From Lodderomyces elongisporus (lineage: Eukaryota; Ascomycota; Pichiomycetes; Serinales; Debaryomycetaceae): 64,000 nt of DNA. This document shows, piece after piece, positions 1-64,000 of this stretch. Location: contig NC_083673.1 in assembly GCF_030384665.1 (NCBI RefSeq), positions 3,357,501 through 3,421,500 of the forward strand, read 5' to 3'. The notes under the pieces are model-generated. The model saw nothing but the letters and a program-made list of their open reading frames with translations. It made no database searches and had not been told where the DNA came from. A program made the position numbers and the translations under genes. Numbering within the stretch: position 1 is the stretch's first letter; every line of letters begins with the position of its first letter.

Positions 1-267
1 AATAATAATAATCATAATGATGATGATGATGGGACATTATTATGGATATCATTTATACCAAAGGTTTCGTTTCAGTTCCTTCTAACGTCATTATTGGTGT
101 ACAACGGGAAAGACTATCTCGTATCTCAAACGCAAAGAAAATTTTTAAATCATTTTTTCTCTGTTGATCATCAAGGTAACGACAATAATTTGTTTGAAGA
201 AAGGGTAAACTATATCGCGCGGTGCAAATACTTACGTGTGTTTATTATTATTGTTTCTTTCCTTTAA
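1..267 (+). CDS. 3' end of an unidentified gene (cut by window edge)
   Basis: Frame 1 is open from the first base to a TAA at 265-267, giving 88 codons with no start in view. It opens with an Asn/Asp-rich stretch encoded by AAT/GAT repeats, a common low-complexity linker in this window. After that comes a mixed hydrophobic and polar segment (residues about 12-88) containing LLWISFIPKVSFQFLL and ending RVFIIIVSFL. The amino-acid mix looks like genuine protein rather than translated AT-rich spacer, but I recognise no family. It would be the C-terminus of a plus-strand gene convergent with VPS24, whose stop lies about 100 bp away. An alternative is a spurious open frame or a final exon. Confidence 0.45.
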   Translation, partial: NNNNHNDDDDGTLLWISFIPKVSFQFLLTSLLVYNGKDYLVSQTQRKFLNHFFSVDHQGNDNNLFEERVNYIARCKYLRVFIIIVSFL

Positions 268-370
268 GTTATTCTTTTGGCTTTCCCTTCCAAATGTATG
301 CAATACTATTCGTTGATCTTTTATAGAGACTCGATTCTACCACCAAGTTGCAATCATTGAACTTTCTCAT

Positions 371-1148
371 TTACTGCAAAGCCTTTAACCTTTGTCTCAT
401 TTCATCAATTGCAATATTATCTTCCTCTTCTTCCTCTTCTTCGTCTGCTTCGCCAACCCTCTCTGTTGCCTCATGTTCCTTGTCTTCAAACTCTACTTGC
501 GGAACTCCCGACTCAATTTTGTTGAATTTATCCTCGGTCAAGCTGGTAATAATCTTGTTAACCTCTTCTTGCGACTCACCTTCCAATTCTTCGTCTTCAA
601 TCTCCAAGTCAACCATATCGTCCATCATTTCATTAATCACTCCAGCTTTTGTTAGTTCCTTTGACAACTCTTGCATGGTTTGTGATACGGCACCAATGTG
701 GATCAACAGATTAACATCTTTCATCACTAAGGTTGATGCACCAATAGATTTTGTAAGTTTATTCATTTGCCACTGTTCGTTTATTGCCATTGTGATCGAT
801 TCTATTCTAGTTCTTGATGTGTATAGCTTGTTGTACTGTCGATTGATATTGATATACTCCTTAGCATATAGTTTGGCCGTTTTGTAATCCTTTTCCTTTG
901 CTGCCTTCTTTATAAGCCCTTCGGTCTTTTTCTTCAAAGGCTGTAGTTGATTTAAGGAACGGTCAATCTCTCGCTTGTTTTTGCGAAGTAGTTGGTTGAT
1001 CTTCCTCATCTAGACTTGAGAGTTAGTACACCCACTCACTAAATAATGTAAATTTTCTTTTAAATGATTTATTGGAATGATAAAATTTATCTTCACATAC
1101 TTGCTCCTTGGGGTCGGGCCCCCATATTTGGTTCTTGATAAATTCCAT
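371..1148 (-). CDS. VPS24: ESCRT-III subunit Vps24 (CHMP3), one intron
   Basis: Vps24 is a Snf7-family ESCRT-III subunit that caps and bundles Snf7 filaments during cargo sorting into multivesicular bodies at the endosome. Exon 2 (371-1009) carries the basic helical N-terminal half, including LYAKEYININRQYNKLYTSR, and an acidic C-terminal tail ending in the MIT-interacting helix DEMRQRLKALQ, the site for Vps4. Exon 1 (1101-1148, 48 nt) encodes the conserved start, including IWGPDPKEQ. The intron is 1010-1100 (91 nt): GTATGT donor, TACTAAC at 1022-1028 and TAG acceptor, all in phase 0. The joined protein is 228 residues, about the size of yeast Vps24. A Glu-rich run (residues about 200-212) is encoded by a GAA/GAG repeat. 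Family assignment is strong; the splice is read directly from sequence. Confidence 0.93.
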
Positions 1149-1350
1149 TGGATATAATTGTAATGTGTCGTGAGATTTCGTAAGATTTTTGAAGTAGGAT
1201 ATCTTTCTAAATATTTCTATTTATTCATTTATCTTATTTAGTGTTTCAACAACACCGATAGGCATGAATTGCGTTTTCGTATATATTTTTGTGTCCACCT
1301 CAATCTACAGAAAAAAAAGAAAAAAAGAAAATAGATAAAAGAGCTAAGTC

Positions 1351-1362
1351 AATCACGTGATT
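1351..1362. promoter_or_regulatory. CACGTG palindrome (Cbf1-type site)
   Basis: AATCACGTGATT is a perfect 12-bp palindrome about 205 bp upstream of the VPS24 start codon. TTAGC follows it on the right and GCTAAgtc precedes it on the left. The core TCACGTGA is the known preference of the bHLH factor Cbf1. Binding is inferred from the motif only. Confidence 0.5.
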
Positions 1363-2040
1363 AGCTTCAGAGCTTTGAAAAAAATTAGTGGCGAACTTCA
1401 AGTTAAATAAATCAATTTGAAAAAAAAAACGTAATCATTAGACATATGATATAGAAACAATTTATAGGTTGGTTCATCCATATTTGCAATTATTTTTAAA
1501 AAAAGAAAGAAACAAGATAACTGAAGACATTTGTGTTTTATAATCATATCTATGTTATTAATTGGTATTTTTATATATGTTTGCGTAATCGTATATTGTT
1601 TTCAAAATACTTAAGTTTCTTTATTTTTTGGTTCGCAATTGGGTGGAAAAAAATAGCAGAAAGCGACAAACATAAATTTACAGGTATTCAAGTGTGTCAC
1701 TACCAAATCATACATCGGTAAAAGCTTTAATACAAGAATGCTATATCCTATTTACTTTGCCCAAAATAATTTTACATTATATTTAGAACCAAAGACTTAG
1801 GTATTTATCAAATGAATGGACCGGAATTTGGGGTTATTTGACTCAGAATCCGTTATTAAACCAATATTGTTTCTATTATCTCTAATTCCATTTTCTTTGC
1901 TCGTCGCCGCTACCATTATTATCTCCGTTCCTTTCTTCACAATAGATATGCAGAGGGTGGGAGAGAGAGGCGCAATCTAAAACTTGTGCACCAGAACGAA
2001 AATGACCCAGATATTTACACAGCTATATATTACTTACACA

Positions 2041-2048
2041 TATAAAAA
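2041..2048 (+). promoter_or_regulatory. TATA box deciding the start of the Pmp3-like gene
   Basis: TATAAAAA lies only 12 nt before the first in-frame ATG (2061) but 90 nt before the next one (2139). Yeast transcripts normally begin some 40 or more nt downstream of TATA. The message would therefore probably start beyond 2061, favouring 2139 as the true start. Confidence 0.5.
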
Positions 2049-2138
2049 GGGGCAAGGCAAATGTTCACTTTGATTCCACTGATTCATTTCCCACTAGTTA
2101 TTCTTGGAATATTGATTGCAGTGATACACAAACAAACA

Positions 2139-2810
2139 ATGGCTCCACCAATCAATACCTCAACCGGTTCAGCCGGCTCTCCACCTTCTCCACAGGAGCA
2201 GTTCATCTTAATCATTGCTGGAGTGATTTTACCTCCCTTGGCAGTATTTCTTGCCAAAAGATATTCAATTTGGAACAAAGAGTTTTGGATAACTTTGTTC
2301 TTAACTTTGTTGGGCCATTTACCTGGCCTGGTTTTTGCAATTTATTGGTTGGTGTGTGTACAATTCCCACAGCAGGGCATTAACTACACTCCTGTCGAAG
2401 ATATCGAAAATCTTGCAGCTGACCATCACCAACCACGCGATGAAGCTCACGGTGAAGACGCTACTGGAAGTCGTACTGTAACTGCTGGCCAACAAGAAGG
2501 TTTTATCCATCACAGTCAAGGGCAATATGATCAATATGATAGACGGACGGATTATAAGCACGACCAACATACTACTGAAGACAATAACAATGACAATGAT
2601 CTATTCTACAATGGTGAAGGCAACTCCAATTATTTGGAACAACAACAGCGCGAGCCATACAGAGACTATGATAGTTCAAGTCCTTCGGCTAAGGACCATT
2701 TACTCAGTGCTCTGGATTTACCTACTTATGATGATGTTGTTGAAGATGGCCATGTTAAACACCATAAAAAGGATGTGAAAGGTAAAAAGAACAAATCTCA
2801 AAAGAAATAA
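2139..2810 (+). CDS. Pmp3/UPF0057-family membrane protein with long PY-motif tail (Sna3/Sna4-like)
   Basis: The protein holds a Pmp3 (UPF0057) domain: two closely spaced transmembrane helices with ILPPLAVFL in the first and LGHLPGLVFAIYWL in the second. A long hydrophilic tail rich in Asp, His, Gln and Asn follows. Simple Pmp3 proteins are about 55 residues. A long cytosolic tail is typical of yeast Sna3/Sna4, which travel through multivesicular bodies to the vacuole with the help of Rsp5. The tail carries LPTYDDV, a PY-like motif that could bind Rsp5 WW domains, and ends in a Lys-rich cluster. Start 2139 (223 residues) is preferred because of the TATA position. The alternative ATG at 2061 adds 26 residues with an extra hydrophobic helix. 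Exact orthology within the Sna group is unresolved. Confidence 0.78.
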   Translation: MAPPINTSTGSAGSPPSPQEQFILIIAGVILPPLAVFLAKRYSIWNKEFWITLFLTLLGHLPGLVFAIYWLVCVQFPQQGINYTPVEDIENLAADHHQPRDEAHGEDATGSRTVTAGQQEGFIHHSQGQYDQYDRRTDYKHDQHTTEDNNNDNDLFYNGEGNSNYLEQQQREPYRDYDSSSPSAKDHLLSALDLPTYDDVVEDGHVKHHKKDVKGKKNKSQKK

Positions 2811-2901
2811 TGTGAGCATAGTACAATATATACACATATTACGTAGAGCAAGCTTTTGTTTAAGAAAAGAAAAAGAAAGGAAAAGAAAAAGAAAAAAGAA
2901 T

Positions 2902-2921
2902 ACACACACACACACACACAC
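2902..2921. repeat. (AC)n microsatellite
   Basis: Ten AC units follow a purine-rich GAAAA tract in the 236-bp convergent spacer between the Pmp3-like gene and RFC5. Poly-T runs follow at about 2957-2981. The location fits 3' ends of both transcripts. Confidence 0.8.
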
Positions 2922-3046
2922 GCTGGGCCGTCTTGATGTCTTTCATTATACATTATTTTTTTTTTTTGATTTTTTTTTTTTGTATTGACTTAATTAGTTA
3001 CTTACTCTTTTAATCTTTGCTTTGATTAACTTTGTATCAACAATTC

Positions 3047-4135
3047 TTACGACAAATCATCGATAGCCACCATAGATTTTGCAATAAATCCCTCTATATG
3101 GAATATCGATTTTGTTCCGAGACTTAATCTCTCATCAAAAATGGATGCAATTTTCACAATTTCTGCTATAAGTTTCGTCTTGCCCTTTTCCAACTTGATC
3201 AACTCAAATAATAATCCTTTGAGTATGGTTCTAGCTGGAATGCAGTGGGATAATAACTCATAAGTTGCCGTCCTAAGTTTGGCTAAATTTGCAACATTTC
3301 TAGTAGTCGATATCGACTTGGCCATATTGCGTATGATGAGTTCCCAGTCGAGAACTATAACGGAGTGCATTTGCTTGACATTAATTGTCTCATTTTGCAT
3401 GCAAATGGTCTCGAACGCCAACAATGCTCTTCTCAAATTCCGATTGCTAACCGTTGCCACTTGCTCGTAAAATCCAGTGAGAGCTTGTTGATCGGTGGAA
3501 GAGAACTTCACCTTCTCTTCTTGAGCGACATCATGCAAAATCAGACTGATTTCCGCCACAGATGGACTAGGTATCCTCACCAATAAGGTTCTTGATTTAA
3601 TGGGCGCAATTATATTGGAGATTGAGTTACAAACAAGGATTAATCTAATGTTTGACGAGTATTTCTCCATTGTCCTTCTCAATGCTGCTTGTGCATCCCT
3701 ACTTAAACTATCAGCTTCATTGATAATCACCACTTTGAATCTGTGTCTCTTGCTGCTTTGGTTACCAAAATCAACTTGTTCTGTTGATGCCACGTCTTTC
3801 AATAAATCCTGAATCACAACACGGTCATTGTTTCCCATATCGGAAGGAGTAATCTCCAAATGATGTGGAGAGCTTAGCACATTAAACTCCAACTTACGAT
3901 TTGAAGGTGTGGTGAATGTCTTTACGTCAATCTTGAGTTTCTCAACCGATACACCAAATATAGCATGGAGTGTTGCGTATATTCTGGTTTTCTTCCCTGC
4001 TCCACTAGGACCATAAACTAATAGATGTGGAAAATCTCCCGATTTGGAAAGTGCTTGTAAGTTTTGAGTTATATCTTTATGGTATGAGAGCTGCGCTAGC
4101 GTCTTTGGACGGTATTTATCAACCCAAAGAGACAT
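3047..4135 (-). CDS. RFC5: Replication factor C subunit 5
   Basis: Rfc5 is a small subunit of the clamp loader that opens PCNA onto primer-template junctions. It is shared with the Rad24, Ctf18 and Elg1 alternative loaders. The start MSLWVDKYRPK is the family signature. A Walker A motif GPSGAGKKT lies at residues 42-50. The Walker B region reads VVIINEAD, the degenerate NEA(D/N) form known for Rfc5, which is not itself an active ATPase site. TPSDMGNNDRVVIQ and the arginine-containing IKSRTLLVR motif follow, then the C-terminal collar domain ending SIFHIEGFIAKSM. Length is 362 residues, as expected. Only 126 bp separate its ATG from a retrotransposon LTR, and the promoter keeps an MCB box at 4260-4265. 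Confidence 0.96.
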   Translation of the reverse strand: MSLWVDKYRPKTLAQLSYHKDITQNLQALSKSGDFPHLLVYGPSGAGKKTRIYATLHAIFGVSVEKLKIDVKTFTTPSNRKLEFNVLSSPHHLEITPSDMGNNDRVVIQDLLKDVASTEQVDFGNQSSKRHRFKVVIINEADSLSRDAQAALRRTMEKYSSNIRLILVCNSISNIIAPIKSRTLLVRIPSPSVAEISLILHDVAQEEKVKFSSTDQQALTGFYEQVATVSNRNLRRALLAFETICMQNETINVKQMHSVIVLDWELIIRNMAKSISTTRNVANLAKLRTATYELLSHCIPARTILKGLLFELIKLEKGKTKLIAEIVKIASIFDERLSLGTKSIFHIEGFIAKSMVAIDDLS

Positions 4136-4259
4136 ATTGTGAGGAATATCTTTACAGCTTACTGGTTACAATGATGATGGTGGTTGTAATAATGACACTG
4201 AAAACAACTATCGATCTGGTGCTATTGGGATTAATTTCAAAACTCTGCGAAACACGTTC

Positions 4260-4265
4260 ACGCGT
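4260..4265. promoter_or_regulatory. MCB box (ACGCGT) of the RFC5 promoter at the insertion point
   Basis: ACGCGT is the MluI cell-cycle box bound by MBF in yeasts and is found in front of many replication genes. It sits 125-130 bp upstream of RFC5. The retrotransposon target duplication (GCGTC) overlaps it, so the insertion occurred inside this box, yet the RFC5-proximal copy still reads ACGCGT. Function is inferred from motif and gene class. Confidence 0.6.
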
Positions 4266-4266
4266 C
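4262..4266. repeat. Target-site duplication, left copy
   Basis: GCGTC directly abuts the left LTR. The same five bases follow the right LTR at 12921-12925. A 5-bp duplication is the expected mark of integrase-mediated LTR-element insertion. Confidence 0.92.
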
Positions 4267-4720
4267 TGTCGCATAGCACTGTCACAAGTAACAAGTGTAC
4301 GACTGCTGAGCATCGGTTTGAGCTGGTAGCTCACCGATACCAGCGGTTTGAGTTCGTGACTTGATAGGCTATATTCCAACTAAGTGTAATTGTCAATGAT
4401 CGCACCTATAAAGGTCTCAATGCTCATAAGTTAAGAGAGTAAATTGTCTCATACAAAGTCACTAGTAAGGAGAATCGTGAGAGTATACACTCTGCACGTT
4501 CACCTAGTGATTTGTGTTCAATGTAGTTGACCGTATAAAATCTATATTTTACCGATATTTCTATATAATAGTGATAAGTTAATTTTACCACTTCTCGTTC
4601 CTATTTATATAAACTCATCTTGTTTGAAGTTTCAAGTTTCCTATGTCGTGCAATATTCTCCAAATATTCACTTAGCGGAAACGAGGGCACAGAGCGTCCA
4701 ATGTGTGTCGCACTGTGACA
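4267..4720 (-). repeat. 3' LTR (454 bp)
   Basis: The plus strand begins TGTCGCATAG and ends CACTGTGACA, so the termini form a short inverted repeat TGTC/GACA. The sequence matches 12467-12920 base for base in my reading. The LTR is oriented towards RFC5, which lies downstream on the same strand, so any LTR promoter would read out towards that gene. TATA-like stretches such as TATATAAACTC occur near 4617-4627. Confidence 0.95.
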
Positions 4721-4734
4721 TCCTCCCCCCCTTC
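4721..4734 (-). other. Polypurine tract adjoining the 3' LTR
   Basis: On the minus strand the bases just before the 3' LTR read GAAGGGGGGGAGGA. This is a purine run in the position used to prime plus-strand DNA synthesis. A second, similar run GGGGGGGAGG lies about 100 nt upstream (4832-4841). Confidence 0.8.
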
Positions 4735-4831
4735 AGAGTCTGAATGAGCGATACGGCCTTATTTTCATTGCATTTCGGAAAAAATTGATTTGAGGTAAAA
4801 TAACTGTACAAATTGATGATAACCGTTGTGG

Positions 4832-4841
4832 CCTCCCCCCC
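4832..4841 (-). other. Second polypurine-like run, possibly an additional plus-strand primer
   Basis: GGGGGGGAGG on the minus strand lies just beyond the pol stop codon and resembles the LTR-adjacent tract. Extra polypurine tracts are known in some retroelements. A role here is inferred. Confidence 0.4.
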
Positions 4842-4855
4842 TGCAAAGTAGAAAA

Positions 4856-7800
4856 TCATTTTGTAGTACTAAGCGGAGCGGCAACAAACGGTTTCAACAT
4901 CTCCCTAGTATACTGACGTTTCATGGGAATGCCTTGGAGGTTACTAAGATAGTAAATCCTCGACAGCACCTTCCGGACAACGAAAGGACCCGACCAATTC
5001 AAGCCCATCTTGTTGGTAGCAGCATCGTAAACTAAGACTAAGTCTCCTTTCTTGATCGGTACATTAGTGTCATAACGTTTGTCAAAAACTTCCTTCTGAT
5101 GATCCCGATCGCGGCGTTGAGTTTCCTTAGCAGAGTCTTCCTGTTGTTTACGGAAATAAAACTGACCAACGCGGAACTTGAATAGTTCGTCCTCCGTGTA
5201 TTGTTGTATATCAGATGGTGTTTGCATCAATGATTGGAGCAGATTATTACCTTCAAATCCAAAAACCAAGTATTGTGGTGTGAATCCCGTACGTTTACGA
5301 ACCGTAGTACGATCCACCCACAATGCAGCATTCAAAACTTTGCTCAAATTCTTATTCTCTGGAACCAGTTTGATGAATCTGATAAGTCGTTTGTGCGACG
5401 CTTCGATCATCCCATTCCCCTGCGGATGGTACGGTACAGAATAAGATGGAGAAATGCCATAATTTGAGAGCAATTGCTGGAGGACCTCATTGTGAAATTC
5501 ACGACCATTGTCGGTTTTCAAAACACTAAAGGTTCCTACACGAGCAATAAAGTTTGAATAAATAAAGTCGGCTACTGCCTCTGCAGTAACCTTTGGTAAA
5601 ACCTGAGCTTCGGGCCATCCCAGAAATTCGTCACGTGCAACGACAACAGTAGCGTCACGGAGCTTAACGCAGTCACAGACGATTGTATGAAACATACCAG
5701 CCGGGTAGTTCAAGTACAATGGATCCCGCTGCCTAGTTGCAGGTTGGTCCTTTTGACAATAAACACACCGTTTGATATAGTCGGCAAGTCTGCGATAGAG
5801 GTTCGGAATGTAGAATCCAGTATTTATTAGATTGAACGTAGTCTCAACTCCTGGGTGACCACGATCTCTATGAGCAAGATTGAATATGTGTTCAACCTGA
5901 TTGTTCTCATAAACGACGCGTCGAGTGTATGAACCGGTCCGACCTAACTTGTAAAGGATTCCATCATGTAAATAGAACTCTAGTGCGCGGTTGATGAAAC
6001 GTCTGGCGTCAGCAGGTGCGTTGTGCGAAACGGGAATGGTACGTGCCTCAAGGTACTTTCTAAGCGCTTGAAGTGGGATCTTCTTATAACTGTTATTAGG
6101 CTCAGCTTCAATGGTAACAACATTAACTTCTGCTAGTACTTTAGGATCCAACTTCGCCCTAAACTCGGCAATAGCTTCTCTGACCTCATAATGATCAGTC
6201 TGCGGAGTAGACGTGTGGCATCGGCTAAGAGCATCGGCAATGATGTTTTTCAGTCCATCAATGTGATGGATCTGATAGTTGAAGGTCCTGATGAAGTTCA
6301 ACCATTTGTAAACCCGATTTACAAAGTGTGAATTATCGAGTGGTTTATTCATCACAAGGACAAGAGCTTTGTTGTCACAGTACAAATGAATGACCCCAGT
6401 AAATCCAAACAAGAGTGGATGGATTGCATCAAACGTCTTATAAATACTGAAAAGTTCCTTTTCGTAAATAGTATAGTTCTTTTCAGAACCATGGAACTTT
6501 CCAGAATAGCACAGGACTAGTTTCGATTCTCCAGCCGCATTGGTGTTTTGCAACACACCACCCCAAGAGTCTGTCGAAGCATCAGTGTGGACAGTAATGA
6601 GGTCCTTAAAATTAAGGGGTTGGAGAATCGGTTGGTTGGTTAGTACTGTGATGATTTGGTGGAAAAACCGCTTAGTTGTAGGATCCCAATGAATCTGATG
6701 CTTGGGTTCCTTCCTTGCTTGATTGACTAAGTTGTAGAGGGGAGCAGTCAACTCAGCATGCCCTACAATCAACTGTCGGTAATAATTGACCAAGCCAAGG
6801 AAACTTTCTAGCTGTTTGACCGTGTTAGGGAGTGGGTAATTCAATAATGCATCCACTTGACCCCTAATTAACGTTTTCCCTGCAGGTGAAATATGGTATC
6901 CAAGAAAATCACATTCAGGTACAGCGATCTTTAACTTCGCAGGGTTAATCTTCAAGCCAGCATTGGTTAGAAGACGGAACACTTCGACAATCTTATCTAG
7001 GTGTTCTCGAACCAGTGAGTCGGTAAGTTCATCTACTTTGGGACCCACGATGGCAATGTCGTCAATAAAACACATCACATCCTTCGCAACTGGGCTCAAA
7101 ATCTTTTGTAAGATAGAACTAAACTCACTTACTGAATTGATATATCCTTGAGGAAGGACAGCATACTTCAACAAACCTAACGGGCTGTTAAAACTGGTAA
7201 CATCGCTAGTAGCAGCATCCAATGGTATTTGAAAATACGCATTCTGCACATCAATAGTACTTATAAACCAACAACCACTAATCTCTGTAGTGAGATCATC
7301 CACGGAGAGTGGGTGACCCCCTTCCAACTCCACATTTTTGTTGAGTTCCCGAAGGTCAATCAACAATCGATGCCTTCCATCCTTCTTACTTATGAGAAAC
7401 CATGGGTTCCGATAAGTCGCATCACTATAGACCAATTGCCCCTGTCGTATCATTTCTTGGAGAATCTCTACTGCAGCGGTACGTTTAGATCCTAATGGGA
7501 TCGATTTCATCCGCCAGTGAACATTCGGATCTCGCAAGTTGATACGAACGGGAGGGTGTATTTCAGGCTTAAGTCTGCCAGGGTCTCCACCTTTAATGTA
7601 GAAGACATCAGACACCTCAGCACATTGGTCCACGAAATACCGAATATCATCTTCGCTCGCCCTAGACCCGGTAAATGCAGGTCGAAGCATCTCTGAAAGG
7701 GGAGGAATGACGACGGTTTGACTCACTTGGACAGTTGGAAATGAATCGATGTGGTAGTTAGAATCCCCATCGTAACGAATAGGGAATTTATGAATGTTGC

Positions 7801-9439
7801 CATTCGCGCGGAAACGTAACTCTCGTTTATCACCATCATCAGTAAACCCAATGGAGAGTTTGTGCGCATCTTGGAATGGCAACCCGAGTAGTACCTGACC
7901 AACAGGAATTTGCTCGTGCAAATAGAGGATTGCAGGTAAGGAGATGAAATGGACAGTAACATCTAAAAACACTCCCTGAGTAATTGCTTTGGTGTCATTA
8001 TTAACACCTTGAACAAATACTGGCTGGCTCAAGGGAAAAGGCTTAATTGGTAACCCTTTTAGTGTTTGCGGGTTGATCAAACTCAACTGGGCCGCGGTGT
8101 CGTATTTCATTTCTATCCTACGGCCATGTATGGATGCGGGGAAACAGAGTAGTTCTTGAGTGACCCCTGGTTGGTGGTAGCCTGTCGAAGTGGTCGTCAG
8201 ATTTACTTCAGTAACAACTGGTTTCTTCTTGAACTTGGCAATACCATCCTTAAGGGCTTTCTGCAAAACATCTCTGTCAACCAACATAGCTTTAGTACTT
8301 TCTCTCATCATGGCTCGAGCATCATCGTGCATTCCCAAATACTTCGAAAGATCCATAAACACGAAGAAGTTATGTTTCATGGCATCTTTGAATGCAGCCT
8401 GTTTGTCTAGTATGGTCAATTTACTAGTACGTACTCGGCGCTGACTTTTCCGCTGTGGATCAGTGGAATCGTCAGCAAGGTGGTGTGGTTGGTCGGACGT
8501 TGCACTTAATTTGGCAAGCTCATCTAGCTGATTCTCTCTCAAGATGTCTTCGACACTAAAGAGTTTAATTGAATCGTCAGCCACTGGGGAGTCAACTCCA
8601 TCATCAGCGGTAGCATTTGCCTGTTCCTCATTAAGTGGTTCATTAACAACAACGTCAGATTTCACCTTAGGCACTTCTTCTTGAGGGTGACTCATCATGT
8701 TTCCATTCTCCGGTGGCGTAGAAGTCTGTTCAATTCCTTTTCCTTCGGATAGGAATAACTTTAACTCTTCATCAGGATCTACGGTGTCCTCCATGGCTAG
8801 GTTTTCTAATTCCCTATCCATTGTCAGTGCGGAGGGTTCGAACCGAATACCAGCCGAGCTAGGTTCTTCATACTCGTAGTCTGGGTCTACGTCTATGTTT
8901 TCATCTGGAAACTGGAGTTCCAGGAATGGTAAATGTGAGTCATAGGGTGGAGACTGCTCTCCGATCGGCGGGGACTCAGTGTCTAATTCCCGTCGGGACT
9001 CCTGCATAGATTGCTCTGTTACAGGGCTAGGTGCGCTTTCACGCTCCACTCTCTCCATCTCCTGCCGTTGTCTAACTGCTGCATTGAGTTGCTGTTTCAC
9101 CTTATCAGCCTTCAACTTATTGTGAGCATCTTTTCGCGAGCTAGGGAGATGGGCTTTCTTCGCAGTCCAATCCTTCACTACCTTCTTAGCAGATTGAGCA
9201 TTGGCTGCGTGCACCAAGTAAACCGGGACGTCATCAATCATGATGGGTCCGGGTTTAATCACTTCATCTATTGAATCAGACATTATATGAGAATTAGATT
9301 GCATCACTTCTGTCGGTAATCGTTCGTGGTGGGTATTTTCTCTAGAGTTACTAGTGACTGTACTCTTAGGAATAACCTCTACCTCCATAACTTGTGCTGC
9401 CTTGGACTTACTTTGTTGGGGGCGTGCGATGCCTCGCAT
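4856..9439 (-). CDS. Retrotransposon Pol polyprotein (protease, RT, RNase H, integrase)
   Basis: This frame of 1527 codons encodes the enzymes of the element. A low-complexity acidic N-terminal region of about 430 residues comes first. The aspartic protease follows, with active-site-like YDTAAQ near residue 445 (DTA in place of the usual D-S/T-G). Reverse transcriptase has FIDDIAIVG near residue 793. RNase H begins with TVHTDAS near residue 953. The integrase has an HHCC zinc region ending CVYCQ (about 1190-1228) and catalytic parts including TDNGREFHNE near 1310 and NGMIEASHKR. A GPY/F-type module with NWSGPFVVRKV lies near 1483. The frame is +1 relative to gag. Synthesis probably needs ribosomal frameshifting, although an ATG opens the frame in the overlap. 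No internal stop or break is seen. Confidence 0.95.
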   Translation of the reverse strand: MRGIARPQQSKSKAAQVMEVEVIPKSTVTSNSRENTHHERLPTEVMQSNSHIMSDSIDEVIKPGPIMIDDVPVYLVHAANAQSAKKVVKDWTAKKAHLPSSRKDAHNKLKADKVKQQLNAAVRQRQEMERVERESAPSPVTEQSMQESRRELDTESPPIGEQSPPYDSHLPFLELQFPDENIDVDPDYEYEEPSSAGIRFEPSALTMDRELENLAMEDTVDPDEELKLFLSEGKGIEQTSTPPENGNMMSHPQEEVPKVKSDVVVNEPLNEEQANATADDGVDSPVADDSIKLFSVEDILRENQLDELAKLSATSDQPHHLADDSTDPQRKSQRRVRTSKLTILDKQAAFKDAMKHNFFVFMDLSKYLGMHDDARAMMRESTKAMLVDRDVLQKALKDGIAKFKKKPVVTEVNLTTTSTGYHQPGVTQELLCFPASIHGRRIEMKYDTAAQLSLINPQTLKGLPIKPFPLSQPVFVQGVNNDTKAITQGVFLDVTVHFISLPAILYLHEQIPVGQVLLGLPFQDAHKLSIGFTDDGDKRELRFRANGNIHKFPIRYDGDSNYHIDSFPTVQVSQTVVIPPLSEMLRPAFTGSRASEDDIRYFVDQCAEVSDVFYIKGGDPGRLKPEIHPPVRINLRDPNVHWRMKSIPLGSKRTAAVEILQEMIRQGQLVYSDATYRNPWFLISKKDGRHRLLIDLRELNKNVELEGGHPLSVDDLTTEISGCWFISTIDVQNAYFQIPLDAATSDVTSFNSPLGLLKYAVLPQGYINSVSEFSSILQKILSPVAKDVMCFIDDIAIVGPKVDELTDSLVREHLDKIVEVFRLLTNAGLKINPAKLKIAVPECDFLGYHISPAGKTLIRGQVDALLNYPLPNTVKQLESFLGLVNYYRQLIVGHAELTAPLYNLVNQARKEPKHQIHWDPTTKRFFHQIITVLTNQPILQPLNFKDLITVHTDASTDSWGGVLQNTNAAGESKLVLCYSGKFHGSEKNYTIYEKELFSIYKTFDAIHPLLFGFTGVIHLYCDNKALVLVMNKPLDNSHFVNRVYKWLNFIRTFNYQIHHIDGLKNIIADALSRCHTSTPQTDHYEVREAIAEFRAKLDPKVLAEVNVVTIEAEPNNSYKKIPLQALRKYLEARTIPVSHNAPADARRFINRALEFYLHDGILYKLGRTGSYTRRVVYENNQVEHIFNLAHRDRGHPGVETTFNLINTGFYIPNLYRRLADYIKRCVYCQKDQPATRQRDPLYLNYPAGMFHTIVCDCVKLRDATVVVARDEFLGWPEAQVLPKVTAEAVADFIYSNFIARVGTFSVLKTDNGREFHNEVLQQLLSNYGISPSYSVPYHPQGNGMIEASHKRLIRFIKLVPENKNLSKVLNAALWVDRTTVRKRTGFTPQYLVFGFEGNNLLQSLMQTPSDIQQYTEDELFKFRVGQFYFRKQQEDSAKETQRRDRDHQKEVFDKRYDTNVPIKKGDLVLVYDAATNKMGLNWSGPFVVRKVLSRIYYLSNLQGIPMKRQYTREMLKPFVAAPLSTTK

Positions 9440-11168
9440 TAGAACTTAGAGATTTCAAGCTCAGGTGTTTTAAAAGGGGACACTTATAGAAATCCATGAC
9501 CAACGGTTCACCGTTTGCTAAGTAATACTTCCCATCGACTTTCTTTACCAACTTTTCATCCAAAGCAGTCACCAATAAGTGGCAACTATCAACAGTGTGT
9601 CTGTACTTTCCACAAAAATTACATTTAGTAGTCTTTTGTGATTTGTCACCTTTAGACACCAGTGTAGTACCGGCATCTTTTTCTTCGTCATCTGAGATAA
9701 GATGCATCCTCGTTTGAAATGTTGCATTAACAGCATCCCAGATCCTCTCAAATGTCAAATCGTATGATTTGACACCTTGAATGATTTTATCGTTAGGTTT
9801 ATTCTTGAGGAGTCCAAGGCCAATCTTTATGATCGACGCATCTTCAAACGTGACTATTGGTCCAGTCCTTCCCGGCTTTTCGATTTTAACTTCCGGGGTC
9901 ATATACATGATTATTTGATCCATGACACTACCCATCCTTTCGAAAAGGGTCTTAAAGATTGAGATCCATGTTTCCTGTGCTAGGTGAGATGTATTGGTGA
10001 TCCTCAAATACTTTTTGACAGCAATACCAATAATGGTCATTTTCACTCTAGGATTATGTTTCTTTTTCAAAGCATCATGGATAGCAGTCATAACATCAGT
10101 AACTTGGTTCGTTTCTGGAGGAGTGCCCCCATTGCCCAAGATAGGTAAGTAATCAACCACCGGTTGTTCAAAGGGGCCCTCACTCTTACATGACATCTCA
10201 ATCATGTCCTTCAACGACTCTGACTTCGTCAAATTAGCTCCGTTCCTTAACTCATTAATGATGAGCTTATCAGGAACACCGTAGGTGTGTTTGTGCCACA
10301 AAACCGACTTTAACCAGAACATGAAACCTTCCTCATCGGAGAACTTCAAAGGGACACGTTTTGCAATGTCATACTGACCGAGTGCCATATTGTCATTTTG
10401 AGTTCTCCCTTGTTTGGCAAGGAGTTTGTCGTAGTACGCCATGAATGCCTTTTCGACAGCTATGTCTGGGACTCGAATGTATGGAATTACCCTGACGTCT
10501 TCCCCATGAGGGTACCTCTGTCTTGCCTCGTTTATGATTTGACAAGCTTCTTCATGGCCTTCAACCCAGAATCCGCTATGGACTACTTCTCCATGGTAAA
10601 GGATACCATCGTAAGATGCAACAGATCTATCAGATCCATAAGCACTAGGAGTACCACTTTGACGGGATTGGTGAGTCAAGGGTGAAGCGAGTGAGTGTGG
10701 CCTCGAGGTAGGGAAGTTACGTCCTGGTGAAAATGTGTGTTCTTCCGGATGAACTTTCATTTGCACGTCAGTTGGCAGGGTTATGCTGTTGTTATCATCC
10801 GAAATCTGGGCCTTGTTAGCCTCATCGTTCCTAGCTGGTACAGGAGTGCTAAGTTGCGGGACTGTTTGAATCATAGCGGCTTTAAACATAGCAGTCATTT
10901 GTTTCATCTGCTCTTGCATCATCATCATCTCAGATTTCAAGTCTAAGATCTCGTTAATCTCAACCTGATTTATTTGAGGAGCTTCTGTCCTTTTCAAACC
11001 AGGAGATTCATCTTCACCTTCGCTCATATCGGCTCTTCCCGAGGTAGAAATAGACTGCCCGGAAATTGAAGATGAGTCGACACCAGCAAGGTCTGGTTTA
11101 CTTGGACCAGGGTTGATACTCCTTGGAGTAGGATTAGAGGTCTTAGAATCTTTTGTTGAAGATGACAT
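9408..11168 (-). CDS. Retrotransposon Gag (capsid/nucleocapsid)
   Basis: This frame of 586 codons precedes pol. The first 100 residues are Ser/Pro-rich with a Met/Gln-rich helix (MMMQEQMKQMTAMFKAAM). The middle looks helical and capsid-like. A single CCHC zinc knuckle, CNFCGKYRHTVDSC (C-x2-C-x4-H-x4-C), lies near residue 515 and is typical of nucleocapsid RNA binding. The frame ends in the overlap with pol. Its length is about double the Ty3 Gag3 protein I recall, the extra being mostly N-terminal. Gag particles would package element RNA in the cytoplasm. Confidence 0.92.
   Translation of the reverse strand: MSSSTKDSKTSNPTPRSINPGPSKPDLAGVDSSSISGQSISTSGRADMSEGEDESPGLKRTEAPQINQVEINEILDLKSEMMMMQEQMKQMTAMFKAAMIQTVPQLSTPVPARNDEANKAQISDDNNSITLPTDVQMKVHPEEHTFSPGRNFPTSRPHSLASPLTHQSRQSGTPSAYGSDRSVASYDGILYHGEVVHSGFWVEGHEEACQIINEARQRYPHGEDVRVIPYIRVPDIAVEKAFMAYYDKLLAKQGRTQNDNMALGQYDIAKRVPLKFSDEEGFMFWLKSVLWHKHTYGVPDKLIINELRNGANLTKSESLKDMIEMSCKSEGPFEQPVVDYLPILGNGGTPPETNQVTDVMTAIHDALKKKHNPRVKMTIIGIAVKKYLRITNTSHLAQETWISIFKTLFERMGSVMDQIIMYMTPEVKIEKPGRTGPIVTFEDASIIKIGLGLLKNKPNDKIIQGVKSYDLTFERIWDAVNATFQTRMHLISDDEEKDAGTTLVSKGDKSQKTTKCNFCGKYRHTVDSCHLLVTALDEKLVKKVDGKYYLANGEPLVMDFYKCPLLKHLSLKSLSSNARHRTPPTK
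9431..9437 (-). promoter_or_regulatory. Candidate +1 programmed frameshift site
   Basis: In the gag frame the minus strand reads GCG AGG C within the 32-nt gag/pol overlap. A TAA in the pol frame at 9444-9446 and the gag stop at 9408-9410 confine any shift to this interval. GCG is the P-site codon at the Ty3 shift site (GCG AGU U). AGG followed by C is the A-site context of Ty1 (CUU AGG C). The motif therefore fits a slow AGG codon forcing a +1 step. This is inference by analogy. Confidence 0.6.
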
Positions 11169-12466
11169 TTGTAGTAGAAGTTTTTCAAGTTTTTGGAATA
11201 ATATTTTGCTTGAATGTAATATGTGATATACTTGGTGTTAAACTTTTTGGTGAAATGTTTTTATGGTAGATAAACCCTTTGTTCCAAATTATCAAGGGTT
11301 TCGTTCAATCAATCTCGGGAATACTTATAGTTCTCGTCACGCGAGTAAGAGGTCGTGGACAACAATTTTTGTTGAGTAGGGTGAAAATTTTTCACCAGCG
11401 CATAGTCGTGTATCCTGGCCTCATCTTAAAAATTTTGTCGACAATAAATGAGTGCCTCGGATTTGACTCCTCCTATATAGCAGGCGCTAAGTCAGTATCT
11501 CTAATAAAGTGATGATTGAACGACCTATTGAAACACTGTAGTTTCATAATAATAATTGGTTGCTTCTTTCGGGATGCAATTCTGTCTTTCTCTCAAGATG
11601 CTATATAGTCTTTCTTGCGAGATGCAATTTAGTCTTTCCCTCGGTAGTTACCATCTCCGCCGTTTTTATCTGGTGTAATTCTACCTCACCGATAACCCGT
11701 GTAGTTTGTTTAGTCTGCTACCATCATACTCAGATGAGTCCGTAGACAGTAATGATGATTTCTTAAACGCTGCTTTAACGGTGCTTATTTACCTTCTAGA
11801 ATGTAATAAGTCTTTTTTAAAAAAATGATATAAACCCAAATTAGGGATGTGGTCATTATCCTAAAAATACTTTCCTCGATCTTTGCACCAATTGAGGGTA
11901 GCCACCTATACCCGTGCAATCTTCGGTACTCGTTTCAACGCCATGCCTATCACACGTACAGCCTTCAAACTATAGCCAAGTCAGCAGACACGACTCTATT
12001 CGGTCTATAGTTGCACTCTGTCTAACGTCTACAACCTTCGCCCTTTGTCAACTGATGGGTGAATATTCCATCATAAAGTGTTGACAGTATACGCTATTTG
12101 ATATTTTCTGGTGTAGTCTCGGATACGTCCCGATGACTACGATGCATTATGTTCCATTGGACTAAACTCGCATAGTTCTCCAATGAGGAGTAGCTCCTCC
12201 TTTAAACTGTAGTTCACAATAGTGAAGCTATTAATTCGTGGATAGGAGATTTACTCTTCCACAGGTCCTTCTCATAAATGATATTGACCAAATGTTGAAA
12301 TGCCAAGGTATTGAAATGTCATGATCATTCAATATCCTGGTCGACAATACTGCTTAACAGTAGCCTCAACCAATGTATCAATTACTTGAAATATTAGGTA
12401 ACCATATCAAATCATTCAAACAACATGATTTGCAAGGATTTGAGGTCCTCACTCTGGTCGCCATTC
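11169..12466 (-). other. Long 5' leader of the retrotransposon, no ORF
   Basis: About 1.3 kb separates the 5' LTR from the gag ATG. I find no minus-strand frame of coding quality in it, and several short stop-bounded frames only. It presumably holds the primer-binding site at its start and RNA packaging or translation signals. A direct-repeat-like TCTTTC/GATGCAAT segment recurs at 11566-11640. Confidence 0.7.
12450..12463 (-). other. Putative tRNA primer-binding site
   Basis: Three bases after the 5' LTR the minus strand reads TGGCGACCAGAGTG. The initial TGG can pair with a tRNA CCA end. The implied tRNA 3' end is CUGGUCGCCA; GUCGCCA resembles yeast serine tRNAs, but the rest is unmatched from memory. 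An internal tRNA fragment is an alternative. Confidence 0.5.
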
Positions 12467-12920
12467 TGTCGCATAGCACTGTCACAAGTAACAAGTGTAC
12501 GACTGCTGAGCATCGGTTTGAGCTGGTAGCTCACCGATACCAGCGGTTTGAGTTCGTGACTTGATAGGCTATATTCCAACTAAGTGTAATTGTCAATGAT
12601 CGCACCTATAAAGGTCTCAATGCTCATAAGTTAAGAGAGTAAATTGTCTCATACAAAGTCACTAGTAAGGAGAATCGTGAGAGTATACACTCTGCACGTT
12701 CACCTAGTGATTTGTGTTCAATGTAGTTGACCGTATAAAATCTATATTTTACCGATATTTCTATATAATAGTGATAAGTTAATTTTACCACTTCTCGTTC
12801 CTATTTATATAAACTCATCTTGTTTGAAGTTTCAAGTTTCCTATGTCGTGCAATATTCTCCAAATATTCACTTAGCGGAAACGAGGGCACAGAGCGTCCA
12901 ATGTGTGTCGCACTGTGACA
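12467..12920 (-). repeat. 5' LTR (454 bp)
   Basis: This direct repeat is identical to 4267-4720 as read by eye. On the minus strand it runs TGTCACAGTG to CTATGCGACA. It should contain the element promoter and transcription start. Confidence 0.95.
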
Positions 12921-12925
12921 GCGTC
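12921..12925. repeat. Target-site duplication, right copy
   Basis: GCGTC matches 4262-4266. Joining the flanks at one copy gives the empty site TTCACGCGTCCCAACC. Confidence 0.92.
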
Positions 12926-13348
12926 CCAACCTTTTTTTTTTTTTCAAGTATTTTCTATCTTTTTTTTTGTATCTTTTTTTTTCCCGAGTGCTGAATTTTC
13001 TAGCACCCAAATACTCAATGAACTGAAGGGAGAGGAACGCAACAATCGTGGAGATGTAAGGATGAAGGAATGAAAAGAACTAAAAGTATCTTGATTTCAC
13101 AAATGAATTTGGAGACACTGGGCTACAGAAAATGGAAGAAAATAAATTTGATAGAGGTTTGTTACTCTATTTTTTTTTTCCCTTTTTCCTTTTTTTCCCA
13201 CATTTTTTCTCATCTTCATTATTGTAAACATTTATTCATCAATTGCAAACTATGTCTTGTTGTCTGTAACTATATATATGATTATTATATGATTATTATA
13301 TAATTATTATATAATTATCATATAAATATTATATAAAAATAACTCCCA
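12926..13348. other. Spacer between retrotransposon and MXR1 stop
   Basis: No gene is seen. Poly-T runs at 12931-12943 and 12961-12982 lie next to the insertion. From 13272 to 13337 there is an imperfect array of about 10-bp units based on ATTATTATAT that ends just before the MXR1 stop codon. Before the insertion this DNA joined directly to the RFC5 promoter. Confidence 0.6.
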
Positions 13349-13906
13349 TTACACCTTGGGCTTGGTTCTCAAAAAGTGTGTAGAACATTCATATCCACCT
13401 GGATTCTTTTCCAAATATTGCTGGTGATAATCCTCAGCGTCATACCAAATCTTAATTGGTTCAATTATAGTGACAATCTTGTGATTGGGGTACCAACTTT
13501 TTTGGAACTCCTCCTTTAGACTCCATGCAAGCTTGTTTTGTTCTTCGTCTGATGTCAAAATAGCTGACCTATATTGCGTGCCTCTATCTGGCCCTTGCGA
13601 GTTCACTGTTGTTGGATCATGCATTCTGAAAAACACATCGTAGATATCTTCAATTTTCAACTTCAGTGGCTCATACGATAATTGTACTGCTTCAACAAAA
13701 TTTGTATTACCTGAGCAAACCTGCTCATAGTTAACATTTCCCACAGTTGGAATTCCGTTGGCATAACCGACCTTGATATCAATCAATCCTTTACCGCTGA
13801 ATTGGTTTTTGAATACTTTCTCAACACCCCAAAAACAGCCTGCTGCAAGGGTGATTATTTTGGACGTGGATGTCGTGATCAACGATGATGATACGGTAGA
13901 TGTCAT
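13349..13906 (-). CDS. MXR1: Peptide-methionine (S)-S-oxide reductase (MsrA)
   Basis: MsrA reduces the S-epimer of methionine sulfoxide in proteins and free methionine using thioredoxin. It thus repairs oxidative damage in the cytosol. The active-site motif AAGCFWGVE contains the nucleophilic Cys at residue 24. The family motifs YEQVCSGNTNFVEAVQ, FFRMHDPTTVNSQGPDRGTQYRSAI and YHQQYLEKNPGGY follow in order. A late Cys in GYECSTHF could serve as resolving residue. The 185-residue length fits the family. A Ser/Thr-rich segment of about 15 residues precedes the domain. Upstream lie a 16-G run (13981-13996), a CA repeat and a CACGTG site. Confidence 0.96.
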   Translation of the reverse strand: MTSTVSSSLITTSTSKIITLAAGCFWGVEKVFKNQFSGKGLIDIKVGYANGIPTVGNVNYEQVCSGNTNFVEAVQLSYEPLKLKIEDIYDVFFRMHDPTTVNSQGPDRGTQYRSAILTSDEEQNKLAWSLKEEFQKSWYPNHKIVTIIEPIKIWYDAEDYHQQYLEKNPGGYECSTHFLRTKPKV

Positions 13907-14486
13907 AATATTATGGTGATGAAAAGATAATAGTAATCAAGAGTAGGAAGAATGAATGTATGAATGAATAAAGGGATGGCGGGGGGGGGGGGGGGGAATG
14001 GCGAGGAAACAAATTGGATAGTAAAAACTGTTTATCGAAATAGACGATTAATATAAACTTGTGTGATTTGGTTGTAATTGTGGCAAGCGAAGAGGGAATG
14101 TGCTTACTAAGACAATCAGGACTTTTTTTGGTTAAGCAAAGTATAAAGGAAAAAGGACAAAAAAAAACACACACACACACACACAAACACACAAACACAC
14201 AACAGCGTAAAAGCATCTGTGGCGTCTAATCACGTGACTTTATAAATAGGTTAAGCTTTTATTGCACATAACCGGCTCGGGTAAATTTCACCGACCTTCA
14301 AAATAGTTTTTTCTACACTTTATTTTTATTGTTTTTTATTTTTATTTATTTATTTATTTATTTGCAACCTCCTCTTCATCTTTACGCACTATCAATAAAC
14401 AAATCGTATATAGAAATTATAAGAATGCGTTGAGAAAAGATATCATGGAATATAGATTGGTAGTTGTATGTATTCTAAGAGTCTAA
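13907..14486. promoter_or_regulatory. MXR1 promoter and UBP13 3' region
   Basis: The 580-bp spacer contains a run of 16 G (13981-13996), a CA-rich microsatellite (14168-14203), TCACGTGAC with CACGTG at 14231-14236, and a symmetrical TTTATAAA at 14239-14246. The CACGTG core with flanking T and AC fits Cbf1, which in yeasts governs sulfur-amino-acid genes and would suit MXR1. No gene is seen here. Confidence 0.55.
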
Positions 14487-16483
14487 TCAACTAGCATTTT
14501 TTTTAAATCCAAACAAACTTCGTCTTTTTTCCATTTGAGCGGGACGTGAAGGAGGAGGAATAGGAGCAGGAATAGGAGCAGGAATAGGAGCAGGAGCATG
14601 AGCATGAGATGTAGATTTAACAAGACCTCCTTTGGGCGCTGGAGCCGATGTAGACTCATGTTCAACAACAGGTTGGGCCTCTTCAGTAGATTCCTTTTCA
14701 GCTTTAGGGGCTTCCACAATAGTTGGCGATTTACCAGATAGTTTCCGCTCAAGACCTGTTCTTTTTAATGTACCGAGCCATGACTTTTTGCTCTTTGTAT
14801 CTTTGCCATTTTGCTGGTTGTTCTGAAGGAGTGTGGAGGCTCCAGTACTATTACTTCTCGAAAGAGTTTGTGCCTTTTCTTCTTTTTCAAACTTGAAACT
14901 TTTAAACATGCCTCCTGAGGATAAAGGTGGTTTTTTGTCTATATCAGCTTTCATTGCAACAGAGTCATCAGTTGGTGTTGTGTCTATTTTATTATCAAGT
15001 TCCACACCGTTGCCCGTGGTTCCTGTCGACGTCGTTCTTGTTCTTGTTGCAGTTGAGCCGGGTCCTGTAGCCATAGTTGCACTTGCAACACTTGCAGCAC
15101 TTGCAGCACTTGCAGCAGCCAGTGGAGCCATAGGAGCTGATGTAAATGCAACTGTTGATGTGTTGACAGAGGCTGATGATGACTCGGCCACATTATTCGA
15201 CGACATGGGAAACTCAAAATCTTTTCCATTAAACATGGTTGCCGGATCAAATCCAAAATACTCTGCATTCTCATCAAATTCAATCTTTTGGTAAAACAAA
15301 ATATATGCACTGGCCAACCCAGGGCCGTTGCCAAAAAATCTCATTACATAATTGTCTTCCACCAACTCGACTGTCTCATCGTCAAATAATAACCAAAGAC
15401 CAGCTTTGATTTTGCAGATAGAAACATAGTGTCCATGCATTGGACCGCCTCCAATATGTATCACCAATGCATAAAGCTCATACAATATATTTTCAAAACA
15501 GTCATCTGTAGTGTTGAACAACCTTAGTTTAAAAGGGTAGCTAATAGAATCAAAAAGCTTAACCAATTTGTCAATTTTTTCATCATACTTGAACCGTTTC
15601 AAGTTGATAACAAGTACATTGGGCAGCTTCTTGACCTTTATCGTCTTGACTGCTTCCTGAAGCGATGAGCAAGTGTTGCAATGAAATTTATTTTGATTTG
15701 TAAGCGTTTCCGACTTTGAGAAATTGTTGATTGCATAATTCAAGGAGTATGCATTTTCGCCTGGTGGTATATCTATTGATAAATCAAGAAAATGCTCATG
15801 TCTCGATGTAACTGTTTCGCACGATAAACACTTTGTTTCATTTGTGATCAATCCTTGAAACAAGTCTGTGCACCAATTTGGCTTGGACTCTTTATTGAGA
15901 CTTTCTATGATTTCATTGATTAAATAGTTGAAGAACTCATGAGCGTCATGATGCATATTGTTTTGTCTAAACAAATAGTTTTTCTCTTTAAGCTTGGATA
16001 TGAAGAAGGATGGCGAGACAACTCCTATTGTTGATTTATTCTCAACCATGCTTTCAAAAAGATCTTTCAATGCATACAACAAAATTGTGTCCTCGTGTTG
16101 TTCAGTGGGAAGCTGCAATGATGTATCCAAATTAATTACAGGGCCATTGATCAATGCAGAGCGTTTTCGCTGATCAGCATTTGGGTTAATATTGAATGGA
16201 TTTATAGGTGGATTCAAGTTCAATTCAGGTTTTGGTATTCCAACAATAACAACACTAGAATATGTGTTTATGGATCCTTCTTGGATTGTTTGCGGCAGTT
16301 GTTCACTTAAAAGCATGGATGAACTTTGTGAATAGTCCATATTGTTTGCGCTGTTGCTTGCACTGTTGCCAGCACCATGTGTCGCACCATTGCTCGTGTT
16401 ATTGCTCGTGTTGTTGTTAAACGATGTATTTGCTGAGGATGATTGATCACTGGCTTCACTACCTACGGAATTGTGCTGAGCTC

Positions 16484-16520
<37 letters not shown>

Positions 16521-17012
16521 GCTCTGTATAGCATTGGGACGCGTGATCAAAATATCTAAATTCAGAAACTCTGGGCTCTTATTGATCAATATCCTTTGTT
16601 CAAGTGGCAATGCCTCGCAATCGCCTGCTCGTTGCGAAAATTTGCTGCTTTCGTCAAGAACAGCAGTTTGCGTACTTGCACTATTATTGAATTTAAGTCC
16701 AAATAGTGATCCCTTTCGACTCAGCTTGGGTCTTTCTTCGCCATTGTTCAGTGTTGCACTTCCTTGTTCTTTTAATCTCTTTTGTACCAATTGTTCGTAT
16801 TTCTGCGTGAACCCATGAAACTTGACACCATTAACAATTAGTTTCGGTTCATGTTTAGTCAAATTGTGTTGGAGTAGTTGTTTACGAAACGCCTCTGTGT
16901 AGTATAGACATTGTAAGATGGAATTGCAGTAACATGTATTTCCAAAATTCTCCATTCCAAAAATCTTTGTGTTTCCATCCCCATAGGGGAGCTGTTGCAA
17001 TGCTTCAGGCAT
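14487..17012 (-). CDS. UBP13: Ubiquitin carboxyl-terminal hydrolase, Ubp9/Ubp13 (USP12/46) type
   Basis: This USP-family deubiquitinase cleaves ubiquitin from proteins. The Cys box FGMENFGNTCYCNSILQCLYY places the nucleophile at Cys27. The His box VIHIGGGPMHGHYVSI lies near residue 527, followed by WLLFDDETVELV. A zinc ribbon is formed by CLSC and CNTC pairs. The early Cys box without long N-terminal extension fits the Ubp9/Ubp13 group. An insert of about 130 residues between the Cys box and the fingers is Asn/Ser-rich and includes a poly-Asn run (AAT repeat at 16487-16518). The C-terminal 250 residues are low complexity with Ala/Ser runs and a Pro-Ala-Pro-Ile repeat (about 14557-14600). The 841-residue length exceeds S. 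cerevisiae Ubp9/13 largely because of these. Confidence 0.9.
16487..16518. repeat. (TTA)n trinucleotide repeat coding poly-Asn
   Basis: About ten TTA/ATT units lie inside UBP13 and encode the Asn run on the minus strand. Length polymorphism between strains would be expected. Confidence 0.85.
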
Positions 17013-20000
17013 GTATGTCAGAGTCTTTGTGATTCACTGGGTAATATGGGCAATTGGGTAATTGGACAATGGATGACACTGCCTATAAGCTTCACTCTCC
17101 AAGACTTTCAATCAATATGTGTGTGTTTCTCTCACTTTCTTTAATTCGCTATTTCACTATTTCGCTCTGTCTCCACTATCGCTTTGACTCGTCGTTTTCT
17201 CTTTACTCTTCCGTCGCGCGCACACACTCACATCCACACCCACATAGACACAGACACAGACACTCTCTGTTTTTTTCTCGCTTTCTCGCTTTCCACTTTT
17301 TTTTTTTTAATTTTTTTTTTTAACTATTTTTTTTATTTTATTTTATTTTTGGTTCTGTCGTTCATTGCAGTTTGGGAATGTAGTTGGCCATGAGTAGAAG
17401 TGTCGAGATCCTTTCCATTTCCGCCCACGACTGTCTGCAATTTGCCACTTTTACACTACCTCCTAGTACCTAATATCCGATGTACTTTAAATCATTTCCA
17501 ATGAATATCATCAGCAGATACAAGGTATTAACCGTACTCGATCCCTTATCAAAAATCAGAAATATCATTCGATAAAATGTTTTGCTCTCACATGATAAGT
17601 CTCTATTCTTACTAGGGAGTGAAGAAAAAAAAAAGAGCAAAAAAAAAAGAAAAACAAAAACAAACAAACAAACAAACATAAAAGATCAACGGAATGGCGG
17701 AGACGGGGAAGGAGGGAAGGAGGGAAGGAGAAAGGGATTGGAGGAATACAAAAGTCCGGAAATCAAGAGAGCAAAGTGCAGAGCCTCACACGATTTCGTT
17801 TTTCAGAAAAAGATCACTTGATATTTGCTGTACTCATTATATTAAATTCAGATCTGCCCACAAAAGTATGGTAAAAAAGAGGAGGATGGGCGAGTGGGGG
17901 GTAAAGGGTGGAGAGATGTGGGTGAGATGGGAGTATCCCCACCGGTACATCTGGGACAAAACAAAGGCCATGGTGGAGATGTTTTGGGGAAAGTGATTTT
18001 TAACAAAGGTCATCACAAGCCATGGGCACGACAACATTCAAAATCAAACAAGAGCCCTGTTTGTGCTTTCCGCATACGTCGGAACGATTATTTACTTACT
18101 ACCCTTTCAATTTGCTCTGAGTGCATTTTTTTTTTCTTTTGAGTTAGAAGTTTTGGAGGATACAAAAAATATTAGCAAGTCAAAAAAAAATTTGCTTTGT
18201 TTGTTTGTTTGTTTGCCAGTTTGTTTGTTTGCATGCTGCGCCAAAATTCTCGGATTAATTTATTTTAAGCCAATAATACATTTCTTTTTATGGGAAACGT
18301 AACTGATTGAGAGGAGATTCTGTAGATAAATTTTACTTTTTCAATTTTTTTTTTTTGGTAAGATGAACGAGATGACCATTGAAGTGTCTCCACAGTATCG
18401 TCGTTGGGGCCAAGTGGAGAAGCTTTCATATTCACTTTTCAAAAATTGTTTTTTCTCAAAAAAATAAAAAAATAAGGGAATGGCAAAAGTAAAATTTTTG
18501 TACTCACTTGAAATTAATAATGCAATACTGTAGGAAAGGAGTGTACAGTAAAGGCAAAGCAAAAGCAAAACAGGAGAGGAGAGGAAGATAATTTTAGTTT
18601 CATTCCAAAGCCTTAAAACTTCTCACGCTACTGACAATTATCCAGCAAAAGCGGGGAGTGGGGGCAGGGGGAGGAGGAAGAGAGTATACTAATAGAGTGT
18701 TTTTTTTGAGTGGTTTGATGAATGAGACCAGCTATTACGAACAAATAAACAAATACAATAAATAAGTAGATGAAACAAAACAAAACACAACACAGCACAG
18801 CACAACACATATATTTTCATACGCGCTAATGAATTTGTAGACACATGAAAATTAATCCGGACACACGCTCTCGGAAAAATTTTTCACACCGTCATCTGCA
18901 CAATCCAGTGGTTTTGTGCAACTTAGTGTATATAACATACCAAAAACGCATAGTAAACTGTAGTGATGTACAGTTTGTTGGGTTGGGTCATTACTAAAAA
19001 TATTATATTCCATAACTAAAAAAAAAAGTTTTTCCGGAAATCATCTCAAAATGCCAAAATTAGGCATATTCTTTTATGTTTTTCCTTTGTCTGTGTCCTG
19101 ATACTGAAAATAAAATAAAATAAGAAAGCACAGGTATTTGGCTTTGTGAATATTTGGACTTGCTGCTTACCATCTGTCTTGAAATTATCAATTGTTATTC
19201 TAATTTCCTAAGTATCTTTTTTGTTTCTTTTTTTTTCTTTCTTTGTTCTCTATTTCTTTTTCAATCACGAGTATTTGTCACCTTCACATTCTCTGCCTCT
19301 TCAACATACTTCAGTTACTTCAGTATCAAAAGATAAGACTTTAACTCAATTTATGATAATACTCTCATTTCTCTATCCATTTAGTCCGAAAGTATTGATT
19401 TGGTGACCTCCAAACCATGGTTGTAGCAATCTTATATAATATGATAATCAAAAATCAAAAAAACAAAAAAAAACAAAAAAACCAAAAAAAACAAAAAACG
19501 AACAAACCAAAATCATGTCACTCAGGTTACGAAGTTTTTTTTTGCCATCTTCTTCTTCATCTTTTTCATCTTGTTGCTTTTTTTTGTGGGCTGTTTGGCT
19601 CATTCGGTCCTAATGCAGCGGCATTAATATGGCTTAACAGTTTTAGTACAGAAGAGGCAAATATTTCCAGTAGGACAATCGGGAATAAACGGATTATCCT
19701 AATAAAACTAAAAACAATAAAGAAATAAAGAAATAGGTTTAGTTTAATTTTGTTTTGTTTTAATTTAATTTGAGAGTGAAACAATATGCGCGAATAAATT
19801 TTTTTTTTTTTTTTTTGCTTTTTGTATGCTGGACTTGATTTATCAGTACTGAGTTGCACTTTACTAATCTAACTTCCTTATACCGATATGCGGCAACGGC
19901 TGTATATTGTGCTTTGTTTGCACTCCAAGTTACTCCATGGGCAAAACAATGCATCCCCAAAGTAAAATTTTTTACTAGAGATTTGGAGATGAATTTGGGG

Positions 20001-20359
20001 GAGCCTAACAAGGCGGGCTGGGGAACTAGTCAGCCGGTATGGTGGGATGAAAAAGAAATACAGATAGTTTTGTAGTACTAATTATTGAAGTACAAGACTA
20101 AAAGAAGGAGAACAAGATGAATGAGGGGAGGGGAGGGGGGAAGAATGTAAGAGGCACAATAGTGACAATGTTGAAAATTTTGCAATTGGCAAAAAAAAAT
20201 GGAACTATAAATAAGGAGGTAAAGTAGCTCTTGGAATTCTACTTCAATACTGATGTTTTTTTTTACATCTTGTCTTTGTTCATCTCGAATAACTACATAT
20301 CAGTAAACAAATAATTAAATATATATATATATACATACATATATTTATAAACATATATC
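17013..20359. promoter_or_regulatory. 3.3-kb gene-free region upstream of a hexose transporter
   Basis: No credible gene or tRNA is seen. The sequence is dominated by A and T runs, TTTG repeats (18198-18230) and plus-strand G-run clusters (17705-17736, 17887-17921, 18653-18671, 20126-20141). Motifs fitting the Rgt1 consensus CGGANNA occur at 18251-18257, 18853-18859 (reverse), 18872-18878 and 19030-19036 (reverse). A TATAAATA box lies at 20206-20213, about 150 bp before the transporter ATG. The region plausibly holds distal glucose-response elements and the UBP13 promoter on its left. An unannotated noncoding transcript cannot be excluded. Confidence 0.55.
20206..20213 (+). promoter_or_regulatory. 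TATA box of the first hexose transporter
   Basis: TATAAATA is 147 bp upstream of the ATG, a usual spacing for a regulated yeast gene. Confidence 0.6.
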
Positions 20360-22012
20360 ATGTCACAAGAACAGGCATCTAATGCTTCTACTACAGAGGC
20401 TAATGAGATTGAAGCTAAGTATGAACAAGAACAACCAATCTCAGAAGAACCACAACCTCAAGAAAAAAAGGCATTAGCTAATAAGCCTTTATCGGCATAT
20501 GTCGGTATCATTATCATGTGTGTCCTTATTGCCTTTGGTGGTTTTGTTTTCGGTTTCGATACTGGTACAATCTCAGGTTTCATCAATATGTCTGACTTTC
20601 AAGAAAGATTCGGTCAATTAAACGACCAAGGTGAATATTACTTTTCCAACGTTAGAACCGGTTTGATTGTTGGTTTGTTCAACGCTGGTTGTGCTGTTGG
20701 TGCTTTGTTTATGTCCAAGATTGGTGACTTGTACGGACGTAGGGTTGGTATCATGACAGCAATGATTTTGTACATTGTTGGTTTGATTGTGCAAATTTCG
20801 TCCTCAACCAAATGGTACCAACTTACAGTTGGTAGAATTCTTACAGGTGTTGCCGTTGGCTGTTTGTCGGTCTTGTGTCCATTGTTTATCTCCGAAGTTT
20901 CACCAAAACACTTGAGAGGTACCTTGGTTTGTTGTTTCCAATTGATGATTACCTTGGGTATCTTTTTGGGATACTGTACCACTTATGGTACCAAGACATA
21001 CACCGACTCCAGACAATGGAGAATCCCATTGGGTTTGTGTTTTGCTTGGGCCTTGTTGTTAGTTGGTGGTATGATCCCAATGCCTGAATCACCACGTTAC
21101 TTGGTTGGTAAGGACAAGATTGAGGATGCTAAGCAAGCATTGGCTAGAGTTAACAAAGTTTCTCCTGAAGACCCTGAATTGTACAATGAATTGCAATTGA
21201 TTCAAGCTGGTGTTGAAAGAGAAAGATTGGCTGGTAAGGCTGGTTGGATGACCTTGATTACTGGTAAACCAAGAATCTTTGAGAGAGTTCTTATTGGTGC
21301 CCTCTTGCAAGCATTGCAACAATTAACCGGTGACAACTACTTCTTTTACTACAGTACCACTATTTTCAAAGCTGTTGGTTTGAATGATTCTTTTGAGACT
21401 TCGATTGTTATTGGTGTTATCAACTTTGCTTCAACATTCTTGGGTATTTACGCTATTGAGAAGTTGGGTAGAAGACACTGTCTTTTGATTGGTTCGGTTG
21501 CCATGTCTGTTTGTTTCCTTATCTACTCCTTGATTGGTTCACAACATTTGTACTACCATGGAAGCAGTGGTGCTACCAGACACCCAGATGGTGATGCAAT
21601 GATTTTCATTACTTCCCTCTACATTTTCTTCTTTGCTTCAACCTGGGCTGGTGGTGTTTACTCTGTTATCTCCGAAATTTATCCATTGAAGGTTAGATCC
21701 AAGGCCATGGGTGTCGCCAATGCTGCTAACTGGATCTTTGGTTTCTTGATTTCATTCTTTACTTCATTCATTACCAGTGCTATCCACTTTTACTATGGTT
21801 TTGTCTTCTTTGGCTGTCTTTTGTTCTCCATCTTCTTTGTCTACTTTGGAGTTTACGAAACCAAGGGTCTTTCTTTGGAAGAGGTTGACGAGATGTACGC
21901 AAGCGGTGTCGTGGCATGGAAATCTAGTAAATGGGTCCCACCAAGTGAAGAATCCATGGCTACTTCAACAGGTTATGCAGCATATGCAAAACCACAAGAA
22001 GAGCACGTTTGA
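20360..22012 (+). CDS. High-affinity hexose transporter, Candida HGT family (copy 1)
   Basis: This is a 550-residue major-facilitator sugar porter of the plasma membrane importing glucose. After a 45-residue acidic, Gln/Glu-rich cytosolic N-terminus come twelve predicted helices. Sugar-porter motifs are visible: FGFDTGTISGF in helix 1, DLYGRRVG in the loop between helices 2 and 3, PESPRYLVGK near residue 244, QALQQLTGDNYFFYYST in helix 7, EKLGRRHCLL, and YETKGLSLEEVDEMY after helix 12. The closest relatives I recall are Candida HGT6/HGT7/HGT8-type carriers. A paralogue with long identical nucleotide blocks lies downstream at 24112. The upstream region has Rgt1-like sites. The exact HGT number cannot be fixed from sequence alone. 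Confidence 0.95.
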   Translation: MSQEQASNASTTEANEIEAKYEQEQPISEEPQPQEKKALANKPLSAYVGIIIMCVLIAFGGFVFGFDTGTISGFINMSDFQERFGQLNDQGEYYFSNVRTGLIVGLFNAGCAVGALFMSKIGDLYGRRVGIMTAMILYIVGLIVQISSSTKWYQLTVGRILTGVAVGCLSVLCPLFISEVSPKHLRGTLVCCFQLMITLGIFLGYCTTYGTKTYTDSRQWRIPLGLCFAWALLLVGGMIPMPESPRYLVGKDKIEDAKQALARVNKVSPEDPELYNELQLIQAGVERERLAGKAGWMTLITGKPRIFERVLIGALLQALQQLTGDNYFFYYSTTIFKAVGLNDSFETSIVIGVINFASTFLGIYAIEKLGRRHCLLIGSVAMSVCFLIYSLIGSQHLYYHGSSGATRHPDGDAMIFITSLYIFFFASTWAGGVYSVISEIYPLKVRSKAMGVANAANWIFGFLISFFTSFITSAIHFYYGFVFFGCLLFSIFFVYFGVYETKGLSLEEVDEMYASGVVAWKSSKWVPPSEESMATSTGYAAYAKPQEEHV

Positions 22013-24111
22013 TAAAGTATTTCCCCACAATTTTACTACTATCACCATCATTATCAGTAGCAAGCATTATTATCGCTATTACTACCATTACAACTACTAC
22101 CCAGTTTTTTTATGACTTTCATGATGAAAAATTTAATACAAATTTGAATAAAAATAATAATAATAATAATAATTATTATTATTATTATAATTGCAAAACA
22201 TTGAAGATATCAATGATTGTATATATATATAGAGATACGATATAGACTTTTGAATCACAATTTTAATTCCGATCAATCAGATATGTAGCAAAAACAAAAA
22301 AAAAAAATAGGAGAACAACAGGGCAGGCGGGAGGGGAGGTTAGCAAATTGGAAAAGGAAAAGGAAATGGGGAGAGAGGGGAGAAAAAAAAGAATAATAGT
22401 CTATTGTGGACCCCTTACTGGATCGGCAGATCACAATCTATATTATAACAAATTCGGGAATCGATATGCAGATTAAAGTGATGATAAAAAGGTTGGGAAA
22501 AAAAAACATTGAAACTGAAACTTAGATTGTTTAATGATGTTATCGATGGTTACTTTGGCCCAGTGATGTCATTTATCTTTTTCTCGGAGTACAATTTCTC
22601 GATTTGTTTTTTAAATTGTATTGAAAGAGAAAAAAGAATAACAATATAAAAATATAAAAAAATAAAAGCCCAAAATCAACAGATAAAGTTTGGTTTGTCC
22701 GAGAATCCGGAAAAATTATACGCAGTATCTACCATTACGTTAGCACGAGAATATTATACACACGCACACAAAAAGGAAAAAGGAAAAATAAAAAGAAATA
22801 AAAAATAAAAAAATAAAAAATAAAAAATAAAAAAATAAAAAGGGAAAATGTGACATCATATGACCGAGGAAAAGAAATGATGCCCAAAATTTTTGTTCTT
22901 CAGCTACATCTAAAACACTTGAGTGTCCAATAATGCTCTGACTAATACACTTGGACTATGTTATATTCAGTTACATGCAAAGACGAAAGTGATGTTCAAC
23001 TAATAATGAGAATGAGAATGAGAGAAAAGAAGAGACTATGGAAAACAAAATTGTACCTAATAACATTTACCATACCATATTCACCAAAAAAAAAAAAATT
23101 TATTATTTTGATTTTGTCAGAAAAAAAGGACAAGAAACAATAAAACAATAAGAAAGAAAAACAACATCGCTTATTGAAGACTATTATTGTGGCAAAAAGA
23201 TGAAAAGAAAAAAATTTTCTTATTTCATATCCAGCGGAAACGGACTCAAGCTATGGGTATTGCATCTTGCCGAGATCCGGGGTGATCAAGAATAAGAGTT
23301 GTTAGACTAATACCGTATACCAAAAGGTCTAAGTTTTAGCCAAACACAAGAAGCCATCAACTTAAGACTAAACAAATAAACGAATGTCTCGGCTCTGATG
23401 GCCCAACGTGGTGACTACTTTCTCTCCCCCCCCCTCCCCCTTGGTCTAAGATGGTCTAAGATTGCTATCACTACTCGCCTGTTAAGAGTGGTGTGCTTTT
23501 TTTCTCTTTTCTTTTTTTCTTTGTTCTTTTCTTTTCTTCTTTTTTTTTTTTCTTTGCTTTGCTTTTCTATTCTTTTGTGATTGTAGCAGCAATAGCTTAA
23601 AAGAAAATGCTGCGAAAAAAAAAAAGAAAAAGAAAAAGAAAAAAAAAAGAAACAGCGATAAGCACGGCGGAGTTCTATGGCAGTTTTGACACACAAAGCA
23701 TTGCTATTGTTGCTCATCTACAATCCCATACCTGTATATACCTTCCAACAACTGCTGGTATTAATTTACTGATACTTACTGGTTTTTGTTAACATTGAGA
23801 AACAATAATGATGATGACCCTTGTCTGCTTAAAGAATGAGTAAATGAATTCATTTATTTTTTTTTTTTTAAAAAAAAAAGTCTTAGCTTCCCTTTTGTCC
23901 ATGAAGGAGAAAACATAGTAATTGATATTCCGATACAAAAGTATAAGTATCTGGGAATATTTCTGTTATATCCTTCAACCAAGGTCTGGAAGATAAATTA
24001 TTGGGACTTTTTTTTTTAATAAATTTTCCTTTTTATTCTTTTCGTCTTTTCCTTTCCTTTACTTTCCTTCCTTTATTCTTTTTACCAATAATCAAAAAGT
24101 GTGTTTTAACA
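22013..24111. promoter_or_regulatory. 2.1-kb region between the two hexose transporters
   Basis: No gene is seen. The left part is the 3' end of copy 1, with AAT and TA repeats. G-rich runs occur at 22321-22336 and 22367-22381. A/T homopolymer arrays occupy about 22770-22850, and purine/pyrimidine runs lie at 23500-23655. Rgt1-like CGGANNA matches lie at 22695-22701 (reverse) and 22708-22714, only 7 bp apart. Short open frames here are simple-sequence translations. Confidence 0.5.
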
Positions 24112-25836
24112 ATGTCTCAAGCATCAACACATACAACTACATCGCCAGAAATTCAGGAGGAGCACGAGAAAAAGTATGATGAGGAGCCAGTAGGAGATTT
24201 GGAAAACCAAGAGAACCAAGAAACCCAGTTGGCTGATGAGTTGAGTAAGAAACCTGCCCGTGCCTACATTGGGGTTATCATCATGTGTGGTTTAATTGCC
24301 TTTGGTGGATTCGTTTTCGGATTCGATACTGGTACAATCTCAGGTTTCATCAATATGAGTGACTTTTTAGAAAGATTTGGTCAAGTTGATGGTAGCGGAG
24401 ATTACTATTTCTCAAACGTTAGAACAGGTTTGATTGTTGGTATTTTCAATGCTGGTTGTGCCGTGGGTGCAATCTTCCTTTCCAAGACTGCTGATATCTG
24501 GGGTAGAAGAGCTGGTATCTTGACCGCAATGCTTTTCTACGTCGTTGGTATCATTGTCCAAATCTCATCGCTGAGTGCTTGGTATCAAGTCATGATTGGT
24601 AGAATCTTTTCAGGTATTGGTGTCGGATGTTTATCCGTCGTTTGTCCATTGTATATCTCCGAAGTTTCACCAAAGCATTTGAGAGGTACCTTGGTTTGTT
24701 GTTTCCAATTGATGATTACCTTGGGTATCTTTTTGGGATACTGTACCACTTATGGTACCAAGACATACACCGACTCTAGACAATGGAGAATCCCATTGGG
24801 TTTGTGTTTTGCTTGGGCTTTATTGTTGATTGGAGGTATGGCAAACATGCCCGAATCACCACGTTACTTGATCGGTAAGGATAAGATTGAAAAAGCCAAG
24901 GCTTCATTAGCAAAAACAAACAAGGTTTCCGAAGACCAACCCGCATTACTTAAGGAAGTTCAATTGATCCAGGCCGGTGTTGAAAGAGAAAGATTGGCTG
25001 GTAAGGCTGGTTGGATGACCTTGATTACTGGTAAACCAAGAATCTTTGAAAGAGTCATTGTTGGTGCATTGTGTCAAGCATTGCAACAATTAACCGGTAA
25101 CAATTACTTCTTCTACTATAGTACTACTATTTTCAAAGCTGTTGGTTTGAATGATTCCTTCCAAACATCAATCATTATTGGTGTTATCAACTTTGCATCG
25201 ACATTCTTGGGTATCTACTTGATTGAGAAATTGGGAAGAAGAACTTGTTTGTTGTACGGTTCATGTGCAATGTCGGTTTGTTTCCTTATCTACTCTCTAG
25301 TCGGTACTCAAAGTCTTTATGTTGATGGTCCTGATGGTCCAACGAACCAGCCAAGTGGTGATGCAATGATTTTCATCACATGTTTGTTCATTTTCTTTTT
25401 CGCCTCGACATGGGCTGGTGGTGTTTACTCCATCATTTCCGAAATTTACCCATTGAAGATTAGATCAAAGGCAATGGGTATTGCATCTTCAGCAAACTGG
25501 ATCTTTGGTTTCTTGATTTCATTCTTCACTTCATTCATTACTGATGCTATCCACTTTTACTATGGTTTTGTCTTCTTTGGCTGTCTTTTATTCTCCATTT
25601 TCTTTGTCTACTTTATGGTTTATGAAACCAAGGGTCTTTCCTTGGAAGAAGTTGATGAATTGTATCAAAGTGGTATTCCTGCATGGAAATCATCTGGATG
25701 GGTGCCACCAAGCGAGGAGGAAATGGCCACTTCAACCGGATACGCTGGTTACCACAAACCACAAGAAGAGCATGCTGCAGAAGAGGAGAATGTTCCTGCC
25801 ATGGAGCAACGCCGTGCATCTGAAGAAATTGTGTAA
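24112..25836 (+). CDS. High-affinity hexose transporter, Candida HGT family (copy 2)
   Basis: This 574-residue paralogue of the carrier at 20360 has the same sugar-porter motifs (FGFDTGTISGF, DIWGRRAG, PESPRYLIGK, QALQQLTGNNYFFYYST, YETKGLSLEEVDELY). It has a longer acidic C-terminal tail (EEHAAEEENVPAMEQRRASEEIV). The start at 24112 (MSQASTH) is chosen because it aligns with copy 1's MSQEQ. An in-frame ATG at 24001 would add 37 very hydrophobic residues from pyrimidine-rich leader and is unlikely. Blocks of 98 and about 75 nt are identical to copy 1, suggesting recent gene conversion. The tail differences may reflect different endocytic control, which is inference. Confidence 0.95.
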   Translation: MSQASTHTTTSPEIQEEHEKKYDEEPVGDLENQENQETQLADELSKKPARAYIGVIIMCGLIAFGGFVFGFDTGTISGFINMSDFLERFGQVDGSGDYYFSNVRTGLIVGIFNAGCAVGAIFLSKTADIWGRRAGILTAMLFYVVGIIVQISSLSAWYQVMIGRIFSGIGVGCLSVVCPLYISEVSPKHLRGTLVCCFQLMITLGIFLGYCTTYGTKTYTDSRQWRIPLGLCFAWALLLIGGMANMPESPRYLIGKDKIEKAKASLAKTNKVSEDQPALLKEVQLIQAGVERERLAGKAGWMTLITGKPRIFERVIVGALCQALQQLTGNNYFFYYSTTIFKAVGLNDSFQTSIIIGVINFASTFLGIYLIEKLGRRTCLLYGSCAMSVCFLIYSLVGTQSLYVDGPDGPTNQPSGDAMIFITCLFIFFFASTWAGGVYSIISEIYPLKIRSKAMGIASSANWIFGFLISFFTSFITDAIHFYYGFVFFGCLLFSIFFVYFMVYETKGLSLEEVDELYQSGIPAWKSSGWVPPSEEEMATSTGYAGYHKPQEEHAAEEENVPAMEQRRASEEIV

Positions 25837-26572
25837 TCGAGTTTTTGAAAGAACGGACTCGCGTACCGATACAGCTACACCTACTCATACCCGTATAGTT
25901 ACAATTCTCGTACACACATTTACACATATTTACACACACTTACACCGCTTTCTTTTTACGCAAACATATAAACACATACACATATAAACAAATAATTAAA
26001 GAAACACACTGGTTGTAATATCGGAAGAATTATGGTTTTTTTTCTTTTTCGCGGACATTTCAGGATTTTTTTAGAGAGAATGATTTTATAAACAAATATA
26101 AATAGAAATTTAGATTCTCATATTAATTGTTTCTGTGAAAGTTTTTGTAGTTGATAACAAGAAAGACAATATAACAAAAAGAAATTCTGTCTTTCTTTCG
26201 CTCTTTCTCTTTCTTTCTAATAATTCCCACCCTTCCTCTTCTTCTTCCATTAACACTTTTATAACAGTTATGATGGAATACATTTGTTAAATTCAGTAGT
26301 GAGTTTATACGGAGGTTTAGTTAGCGACTCGTGAAATTTTAGTATCTCACTCGCTCTCCCACTCAACAACTTTTGCACGCGCTACCAAATACCCAGTTTA
26401 GTGTATTGCTTGCGCGAATGGTAAAACGAAAGAAGACGAAAAAAAGAAAAAGAAAAAAAAAGCTGAACAAGATCTAGTTATCAAATCAAGACAGCTTTCG
26501 TTAGCACATTTGTTTCCCAATTTAATACTTCAGAAGAAGAAGAAGAAGAAGCAATAACAGCATACTTCAGCG
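25837..26572. other. Spacer between hexose transporter and MRPL16
   Basis: No gene is seen. CA/TA-rich 3' sequence (25905-25990) and pyrimidine tracts (26187-26250) precede an A-rich stretch and a GAA repeat (26531-26550) that belongs to the MRPL16 leader. Confidence 0.6.
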
Positions 26573-27211
26573 ATGTTTAATAGTCTATGGAGCAGGGCAC
26601 CAGGTGTCTCTTTTGTTGCAAAGAGGTTCAAACACGAGTATGCACCAAGATTCAAGGAAGTGGAAAAGGCACAAAAGGGAAGAGTTTCAGTCAGGACAGG
26701 AGGTTCAATAAGAGGAAATACATTGGAATTTGGCAAGATTGGATTGAGGTTGAAATCCGAAGGCCTTAGATTGCACGCAAATCAGTTGATTGCAGCAGAC
26801 AAAGTGTTAAAGAGAGAGCTTCGACCAACTAAGTCGACGCTTATCACAAGGTTTGTGTGTGACTTGGCTGTTTGTATAAAGGGTAATATGACAAGAATGG
26901 GTAAAGGAAAAGGTGCTTTTGATCATTGGGCAACTAGGATGCCCACTGGTAAAGTTCTTTTTGAAATAAAAGGATCGATCCATGATAAAGTTGCTAGAGA
27001 AGCTTTGAGAAAAGCTGCAGATCGATTGCCAGGTCAATACGAAATTATAACCCCAGAGTCTCAAGTACGGGTCAGTGTTACAGATTTGATTGATAAACCA
27101 GAGCCAGTGAATTACCTCGAGAAGCTTAACAAGAACCCTACAAGAAAATGGGCCAACTTGCAAGCATTTAGAACAAACCCAATGTACAAAAAGTATAGTG
27201 GTCGTTATTAA
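26573..27211 (+). CDS. MRPL16: Mitochondrial large-subunit ribosomal protein uL16m
   Basis: This is a nuclear-encoded L16 of the mitochondrial ribosome, which sits near the tRNA binding sites of the large subunit. The N-terminus MFNSLWSRAPGVSFVAKRFKHEY is basic and suits a mitochondrial presequence. Bacterial L16 motifs follow: LRLHANQLIAADKVLKRELR, the MGKGKGAFDHWATRMPTGKVLFEIKG core, and REALRKAADRLP. The length of 212 residues is close to S. cerevisiae Mrpl16. It lies downstream of the transporters with no sign of co-regulation. Confidence 0.95.
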   Translation: MFNSLWSRAPGVSFVAKRFKHEYAPRFKEVEKAQKGRVSVRTGGSIRGNTLEFGKIGLRLKSEGLRLHANQLIAADKVLKRELRPTKSTLITRFVCDLAVCIKGNMTRMGKGKGAFDHWATRMPTGKVLFEIKGSIHDKVAREALRKAADRLPGQYEIITPESQVRVSVTDLIDKPEPVNYLEKLNKNPTRKWANLQAFRTNPMYKKYSGRY

Positions 27212-27745
27212 AAAAAGAATGGAAGAACAAATGAAGGAAATTAGAGGGGAAAATGATACCCCTAAATGGAAACACTATAATGTATATAGCAAATGTGATC
27301 AATAAATATTACGTTTCATTTTTTTAAAAATAAAGCTGAAGGCGTACACTTTGTTGAAGGATTTACAAATTAGATTTGGCCATCCTTTTCTTCCCTCTTC
27401 TCTCCTCTTCTCTTCTCTTCTCTTCTCTGCTATGCTTTGCTTTGTTATTTTCAAATTCATTTGGTGTTAATCTAAAACTTGTTTGGTCCCCAAGACCAAA
27501 TCCAAGTGTTGTGCTCTCATCATTAATTTTGGTAATGATGAACCACATGAACTATGAGGTAGCCGGTCTCAAAAGAAAAAAATAAAGATTAAATAAAATA
27601 AAATTAAATTAAAATTAAATTAAATAAATACAAAACTAAAGAACAGGAGTAATCACAGATTCAATTGGAAAGGAAAGAACTAAGTTCCTAAACCAACCAA
27701 CTAATCATAGCAATACTCTCAATCTCGACCTCACTTTGCAGCCAT
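27212..27745. other. Spacer between MRPL16 and the spliced coiled-coil gene
   Basis: A TCTCTTC pyrimidine array lies at 27388-27427 and AAATTAAA repeats at 27590-27627. A 61-codon minus-strand frame (27363-27548) has a plausible middle (GFGLGDQTSFRLTPNEFEN) but ends in translated purine repeat. I do not call it a gene. Confidence 0.5.
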
Positions 27746-28173
27746 ATGTCCAAAGAGTCAACCAGAATTATCAACCAGTCTCTAGATGTGTTGTCAAGGT
27801 TGGTAGAATCAGATACCAACGTTTCCATCATCGATTTAAATTTGTTGGAGAATTTAAACACCAATCAATCGTTGAACTACATCAAGTTGGAAAAGGAGTT
27901 GGAGCAAATAAAAGAAAATAGTAAAAAGTTGGTACAACTAAGTATGTAACTCAAATTTATACAATCTATTAAGAGCCGAAGAAAAACTAATACAAAAACT
28001 AAAACTAAACATGCTTTTTCCAGTTTCTAACATTGACTATAGAACAGGAATTCGACGAGAATACAGAATTATTACTGCTGATGGACAAGAACATCACAAC
28101 TCTAGAAGGAATAGTTGGTGAGCTCGATACGTGGCTAAGTGAACAAGAAGCTGCATCGAAAGGGAAAAAATAA
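27746..28173 (+). CDS. Small coiled-coil protein, BLOC-1 subunit 2-like, one intron
   Basis: Exon 1 is 27746-27941 and exon 2 is 28043-28173; the joined product is 108 residues. The donor is GTATGT at 27942. The acceptor AG at 28041-28042 follows a CTAAC branch core at 28027-28031, only 11 nt before the AG. It is the only acceptor nearby that keeps the frame; the more obvious TTTTCCAG at 28016-28023 leads to a stop. The protein is almost entirely heptad-like helix (SLNYIKLEKELEQIKENSKK, then TLEGIVGELDTWLSEQEA). The C-terminal LEgIVgELD pattern resembles BLOC1S2-type subunits of the endosomal BLOC-1 complex. That identification is tentative; another small coiled-coil complex subunit is possible. 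The splice itself is well supported by phase. Confidence 0.7.
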
Positions 28174-28283
28174 CAATCCAATTGTGAATCCATTCGTGTT
28201 TTTTTTTTTAGTTCCTTCTTTTATTTTATTTTCAATCTGCAAAACTAATTTGTGAAAACTCCTTTTTGACTCATCATGCTAGG

Positions 28284-28751
28284 TTACTCCTCGGACTCGA
28301 AGTAGGTAATTTGGATCCATAGACTACAACTGCTACATTGTGCAATGATGTCGAATCCGCCATCACCATTAGAAGTGCCGTTTTCCAAGTCTTGTTCAGA
28401 AAGTATAAACCCATCAACTAACTCACACCGAGGACAGTCTCTGTAGAAGCTGGTGTTGTCGTCAACAAATCTGAAATCGTCAAGGCTGTACACATCCAAC
28501 CCGCGTCCAGAGAGATTATAACCTGCAGACTTGCTGGAATTGTGGAGCTGTAGATCATATGATGCTCGTGCTGTGGCATCCGACAAGGTATTGTAAGCTT
28601 CCACGATTTTCGCAATATCTGCACCATTTGAATCTGGCGAGCTTAATTTATCAGGGTGCGTGGTTAAAAGCTTGAACTTGTAAGCTCGTTTCACTTCATC
28701 TAAAGTCGCGTTATATGGAATATTTAATAGTTCATAGTGTGTAGTGTGCAT
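28284..28751 (-). CDS. DPH4: Diphthamide biosynthesis J-protein Dph4 (Jjj3)
   Basis: Dph4 is a small J-domain protein with a C-terminal CSL-type zinc-binding domain, needed in the first step of diphthamide formation on translation elongation factor 2. The J domain (residues 4-67) has the Hsp70-stimulating HPD at 32-34. The zinc domain begins at CPRCELVDGF and ends with CSSCSLWIQITYFE, matching the CSL signature. The first pair is C-x2-C rather than the usual C-x-C of the CSL domain, which is a small oddity. Length of 155 residues fits. Its start lies 443 bp from RPA49, transcribed divergently. DPH6, another gene of the same pathway, lies 7 kb away. Confidence 0.9.
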   Translation of the reverse strand: MHTTHYELLNIPYNATLDEVKRAYKFKLLTTHPDKLSSPDSNGADIAKIVEAYNTLSDATARASYDLQLHNSSKSAGYNLSGRGLDVYSLDDFRFVDDNTSFYRDCPRCELVDGFILSEQDLENGTSNGDGGFDIIAQCSSCSLWIQITYFESEE

Positions 28752-29194
28752 TATCCATAGTAATGAAGCGTTTGAAGTAATAAACCGGAAGAAAGTCGGC
28801 AGCTGATGAGGTACTAGGGAGTAGAATTTGATTTTAGAATAACACTCAATTTTGGTTTTTTGGTTATTTTTTTTGGATACTTCTTTTTTTAACTTCCACC
28901 CCCCCCCCCCCTCCTCCTCCTGTTGTTCCTCGTTTTTCTCTTTTCTCTTTTATCTTTTTTTTTTTTTTGCGTTTCTTGAACTTTTCTGATGAAATCGGTT
29001 CGCTTCGCATCTCATTCCTCTTTGTTTCTTGAATGTTTTTCGCATCGGTCCTACCTTTTGTTCTTTTTTTTTTTTCTTTTATTAGTGACAAGAAGAAGTT
29101 CACTTGATTCATTAGGCATATTCACATTCACATTCCCATTCCCACTCACTTCCCTTCCCTTCCCTTTTAAGCACCAGTCCTTATCTTTACTCTC
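28752..29194. promoter_or_regulatory. Divergent DPH4/RPA49 promoter region
   Basis: The 443-bp region holds a 13-C run (28899-28911) followed by CTC repeats, several T-runs and CATTCC/CTTCC pyrimidine repeats (29120-29166). No other gene is seen. Confidence 0.5.
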
Positions 29195-30394
29195 TTGAAA
29201 CAAGATAGTAACAGCATGACTTCCTCGTCACATATTAAAGTTTCGGCATACTCTGAAGAGCCAGTGGCTTGTGTTGGCTCCTCTTTCAACGGACTCTCTG
29301 TGCCAGAGTCGGCCAATTTCGAAGTTTACAAGCATAAAAAGAATGGCAGTTACCTCCTACATGGCGAAAGTGAAACCTTGGACTATGAGGGAAAGTCCAG
29401 TGAAGAAAACGATTATCTAATAGCAGTTTACGACCCAAACAAGAAATCAGTGGAATTATACAAATCCCCATATATCTCAACAAGAGTCACTTCAAAGAAA
29501 CATAAAGTATACAAGGGACCGGCCATCAAGTCCACTGGATTAAAAAATGTTGCTCAACGTAAGGCTTTGGGTGAGGCGTTTGGTACCAAGAAGGCCAAGC
29601 AAGCACTTACAAACTTGGAGAAGAACAGAATCGATGCCGATAGGTTACAAGATGCCGAATTTGACATTGTTGATACAGTACAAGAAGGAGCTGCACCAGT
29701 TAAAGTTGAAGAAGTTACAGGACCAGCACCTCAACCAAACGTCAATGCCACAAATGTCGAAGATGTTTACCCACTTGATAATATCATTCCACAAAAGTTT
29801 TGGAACTACATTCGTGTGCAGCTGCTATTAATAGATCCAAAACCCCTCGACAGTTTTCCATCCCAACCATCATTTGTGTCATCTTTACTTCCAAGGCTAA
29901 TAAAGAACAAAGACGTGGAGAAGTTGCAATTGTTATACTACGCTTCTCTTTTGGCTGGTGTTTATGAAAATAGAAGAGTGTCTGAGAAACAAGCACTTTT
30001 GACTAGATTACAAAATAAGCCATCAGAGACCTTGATCGATGGAATTTTGGATCAATTTGCCGTATCGCGCTCGACTAAAGTTGGTAAATCCAAGGATAAG
30101 GCTTTTTTCATTGATCCACAAAACGAAGATAAATTATTGTGCTATTTGTTTATTGCACTTTTGCATTTGTTCAATTTCAGCGTCGAGCTCAACCCATTGG
30201 CAAAAGACCTTAAATTAAAACCATTGAAATTGGTTGGATTGTTTAGAGCATTGGGAGCTATTATCAAGAGTGCTACTGTAGCTGAAGCAGAAGCATACGG
30301 CATACCAAAGAGTGCTGCTGGTACTTATAAAATTGCAACATTAAAAGTTCCATTCAAAATGCCAGAGATGGTCAGAAGGGCAAAGAGAAGATAG
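29195..30394 (+). CDS. RPA49: RNA polymerase I subunit A49
   Basis: A49 pairs with A34.5 on RNA polymerase I, and its tandem winged-helix C-terminus promotes initiation and elongation on rDNA in the nucleolus. The N-terminal dimerization domain has ACVGSSFNGLSVPES and LHGESETLDYEG. The linker contains ALGEAFGTKKAKQALTNLEKNRID. The winged-helix part includes LQLLYYASLLAGVYENRRV, FIDPQNEDKLLCYLFIAL and LFRALGAIIK, ending KVPFKMPEMVRRAKRR. The 399-residue length is close to the 415 of S. cerevisiae. Met8 (29216) is an alternative start. Confidence 0.95.
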   Translation: MKQDSNSMTSSSHIKVSAYSEEPVACVGSSFNGLSVPESANFEVYKHKKNGSYLLHGESETLDYEGKSSEENDYLIAVYDPNKKSVELYKSPYISTRVTSKKHKVYKGPAIKSTGLKNVAQRKALGEAFGTKKAKQALTNLEKNRIDADRLQDAEFDIVDTVQEGAAPVKVEEVTGPAPQPNVNATNVEDVYPLDNIIPQKFWNYIRVQLLLIDPKPLDSFPSQPSFVSSLLPRLIKNKDVEKLQLLYYASLLAGVYENRRVSEKQALLTRLQNKPSETLIDGILDQFAVSRSTKVGKSKDKAFFIDPQNEDKLLCYLFIALLHLFNFSVELNPLAKDLKLKPLKLVGLFRALGAIIKSATVAEAEAYGIPKSAAGTYKIATLKVPFKMPEMVRRAKRR

Positions 30395-30773
30395 ACTATA
30401 GTTTTCAGTAGTACGACGTGCAAGTTTGAATCAATAGAATTAATTATTGGATCATACTCTAAATGGGGGGGGAAAACAAAAATTGGTGGCACTCATGTGA
30501 TATCAAGTAGTCTTTTTTTGCAATTATTATTCTTTTTCTTTTTTTTTTTTTTTCGTTGTTTTTTCATTGTACATTTCTAATTTACCTTTATACTATCAGC
30601 AATTTGATTTACAAATCATCCCAACATATACAAACATATGGATAGGTATCCAGCACCTAATTGACCTTGTACATTTGATTAACTTTGGCACTTATTTTTC
30701 CCTTATTTTTCTTTTTTTTTCCCTTGTTTTTCTCTTTTGTTGTTGTTCTTCTTTTTGGTCTATGTATACGGCG
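30395..30773. other. Convergent spacer RPA49 / LIG4
   Basis: Only poly-T tracts (30510-30556, 30709-30726) and AT-rich 3' sequence are present. No gene is seen. Confidence 0.6.
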
Positions 30774-33746
30774 TTAAGAAAACTTATAGTCCTCTGGATC
30801 TGCAACACTATTCATTTCAATGCACTTATCAATGAATAATTCTGTAACAGTATGTGGAAGCTTGGACATGAATTTTCCATCGATAATGACTAAATCATCA
30901 TTGATTTTCTGGTAATACTTTTTCAATTTGAACAATACCAAACTGCGATTATTTTTCTCTTCCCATTGAGAAACAACAATGAAGCCACTTTTGAGATAAT
31001 CATCGGCAACAGTCCCGCCAAATCGCTCAATTCGTTCTCTCAAGAGATCACCTGCCAATGAAGAACCTATAACATAAAACACAACGTCTTTGAACAAGTA
31101 CAATAATGGTTTAGCTATTGTAGTTGTAGCTGTCATTGTCGTTGAATCAACATTTACCTCTTCCATGCCTCTTTTTCCACCCACATCATTATCCCAATCA
31201 AACTTTTCGCGGAGTTTACTTAATTCTGTTGCCAGAAGTAATGGCGCACTGATTTCATCCATGGCATTATAAATGATAAATGAGTCTCCATACTCATCAA
31301 CTCTAGCAGAATACACTGGCCAATTCCTAGTCGCGAATAAAAAATGTGGCTCAATCTGCATTATTTGGTTTCTTTTAATACATTCCAAGATCCAGCTGGG
31401 TTTGACCAAGTCTATTCCTTGCTTGAGGAGTCTACTGCTCACTGGTAATTCTTTCTCTGTAATGGCAATCAATTGCTGGGCAGATTTTCCATCAACCGAA
31501 TTAACAACCTTACCTCCATATCTTTTGACCAATGCCTTGAGTTCCTCCACTGTAATGACTTCATTATTTGGGCTTCTTTTATCACTCATTATTAAAAACT
31601 CAAAAGGAAAAAATAAATCAGACTCAAGTTTAATCTTTTTCAACTTTTGTAAGGCAAACGGGTCATCAAATGATCCCAAAGCAGATACACTCCATTTATC
31701 CCTCTTCCGTGCTGCTGTTTGAGGACGATGTAAATTCTTAGAGTATTCAGCTTTTAATTTCTTGTATTCTTGTAATGTCAAACACTCATTTACGGCCTTA
31801 TCTTCTCTGATTCTGCGGCAAAAGTTTCCATGCAATGAAGAGCCGACGGCATAGGTTTCTTCCGGTCTCACGTCAATAGAGCGGGCTTTAACTTCTAAAA
31901 CCACTGAGTCCTTTGGATTAATCCAGTATACTGGTTTCTTTTTGCCAAATTTTATGATGCTTTCTGGAGGTAATCTCTTTTGGCAATCTATCCATTTGTT
32001 ATGAGTCAATCGCTCAATTTTGTCATATTCTTCAACTTCAAACCCATTTGCAATCATAGCAAAGCTATAATAGGAGCCATCATCGGCGTTGCAAAGACCC
32101 ACCATATACGAGTTTTTAGTAGCTGGATTTTTTCCTATAACAACAAGATCCAAATTTTCACCAAATGTTTCCAAATATTCAGGCTTCACTTTTATCCAAT
32201 TTGGATTTCTAAACCCATCAATGACATATTTCAGCTGTGTATGTTTGAGCACCAATCCTTCGCTTCTACTTGTGACTACTTCACGAATGGCTCTTTCAAT
32301 ATCTTGAGCTGTTGAGCCAAGTCTAACGTCATGTACTTCAAATCGATGTGGCACGGGATTTATGATACGTTCGAGGATGCTTTTTCGGAAAAATAGGGGA
32401 TAGTTACTAAGATCTTTCCCATTTAAGTATACAATATCAAATATCACATAATAAGGATAGCTTGTTTGTTGGTCGTACTGATCAATCGTGGTAAACTGTC
32501 GAACACTCTCTTGAATCGCCAGCGACTTCAAGGTCCCGAAAGGCAAAATCACCTGTCTCTCGTAATCGTACGCAATCATTTCTCCATCAAGGATAACAGA
32601 ATTGACATTTTTAACAAATGCGTCTCGCAAATACTTTGTCAATGATCCAAATTGAAATGTCTCGCCATATAGAAAAGAATAATCTTTCAACCTTCTTGAG
32701 TAAAATTTGAAATTATTGCCTTCCTTATGTAGAAGCATCCTATCGCCATCCATTTTTTCTTCAATGTAAAATTTACTTTCCAACCCCATCGCAGTATATT
32801 TAGCTTCGTATTGTGGGTCCATTGGCTCCTTTTTCTGTAATTTCTTAACCACAGTATCGTACCCTGTACTTAATTTCTCTGCCAACTGTGGCTTGAATTT
32901 GAACCGCGGATGGATACTTAAATCAGCTTTTGTAAACTCTTTATTGGGATATGTTCCCAAAATATTGAATGTCGTTTCTAGGTTATTGCATAAGCTATAG
33001 AGTCTATATCCTTGAGGGTGCCAACTATTGAAAAAATACTTGTCCATGTGTGTGAGAATCGCCTTTTTCAACAAAATGTGAATGAGCCATCTAATTTCTT
33101 CGATTCGTAGCTTGTTGAACAATGGCTGGAGGAGCTCCCTTTGTTCCTGTGACTTTTTGGCAAGAGTCAAGTCGTCCAAAATCGAATTAATTTTTGGAAC
33201 AGAATACTCCTCAAATGTTTCAGTAATTGGTCTTCTTTTTGCAATGACTCTTGATGCCTGTAAAGGAAGATCTCTAATTTTACGTTCATCAACAGCAAAC
33301 CTTTTCGATTTGTGGTACTGCTTGCCCCAATGGTATAATAAATTATAGTCCTCGGTATCCTTTGGTATATTATACATCTTTATAATATGCCTCGCCAAAA
33401 CAGTTTCCTTGATAAAGTATAGCCTTCCGGCTTTTTCAGGAAAAATCAATTTGGCCGAGGGAAACATATCCTGGCCAATAAACAATTTGAAACTGTCTAT
33501 GAACTCATTGATTATCTGGGCTTTCCGCTCTGTGATAGTCTTGGCTTGGCCCAAATTATTGCGCGAGACGCCATAAATCTTGTCAAACAATTCATTAGTT
33601 AAAAAAGTGAGGGTTGGGTCTAGATCGTTAGGAGGTGGAGACTTAACTTGGTCTAGAAAGCAGGACATTCGCTTAAAGTTGAGGAGGGACGGGGGAATCT
33701 GGCGGCGCCTGGTGTATTGATTGGTATTAAGAGTTGGAGCTACCAT
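30774..33746 (-). CDS. LIG4: DNA ligase IV
   Basis: Lig4 (Dnl4) is the ATP-dependent ligase of non-homologous end joining, acting with Lif1 and Nej1 in the nucleus. The DNA-binding domain covers about residues 30-290. The adenylation motif EEKMDGDR places the catalytic Lys at 331. Further nucleotidyltransferase motifs (FYSRRLKDYS, ILDGEMIAYD, SEGLVLKHTQLKYV, NWIKVKPEY) follow. An OB-fold region and two BRCT-like regions complete the C-terminal half; the last ends with LYLFKDVVFYVIGSSLAGDLLRERI. At 990 residues it is slightly longer than S. cerevisiae Dnl4 (944). Met27 (33668) is an alternative start, because the first 26 residues are basic and look unconserved. Confidence 0.95.
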   Translation of the reverse strand: MVAPTLNTNQYTRRRQIPPSLLNFKRMSCFLDQVKSPPPNDLDPTLTFLTNELFDKIYGVSRNNLGQAKTITERKAQIINEFIDSFKLFIGQDMFPSAKLIFPEKAGRLYFIKETVLARHIIKMYNIPKDTEDYNLLYHWGKQYHKSKRFAVDERKIRDLPLQASRVIAKRRPITETFEEYSVPKINSILDDLTLAKKSQEQRELLQPLFNKLRIEEIRWLIHILLKKAILTHMDKYFFNSWHPQGYRLYSLCNNLETTFNILGTYPNKEFTKADLSIHPRFKFKPQLAEKLSTGYDTVVKKLQKKEPMDPQYEAKYTAMGLESKFYIEEKMDGDRMLLHKEGNNFKFYSRRLKDYSFLYGETFQFGSLTKYLRDAFVKNVNSVILDGEMIAYDYERQVILPFGTLKSLAIQESVRQFTTIDQYDQQTSYPYYVIFDIVYLNGKDLSNYPLFFRKSILERIINPVPHRFEVHDVRLGSTAQDIERAIREVVTSRSEGLVLKHTQLKYVIDGFRNPNWIKVKPEYLETFGENLDLVVIGKNPATKNSYMVGLCNADDGSYYSFAMIANGFEVEEYDKIERLTHNKWIDCQKRLPPESIIKFGKKKPVYWINPKDSVVLEVKARSIDVRPEETYAVGSSLHGNFCRRIREDKAVNECLTLQEYKKLKAEYSKNLHRPQTAARKRDKWSVSALGSFDDPFALQKLKKIKLESDLFFPFEFLIMSDKRSPNNEVITVEELKALVKRYGGKVVNSVDGKSAQQLIAITEKELPVSSRLLKQGIDLVKPSWILECIKRNQIMQIEPHFLFATRNWPVYSARVDEYGDSFIIYNAMDEISAPLLLATELSKLREKFDWDNDVGGKRGMEEVNVDSTTMTATTTIAKPLLYLFKDVVFYVIGSSLAGDLLRERIERFGGTVADDYLKSGFIVVSQWEEKNNRSLVLFKLKKYYQKINDDLVIIDGKFMSKLPHTVTELFIDKCIEMNSVADPEDYKFS

Positions 33747-34811
33747 TGCGAGATTTGACCGCTAACAGTATCAAAGAAGAAAAAAAAAAAATTTTTTTGG
33801 AATGTAGAAAAGCAAATTGAAATGAAATGATCCCAAAGAGAGCGTACTTTTCTGGCTTTGGAAACAACAAAGCAATTGTAAACTAGCACTTGTTGAAGAA
33901 GATGGATAGTTAAAGATGTGTCTTTTTTGAAGTAAAAAATAGAATAAAAAAAAGAAAGAAAGAAAGAAGAAGATAAAAGAAAAGAAAACTTTACTGTTTA
34001 TTAATGCCATAAAAATTATGACTTCGAACTGTAAGTTGCATCTTATTTGAAAAATGCTAAAAGTATGAAATTATCTTACAATATTTTTTTATTTCTCTTT
34101 TGTTTTGTTTTGTTTTGTTTTCATAATTCATGTTAATGTTATGTCCATTATTCTTACTATTCGCTGGTTAAAATGTTTTTTTTTTTTTTGCAGCAATTTG
34201 CAGTAAAACTGCTGTTGCTACTCTACCTCACATACTCAATAATCTTTATCGTGCGCTACCATATGTAAGGAAATAAGTGAACATGGTAAAAGGTAGTATA
34301 TTTTGTATTTTTTTTTTTTTTTTTTTTTTCTTTTTTTGTATTATCTCATATACTTGTTGAAGCTAAAGATAGTAAGTCAAGTACGTCATTTATAACATAG
34401 TAAATATTTCTTGTGGGAAAAGTTTTTTAGCATTTCAAATGTTAATTTGAACCTATTTTGGCATCCGTCTGTCAATGGTGTATTTATCCCTCTTTCATAA
34501 TCCACTTTAATTTGCAGTTTCAAATGCGCTAATCCTTAATCCATACGTCTTCTATAAATATAGAAAAGCCGCACTCCAGTGTTGAATTTACTTACCCCGG
34601 AATTGGTAAGCGCACGATATTTGCCTCGAGCAAAATCATATGCAACCTCTCTGGCATTGATATATTATTAATGCAAACTATAAAAACAAACACTACCACT
34701 ATCCCCATAACTACCCCGTTGATATCATCAAATTTTTATTTAGAAAAAAAATTTGTATTACCGCTAAAGACCAGCTAGCTCAGATCTAAACTAAAAGAAG
34801 GGCAAATAAAT
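33747..34811. promoter_or_regulatory. Divergent LIG4/INO4 promoter region
   Basis: The 1.07-kb region has T-runs (34173-34189, 34309-34329), E-box-like CATATG at 34259-34264 and 34638-34643, a short inverted repeat CTTACC/GGTAAG near 34591-34610, and TATAAAAA at 34679-34686 about 130 bp before INO4. No further gene is seen. Confidence 0.5.
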
Positions 34812-35326
34812 ATGTCAGACTCTAGTTCAGACTCAAACTCTTCAGAAACACAAGAAATTACAGACTCACAGCTTCAAGACGAAAGCAAAACTACAACGAA
34901 AAAAAAACTGAGAAAGAGCAAGAAAACATCAAATCTCTCAGAGGAGCAAAAGAAAGTATGTTTTGTTCCAAATCCTACTATCAATACTTCAGATATTCTA
35001 CATCCTAGATTACATATTATGTACTTCGTGAATGTGATTCTTGATACTAACTCAACACCAACTAGGCTCACCATATTGCCTCTGAACAGAAACGAAGGGA
35101 GAATATTAGGTCAGAATTTGACAAGATTGTCTCCCTTACACCGAATTTGACGCAACTGGAGAATAGGTCGGAATTAAATATTTTGACTAAAAGTGCTGAT
35201 TTCATTGACAAACTCAAAGAAGAGAATGTACATCTTATCGAAATGTGTCGACAGCGCGGCATAGCAGTGCCCGAAGAGCTAATATATAAGGGCCCACAGA
35301 ATGATGGAAGTGATATCGCCAAATGA
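34812..35326 (+). CDS. INO4: bHLH transcription factor Ino4, one intron
   Basis: Ino4 is a basic helix-loop-helix factor that pairs with Ino2 on E-box elements of phospholipid genes, and reportedly on other targets in Candida. Exon 1 (34812-34955, 48 codons) is a Ser/Lys-rich tail ending SEEQKK. The intron (34956-35065, 110 nt) has GTATGT, TACTAAC at 35045-35051 and TAG. Exon 2 (35066-35326) starts in phase 0 with AHHIASEQKRRENIRSEF, the DNA-binding basic region and helix 1. It continues with ENRSELNILTKSADFIDKL (helix 2). The product is 134 residues, close to the 151 of S. cerevisiae Ino4, with its typical ESRSEL-like loop. Without splicing the frame ends in 112 codons and lacks the whole domain. 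Confidence 0.93.
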
Positions 35327-35564
35327 AGAAAAATTGTGTTTGATCCTCCTTTGAAATTTTTTATTTTTTTTTGCTTAATATTATTTCAATTCATCAAACA
35401 AGGAAAAAGCAAGCAAGCAAACAAGCAAACAACACTAGCAACAACAAAAAAAGAACATATCAACAAAACGGACTTTAAGTTTATACTTCTGCAATCATAT
35501 TAATATATAATGGGATCTTACAGTGATTATATTGGAAAAGGGCTATAAATATTTTCTAAAATTA

Positions 35565-37616
35565 TCATTTATTGCTCAAAAGTTCTTCTCTACATACTAC
35601 ACAGAAATCAAAACTCTCGCCAGAATGACTGTACACTTTTCGTACTGGAATGAATTCTCCAGATATAGTCTTTAGTGGCTGAGATGCATAAATTTGAACC
35701 TGCAACTCTGGCACTCTCATAATTTGCTCTATTTTTTCTAGATCAGATGTAAATGCAACATGAAAATTGTATGTAGCTTTAGCAATTGAGCAAACAGCTT
35801 TGTGTTCAATTGTTTCAAGAATAGAGCTTAACGGTTTGGATGAGGTAGATAACACTTTGTGTTTAATCTTAGTCTCGTTGGCACTACCTTCAGCACCATT
35901 TTCTTCTTCTTCATCATCATCATCATTATCGTCTTCGTCTTCGTACATTGATTGTATCTCTTCAAATGCAAAACCACCCCATTCAACATTAGCCCCACGA
36001 GGTAAGGATTTTACTTCGACGATAACAAGTCCATTCTCCGAAGCTGACTTTCCAATGTTTTCCAAGTAGTGACTCCAAGTCAAACGCACAAACTCTAAAG
36101 CTTTCAGATTAGTGATGAAACAAACAATAGCAGCCGGATTCGTTACATTTACCATATTCTGAACCCTAGACAAATGCTGCATCGATAGTATCGAATTAAA
36201 GAAAATACCAGAAGTTGACAATTCCATTGTTGCTGGAATTAAGGGAATTTGTCCTGATAAACTAGCCAATTTAAAAGTCAGATTAGCATCAACAATACTT
36301 TGCGAATAAGGTCCAATGTTTTGAGGCCCCCAAAATGATCTTGATCTAACATGAATTCCTAGCTTATCAGTCCCTATGCTGTTGCCATTGTCCATGTTTT
36401 TCTTCTTGCTTTTGAGCACAACACATGATAGTTGTAGTTTTGTTGATATGTTTGTTTCAACACATATCCGCGATGGCGGAAGATAGATATTTGCAAAAAA
36501 AGAACCGTATACTTTATTTACATCGTTAAATGAGGCCATCTCAGAAAGTAGCAAGTCAACATGCTGGACGTCATTCAACGAAAGATTGTTTTCATTTAAA
36601 ATCTTGATTAATCGGTTAAAAACATTTCTTGTTTGTTCTTCAAGAGAAAGGGAGGAAACATCTGTTGTTTCATTTGGTGTCAAATTATTGATGAAGAGCC
36701 TATTAAAAGTTTCACAAATGTTTGTTGGCGGTGGTAATGGAGATTCAAGACTTTGCTCATCCAGAGTTTGTTCAAATTTTCCTATTGCTTGTTCTTGGTT
36801 TTGATGATTATCGTATATTTCACGCCAATTTTCTTCCAATAATGGCGGTGCTTCCAAAGCCAAAACATTTTCATCTTCTCTTTGTTTTTCCACTACTTTA
36901 ACGCCAAACTTTAAATAAATAACATCCAGAGAGTGTTTTACTACTTGCTGATCTGTAAACTCCAATCGTTTGTGCTTAAAAGCTGGACTATCCAAGACAA
37001 TGGTTTCAAATTCTCCTCCTTCTCCACAAATATGCACTTGATACATTTGGTTTAGTCTAACCAATTGTGGATAAACCTCGTTCAACAGCTTGCCTAGATG
37101 CGTTGCATTCAAACCAATTGCTGCAACCTTAACAAGTCTCGCGTCGAGACCAGCTTGGCACATCTCCAACATCAATTCGTTTTGGTCTCTTTGCCATAGA
37201 TACGTCAAAGAAGTCAAATTCAAACGTCCGCACACATTCTCGACCCTTGTTCTTTGATAATGTGAAAGAATAGCACCACAACTGACAGCCTCGAGATCGG
37301 GGTGAGTTTTTTGTACATGCGAAATTAGTTGAAAAAGGTCCTCGATTTCATCTCCCTTGGTATACAGATACTCAAGATTCTGATTTGAAGACAGACCAGT
37401 AATGGCTTGTCTATAAAGCGGCACATCCAAACATTTGGCATACGAAGAAATCACATCGTGTCCTACAGTTTGAAACATGAATGAGTCGATTTCATCTTGA
37501 CCAGCAACGACGGGATGCAAATTACCCAAAGCTATTAATTCATGTCCCTGAGATATACAATGTTGTAAGTTGAAAAATGAATCCTTGCCTCCAGAAATCA
37601 AAGCCAAAAACTTCAT
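35565..37616 (-). CDS. DPH6: Diphthine--ammonia ligase Dph6
   Basis: Dph6 amidates diphthine to diphthamide on elongation factor 2 using ATP and ammonium, the last step of the pathway, in the cytosol. The N-terminal ATP-pyrophosphatase domain has the PP-loop SGGKDS at residues 8-13. Further on are EYLYTKGDEIEDLF and ICGEGGEFETIVLDSP, characteristic of the family. Two RidA/YjgF-like domains occupy the C-terminal half, the second around RSFWGPQNIGPYSQSI. An acidic insertion (EDEDDNDDDDEEEE) is encoded by a GAT/GAA repeat at about 35905-35945. The 683-residue length matches yeast Dph6. It is divergent from RPS9 across 369 bp. Confidence 0.95.
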   Translation of the reverse strand: MKFLALISGGKDSFFNLQHCISQGHELIALGNLHPVVAGQDEIDSFMFQTVGHDVISSYAKCLDVPLYRQAITGLSSNQNLEYLYTKGDEIEDLFQLISHVQKTHPDLEAVSCGAILSHYQRTRVENVCGRLNLTSLTYLWQRDQNELMLEMCQAGLDARLVKVAAIGLNATHLGKLLNEVYPQLVRLNQMYQVHICGEGGEFETIVLDSPAFKHKRLEFTDQQVVKHSLDVIYLKFGVKVVEKQREDENVLALEAPPLLEENWREIYDNHQNQEQAIGKFEQTLDEQSLESPLPPPTNICETFNRLFINNLTPNETTDVSSLSLEEQTRNVFNRLIKILNENNLSLNDVQHVDLLLSEMASFNDVNKVYGSFFANIYLPPSRICVETNISTKLQLSCVVLKSKKKNMDNGNSIGTDKLGIHVRSRSFWGPQNIGPYSQSIVDANLTFKLASLSGQIPLIPATMELSTSGIFFNSILSMQHLSRVQNMVNVTNPAAIVCFITNLKALEFVRLTWSHYLENIGKSASENGLVIVEVKSLPRGANVEWGGFAFEEIQSMYEDEDDNDDDDEEEENGAEGSANETKIKHKVLSTSSKPLSSILETIEHKAVCSIAKATYNFHVAFTSDLEKIEQIMRVPELQVQIYASQPLKTISGEFIPVRKVYSHSGESFDFCVVCREELLSNK

Positions 37617-37985
37617 CTGAACAGTACGAGTATTATATTAGTAGATCATACCCTCATAATCAATTCAAGTTATTTACTATTTGGTAACTCATTATAGAAG
37701 ACCATTTGCACCTGCATATAGTATAGTAGAATCATATCGACACAAAATAGTCGAGAGAGGTGTTTTTTTTTTTTGAAGAATTTTTTTTTTTCACGCACAC
37801 ACACACACACACACACACACTCTCTCTCTCTATTTCTCATCTTCGCTTTACCCAGCTTCAGTGAGCGTATTCAAAAAAAAGTTTTTCAGAAATAAATTTT
37901 TCACTTCCATTTCCTACTTTTCTTCTTTCTTTTCCTTTTTTTCTTCTTTTGTTTTAATAATCATTAACAAGTCCATTAGCCAAAC
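37617..37985. promoter_or_regulatory. Divergent DPH6/RPS9 promoter with CA/CT microsatellite
   Basis: The shared 369-bp region contains T-runs (37763-37791), an AC repeat (37796-37820) running straight into a TC repeat (37820-37831), and pyrimidine-rich leader sequence up to the RPS9 ATG. No obvious Tbf1 or Cbf1 consensus was spotted. Confidence 0.5.
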
Positions 37986-39329
37986 ATGCCTCGTATGTTA
38001 CTATCAACCTTTATTTGATAAAAAGTACTAATCATACTTTCATAACAAATACATGCCAAAGTATCTTTATTTTTTTACTCCTTAAAAAAATTGATATATG
38101 AACGGTTTCAGAACTACTTGGTTTTCTTTTTCTTCTTTTGTTCTACCCAAAAAGTCTTGAAACTGGATAGCAGAATTTAGATCAACCAAGTAGTGCTTCC
38201 TGATCGTTGAGGTTCGGGTCCTCCTTTCTTTGATGAGACAAGACATAAGTCAATCAGAGAATGCTACAAACCTTATTCTTATCGTGACTGAACTCCCGAC
38301 ACTTCAGTCACGAAGAGCATCAAATTATATATTTGTTGTTCCAATTCTTTTCAATTTTTTTTTTAGTTCCTTGTCAAAGTGACAAAGAACTGAATTTTCA
38401 TATTTGCATACAAACGTTTTGATGATTTATGTGTAGACATATAAATCAAAAGGTTGTTCGTTGCATTTGTGTTTTTTTTCTCACACGTTTAATTCAAAAT
38501 ACACGTGTTGAGAAGATGATTTGAAAAGAAATGGTTCAACGTTTGATGAAGGTTTTGTAATGCATTTCTCTTTTTTTTTTGACCAAACTTTTTGTTTCAC
38601 AAGGGCTGTAGTAGTCGACCCCGAACTTCCTTGTGTTTATGATTGTTTATGTTTTACGTTTTATGTTTTACGTTTACTTATCTTTTTATTATGATTTTTT
38701 GCTTTTATTTTTGATTATTCGTGAACAATTTTTTCTTTCCTGATGCTAACTAAGTTATTATAGGTGCTCCAAGAACTTACTCAAAGACTTACTCTACCCC
38801 AGCTAGACCATACGAATCAGCTCGTTTGGATGCTGAATTGAAATTGGCTGGTGAATACGGTTTAAAGAACAAGAGAGAAATCTACAGAATTGGTTTCCAA
38901 TTGTCCAAGATTAGAAGAGCTGCTCGTGACTTGTTGACCAGAGATGAAAAGGACCCAAAGAGATTGTTCGAAGGTAATGCTTTGATCAGAAGATTGGTGA
39001 GAGTTGGTGTTTTGTCTGAAGACAAGATGAAGTTGGATTATGTCTTGGCTTTGAGAATCGAAGATTTCTTGGAGAGAAGATTGCAAACTCAAGTTTTCAA
39101 ATTGGGTTTGGCTAGATCCATCCACCACGCCAGAGTCTTGATCTCCCAAAGACACATTGCCGTTGGTAGACAAATTGTCAATGTCCCATCATTCACTGTC
39201 AGATTGGACTCACAAAAACACATTGACTTTGCCCCAACCTCACCATACGGTGGTGGTAGACCAGGTAGAAACAAGAGAAAGTCACAAAACAAGAAGTCTG
39301 AAGGTGCTGAAGACGAAGAGGAAGAGTAA
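37986..39329 (+). CDS. RPS9: Small-subunit ribosomal protein uS4 (Rps9), one large intron
   Basis: Rps9 is the eukaryotic S4 homologue of the 40S body and affects decoding accuracy. Exon 1 is 37986-37992 (ATGCCTC). The intron is 37993-38763 (771 nt), with GTATGT, branch TGCTAAC at 38744-38750 and TAG. Exon 2 is 38764-39329 and completes the third codon, giving [15 protein letters not shown] at the N-terminus. The S4 RNA-binding domain includes [22 protein letters not shown] and [12 protein letters not shown]; the C-terminus is Lys- then Glu-rich. Total 190 residues. The tiny first exon and long intron are typical for yeast ribosomal protein genes. RPL21 follows on the same strand. Confidence 0.97.
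38231..38670 (+). ncRNA. Structured segment of the RPS9 intron
   Basis: Several strong hairpins lie inside the intron. CGTGACTGAA pairs perfectly with TTCAGTCACG across a 10-nt loop (38283-38312). AGTTCCTTGTCA pairs with TGACAAAGAACT with one mismatch and a 3-nt loop (38365-38391). A further AT-rich hairpin lies at about 38418-38453, and CACAAGG/CCTTGTG at about 38599-38636. This is either an autoregulatory RNA element or an intronic small RNA. TTGATGA and CTGA elements occur, but the box C/D spacing is not convincing. Confidence 0.45.
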
Positions 39330-40105
39330 ATCTGATCCATCAGTTCTTACTAGTGATACGAGAGTTTGAATACTTTTTGTGTATAATACTAATCTTGATC
39401 CCCACTCTACCAAAATTTCATTTCTCCCTGTACTTTGTAATGTTTGATTTTTTTTTAATTACTGTTAATTATTTATTTTTGTTTGGCGTTTATTTTAATA
39501 TTGGATCTCGAATAATTCGATCATAATCTATCTTTCGAATATTACACTCTAGTCTTACTTTCCAAATGTAGATCTATGCCCCCCCCAATCATCTGAGCCT
39601 AGTTCAGAAATAGCGGTCAGAGAGAAGACGGGAGGAAAGTGAGAATAGCAAAATGGTCCTGTTAAGCAGCCACTGACGACAGGGTATAAAGATGATTAAA
39701 CCTCTAAGACCTACAGAAAACATGTAATCAGAAGTTGAAAATTAAAGTCACAATTTGAGGCTCGTCAATAGGGCTATAGCCCGAACGAGATTCTACCATA
39801 GTAAATGTAGTGGTATAATAAATAAATTTTGTTCTCACACACGCTCTACCACGTGACGCATATGGTAGCAAGTTATATTTCTTTTTTCTCTTTTTATTAT
39901 ATTTTATAATGAGACTGTACTAACTATGATGGGTCACTAGTTATTAGGAAAAAAAATCAACATATAGTACACAAAAGCATTTGGTGCGAGCGAAAAAGAA
40001 GTTTGTAGTCTGTGCGAAATAGAGTATATTGAAATTTTTTCAGCTTAAGGAAATCTACCAAAGTCCCTCCTTTGATATAATAGATAGTACTACAACAACA
40101 ACAAA
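39330..40105. promoter_or_regulatory. RPS9-RPL21 intergenic region with RPL21 promoter motifs
   Basis: The first 200 bp is RPS9 3' sequence. Further on are a perfect 12-bp palindrome GGGCTATAGCCC (39771-39782), whose TAGGGCT matches the Tbf1-like ARCCCTA core, and CACGTGAC (CACGTG at 39850-39855), a Cbf1-type site. Both factors control ribosomal protein genes in Candida-clade yeasts as I recall, so these are good candidates for RPL21 control elements. Confidence 0.6.
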
Positions 40106-41116
40106 ATGGGTAAATCGTATGTGAAATACCAAGTGAACCAAAGCGAAACAACGGAAATATCAGCTGGAGTCATGATTGAAGCTTTGAGTAAGATTTGATT
40201 GCATAAAGAAGCAACAGAAAAAGCTTTGAAGGGAAAATTGAAGGAGGAAGGATTAACGATCAATATGATAATAATTCAACAAGTATACTATAAAAAACCA
40301 AATGTGCAAACAACGAATGAATTAATGATGTCTTTACTTACACTATGAATGACTTTACGAAAATGGGGAGTCTCCTTGGTCAAACTTGTTTATCATGGAG
40401 TTTGTAAAGTGAGAGAAAATATTTATTACAGAATGCAACATTCATGATATATCCTGATCCTTTCAATTAAGTTTAGGTGGAGTTGACTTTATTATTGTCA
40501 TTCAATATAACTTGGATCCTGTACTTCTTCACAGTTATCTTTCCCAGAATAGCATCAAATATGCAACGAGAAGCTTTATAACAACATGACTAGCATATTT
40601 CTTTAGAGATAATTATACTAACAATTTTCTTTTTTTTCTTATAGTCGTGGTTACAGATCAGGTACTCGTTACGCTTTCCAACGTGACTTCAAGAAGCATG
40701 GTGCTATTCCATTGTCCACATACTTGAAGGTCTACAAAGTCGGTGACATTGTTGATATCAAGGCTAACGGTTCTATCCAAAAGGGTATGCCACACAAGTA
40801 CTACCACGGTAAGACCGGTATTATTTTCAACGTTACCAAGTCATCCGTCGGTGTTATCATCAACAAGGTTGTTGGAAACAGATACATTGAAAAGAGAGTC
40901 AACTTGAGAGTTGAGCACGTTAAGCACTCTGCTTGTCGTCAAGAATTCTTGAACAGAGTCAAGACCAACGCTGCCAAGAAGAGAGAAGCTAAGGCTAACG
41001 GTGAATACGTTAACTTGAAGAGAGCTGCTGCTAAGCCAAGAGATGCTAGAGTTGTTGCTGCTTCAGAAAACGTTCCACAAACTTTGGCTCCTGTTGCTTA
41101 CGAAACTTTCATTTAA
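40106..41116 (+). CDS. RPL21: Large-subunit ribosomal protein eL21 (Rpl21), one intron
   Basis: Rpl21 is a 60S protein near the central protuberance. Exon 1 is 40106-40116 (ATGGGTAAATC). The intron is 40117-40644 (528 nt), with GTATGT, TACTAAC at 40616-40622 and a pyrimidine run before TAG. Exon 2 is 40645-41116. The joined N-terminus is MGKSRGYRSGTRYAFQRDF. Typical stretches follow: YLKVYKVGDIVDIKANGSIQ, MPHKYYHGKTGIIFNVT and the terminal NVPQTLAPVAYETFI. The total of 160 residues equals S. cerevisiae Rpl21. It follows RPS9 in tandem, as in S. cerevisiae. Confidence 0.97.
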
Positions 41117-41673
41117 ACAGGTTTTTCGTTTTGTCTTCATGTCCCACCATTTATCTTACACCCAAATAGTTGTACTCAAGTACACACAAACACCTGTACG
41201 ATTTCCTTCATATATTTTGTTTATATTGAGAACAGTATAGATGAATAAACTTTTGATAAAGTAAACCTTTTTACGATTGTAGCTTTTATAGAGACAGAAA
41301 TAAAATTAGAAAAGCAAGAGCGACAGACAGACAGACAGATAGACAGAGAGAAAGAGAAAGAGAAAAAGAAATAGAGGGAGAGTGTGTTGAAGAAAGACAT
41401 ATAGAGATTAGAGGGGCATGTATGTAGTTGATGTATTGTGAATGAATGTGTGAGTACATGTTCGTCTATCATTCACATAGAAAACAGACATTGAACATAT
41501 GGTTTTGTAATAATTTAAGGCAACTTCTCATTACATGTGTTGGCTATGTTTGAGAATATTGCGGGCGCGATTCAAAATATATTTGACACCGCGATCGAAC
41601 GAGAAATTATTAGTCTCCACGAGAACTGTTAACAGTTGAAGGCATTCATTAGTCGTACATTTGTCAATCAACT
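41117..41673. other. Spacer RPL21 / COY1
   Basis: A purine tract with GACA and GAGA repeats (41310-41380) occupies the left half. The right half, the COY1 promoter, has a GC-rich patch (41560-41600) with CCGCGATCG. No gene is seen. Confidence 0.5.
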
Positions 41674-43857
41674 ATGAGCAGTGATAACACAAGCAACGGA
41701 CACGCGGATGCCGAACCTCGATCCAATGTCTTTGAACAAGCGTTACAAACATGGGTAGAGATTGACTTGCCATCGCTTCAAAAGAAGTTGGACGAACAAG
41801 GAGTAGAGATCAAGGAGTATCAAAAAGAGTCTCTACTAAGCAGGAAGAACTTGGCTTCGAAGACAAAAGAGTTTCGCAAACTAGATGATTCAAAGAAACT
41901 TGAACAGATCAAATCATTGTTGAAACTTTACCAAAATGAAATTGATAGTCTTACGAATAAGAACAAGAATGTTGAAAACTATTTTTTTGGCATTTATAGA
42001 TTGATGGCTGAGGCACCTGACCCGCGGCCCTTGATGGAATTATCTCTTGATTCGGTTGTTGAAAGTAAAGAAGCAATGGCATTAAAAGAAAGTCTTACCA
42101 AAGCTGAAGAAGAATTGGCAAAGAGAGCAGATTATGAGCAACTAAAGCAACGTCTTTTGCTGAATGAACAAAAAGCTGCAGAGTTATTGAGCATTAAAGT
42201 CAAGGCAAAGGAGAATGAATGTAAATCCTTATTTGAAGAAAAGGAGGCCAATTGGATAGATAAAGAAAAACAATTTGAGGAGCAGCTTCGCACAGCACAA
42301 AAGCAGATTGAAGAGTTGAGAACCTCTAATGAAGTGACGGAGAGACGTCTTGATAATCAAAGTAAAGGTCATGACAACACTAACTACGAAACAGCCTCGG
42401 CATCTGTATTAGCAGAGTTGGATATGGTTCGAAGGGATGCCGAGCTGTCCAAGAGGAGAATCTATGAATTGGAAAAGAGAAACGAAACATTGAGGCATGA
42501 GATTGCGCAAACAAAGAATGATAATGAGATACAAGTTGTGCGGAGTGAATGTGATCAAAAAGTCAGTGAGGTTGAGAGTGAAAATATGTTATTGGTAGCA
42601 AATTTGAACCAAATACGGAACCAAAAGGAACAAATCTCGTCGCAATTGAATTCCAAGATTGATTCATTGAGTAGAGAAAATAGTGTTATTGCACAAGAAG
42701 TTAAGAACTTGAAAACAAAACTTGAAAAGACCTCGGATTACGAGGAAATCAAACATGAGCTACATATACTTCGACAAATCGAGTTTGGGCATGGTGAGGA
42801 TAACGAAGATAATGAGGATGGCGAAGTTGACAAAGTTGGTGAGAATGACACAATAAAGCATCATGCAAAATTAGATTCCATAGTGATTGAAAGGAATAGA
42901 GCCATGACTCAAGAATTAGCACGGTTTAGAGCCGAACACAATGATTTGACTAATGCCGTCGATGAGTTGAATATAAAATTGCAACGCTCGGAAGAGGAGA
43001 TCCAATCATTGAGACAATTGAATGAGAAGTTGGAAAATGATCTTGCTAATGTCCAAGAGTCTGGTTCACATGGTTGGGGGTTCAATGATAGTGGTAGTAT
43101 GATCTCGGGGTTTACTAGCCGGATGGGTGGTAGGTCAAGTGGTGGACGCAATGGAAGTATAGTGTCATTACAATCGAGTGATAGGGGAACAAATAATGGA
43201 CCCAATGATGATGCATCATCGATTCTTCCCATAATCACCAAGCAGAGAGACCGGTTCAGAGAAAAAAACACCGAGCTTGAAGAAGAACTTCGCAAGCAGT
43301 TTAATGCCAATAACGATATGAAGAGACAAATCAACAAGTTACGACAGGACAATGAGGAATTGTATGAACGAGGTAGGTATTTACAATCTTTCCAAACACC
43401 GGGTACGAGAAATATTACCACAACATCAAGTGGTAGGAAATTTCTTAATCCAAAGCCCAATGCAAATGCTGATTTGGAAAGCAATAATGATATACAATAC
43501 CAAAAAGAGTATGAACGGAAATTGCATCCTATTGAGCAGTTTAGAATAAAGGAGCAGGAGCGAATCAATTCTAGGTTATCGCCGTTGGAGAGGTTTTTCA
43601 TTTTTATAACGCGGGCAGTATTGGCCACTAGGTCGACGAGGATGGTTTTCTTTGCCTATTGTTTGTGTTTGCACATTATAGTATTATGGATTATGATATA
43701 TGCAATGAACTTGCGTGCTCCTGCTATCCCCGATAGTATAAGTGGAACCGGGGCAAATGTTGCTCGTGCAGGTACTGGCGCAGGTATTGGTGCAGGTATT
43801 GGTGCAGGTACTGGAGGCGGAGGCATAGTAAATACTCCCAAGGACACCCATTTTTAG
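41674..43857 (+). CDS. COY1: Golgi coiled-coil protein Coy1 (CASP/golgin type)
   Basis: Coy1 is the yeast CASP, a tail-anchored golgin that tethers vesicles in intra-Golgi retrograde transport. Residues about 20-590 are mostly coiled coil with Glu/Lys/Gln heptads. Near the C-terminus the conserved LSPLERFFIFITRAVLATRSTRMVFF leads into a single transmembrane segment (about residues 652-677, AYCLCLHIIVLWIMIYAM). It is followed by a short luminal tail of Gly-Ala-Gly-Ile repeats encoded by a 12-nt unit (43769-43812). The product is 727 residues, near S. cerevisiae Coy1 (679). A Gly/Ser-rich break near residue 470 interrupts the coil. Confidence 0.9.
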   Translation: MSSDNTSNGHADAEPRSNVFEQALQTWVEIDLPSLQKKLDEQGVEIKEYQKESLLSRKNLASKTKEFRKLDDSKKLEQIKSLLKLYQNEIDSLTNKNKNVENYFFGIYRLMAEAPDPRPLMELSLDSVVESKEAMALKESLTKAEEELAKRADYEQLKQRLLLNEQKAAELLSIKVKAKENECKSLFEEKEANWIDKEKQFEEQLRTAQKQIEELRTSNEVTERRLDNQSKGHDNTNYETASASVLAELDMVRRDAELSKRRIYELEKRNETLRHEIAQTKNDNEIQVVRSECDQKVSEVESENMLLVANLNQIRNQKEQISSQLNSKIDSLSRENSVIAQEVKNLKTKLEKTSDYEEIKHELHILRQIEFGHGEDNEDNEDGEVDKVGENDTIKHHAKLDSIVIERNRAMTQELARFRAEHNDLTNAVDELNIKLQRSEEEIQSLRQLNEKLENDLANVQESGSHGWGFNDSGSMISGFTSRMGGRSSGGRNGSIVSLQSSDRGTNNGPNDDASSILPIITKQRDRFREKNTELEEELRKQFNANNDMKRQINKLRQDNEELYERGRYLQSFQTPGTRNITTTSSGRKFLNPKPNANADLESNNDIQYQKEYERKLHPIEQFRIKEQERINSRLSPLERFFIFITRAVLATRSTRMVFFAYCLCLHIIVLWIMIYAMNLRAPAIPDSISGTGANVARAGTGAGIGAGIGAGTGGGGIVNTPKDTHF

Positions 43858-44918
43858 TTTAATATATATTGATTGAATCGAGTTATGACAAGTGTATATA
43901 TTTGCATGGACGTGCGTTTCTCTGTCTCTTTTCTCTAATTCTCTGTTTCTGAGTATTTGTTCTTTCTTTTGTTTTGCATATTTGTACTGATATAGATTGG
44001 TTTTACCTATAGTTGCACTCTTTCCTTAAATATTTGTTTTGATTTTTCCCATTCTTGAAAGGATAAGAACAACAAGTGACAGCATGGCAATGGTTGATTG
44101 GTTGTGAACTCTTTTAAAAAAAAACAATTTGGTTTGTGGTACAAAATCAACATAAGTAGAATAGAGAAGAATAGAAAGAAGAAAGTGGGAAAAAAAAAAT
44201 TAAAAAAAAAAAAATAAAATGAAAAGGGAATGGATATGGCAATTTATGAATGTCAATGTAAGTGTAAGTGTAAGTGTTGAAGTGATGGTAAGACTGGTGA
44301 TAATGGTGAAGGTTGGGTGGAAGGCTTTGGCAGAGGAAAGACTTCTTTAAATTGTTCTTGCAATTTTTTTTTTTATTTGTCTTTCTCTTTTTTCTATTTT
44401 CTAGTTTCTATTTTATCATTTAAGCTCTCTTACATCCCCCCTTAAGACCTGTTTAATACTCCTTTGTTCTTCCAAAGCAATCTATCCATTCTTACTCACT
44501 AACCACCAGGCACGAAGCTACTAGAACCAAAAAGGACACGGCACGAAGCAACTAGCACCACACCAAAAAAAAAAAAAGACTTAAGATAAGCACTCAAGAC
44601 AAGCACTCAAGACAAGAATTCAAGATACAGTACACTCTGTTTTTTTGTAAGTATTTGAAAGAGACCTGAGCAAGAAAGAAATTTGGAATTTGAAGAGCTT
44701 AGCTAGATCATTAAAGAAAACGGAGTAACAAAGTTTTAGTACACGTTACATTAACCCCACTGTTGAACCTTTGCCACCAAGAAGCAAAGTACCAAAAGCT
44801 TAAGAAGAAACTCCAAAAAAAAAAAATCATAAATAAAAATAAAAATAAATAAAAATAGTTTAAAAAAGAAAGAAAACAGAGAGAGAAAGAGAAAGGGAGA
44901 TCACTTTATTTTCTCAGA
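43858..44918. other. 1.06-kb spacer upstream of the small membrane-anchored protein
   Basis: No gene is seen. There are A-runs (44190-44219), GTAAGT repeats (44258-44277), a repeat of about 14 bp based on AGACAAGCACTCA (44590-44620) and a purine-rich leader up to 44918. The sequence ACTCACTAACCACCAG (44496-44511) resembles a branch-acceptor pair, but I find no matching donor. Confidence 0.4.
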
Positions 44919-45407
44919 ATGAATCGCTTATTATTCAACGCTCTATTGCTTCTTTCCTTCTACTTCTTGTACAAGTGGATTTTTTCAAAAGATTCCAATT
45001 CAATTGATATTAAGGACATAGACCCATCTGCACCAATTGCAACACAAACACAAGGATCACAACAACAAATGGCTGAAAAAAAGGACAATATCAGGTTTGA
45101 AAATAGAAATCCTGATGAAATCTTGGTTAAAGTTGGTAACAAGGAAGTCCCCTTGTCGAAACTTTCAAAACCACACGCTGTTGTCCATCCAGAAGATCAT
45201 CAGCCACAACATAAGGATCCAAACACTTTTCCTGATGTAGAGCCAGAGGCAAAGCAAAAAGAAGAGCAAAAGGCATTTGACCAAGCTATTTTGGAGCCTG
45301 GAAAGCAAGGCCAAAAATTTGATGCTGACTCATTTCCAGATGTTGAGCCAGAGGCAAAGGAGAGAGAAGAAGAATTGGCTGCTGCCAGAATCAAGAAGAA
45401 TGATTAG
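44919..45407 (+). CDS. Unknown small N-anchored protein with duplicated FPDVEPEAK motif
   Basis: I do not recognise this 162-residue protein. Residues 4-21 (LLFNALLLLSFYFLYKWI) form one hydrophobic helix acting as a signal anchor. The remainder is hydrophilic and probably extends into one compartment as a disordered acidic/basic chain. The segment FPDVEPEAK occurs twice (about residues 106-114 and 142-150), each followed by a charged helix. Its codon use looks normal and it has a substantial spacer on each side. Location could be ER, Golgi or mitochondrial membrane; the sequence does not decide. Confidence 0.75.
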   Translation: MNRLLFNALLLLSFYFLYKWIFSKDSNSIDIKDIDPSAPIATQTQGSQQQMAEKKDNIRFENRNPDEILVKVGNKEVPLSKLSKPHAVVHPEDHQPQHKDPNTFPDVEPEAKQKEEQKAFDQAILEPGKQGQKFDADSFPDVEPEAKEREEELAAARIKKND

Positions 45408-46318
45408 TGATTAAAGAAGATGCTACGGAACAAGGTGAAGAAAAAAAAAAGAAAACAAGCGTGTTTAGGTAAAGAGGGGAAAGAGAAAGAGAACGAGCAA
45501 AAGACTAAATGAATATATGGAAATTTATGGAATTAAAGAAAGAACCCTCACATGGTTGCTTTGAACGAGCAACAAACTATGTGATGTTTGAAAGAAATGA
45601 TTATATCCAAGGTGAGAAATAAATGAAACAAAATAAAACACACACACACATATACATATATATATATATGTATATATTACACACACGCAGTTGACTTTTT
45701 GAGCAATTGAGTTTGATGTTATGATTCTGTAGACTATATCAATTATGACAATAGTGTTTCCATTCAGAAAGATTAAATCCTAGTTTTATGTAACATAACT
45801 CTTTAACCGATCATTTTGCCTAATCAAAAGTCCTAGCTTCCACTACTTTATGCTTGCTCTTAGTATTACCTATACGGATCTGTCTATCTCTTTGCCTTCT
45901 CCCCCCTCCTTCTCCCCTTACTATTCCTTTACTATTCAGTTGTATATTTTTTCTTTTCATGTTTAATTAATTAAAATTTTATTTTATTTTATCTTTTTTT
46001 GCTCTAAAGTTTATTAACCTTTAAATCCGTCCTGATCCCTATTCTGTGTCTAAATGATGGAAAGAAAAACGTGAAGAAGGACAAAAAAACCGCGAGTCAT
46101 GGAGATTAGACACAAAAGAAGGATTATCCTTACTTCAGCTGGAATTTACAATCTCAACATTCGATTCGATTAATTAGAATAAATTAGAATAAATTAGAGT
46201 AAATTGGAATACACTCTGTCACCCCCCCTCTCAGTCATTCCATATTTGTATTTTCATTTTTATTTTTAATTTACTTATACCTTCAGCACTATAGCACTAT
46301 CTATATCAACACATCATT
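45408..46318. other. Spacer upstream of DCR2
   Basis: A CA/TA microsatellite lies at 45638-45685, AT repeats at 45955-45990, and an AATTAGAATA-type short repeat at 46170-46206. No gene is seen. Confidence 0.5.
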
Positions 46319-48493
46319 ATGCTACCTAAACGGTTTCTTCGGGGGTTTCTCTACTTATTCGTGTTTTTGGGTGTTGCTACAACATTGCTACTCATTGCAA
46401 ACAAGCACCAAATCATCGAGATTAATGAATATATACCATTTGATTACTTTTCAAGCGCTGCCCCATCATTCTTCCAGCCCCCTTCTAACTCATTCATTAT
46501 TGATATAGCAATAAGAGAATGCTACATTGTGAATTACAAAAACCCAAACTGTGGCAAACCCGAACCCAGCGCTGGTAAATTTGGGGATTTGTCCTCATAT
46601 GGAAGTTCTTGGGTGAGGGTAAAGAAGGACTTGGGATTGGGCAAATTATGGTTCCACAAAAAAATCTTATCTTTAAAGAAGCTTGAGCACAAGGAATTTC
46701 AAAATTTAATTAGAGAAAATATTATCGATGATACTGTTGTTATTGATATTGTTGTTGGCGATGCAAAGGCCGATGCCAATATCCCTGGAAATGTTCACCG
46801 TTTGCCCCAAAAAATTATCGATAAGTTCAATAAGGATAAGGATGTTGAAAATTTGAAATATGATGCCAAACTTCAACTGGAGTTTAAACAAGACGAGGGC
46901 AAGATTATTGAGAATGAAATTACTGAAAAGTATAATGAAGAGGATCCAAAAAAAGAAGATGGAAAAAACACCCAGAATGATCAGAACAAACCCAAATTGA
47001 AAGAAGTGAAAGGTACCAATGTTGATGAAAATGGAAAAAGAAAAAGAGAAAGAAAAACCAAAAGAAATGATGACAAGTCACACAATTTCGATACTAGTGG
47101 GGTAATGAATCAACTTGATATTCCAACGATGGAACAGGTTAAAGAACAAGGCTGGGTTTACAAGTTCAATGGAGTATGGATTCAATATGGAAGCCACAAT
47201 AACGAACAAGCAATTAACGGAATTGATTTGTTATTTGGCCCAGAAGCCGTTGACCCTCGACCAAACTGGGAACTAATCCAACAACCAATCCAAGACATAT
47301 CCATTTCAACAGAGCTTGCGCCACATCTTACATTTAGACGTGGACCTAAACTTGATTACAAAAAGAAATACAACACACCATTGAAAATTAATGGTGATCA
47401 GTTCAAAATACTTCAAGTGGCAGACCTCCACTTCTCAACCGGGTACGGAAAGTGTCTTGAACCTCAACCACCAAGCTCGGCAATTGGGTGCAAAGCTGAT
47501 TCAAGGACCTTAAAGTTTATCAACCATGTACTTGATGTTGAAAAGCCTGATATGGTGGTATTGACTGGTGACCAAGTTTTCGGTTCGACATCTCCTGATT
47601 CTGAAACATCCGCTTTCAAAGCATTGAGTCCATATATCGAGCGAAAAATACCATTTGCTATAGTCATGGGAAACCATGATGCCGAAGGATCATTAGGAGC
47701 CAAAGAAATGATGGGGCTTTACGCCAACATGCCATACAGTGTTGCCGCCATGGGTCCAGAGGAGATTGATGGATTCGGTAACTATGTTGTATCCGTGCAA
47801 GGTAAAACTCTGACATCCGTAGCGTTGTCGTTTTACTTTGTTGACTCTCACGCATATAGTTCAAACCCCAAAGTATACCCTGGTTATGACTGGATCAAGC
47901 CTAATCAATTGATGTACATGAAAGAGGAAGGCGCAGCGTTGAGGGATGGAATTGCAGAGTTTGAGAAGGAAACCGTGAAGGAAGTAGATCAAGAGACGAA
48001 AAAAGAAAAGAAGAAAAATCGGACACATTTATCAATGGCCTTTTTCCATATCCCGATACCCGAATTTAAAAACTTTAACCAGCCCATGACTGGCGAGCAC
48101 CGCGAGGGGGTAACGGCACCGCGCTATAATACAGGTGCAAGAGATGTTTTCCAAGAACTTGGCGTTAAAGCGATTGGTATTGGCCATGATCATTGCAATG
48201 ACTATTGTCTTATGGACCAAAAGCAACTGCAGTTGCAGTCGAGGCAAGAAAAGCGAGAGGGAGATTCTGGTGATGCTGGTGATGCTGGTGATAACAAGAT
48301 TTGGTTATGCTATGGGGGTGGTGTTGGTTTAGGAGGTTATGGAGGCTATGGTGGCTACATTCGAAGACTTAGAGTGTTTGCATTAGACACTGCAAAGGGT
48401 GAGATTAAGACGTGGAAGAGAACCGAAGCTGAGCCTGAGAAAATAATCGACGAGCAGATATTAGTGACTGGTGGTAATGTAGTCAATTGGTAG
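46319..48493 (+). CDS. DCR2: Dcr2-type metallophosphoesterase
   Basis: Dcr2 is a calcineurin-like phosphatase. In S. cerevisiae it promotes cell-cycle entry and dephosphorylates Sic1 and Ire1. A transmembrane anchor lies at residues about 9-26. After a Lys/Glu/Asp-rich linker (about 200-260) the metal-binding motifs appear in order: VADLHFSTG, VVLTGDQVFG, VMGNHDAEG, FHIPIPEF and GIGHDHCNDYC. Together they give the complete set of Asp, His and Asn ligands. A Gly-rich loop (GLGGYGGYGGYIRR) is close to the end. At 724 residues it is longer than yeast Dcr2 (578), mainly in the linker. STE11 follows, as in S. cerevisiae where the two are adjacent. Confidence 0.9.
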   Translation: MLPKRFLRGFLYLFVFLGVATTLLLIANKHQIIEINEYIPFDYFSSAAPSFFQPPSNSFIIDIAIRECYIVNYKNPNCGKPEPSAGKFGDLSSYGSSWVRVKKDLGLGKLWFHKKILSLKKLEHKEFQNLIRENIIDDTVVIDIVVGDAKADANIPGNVHRLPQKIIDKFNKDKDVENLKYDAKLQLEFKQDEGKIIENEITEKYNEEDPKKEDGKNTQNDQNKPKLKEVKGTNVDENGKRKRERKTKRNDDKSHNFDTSGVMNQLDIPTMEQVKEQGWVYKFNGVWIQYGSHNNEQAINGIDLLFGPEAVDPRPNWELIQQPIQDISISTELAPHLTFRRGPKLDYKKKYNTPLKINGDQFKILQVADLHFSTGYGKCLEPQPPSSAIGCKADSRTLKFINHVLDVEKPDMVVLTGDQVFGSTSPDSETSAFKALSPYIERKIPFAIVMGNHDAEGSLGAKEMMGLYANMPYSVAAMGPEEIDGFGNYVVSVQGKTLTSVALSFYFVDSHAYSSNPKVYPGYDWIKPNQLMYMKEEGAALRDGIAEFEKETVKEVDQETKKEKKKNRTHLSMAFFHIPIPEFKNFNQPMTGEHREGVTAPRYNTGARDVFQELGVKAIGIGHDHCNDYCLMDQKQLQLQSRQEKREGDSGDAGDAGDNKIWLCYGGGVGLGGYGGYGGYIRRLRVFALDTAKGEIKTWKRTEAEPEKIIDEQILVTGGNVVNW

Positions 48494-49253
48494 GGGACCC
48501 GTTGACTTTTGAATACTGTAACTTGGTCTGATTTCTGTGCTTGATATGTGTGCAATCTTTTATTTCTATAAACACATACATATATTTGTATGTGTGTGCA
48601 TATATAAAAAAAATGTCAAATTTAGATTGAATTTTAATGATTAGAGTTTTAAATTAAAAAAAGCCAACTATTTTTTTGGAAATACACTCCTATATTTGAT
48701 CTTTATCGTTTTTCTTTTTCTTTTTTAGTTTCAATCTAACAACTTTGAGCTCGAAAGAGAATTAATAGCTGTTATTTTGGTAATGGTTAAAGGGGTGGAA
48801 CCAAGTAAGTACACTTCTCTGTATGTGTGTCTCTGTCTCTCTTTCTCTCTGTTTCTCTGTTTCTCTGTTTCTCTGTTTCTCTGTTTCTCTGTCTCTCCAC
48901 CTGTCTCTAGCTCTCTACCCCTACCCCTTACTTTTCCTCCCCAAGCGCGAAAATCCATTTTTGATTATTAAGAAGTTAACGTACTGTGAATTTTACTATA
49001 ATGAAGATCACACAACTAATAATAGCGGAGACACTAAGAAGCATTGACGACACGTACTGGAGAGTGTTTACCAAAAGATATGTCCAAGCAATACCACTAA
49101 GTTATACGTAACTGCCATATTTTATATTTTTGTTCCACTAATATTGTCACGTCGAAAACTAATATTTTCTTTTCTTTTCCTTTTCAATACCTCTTTCATC
49201 TTAACAATACTCCTCATCCTTTTCTGTCATTAAACATACCTATTAAAAACTAA
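48494..49253. promoter_or_regulatory. STE11 upstream region with TTTCTCTG minisatellite
   Basis: The 760-bp spacer has a tandem array of the 8-bp unit GTTTCTCT (48850-48891) within a longer CT-rich tract. The CTTTTC-rich leader lies at 49166-49190. No other gene is seen. Confidence 0.55.
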
Positions 49254-51980
49254 ATGTCACATCAAATCGAAGCGCTCGAGCGCCAGTATAGTTTCGGGAG
49301 CACCACCAACACCAGCACCGCTGCTAATAATAAAACAGATGTCAAGGAGCTCAAAGCATGGCTCACAAAATCCAACTGCCAGCATTTGCTTCTGCGATTT
49401 CTTGACAACGGAATCACTATGGATTTACTTCCAGAACTAGACACCAATAGCCTTAAGGAATTGGGAATCGAACGACTAGGGGATCGACTTCGTTTGGAAA
49501 TTGCAATTGCAACTTTAAAAACAGAAAGGTTGAAGCACTATATTGATGTTAATGAATTGTATCGGAAACTTAATCTTGAGCTTACGGTGTCAGCTTCTGG
49601 GAGTGCTGTTGGAGGTAATGCCAATGGTATTGGAGGGAACGGTTCTAGTAGAGGTGTGGATTCTCCAGGGGATGGGACATTAATCCAGTCAGCAACGCCA
49701 AAGAGGAATGCAAGCTTTAGCAGCACATCATTGAATGACTCAAGCAAAAACATCACATTTATATTACAAGATGGAAGTTTGAAAAAAGTCAATGTTACGG
49801 GATGTTTCAATGCCCAGGCCATAAAGAAAAAAGTATTGAAGAAATTAGGGTTCAAAAAGGAGGATGCACAGTTTGATACTTATATTCATTCGACTCACAA
49901 CATAGAGTACAGAAACATATATGCCAATTTTGAACCTGCAGTGGTTATGCTATACGATGTTGAATTGGTGACGATTTGTTACTCCCCCGATAGAATGGAA
50001 AAGCACAGATTGATATTAGTTCCAAGAAATGAAAGTCCTACGCAAACAGCGATAGATACATCTTTGGCAATAATGAGAAAATACGACAAACTAGCAATAT
50101 CTGGTACAGGTGCTGGTGTATCTGGTGCTGCAGCTGGTGCCACAGTTGGCTCGACATCTGCAGACCAGCTGCGAATTGGAACGCCTAATTCTGAAGCTCC
50201 AGCTGCAACAATGGCACAACACAAGCCCAATGTTCAAAGGAGAAACTTGCGAAATTTCTTTGGTCAACGGCCTCCTAGTGAGTTGATTTCGTCGAATTTA
50301 GCTGAATACTTTCCTGATACGAGACAAAGAGATTTGGAACAAACTGTTAAAAATTCAGTAAGACACAGTGTAAGATTGAGCAGACGCTTTAATTTACCTC
50401 CAGGAGCCTTTACCTCTGGTGCTGGTGGATTGCCACTGAGTAGATTCTCCATGATGAGTGGCTCAACGGGGGCAGCTTCTCAAAGGGCTTTGAGTATTTC
50501 GTCTGGTGGAAATGCTTCTAGTGGTATAGGTATTGACCCGATTCGACGAGGCCAGCGGACTGTGGGGGACGTAATGATGAGCAATGTTAATGCCATTGAC
50601 GAGGCTGTCAACTCACTGGATACAATGAGTATTTTTAGTAAGCCTTCGTCTGTTGGTCACAATCATATCACTTCCGATGTTCCTTCGTCTTCATCGTCAC
50701 CGCGTTTGGGATTACAACTGCAACTGAATGGCCCAAGAGGTTTAGGAGGTGTTTCCGCCCTTCCCCCTGTTGCTAATGTGGCAGCTTCCTCTACACCTGC
50801 CGCTGCCCTTGCATTTGATGCAAAATCATTTGTCAGCAACAAGAGTATTGGAAGCGGGACTACGCTTAGACGTATATCTATATTAGCCAGCAATAGCGAC
50901 AACCAGGCAGCAAATAACAGACATTCCACCATTGAACTACTTGAAGCCAGCGATTCTGAGGATGAAGAAGACGATTATGATGCATACTACAATGGGCTGG
51001 GAGATGTCTCACAAGCATTTAGTGTCGAATCGGATAACAATGTGCCAGATAATTGGTTGAAAGGTGCCAAGATTGGTTCAGGAAGTTTTGGTACTGTGTA
51101 TCTTGGTATGAATCCATACACTGGTGAATTGATGGCCGTGAAACAGATACCTTTGCATCCAGCAGCAGAGGCTGGTGCAAGTGCAGGTACCACGCCCAAT
51201 AATGTTGATGGATCTCCAAGGTCACCAAATAAACCTGGTCGGTATACGAAACAAATAGCATTTCAGAATGACCCTCTTCAAAAGAAAGTGATGGAGGAGC
51301 AAGAGCGGGAAATGATGCTATTAAAAGAATTGAATCACGAAAATATCGTACGGTACTTTGGAAGCAAAACCGATGATAAATATTTGAACATCTTTCTTGA
51401 GTATGTCCCAGGTGGCTCAGTGCAAACAATGCTTAACTCGTATGGTCCTTTTGAAGAGCCATTGATTAGAAACTTTATCCGTCAAGTATTGATTGGGTTG
51501 AGCTACTTGCATGGCGAGGATATTATCCACAGAGATATCAAAGGTGCCAATATTTTGATTGACATTAAAGGTACAGTAAAGATTGGAGACTTTGGAATTT
51601 CTAAAAAAGTCAGCACGATTGATGAGGAAGATGAAGACTTTAAGAGAACAGGGAAACGTGCCTCGCTCCAAGGATCGGTATTCTGGATGGCACCTGAAGT
51701 AGTGAAACAAACCACGTACACCAAAAAAGCAGATATCTGGTCTGTTGGTTGTTTGATTGTAGAGATGTTTACTGGTAAGCATCCCTTCCCCAACTTGAGT
51801 CAAATGCAAGCGTTATTCAAGATTGGAAACCACGTGTCTCCAGAGTCACCTGAGTGGTGCACTATAGAGGCCAAGCGGTTTTTGGAGAAAACATTTGAGT
51901 TGCATTACGACAGAAGACCAGATGCTATTGAATTACTCGCTGATCCATTTTTGAATGCCTTGATTATGTCGAAACAATAG
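49254..51980 (+). CDS. STE11: MAP kinase kinase kinase Ste11
   Basis: Ste11 is the MAPKKK feeding the mating, filamentation and osmotic-stress cascades. An N-terminal SAM domain (residues about 30-95, AWLTKSNCQHLLLRFLDNG) mediates binding to Ste50. A Ras-binding-like domain (about 165-240, FILQDGSLKKVNVTGCFNAQ) follows. A low-complexity Ala/Gly/Ser regulatory region comes next. The kinase domain (about 597-905) has the Gly-rich loop IGSGSFGTVYLG, Lys in MAVKQIPL near 629, catalytic HRDIKGANIL near 759, DFGISKKV and APEVV. Within the kinase N-lobe there is a Gly/Ala/Pro-rich insert (AEAGASAGTTPNNVDGSPRS) just after the Lys strand. At 908 residues it is longer than S. cerevisiae Ste11 (717) because of these spacers. 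Confidence 0.95.
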   Translation: MSHQIEALERQYSFGSTTNTSTAANNKTDVKELKAWLTKSNCQHLLLRFLDNGITMDLLPELDTNSLKELGIERLGDRLRLEIAIATLKTERLKHYIDVNELYRKLNLELTVSASGSAVGGNANGIGGNGSSRGVDSPGDGTLIQSATPKRNASFSSTSLNDSSKNITFILQDGSLKKVNVTGCFNAQAIKKKVLKKLGFKKEDAQFDTYIHSTHNIEYRNIYANFEPAVVMLYDVELVTICYSPDRMEKHRLILVPRNESPTQTAIDTSLAIMRKYDKLAISGTGAGVSGAAAGATVGSTSADQLRIGTPNSEAPAATMAQHKPNVQRRNLRNFFGQRPPSELISSNLAEYFPDTRQRDLEQTVKNSVRHSVRLSRRFNLPPGAFTSGAGGLPLSRFSMMSGSTGAASQRALSISSGGNASSGIGIDPIRRGQRTVGDVMMSNVNAIDEAVNSLDTMSIFSKPSSVGHNHITSDVPSSSSSPRLGLQLQLNGPRGLGGVSALPPVANVAASSTPAAALAFDAKSFVSNKSIGSGTTLRRISILASNSDNQAANNRHSTIELLEASDSEDEEDDYDAYYNGLGDVSQAFSVESDNNVPDNWLKGAKIGSGSFGTVYLGMNPYTGELMAVKQIPLHPAAEAGASAGTTPNNVDGSPRSPNKPGRYTKQIAFQNDPLQKKVMEEQEREMMLLKELNHENIVRYFGSKTDDKYLNIFLEYVPGGSVQTMLNSYGPFEEPLIRNFIRQVLIGLSYLHGEDIIHRDIKGANILIDIKGTVKIGDFGISKKVSTIDEEDEDFKRTGKRASLQGSVFWMAPEVVKQTTYTKKADIWSVGCLIVEMFTGKHPFPNLSQMQALFKIGNHVSPESPEWCTIEAKRFLEKTFELHYDRRPDAIELLADPFLNALIMSKQ

Positions 51981-53202
51981 AAATAAGGAGTAGAAGTAAA
52001 TAGAAGGAAAAGAACCAAAAAAAAAAAATTACAAAGAATGAAAGGAGGAAGTATAAAAGTAGAAGAAAAAACATTAACAATAGCTCTTTGGTCTTAGCCA
52101 CCCAGGACCATACCTGTTTCTAGGTCCAAAACCAATAACGCTTACTCTATTTCTTTCAACAACCTACAGTTTGTATTTTTCCTTAAAACTTCTTTTAATG
52201 CGAGAAGAGTATGACATTTTCTCGAGATTCCTGATTTTGCCGCGGGTTTGTGCAACTTTTGTCCTATTGTTTTTTTTTTTTTTCTTTTTTTTTTTTTTAT
52301 TGATTTTTCGCTTTTGCTATTACCTAAGGCAACTGAAACTTTCATAACCAGTGAGTGGTACTTAAACTCTCTAAATTTTCCATTTCCCCATTAGTAGTCC
52401 ATCATACCAGTTCACAGTGCTTTACTTATATATTCTTGCGTTTGTATGATACAACGTATAACGTTTTGTTTTATAAAAGAATCTGCTGATTTTTGACAAA
52501 GCGGCGTTCTTTGTAGCCAAATGTCTATTTTTTGCTCTCATTTATTTCCCTCCCTTCCCTTCCCCACTAATAATTTGCAAATTAACATTATTGGCAGCAA
52601 AGATACAATGGCTGAAAGCTATATTATTCTTTTCTTCGTATTCTAAAGATTTCGTCAGTCATGTTATTTTTGATTCCTTTATTTTCTGTCTTGCCCTACG
52701 ACCATTTCGTTGTCTGTTTTGTTCTTTTTCTAGAATTTAATCACGTTCATTACATCACTTTTAAGAAAGCGCAAATAATTTTTTTTTGTATGGGTTCCTG
52801 GGTTTTGTGTAATACTTATTTCAAGGATCATCAAAAATACTTTCGATCATTATAGAGTCATCTTCATCATAACCATCCTAATTTACGCAAACCATATATC
52901 AGACTCTTCTTCCATCTCTTCCCACTTCCCCTACCCCTCAACAAGTTTAACCGTTTTCAAATTGAGTCTCGTCTTTATATATATATATACATATACATAT
53001 ATAATTATACTTACCTACGAGTAGATATATTGTTACTTTGAAATCATTACCGCGAAGCTTAAACAAATTCATACCTGGATTTTTTTGTCAACTACATAAC
53101 TTCTGTTCAATCCTTTTCCCTTTAATTTTATTTTTTTTGCGCTTTGACACATCAAGGACAATCAAAATCAGCAGTAATCAACAAAAAGCGGGTATTGATT
53201 AG
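51981..53202. promoter_or_regulatory. 1.2-kb spacer STE11 / NNK1-like kinase
   Basis: T-runs of 13-15 bases (52269-52300) and a TATA-type AT repeat (52977-53003) are present. The 64-codon frame at 52661 has no support. This is probably a long promoter or leader for the downstream kinase. Confidence 0.5.
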
Positions 53203-56200
53203 ATGGACATTCCACTTAAGTCACGTCCAAAGGTATCAACCGTCAACCTAATTGATGAGTCGAAGTTTCATCTCACTCGAGGGCAAAACCATCCTCAAAA
53301 CCAACAACAGCAAAAACAACAACAGCGACGTCTAGAGGGTGATAATAATGGCTATGAAGTTGCATTCGATGACGACCAATTGGAAATTAGAAAGATTAGA
53401 GGAGATAGATTCAACAATAAAGTACGGCTGCAAGTAACATCTGGTGGCGTTACCAATGGTAATGGCAATGGCAATGGCAGTAAAGAGGATGAGGACAAGG
53501 ACAACCAATTCTATAACGACTTTTCGCGGACCAGAAGGTTTTCAGAAACAGAAAAAAATAATTTTGATCTGGTTACTGGTCATCGAATATTTCAAGACGG
53601 CAAAATCAGGCCCCAGACAGTGAGACACGAGGGCACTAGACAAGTTCCGAATCAGGATCAACCGTTTGTTTATGACAACAATGGCATTTATCAATACAAC
53701 CAAGATAGTTTAACATCTAGGAGTCCTGATAAATTGTATTCTCGGTCACATGATAGCAATATCGATGTTGGGCTTGCATATTCGCATGGGTTAGAAGATG
53801 AATACATTCCGGGATTGGATTTCCGTGATATGGTATACAAATGGAATCAATCAAATACAGGTACAGGTGGGAGCGGTGCAGACCTTAACCTTTCCAGACA
53901 ACCAACATTGAGCCACAACAATTCATTTTCGTCTACCACCACGTCAAACACGCCAAGAAGTAATAATGCCTCGTACTTGGATTTGAACCAGTTACACGCG
54001 CAAGTAGCACCACAACCAATACGCCCTGCGTCGCATCTTCACAATAATCACAATAAATTCTCCTATACTAAATTGCATGAGTATATGAAATCACGGCGTT
54101 CTGATATCACCGAGTCGCAAATTGATAGTGAGGATAACACACCGCGAGGCACATATGCTATGAAGAACGCTTCTAAAATCAATAATGGAGGTGTAGATGA
54201 TGACGCGACCCCATCACCAACCGATACGACCAAGAGAGAAATTTCAGACGGTGGTAATATATCCGCAAGAAGGCAACTGAAGAAGCAAAAACCAAGTGCT
54301 TTGAGTGTAGGTAATATTACTGGTGTTGATGTTAATACTAATGCTAATGTAGGTGTCGTTCCTCCAGGTGATGTCAACTATGAAATGATCCTCAATTGTC
54401 TTCCGCCAAACTTTAATGAATTGCCCTATTCGCAAAGAAAGAAATTGGTGCGCTCGTTTTCAGAAAGCATTGACTATTCACAATTTTCTTTATTTGCCAA
54501 GAACTACTTAGGAACCTCATTTGGGTCTACTGGTAGAACCCCACGCGGAAGTATTGCTGAGCCAAATGATAGCGGTATGAATGCTGGAGGTGCTGCTAAC
54601 AGTTTTGGTGGAGGTAGTTTTTCTAGGAAACTGCGTGTGGGCAGTGCAAACACATTGGCAGGTCGTCTTTTGGCAAGAGCATCAACTACTGATGTACGAA
54701 AGGGTTTGAATGACACAAAGCCCAAGACCAATGTGGATGAAAAGGGTGCATACGTTTTAGGATATGAATTAGGAAGGGTGATTGGATTTGGTGCATGGGG
54801 TACAATCCGAGAATGTGTTTCCCCCACAGAAGGTGTCAAGGCTGTAAAGATTGTCAAATCTTGTAGAGATATTGGTGGTGAAGTGGTTAGGTCCGGTTCT
54901 CAAAATCAAAATCAAAATCAAAACCAGAACCAAAATCACAGCCCTGGACCAACTAGACACCCAAAAGTGTTGGAAGTATTCAAAAAAGAAATATCAGTAT
55001 GGAAACAATTAAAACACAAGAATATTATTGCCATGATTGACTATGTTGAGACTAATGACGCTATATTTTGTATTATGAATCGTATCAATGGTGGCACCTT
55101 ATTTGAGCTAGTAAGCAAATGGGGTCAATACAACATTGGTTTGCTAAACAGTACTGGCCCCTTTGAGTTTCTGACTGAGAAACAAAAAGACAGGTTGGAA
55201 CAAGTCATTGATTGCACGAGACAAATTGTTGACGCATTATTGTATATGCATGAAGAGAAGGGGATAGTTCATGGTGACTTGAAATTGGAAAATGTATTAG
55301 TGGAAAAAGAAGGGCATCACAAATACAAGATGATCTTGTGCGATTTTGGCATGTCGCGTGTTTTTACCACCAGGCTCAGTCGCCATTCCTCGGTAAAGGT
55401 ACTGGGTAGAACTCAATTAGATAATACAAATACTAATGGTAACAACTTACTGGTGCCCCATGGTGATAGTGACGACCTGGATGCTGCAGCTGCAGCTATT
55501 GATGGATCAATGATTCGAAGCAAGAGCTCTAATTCTGAGATGCGGAAACCATACAAAGGCGGCCATTCGTCACGCACAGCCAATCTTGATTTTAATATCC
55601 GGGATGATTCAAAAATTGGCCTACATGGTTTATATAAAGCCCATGGCCCTTCAATTCAATCTGTTCACTTGACCCCGATTGCCTCAGCACCAGAGTCTCC
55701 TTCCTCTGAGTCGCTCTTGGAATTTTCCAAGACCTTTTTACAACGTCAACGAAGCCTCAATGCCAATGGTGTTGATTCAGACTTGCCTCACTCACATATC
55801 GGCTCATTGCCTTATGCATCACCCGAGTTGTTACAACCTGCCCCGCCTCCATTAGGACCTCTGGCTGATGTTTGGGCCTTGGGTGTGTTACTTTACGCAA
55901 TGTGTGTTGGTAAACTACCGTTCCAACACCAGTATGAGCCCAGGTTGAGAGCTATTATTGCTGCTGGACAGTATAACAAAGATGAATTGAGAAAAGCCTG
56001 TCTTCTTGAATGGATTTTGAAAGAGAGTGATGTGAAGAATTTGAAAAAAGGTGCTGGTGTTGTTGATAGTGACAGTTTGCAAGCTGCATTGTCACATTCA
56101 ATGCCAGACATGAAGAGGCAAGAGCAAATCAGTGCATTGTATGATGAATGGAAAAAGAGCAAATTCGAGGAGCTGAAAGAGTTTGAATTTTTGTATGATA

Positions 56201-56292
56201 TTGTTGTTGGATGTTTGGAAACTAATATCACAAAGAGATGGGATATGGAAATGATTCATGATGCGTTGCAAAAAAAATACACAGAGAAATAA
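53203..56292 (+). CDS. NNK1: Protein kinase, Nnk1-like, with very long activation segment
   Basis: The C-terminal half is a Ser/Thr kinase. The Gly-rich loop GRVIGFGAWGTIRE comes first, then Lys in VKAVKIVKS near residue 548, HGDLKLENVL near 690 (HGD in place of HRD, with catalytic Asp and Asn kept), DFGMSRVF near 713, SPELL near 870 and ADVWALGVLLYAMCVGKLPF. The pattern resembles S. cerevisiae Nnk1, implicated in nitrogen/TOR signalling. Between DFG and the SPE motif there are about 155 residues, where 20-35 is usual. The N-terminal 500 residues are Asn/Gln/Ser-rich and largely disordered. A QN repeat (54901-54938) interrupts the N-lobe. The 1029-residue length fits. Orthology to NNK1 is from pattern memory. 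Confidence 0.72.
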   Translation: MDIPLKSRPKVSTVNLIDESKFHLTRGQNHPQNQQQQKQQQRRLEGDNNGYEVAFDDDQLEIRKIRGDRFNNKVRLQVTSGGVTNGNGNGNGSKEDEDKDNQFYNDFSRTRRFSETEKNNFDLVTGHRIFQDGKIRPQTVRHEGTRQVPNQDQPFVYDNNGIYQYNQDSLTSRSPDKLYSRSHDSNIDVGLAYSHGLEDEYIPGLDFRDMVYKWNQSNTGTGGSGADLNLSRQPTLSHNNSFSSTTTSNTPRSNNASYLDLNQLHAQVAPQPIRPASHLHNNHNKFSYTKLHEYMKSRRSDITESQIDSEDNTPRGTYAMKNASKINNGGVDDDATPSPTDTTKREISDGGNISARRQLKKQKPSALSVGNITGVDVNTNANVGVVPPGDVNYEMILNCLPPNFNELPYSQRKKLVRSFSESIDYSQFSLFAKNYLGTSFGSTGRTPRGSIAEPNDSGMNAGGAANSFGGGSFSRKLRVGSANTLAGRLLARASTTDVRKGLNDTKPKTNVDEKGAYVLGYELGRVIGFGAWGTIRECVSPTEGVKAVKIVKSCRDIGGEVVRSGSQNQNQNQNQNQNHSPGPTRHPKVLEVFKKEISVWKQLKHKNIIAMIDYVETNDAIFCIMNRINGGTLFELVSKWGQYNIGLLNSTGPFEFLTEKQKDRLEQVIDCTRQIVDALLYMHEEKGIVHGDLKLENVLVEKEGHHKYKMILCDFGMSRVFTTRLSRHSSVKVLGRTQLDNTNTNGNNLLVPHGDSDDLDAAAAAIDGSMIRSKSSNSEMRKPYKGGHSSRTANLDFNIRDDSKIGLHGLYKAHGPSIQSVHLTPIASAPESPSSESLLEFSKTFLQRQRSLNANGVDSDLPHSHIGSLPYASPELLQPAPPPLGPLADVWALGVLLYAMCVGKLPFQHQYEPRLRAIIAAGQYNKDELRKACLLEWILKESDVKNLKKGAGVVDSDSLQAALSHSMPDMKRQEQISALYDEWKKSKFEELKEFEFLYDIVVGCLETNITKRWDMEMIHDALQKKYTEK

Positions 56293-56746
56293 CTGAAAAT
56301 GCAGTCGAGATATCTAAGTAGCGACGTATTTTGGGTGATGGCTATGGAGGTGGTAGTGGTGCTAGTAATGGTGGTGGCAACTGCAATGGCAATTGCAATT
56401 ACAATAATGATGACTATCATGACAATCATGACAATGATGTTTTGAAATTTAATTCTTAAATATATATATACTATTTATACATATATATAAATAATTAAAG
56501 TATTAATATTACTGCGCATAATTTTTGTGTATCGTCTGAGGTTATTTATTATAAAAAAAGTCAATTAAATTAATCAAACTCATTAATTAAACACGCTAGG
56601 TAAACACGCTAAGTAAAAACAACTCGATTTAATATATAATAAATCAACTAGGTTCAGTTTTGAAAGTACAATTTTTTTAATTTCTTTTTGATTTATTTTA
56701 TTCTTTCTTCCATCTTTCTCTCTTTTTTCTTTTTCCATCTGGACAT
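56293..56746. other. Convergent spacer NNK1 / YIM1-like
   Basis: GGTGGT and ATGGCAATTGCAATT repeats (56340-56405) are followed by a CATGACAAT repeat (56418-56437) and AT-rich terminator-like sequence. The first 140 bp could be read as a continuation of coding-like triplets, but they lie after the stop. Confidence 0.5.
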
Positions 56747-57826
56747 CTAGTTTGCTGGTTTGGCAACTTCAACCAACACCTTACCTTCAGCCTTTCCGCT
56801 CTCCAATCTTTCGACTGCTTGTTTTAATTCGTCGAATGGGTAGATGTTGTCAATAAAGATTTTCACTTTCCCGTCTTGGACCAAATCCCTTGCCGGCTCA
56901 ATCCATCCAGTCATTTCTTGCAACAATTTCAACTCATAATGATAATCAAGGAGTCCTAAACTAGAGCTAATCTGTCTAAACTTGGTTTTGATTGCACCAA
57001 TAACGGTGGCAAAATTATGACCGCCAACATCTCCTACAATTGTTCTGTAGTAACCGTTTTTGTTGATTATGTTGTTAATCTCGGGGAATAATTGTGTTCC
57101 GCCATAAGTATCAATGATGTAATCGAATTTACCAGTTTGCTTCACGCTGTCCAACACGGGGATAAGGAAATTTGGGTGCTTGCGGTAATCGATTTGGCTT
57201 GTAGCCCCCAATTCTTCAATTAGTTTGCTGTTTCTCTCCGAGTTTGTGGTAACCACTTCTCTTGCACCGCCGAGACTGGCTAATTGCACCACATTCCTGC
57301 CAACAGAGGTGCCTGCTCCCAATACCAACACTTTGGAGTCTTTGTAATTTAAACCTTCACTCAATTGGTATGCAGTGCCCAATACCAAGGGCCATGCTGC
57401 TGCTTGTGCCAAATCGATGTTTGTGGGCTTGGTTGTGATTGGTGAGTGTTTTGGGTCCAATAACAAGTATTGTGCAGTTGTTCCTTTTCCCAAAATCGGT
57501 GTGTATATACCTTGGACAAAATCACCAACTTTGACCTTGGTGCTAGTGTTTTCACCAATGGAGATGACTTCTCCACTAAAATCTCTACCAAAACCTTGTT
57601 TGTCATTGAACCAGCCTAAGAAAAATGGTTTGAGATGGTATAGTTTGTAGTCTACTGGGTTTAAAGAGGCATAATTGATTTTGAGAAGGATTTGTCCAGG
57701 TGGAGCAATAAACTCACCTTGGGGTGTTTTGGAGAGATGAATAGTCTCGTCAACTATTTTCAATGGTGTGTAGCTATTCTTATAAGCATAACCTTTATAT
57801 TTAAGTGATTCAGAAGTAAATGACAT
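56747..57826 (-). CDS. Medium-chain dehydrogenase/quinone-reductase family, Yim1-like
   Basis: This 359-residue NAD(P)H-dependent medium-chain reductase lacks the zinc-ligand residues of alcohol dehydrogenases. The N-terminal GroES-like domain includes INYASLNPVDYKLYHLKPFF and FGRDFSGEVISIGE. The Rossmann part has VLVLGAGTSVGRNVVQLAS and GGAREVVTT. The ending AVERLESGKAEGKVLVEV is typical of the superfamily. NPvDyk and the missing zinc motif resemble S. cerevisiae Yim1, a lipid-droplet/mitochondrial protein of unclear substrate. A quinone or enone reductase activity is likely but not proven. Paralogues are common in Candida, so no symbol is given. Confidence 0.85.
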   Translation of the reverse strand: MSFTSESLKYKGYAYKNSYTPLKIVDETIHLSKTPQGEFIAPPGQILLKINYASLNPVDYKLYHLKPFFLGWFNDKQGFGRDFSGEVISIGENTSTKVKVGDFVQGIYTPILGKGTTAQYLLLDPKHSPITTKPTNIDLAQAAAWPLVLGTAYQLSEGLNYKDSKVLVLGAGTSVGRNVVQLASLGGAREVVTTNSERNSKLIEELGATSQIDYRKHPNFLIPVLDSVKQTGKFDYIIDTYGGTQLFPEINNIINKNGYYRTIVGDVGGHNFATVIGAIKTKFRQISSSLGLLDYHYELKLLQEMTGWIEPARDLVQDGKVKIFIDNIYPFDELKQAVERLESGKAEGKVLVEVAKPAN

Positions 57827-59114
57827 TGTGAGAAATTGTTTTTGTTATTGGTTGTTAAAGCTGATATGAATAAAGTGTAATTGGCTTATTTATTTATTTG
57901 TTTACTTGTTTATTTTTGAGGATTGATAAAGAGGTATTTATAGTGTTTATGGTAAACTAGCAATATTTAAAGAATTGAATGGAAATAATGGTTAGATAGA
58001 GCAAACGTCTAAAATGTGGCTTACTATGGTGCAGTATACGTCTATATGTAAATGTGTGTGCGTAATGGAGGGAAAAAAGATGAGTAAGCCGTGCCAAAAT
58101 GTATGTGTGGCAACGTCAAGCGTATATTGGAAGCAACAACGAAGAACTCAAGAGTAAATTATTGCTGAGTAATTCGGTGTCGGAGTTAACTGCACGATCC
58201 GGAGATGTCCAAAAGAAAAGCAAAACTGAGTGAGATAAAGACAACAAGACGAAGGAAAAAAACAAAATATAGAAATCGGAAACGGATAATAAATGACACG
58301 AAAAGAGAAAAGAAAAAAAAGAACAGAGAAGAAAAGAAAAGAACGGAACAGAACAGAAGTGACAGGAGACGTGAGACATGAGACAGAAACAACAAGGTTG
58401 ATAAGTCAAGTTTATGGTTTAGTCAGCTCAAGGGGGATTATAGCACGGAACAAAGGGTGGAGATAGCCGGTGATTAGCTATACCCGGATTACCAATTACT
58501 TTCTTTTAAAAATAAAAACAATTAAGCCAGGCCAATTTTACCAAAAAAAAAAAAGAAAGAAGAGAAAAAAGAGAAAAGAGAAAAGAGAAAAATGGAAAAC
58601 TACCCAAAGGCGGTACCTACCACCATACTTGTTTCCATATTAGACAACGATCTCCTAAGTTATTATAGGTAGCAAGTAATGTATGGTAGAAAATGCGGAT
58701 AAATTCAGCTCTCTATAGTAAAATAATTTCCTTATTTGGATGCAAACTCAAAAAGAAAGACGAGTATCACTTGTGTCGCATTTAAGTTGTCTCAGTCATT
58801 AGCAATTGAGAGACAATTCTGCACGTGACTTAGACAGCTAGTTCGTGTTTTGATTTTCTTTATTATTATTTTTTTTTAGTAACAAATTCGATATTGTTAT
58901 TGATTTGAAAAGACACTTTGAAACGTGAAATTTGATCACCAAATCACCAAGTGTTCAATATTTTTTTTTTCATTTCTATTATTATTGTTATTTCCAAGTT
59001 TCTTGACCACAAACCAAGATTTTGTCAAAGTTACTAAATAGCGATCAACACTTGGTTGTCACGTAAAATTGAGCTTTTCATATTACTTAATTCCAAAGCT
59101 TTCTCCATTAAACA
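57827..59114. promoter_or_regulatory. Divergent YIM1-like/GNA1 promoter region
   Basis: The 1.29-kb region has GAAAAG purine arrays (58255-58350, 58550-58592) and a CACGTGAC site (CACGTG at 58822-58827), about 290 bp before GNA1. No gene is seen; the frames at 58116-58409 on the minus strand are translations of the purine array. Confidence 0.5.
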
Positions 59115-59588
59115 ATGACGCAAGAACAAACACCAGCCACCACACTTCCTGAGGGTTACACATTCCGCGCTCTAGAAGCAAGCGACTACGCAAATGATTA
59201 CTTAGAGACATTGAAAGTGCTAACTACAGTAGGAGACATTTCAGAATCATCGTTTATTAAACTTATACAACATTGGCAAACCTACTCAAGCATATATCAC
59301 CCGCATGTCATCACAAACCCTCAAGGTAAAGTTGTCGCTACTGGGATGCTCCTAGTGGAATTAAAGGCCATCCATGAATGTGGCAAAGTAGGACATATCG
59401 AAGACATATCCGTTGCGCTGACTGAGCAAGGCAAGAAATTGGGCAACTATATGGTTTGCACTTTAAGTAGATTGGCCAAAGAACAAGGTTGTTACAAGGT
59501 CATTTTGGATTGCGGTGAGCATAATGTTGGATTTTATGAAAAATGTGGGTACAAACAAGCAGGTGTGGAAATGGCACAACGGTTCTGA
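59115..59588 (+). CDS. GNA1: Glucosamine-6-phosphate N-acetyltransferase
   Basis: Gna1 transfers acetyl from acetyl-CoA to glucosamine-6-phosphate, making GlcNAc-6-phosphate for UDP-GlcNAc. It feeds chitin, N-glycans and GPI anchors and is essential in yeast. It is a single GNAT fold of 157 residues: N-terminal YTFRALEASDYANDYLETLKVLT, the ECGKVGHIEDISV strand, the acetyl-CoA loop EQGKKLGNYMV, and CGEHNVGFYEKCGYKQAGVEM near the end. Length matches S. cerevisiae Gna1 (159). It is convergent with the SmG gene, 209 bp between stops. Confidence 0.97.
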   Translation: MTQEQTPATTLPEGYTFRALEASDYANDYLETLKVLTTVGDISESSFIKLIQHWQTYSSIYHPHVITNPQGKVVATGMLLVELKAIHECGKVGHIEDISVALTEQGKKLGNYMVCTLSRLAKEQGCYKVILDCGEHNVGFYEKCGYKQAGVEMAQRF

Positions 59589-59797
59589 AAACTACTCTGC
59601 CAATGACCAAAGTATTTGTGGGGAAAAAAAAAAACTAAACCTTTTCCAACAGAACATCAAATACCCAAACATATATACATATACAAATACATTTACATAT
59701 ATATGTGTATATATATATATGTATATGAATGTATAAACCCTTGACTTCCAAGCGATATTTCAATACCCTTACTCCACCCCATAGTCTAGGTCTTCAT

Positions 59798-60458
59798 TTA
59801 TATCTTGTCTAAAGTCTAGAATTGAAAAAAAAAACCGAAGTTAGTAAACAATGAACAAAAAATGATACCATATGAATCACTAAAAATTGAAATGGTAACA
59901 ATCCAAATAATATTAACAAAGACGGAAAAAAATAATAAAAAAAAAACAACATACCTCAATCGAAAGAATCGAGTTTCCTCTAATCACCTACAACTTAAAA
60001 GTTAGTAAATATTCTCGGTCCACAACACCCATAACATTTCAGTTTGACATACCGTTGTACCAATATTCAATTTCTCGCCATTGGACATCTCCTCGAGTGC
60101 TTCCACCAAGGTCAAATTCGAAAAAACCTAAATTTGTCTAGTTAGTAAATCTCTTCTTACTCATCATTCTGCTTTGCAGATATGTAAAAAATAAACTAGA
60201 GTAATATTTAATATATACATACATCGTACCCTTGCAATTTTCCAATGACTTTCCTGGAACCATTTAATTGCACAGAGACCTTTTTATCCATGTACTATAA
60301 GGGATATACAAGTTAGTACTATTTCTTTCTTGTGGTTTTGTTGTTTTTGTTTTTTGTTTTTTGTTTTTTGTTTTTTTTCTCCATTTTCGATCAATTTCAC
60401 TTCAAATATGGATAGAACTGATGGAACATACGCTTTTTAATTCGGGCTCAGTAATCAT
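59798..60458 (-). CDS. SMX2: Spliceosomal Sm protein G, five exons
   Basis: SmG is one of seven Sm ring proteins on U1, U2, U4 and U5 snRNAs. Exons on the minus strand are 60432-60458, 60223-60294, 60053-60127, 59955-59987 and 59798-59815 (27, 72, 75, 33 and 18 nt). Introns are 137, 95, 65 and 139 nt. All four start GTATGT and contain TACTAAC (at 60312-60318, 60141-60147, 60001-60007 and 59840-59846), end in TAG and are phase 0. The 74-residue product starts MITEPELKSYMDKK. It has Sm1 features LNGSRKVIGKLQGYD and the Sm2 motif VIRGNSILSIETLDKI. The Sm1 half is slightly divergent (VFSNLTLVEALEEM instead of the usual xFLNvVLDdA). The neighbouring GNA1 supports identity, since the two adjoin in S. 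cerevisiae. Confidence 0.93.
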
Positions 60459-60772
60459 GATTACAATAGATATGTTGACTTGTTGGTGTGAATTTGTCTC
60501 TCTGATATTCGTGATATAAGCGAACTAAGTAATGTTTTATGCCTGCGCCAGAATTGTGGTTCTCAAATATAAAGTCAAAAAATAGAAAAAAGAAAATAGA
60601 AAATAGAAATAGAAAAAAAAAAGTAAAAGTAAATAAAAGTGACACAAGGTTAAGTTGAAGGTCTTGTGTTTTCAAAGACACGACATTAAAAAAAATGACA
60701 CTTTATAAAACTACATCCAATTTCCAAAAAAATTGATAACATCTACATATATAATACTATAACTATATCCAA
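60459..60772. other. Spacer IES1 / SMX2
   Basis: The 314 bp between the IES1 stop and the SmG start has A-rich tracts (60575-60640) and no gene. It must serve as IES1 3' end and SmG promoter. Confidence 0.5.
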
Positions 60773-63391
60773 TTATAGCAGTACAGTCTCATTGTCAAGG
60801 TCAAACGATATCCGATTCTTTACCCCGCCAATCTTGAGACGCTGCTGCTTTTCTTTTTTCTCCAATTGTTTTATAAACAACTCATTGACGAAATTGATTA
60901 GTTGGAGCTCAAATGCCTTCCTCTCATTTGCCTTATTGAAATCTCCTTGCGATAGGAAATTGAAAACCACTGCATCTCCTGTATTTGTACCTGATACAGA
61001 TTTGTTCTCAGTTTCAACTCCTTCATTTTCGGTAGCACCACGATTATTTTCATTGACGCCTCCACCACCAACCTTTGCAGTTAAGGATTGACCAAAATTC
61101 TCATAAAGATACTTCTCGGTACCCTTGATCATGTCATGCCTAATGTCTTCCCATTCCAAACCAAGCAACTTGTTCCCAATAGTTCTCTTGTATCTGAAAT
61201 ACCGATAGATCCAATTACCCAAGATGGTAATTTTTTTGTTAAATGAAGCAGTACTCGCCTTTGATGAAGTACGCACATCATAAACTATAGGTCTCGAAAT
61301 CTCCACAAGGTCACACTTGTGAGCTATGGACTCTGTAGGTAATGGTTCATTGGGGAGGTAAGATGCTCTTTTGAAATGGGTTTTCAAGTTAAATAAACCA
61401 TCCATAGGAAATTGTAAATCATAGGAAGCGTTTGCACTACTGCCAATTCTAGTATCTTTGAAATTCTTACTTGTTAAGAATGTACTAAGGTAAGTATCAG
61501 AAACGGTTGACTTTTGCTCAGTCTCGACGCCTTTATTTCTCCTATATCTCCTTTTACCCGTTTGTGTTTTCTCTGATTTTGGCTTCACATCACTTTCTTC
61601 AATATCACTAAGGAACGAATCATCATGGTCCCCTGCAACTGAGGACGTTGTTGCTGCTGCTATTGCCGCGGCTCTTTTTCTGCTCCCGCTACCTGCCCGT
61701 TTCTCGCCTGTCAATTGCAGATGCAGACCAAGACCCAGACCCAGACCCAGACTCAGACCCAGACTCAGACCCAAGCTCAGCCTACCGAGTCTATCAACGG
61801 ATCTATGTGGTGTGTCATTACTATGATCCTCGCTCACATACTGCATTCTCGCTTTGAACATCTCATCAGCATACTGAATCTCATAGTCAGTATCCTTATC
61901 GTAATTGGCAAAATCTTCATCGGGTATTGGAACATCCTTGGGGAAAGAACCATCAATGCCAAATGGATTTTCACTCAACTGTTGACTTGAAAAGTCCGTC
62001 TCTAAATGTGAATATACAAGCCATAAAAATTGACGAGCTCTCACTTTAGGGTCGATCTTGACATTGACAAACAAATCAAGAATGTGGAAATCCTTATTGT
62101 CTATTATTGGAATGCCACTATTTGCATTTTCCAACAAAAACAATACTTGTGCAACATTCGTATTTGGTCTTTTCCCATTGGTGCTCAGCTTCATTAATTG
62201 CTCCAAGCTGTCAAACTTACCCTCTTCGTCTTCGTCGCACACGGCTTTGATTATAGATTTTAATCGCGGCGTATCTTGCAATTGATATACCGTGCCGCCA
62301 TCGGGACCTGTTTGCAATGATGGAATTGAATGGTATGTCCTCAATGTTGATTTCATATCATGCACAAAATTGATGGTGGTGTTCATTCGACCAACATTCA
62401 CCAATACACATACCTTCGACACACCTTTCCCTAGATTCTCATCACGTAGCAATTTCTCCTTGAGAATTTTGGAGCTCTTGCTAGACTCGGCCAAGGTTCG
62501 CACATAAATCTCTGCAAATGTCAATTTACTTGAATTATTAGCTCCAGGCACGTTCAGTTCGGGAAAAGAGTTTGTGAAGCACGCCGTCTTATCATCAAAA
62601 ATTGCTTGTAATAAGTCATATTGTATATCCTTTCTCCAGAAGGGCTCACCATCTCCTTTCTTTAATGATAGTTTTGAATTGGCAATGTTACTTTTTTTCT
62701 TTCTCTTTGATGATGATGATGATGACGTAGATGTTGATGAAGCAGACGATGGGGCTTTTCTCTTGGATGAGCGCGGGGTATTGTGGCTACTGTTGTGGTC
62801 GCGTTGACGGTTGTGATTGTTTTGTTTCAGACGGCTTGATGGTGCAATATAATCTTCATCATCACCCATGGTTGTTGAATTTATATCAGTCTCGTCATAG
62901 TCGTCATCTCCATCGTTATCGCCATCTGCCTCGCCATCTGCCTCGCCCTCGGCATCGGCATCATTTTCATCGTTATTTACACCAGCATTTGCATCAGTAT
63001 TTGGCGGTGGGGTCTCTATAAGATGTGAGATAGAATTGATGCCACGTGACGGGGTTGATGCATTTGCAGTTGAATCAATATTAGTAGATTTCGATGCTGT
63101 TGGGACTGTAGTTGTTGCTGTTGTTGCTGTTGTTTGCATGGGCCTTTGCACTGTTGTCTCCGTCGCATTTGCAGTTTCTATGATTCCATCATTCTCTGCA
63201 GTTTCAGCTGTAACTAAATCAGTTATAGAAAGTGCTCCTCCTCCACTTCCAACACTTCCTCCGCTTGTTTCACTTGATCGATGCTCAGAGCGTGTTGATG
63301 ATTGCGAATGTTGACGTGTGGGGCTCAGAGCCAATGCAGTTTCTTGTGATTTCGATGGTGTGTACCTATCATGTATCGGATCGTAACTCAT
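60773..63391 (-). CDS. IES1: INO80 chromatin-remodelling complex subunit Ies1
   Basis: Ies1 is a fungal-specific subunit of the INO80 nucleosome remodeller in the nucleus. The start at 63391 gives MSYDPIHDRYTPSKSQ, matching my memory of a YDPIHD-like N-terminus in Ies1. An in-frame ATG at 63454 would add 21 residues. After about 240 low-complexity residues (Ser/Thr/Ala/Asp-rich, with acidic GDNDGDDDYDE and a KRKKK basic patch) the conserved part begins at EPFWRKDIQYDLLQAIFDD. It runs through FAEIYVRTLAESSKSSKILKEKL and RARQFLWLVYSHLETDFS. A Leu-Gly-Leu-Ser repeat from a 6-nt unit (61727-61780) follows, then a C-terminal block with NWIYRYFRYKRTIGNKLLGLEWEDIR. Family call is from pattern memory. 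Confidence 0.82.
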   Translation of the reverse strand: MSYDPIHDRYTPSKSQETALALSPTRQHSQSSTRSEHRSSETSGGSVGSGGGALSITDLVTAETAENDGIIETANATETTVQRPMQTTATTATTTVPTASKSTNIDSTANASTPSRGINSISHLIETPPPNTDANAGVNNDENDADAEGEADGEADGDNDGDDDYDETDINSTTMGDDEDYIAPSSRLKQNNHNRQRDHNSSHNTPRSSKRKAPSSASSTSTSSSSSSKRKKKSNIANSKLSLKKGDGEPFWRKDIQYDLLQAIFDDKTACFTNSFPELNVPGANNSSKLTFAEIYVRTLAESSKSSKILKEKLLRDENLGKGVSKVCVLVNVGRMNTTINFVHDMKSTLRTYHSIPSLQTGPDGGTVYQLQDTPRLKSIIKAVCDEDEEGKFDSLEQLMKLSTNGKRPNTNVAQVLFLLENANSGIPIIDNKDFHILDLFVNVKIDPKVRARQFLWLVYSHLETDFSSQQLSENPFGIDGSFPKDVPIPDEDFANYDKDTDYEIQYADEMFKARMQYVSEDHSNDTPHRSVDRLGRLSLGLSLGLSLGLGLGLGLHLQLTGEKRAGSGSRKRAAAIAAATTSSVAGDHDDSFLSDIEESDVKPKSEKTQTGKRRYRRNKGVETEQKSTVSDTYLSTFLTSKNFKDTRIGSSANASYDLQFPMDGLFNLKTHFKRASYLPNEPLPTESIAHKCDLVEISRPIVYDVRTSSKASTASFNKKITILGNWIYRYFRYKRTIGNKLLGLEWEDIRHDMIKGTEKYLYENFGQSLTAKVGGGGVNENNRGATENEGVETENKSVSGTNTGDAVVFNFLSQGDFNKANERKAFELQLINFVNELFIKQLEKKEKQQRLKIGGVKNRISFDLDNETVLL
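61727..61780. repeat. Hexanucleotide repeat inside IES1
   Basis: Units AGACCC and AGACTC repeat about nine times on the plus strand and encode the alternating Leu-Gly/Leu-Ser run of IES1. Unit number is likely to vary between strains. Confidence 0.8.
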
Positions 63392-63889
63392 TCTTGTAAT
63401 TCGAGGGGCGGAGTGGAAAGTGAATAGCTGAAATATGGACAATGGAGGTTTCAAAATCGATTTCGTGTGGTTGAACTGTATTTTGAAAACTTATTATTTT
63501 TCCTATTTTTTTCTTTTCTTTTGGCTTTCAAAGCTCTGACGCACTTTACAATTTGCGCGTTGGGTATTCTGTTTAGGCAAGGTCAAGACAAGTGATACTA
63601 ATTATTATTTTATGGCTCAATTCAACCAATGTCTTCTAGAGTAATACTTTAAAAAAAAACCTAGTCTATCTAATGCCTTCCTCGTGCCCATCACCTCCCT
63701 TTCTTCTTGTTCCATTTATTTCCTTTATTTTCCACTATAAGTTTGAACACCTTTTTTTTTCCATACATCATGGTAAATCATGATGATTCATGATGGGCCA
63801 TGTTTTGCTATTACAATATACAAATAATCTACATTCTTCAACAGGAGAAAATTAGGAAAAAAAAATAAAAAAAAATGAGAAGTCTATTT
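63392..63889. promoter_or_regulatory. IES1 promoter and 3' region of the next gene
   Basis: T-runs and a CATGATG-type repeat (63768-63800: CATCATGGTAAATCATGATGATTCATGATG, with several ATCATGAT palindromes) are present. No gene is seen before 63890. Confidence 0.5.
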
Positions 63890-64000
63890 CTATCCATACC
63901 ACACCATCAAATTCTCCACAATTTTGCCTTCAAGAACCACTCTCCCTCCCTCGGTGACCTGCACTGTATCCTTGTCCTTTTCATTGACTTGAAAAGGTAA
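63890..64000 (-). CDS. 3' end of an unidentified gene (cut by window edge)
   Basis: One minus-strand frame is open from the right edge to a TAG at 63890-63892, 36 codons. It contains VNEKDKDTVQVTEGGRVV and ends KIVENLMVWYG. The mixed charged and hydrophobic composition resembles real protein. The other frames stop early, and A-rich 3'-type sequence follows the stop. I cannot name a family from so short a piece. It would run in the same direction as IES1 and SmG. Confidence 0.5.
   Translation of the reverse strand, partial: LPFQVNEKDKDTVQVTEGGRVVLEGKIVENLMVWYG

What the first reader, a model, noticed from the sequence alone, without database searches (positions are those of the whole stretch)
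59798..60458. Hidden five-exon SmG gene: a core splicing protein that itself needs four splicing events
The minus strand holds five phase-0 exons (27, 72, 75, 33, 18 nt) with four GTATGT...TACTAAC...TAG introns, giving a 74-residue SmG. The S. cerevisiae SMX2 gene is intronless as I recall. Yeast genes with four introns are very rare, and no exon here exceeds 25 codons, so ORF-based annotation would miss it. As SmG is an snRNP component, its level could be self-limiting through its own splicing.
Basis: partly seen in the sequence, partly recalled or inferred. Interest (0 to 1): 0.85.

Follow-up and report, generated by a model that had tools for sequence, protein, structure and literature searches.

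The report
Four-intron SmG gene in a yeast
The sequence holds a real gene for SmG, a core protein of the splicing machinery, cut into five tiny exons; the cuts are old and shared with related yeasts, so it is an unusually intron-rich but otherwise ordinary gene, and nothing found shows that it controls its own level.

Summary
Five phase-0 exons (27, 72, 75, 33, 18 nt) on the minus strand, with four GTATGT...TACTAAC...TAG introns (137, 95, 65, 139 nt), encode a 74-residue SmG. No second SmG was found in the genome, which is Lodderomyces elongisporus NRRL YB-4239. A public contig encodes residues 11-74 uninterrupted and identical (P0001), so junctions 2-4 exist in RNA; junction 1 rests on sequence and homology.

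Each of the four positions recurs in at least one homolog's model that runs into an intron there (13 departures in 12 of 39 proteins), so the architecture is inherited. The Candida albicans ortholog is published with three introns and partly spliced isoforms (PMC7426172). 'Hidden' could not be tested. 'Self-limiting' is unsupported: retention makes early stops, but needing its own splicing is positive feedback, signals are perfect consensus, and no regulatory element appeared.

Wider observation: 9 of 16 Sm/LSm-domain loci carry strict introns, against 2 of 27 control loci (6 of 27 on the most generous count).

The parts
60432..60458 (-). SmG exon 1 (27 nt, MITEPELKS)
   Evidence: junction 1 not covered by P0001
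60295..60431 (-). intron 1, 137 nt, GTATGT / TACTAAC / TAG, phase 0
   Evidence: same acceptor position in P0029
60223..60294 (-). SmG exon 2 (72 nt, YMDKKVSVQLNGSRKVIGKLQGYD)
   Evidence: P0001 from its Met onward; the matching stretch is duplicated exactly in a Verticillium model, P0163
60128..60222 (-). intron 2, 95 nt, phase 0
   Evidence: same position read through in P0028
60053..60127 (-). SmG exon 3 (75 nt, VFSNLTLVEALEEMSNGEKLNIGTT)
   Evidence: P0001
59988..60052 (-). intron 3, 65 nt, phase 0
   Evidence: same position read through in P0022, P0024, P0036
59955..59987 (-). SmG exon 4 (33 nt, VIRGNSILSIE, Sm2 motif)
   Evidence: P0001
59816..59954 (-). intron 4, 139 nt, phase 0
   Evidence: same position read through in P0010, P0014, P0016, P0020, P0029, P0037, P0038, P0039
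59798..59815 (-). SmG exon 5 (18 nt, TLDKI stop)
   Evidence: P0001
59115..59588 (+). GNA1, glucosamine 6-phosphate N-acetyltransferase, convergent neighbour (context, not part of SmG)

Best explanation
This is the SmG (SMX2) gene, the only one found, of Lodderomyces elongisporus. It has kept four old phase-0 spliceosomal introns that S. cerevisiae SMX2 (recalled as intronless) lacks. All four have ordinary consensus signals and are presumably removed constitutively; retention of any one truncates or alters the protein. Shown: gene structure, SmG identity, RNA junctions 2-4, and each position shared with at least one homolog. Inferred: junction 1 in RNA, constitutive splicing, decay of unspliced RNA, and retention by common descent rather than by selection for regulation.
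For: Consensus introns and an intact spliced SmG. Uninterrupted identical residues 11-74 in a public contig. No second SmG by domain or protein search. Thirteen departures at the four positions in 12 of 39 homologs; of 12 donor-side departures 10 begin VC (GTATGT read in phase 0), one VS, one VR (at position 3 the V is also the normal residue, so there the departure shows at the C). The three read-through introns that reach an acceptor end in CTNHQ, STNLQ and HTNPQ, letters compatible with TACTAAC, three bases, CAG. P0163 repeats exactly the exon 2 stretch, and a repeat in P0164 ends at position 3, hinting at still older positions. C. albicans SMX2 is published with three introns. Retention of intron 1, 2, 3 or 4 gives products of 18, 37, 74 or 82 residues.
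Against: P0001 begins at the Met in exon 2, so it could stem from RNA that kept intron 1, or simply from the start chosen by the gene finder; I could not see the contig. Intron content varies: P0029, on a 60,581-base contig and therefore probably genomic, departs at positions 1 and 4 but has exons 2-3-4 uninterrupted. Position 1 and position 2 rest on one homolog each within the 39. The positions in Verticillium and Elysia rest on one odd model each. Clustering of introns in Sm/LSm genes may mean that plain inheritance is not the whole story.
Confidence: 0.92

Rival explanations
1. Splicing-capacity coupling: SmG, and Sm/LSm genes generally, keep introns because gating their expression by splicing is useful. 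With four introns SmG output would fall steeply when splicing is limiting (positive feedback or a sensor), with unspliced RNA decayed.
For: 9 of 16 LSM-domain loci carry a strict intron against 2 of 27 proteasome and ubiquitin-conjugating loci (Fisher one-sided p 0.0007; without SmG 8 of 15, p 0.0016). Every single retained intron introduces a stop before the normal end of the frame. C. albicans SMX2 shows only unspliced RNA under menadione and partly spliced isoforms under amphotericin B.
Against: If every sense TACTAAC in the controls is counted as an intron, it is 9 of 16 against 6 of 27, p 0.027, and without SmG 8 of 15, p 0.045. All SmG signals are perfect consensus, unlike typical regulated yeast introns (recalled). 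No unusual folding (z -0.34 to -1.56), no Sm-site-like motif, no Rfam match. Small control set, chosen by me; gene size and expression not matched.
Confidence: 0.12
2. Negative (self-limiting) feedback: excess SmG reduces productive splicing of its own pre-mRNA, like the regulatory exon of human SNRPB.
For: Precedent in human SNRPB (PMC4109005, abstract and introduction). Retained introns hold stops.
Against: No second GTATGT and no second branch-like site in any intron, so no obvious poison exon, though weaker sites were not scanned. Dependence on own splicing alone gives positive feedback. Exon skipping stays in frame, so it would not trigger decay.
Confidence: 0.03
3. Not an active gene: a chance array or a decayed copy.
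For: None found.
Against: Intact SmG, no rival copy found, RNA-like contig, zero of 1000 shuffles.
Confidence: 0.01

Closest known systems
Candida albicans SMX2 (C2_03880C_A)
   Same: SmG ortholog with several introns; unspliced and partly spliced isoforms seen on gels (PMC7426172, passage)
   Different: 453 bp with three introns as published, against 661 bp and four here; which position is missing was not determined
Saccharomyces cerevisiae SMX2
   Same: SmG; PDB 3jcm chain X (organism recalled) matches at E 5e-19
Human SNRPB auto-regulation (alternative exon with a premature stop)
   Same: a core Sm gene whose level depends on its own splicing (PMC4109005, abstract and introduction)
   Different: uses a regulatory exon with a premature stop; none seen here
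LSM7-like gene of the same genome (L010; name recalled)
   Same: LSM-domain gene with two GTATGT/TACTAAC introns
   Different: its second intron interrupts the domain at another place than SmG introns 2 and 3 (compared by eye)

Membership tests
SmG (SMX2/SNRPG) | LSM domain | tested here: met
   PF01423, 66.3 bits, cut-off 23.4
SmG (SMX2/SNRPG) | closest to SmG rather than other Sm/LSm proteins | tested here: met
   ten best PDB sequences are named SmG (nine at E 9.8e-24 to 4.4e-15, the tenth 9.4e-10); LSm7 4.1e-8
SmG (SMX2/SNRPG) | sits in the heptameric Sm ring of snRNPs | not testable with these tools
   needs biochemistry
U2-type spliceosomal introns of yeast | GTATGT donor, TACTAAC branch site, YAG acceptor | tested here: met
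   4 of 4 introns
U2-type spliceosomal introns of yeast | removed from RNA | tested here: inconclusive
   P0001 supports junctions 2-4; junction 1 not covered
Self-regulating splicing-factor genes (SNRPB type) | alternative exon or site with a premature stop whose use rises with protein level | tested here: inconclusive
   no second GTATGT or branch-like site in any intron, but weaker sites were not scanned and the response to protein level is not testable here

The most novel reading that the evidence does not exclude
In Serinales yeasts the Sm and LSm genes have collectively resisted intron loss because their introns couple production of the splicing machinery to splicing capacity; SmG, needing four events for a 74-residue protein, is the steepest node, its output varying roughly as the fourth power of per-intron efficiency.
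Probability: 0.1. Interest if true: 0.65.

Novelty: new member of a known kind. Interest (0 to 1): 0.3.

Why it matters
It is a compact case of old introns surviving in a lineage with few introns, in a gene whose product serves splicing. It also explains why SmG is often mis-modelled in these yeasts. If the wider intron enrichment among Sm/LSm genes holds against properly matched controls, it would give a testable answer to why intron-poor genomes keep the introns they keep.

Tried and rejected
Chance array: rejected. Paralogue LSm7 instead of SmG: rejected. Second intact SmG: none found (six-frame searches, exon by exon, best candidates only). Intronic known RNA: no Rfam match at gathering threshold in 59000-61400. 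Structured introns: z -0.57, -0.34, -0.37, -1.56. Sm-site-like motif in introns: none. Missing database names as proof of missing annotation: dropped, because the GNA1 neighbour has no named record of this species among the 120 listed of 1268 hits either. Deep intron ages from the profile search: 120 of 4376 hits are listed, 20 of those were read for this, and two models were informative. A C. albicans intron survey that I looked up by recalled DOI is not held. Six minus-strand loci were read in the wrong orientation and redone. P0031 departs near position 1 but without a branch-site signature; not counted. P0012, P0013 and P0027 end or change near position 4; not counted.

Full report
Observation. 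The minus strand of 59798-60458 reads exactly as described: five phase-0 exons of 27, 72, 75, 33 and 18 nt and four introns of 137, 95, 65 and 139 nt, each with GTATGT, a single TACTAAC and a TAG acceptor 17, 13, 13 and 24 nt after it. Spliced, they give MITEPELKS / YMDKKVSVQLNGSRKVIGKLQGYD / VFSNLTLVEALEEMSNGEKLNIGTT / VIRGNSILSIE / TLDKI. TACTAAC as such is not rare in the window (9 found, 5.9 expected, 18 of 100 shuffles with at least 9), but four of the nine lie here, and the most strict introns met in any of 1000 shuffles of 1101 nt was 0, against 4 observed.

Organism. The genome behind the window has 16,086,460 bases in 8 contigs, with C1 of 3,597,007 and C3 of 2,328,861 bases. These equal the total length, contig number, largest scaffold and N50 printed for Lodderomyces elongisporus NRRL YB-4239, GCA_030384665.1 (PMC10586162, read but for the end of its reference list). 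That paper says annotation used funannotate with a Trinity assembly of RNA-seq, so I cannot say that the gene was missed; the deposited gene table is not held here.

Identity. The ten best PDB sequences are named SmG (nine at E 9.8e-24 to 4.4e-15, one at 9.4e-10), followed by an archaeal Sm-like protein at 2.5e-8 and LSm7 at 4.1e-8. Pfam LSM scores 66.3 bits. A six-frame search of the genome with the protein finds two stretches of this gene (E 5.5e-10 and 6.5e-10) and four weaker matches elsewhere (E 8.6e-5 to 0.34), which overlap other LSM-domain loci. The LSM family search lists 19 matches, which I read as 16 genes, two second pieces (L018, L019) and one likely false one (L017).

RNA evidence. 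Protein P0001, from a single public contig of 1162 bases, is 64 aa and identical to residues 11-74 without interruption. Genomic DNA of this gene cannot yield it, so I take it as spliced RNA: junctions 2, 3 and 4 are supported. Its start at the exon 2 Met fits either RNA that retained intron 1 or the gene finder's choice of start; P0011 and P0026, alike but for the start, show both forms.

Evolution. I had no fungal genomes other than this one to search, so I used mistakes in public protein models as intron markers. Among all 39 proteins of the search (read, tabulated), 12 carry 13 departures from SmG exactly at the four positions: position 1 in P0029; position 2 in P0028 (Suhomyces); position 3 in P0022 (Spathaspora), P0024 (Candida pseudojiufengensis) and P0036; position 4 in P0010, P0014 (Candida maltosa), P0016 (Clavispora), P0020 (Sungouiella), P0029, P0037, P0038 and P0039. 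Of the 12 donor-side departures 10 begin VC, the phase-0 reading of GTATGT (at position 3 the V is also the normal residue). The three read-through introns that reach an acceptor end in CTNHQ, STNLQ and HTNPQ, letters compatible with TACTAAC, three bases, CAG. The positions are therefore shared, in the same phase, across several Serinales genera (order membership mostly recalled). The remaining 27 of 39 show no departure that I counted; for spliced or well-curated models this says nothing about introns. Presence varies: P0029, on a 60,581-base contig, departs at 1 and 4 but has exons 2-4 uninterrupted. From the wider profile search (120 of 4376 listed, 20 of those read), a Verticillium longisporum model (P0163) repeats exactly the exon 2 stretch, and in an Elysia model (P0164) a repeat ends at position 3. 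These hint that positions 1-3 are older than the order, on one odd model each.

Published relative. In C. albicans, SMX2 (C2_03880C_A) is stated to be 453 bp with three introns, with only the unspliced form seen under menadione and partly spliced forms under amphotericin B (PMC7426172, passages). A multi-intron SmG in this clade is therefore already in print. C. albicans is given as having introns in about 6% of genes, mainly single (PMC11323467, passages).

How exceptional. Three genome scans for GTATGT...TACTAAC...TAG gave 38, 24 and 24 rows, against 14, 14 and 12 for the reversed control pattern, so a good part of the rows is chance. Merged by hand to 77 places (nine rows with a shared donor within a scan dropped), only the SmG locus has two or more different donors within 5 kb on a strand (the other listed pair is one donor with two acceptors). 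This is a lower bound, as the LSM7-like gene has two introns of which one escaped the scans.

Sm/LSm genes. Within 500 nt of the match in 16 LSM-domain loci I find 13 strict introns in 9 loci: four in SmG, two in the LSM7-like gene, and one each in genes that I name from recalled sequence as SmB, SmD2, SmF, LSM2, LSM4, LSM6 and LSM8; none in the other seven. Controls: proteasome subunits 2 of 14 loci, ubiquitin-conjugating enzymes 0 of 13. Fisher one-sided p 0.0007, or 0.0016 without SmG. Four ubiquitin-conjugating loci have a sense TACTAAC for which my script accepted no intron; counting them as introns gives 6 of 27 and p 0.027, or 0.045 without SmG. The controls were my choice and are not matched for length or expression.

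Mechanism. Retaining intron 1, 2, 3 or 4 ends translation after 18, 37, 74 or 82 residues, so splicing is needed for normal SmG. That does not make it self-limiting: low SmG would mean poorer splicing and still less SmG. Human SNRPB achieves auto-regulation with an alternative exon holding a premature stop (PMC4109005, abstract and introduction). Here each intron has one GTATGT and one branch-like site and no Sm-site-like motif (weaker sites not scanned), there is no Rfam match, and folding is within what shuffles give (z -0.34 to -1.56). Skipping the internal exons in the six combinations tried keeps the frame. I therefore favour constitutive splicing of inherited introns, with splicing-capacity coupling as the main rival.

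Verdict. Real, correctly described, of a known kind, with an interesting intron enrichment in its gene family that deserves a proper test. Searches for print; in their listings (titles and starts of abstracts, capped) I saw no paper on SmG introns in L. elongisporus, and the library lacks most subscription journals.

Noticed in passing
L002, L003, L004, L005, L009, L010, L013, L014, L016 (own genome): Nine of 16 LSM-domain loci carry GTATGT/TACTAAC introns, 13 in all, against 2 of 27 control loci (6 of 27 on the most generous count); several sit right after or close to the start codon, and two (LSM2-like, LSM6-like; names recalled) near the stop.
   Followed up: partly
P0014, P0016, P0020, P0022, P0024, P0028: Six of 17 named Serinales SmG models among the 39 hits run into an intron; P0012, P0013 and P0027 are cut or odd near position 4, eight look normal (order membership recalled except Babjeviella).
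   Followed up: partly
window 59115-60458: SmG and GNA1 are convergent neighbours; hits for the two proteins share the same longest-contig length in at least 11 cases, three of them on short contigs (1300, 1692 and 9827 bases), suggesting that the linkage is old (inference from lengths only).
   Followed up: no
P0006: An SmG model filed under the basidiomycete Cerrena zonata (group recalled) resembles Serinales SmG (70% identity to the window's); possibly contamination.
   Followed up: no
P0163: A Verticillium longisporum SmG model contains the exon 2 stretch exactly twice; annotation error or real exon duplication.
   Followed up: no
window 60773-63454 (-): Low-complexity-rich 893-residue frame upstream of SmG without a Pfam match at E 0.001, with 14 CTG codons read as serine, nine of them between residues 559 and 579.
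   Followed up: no
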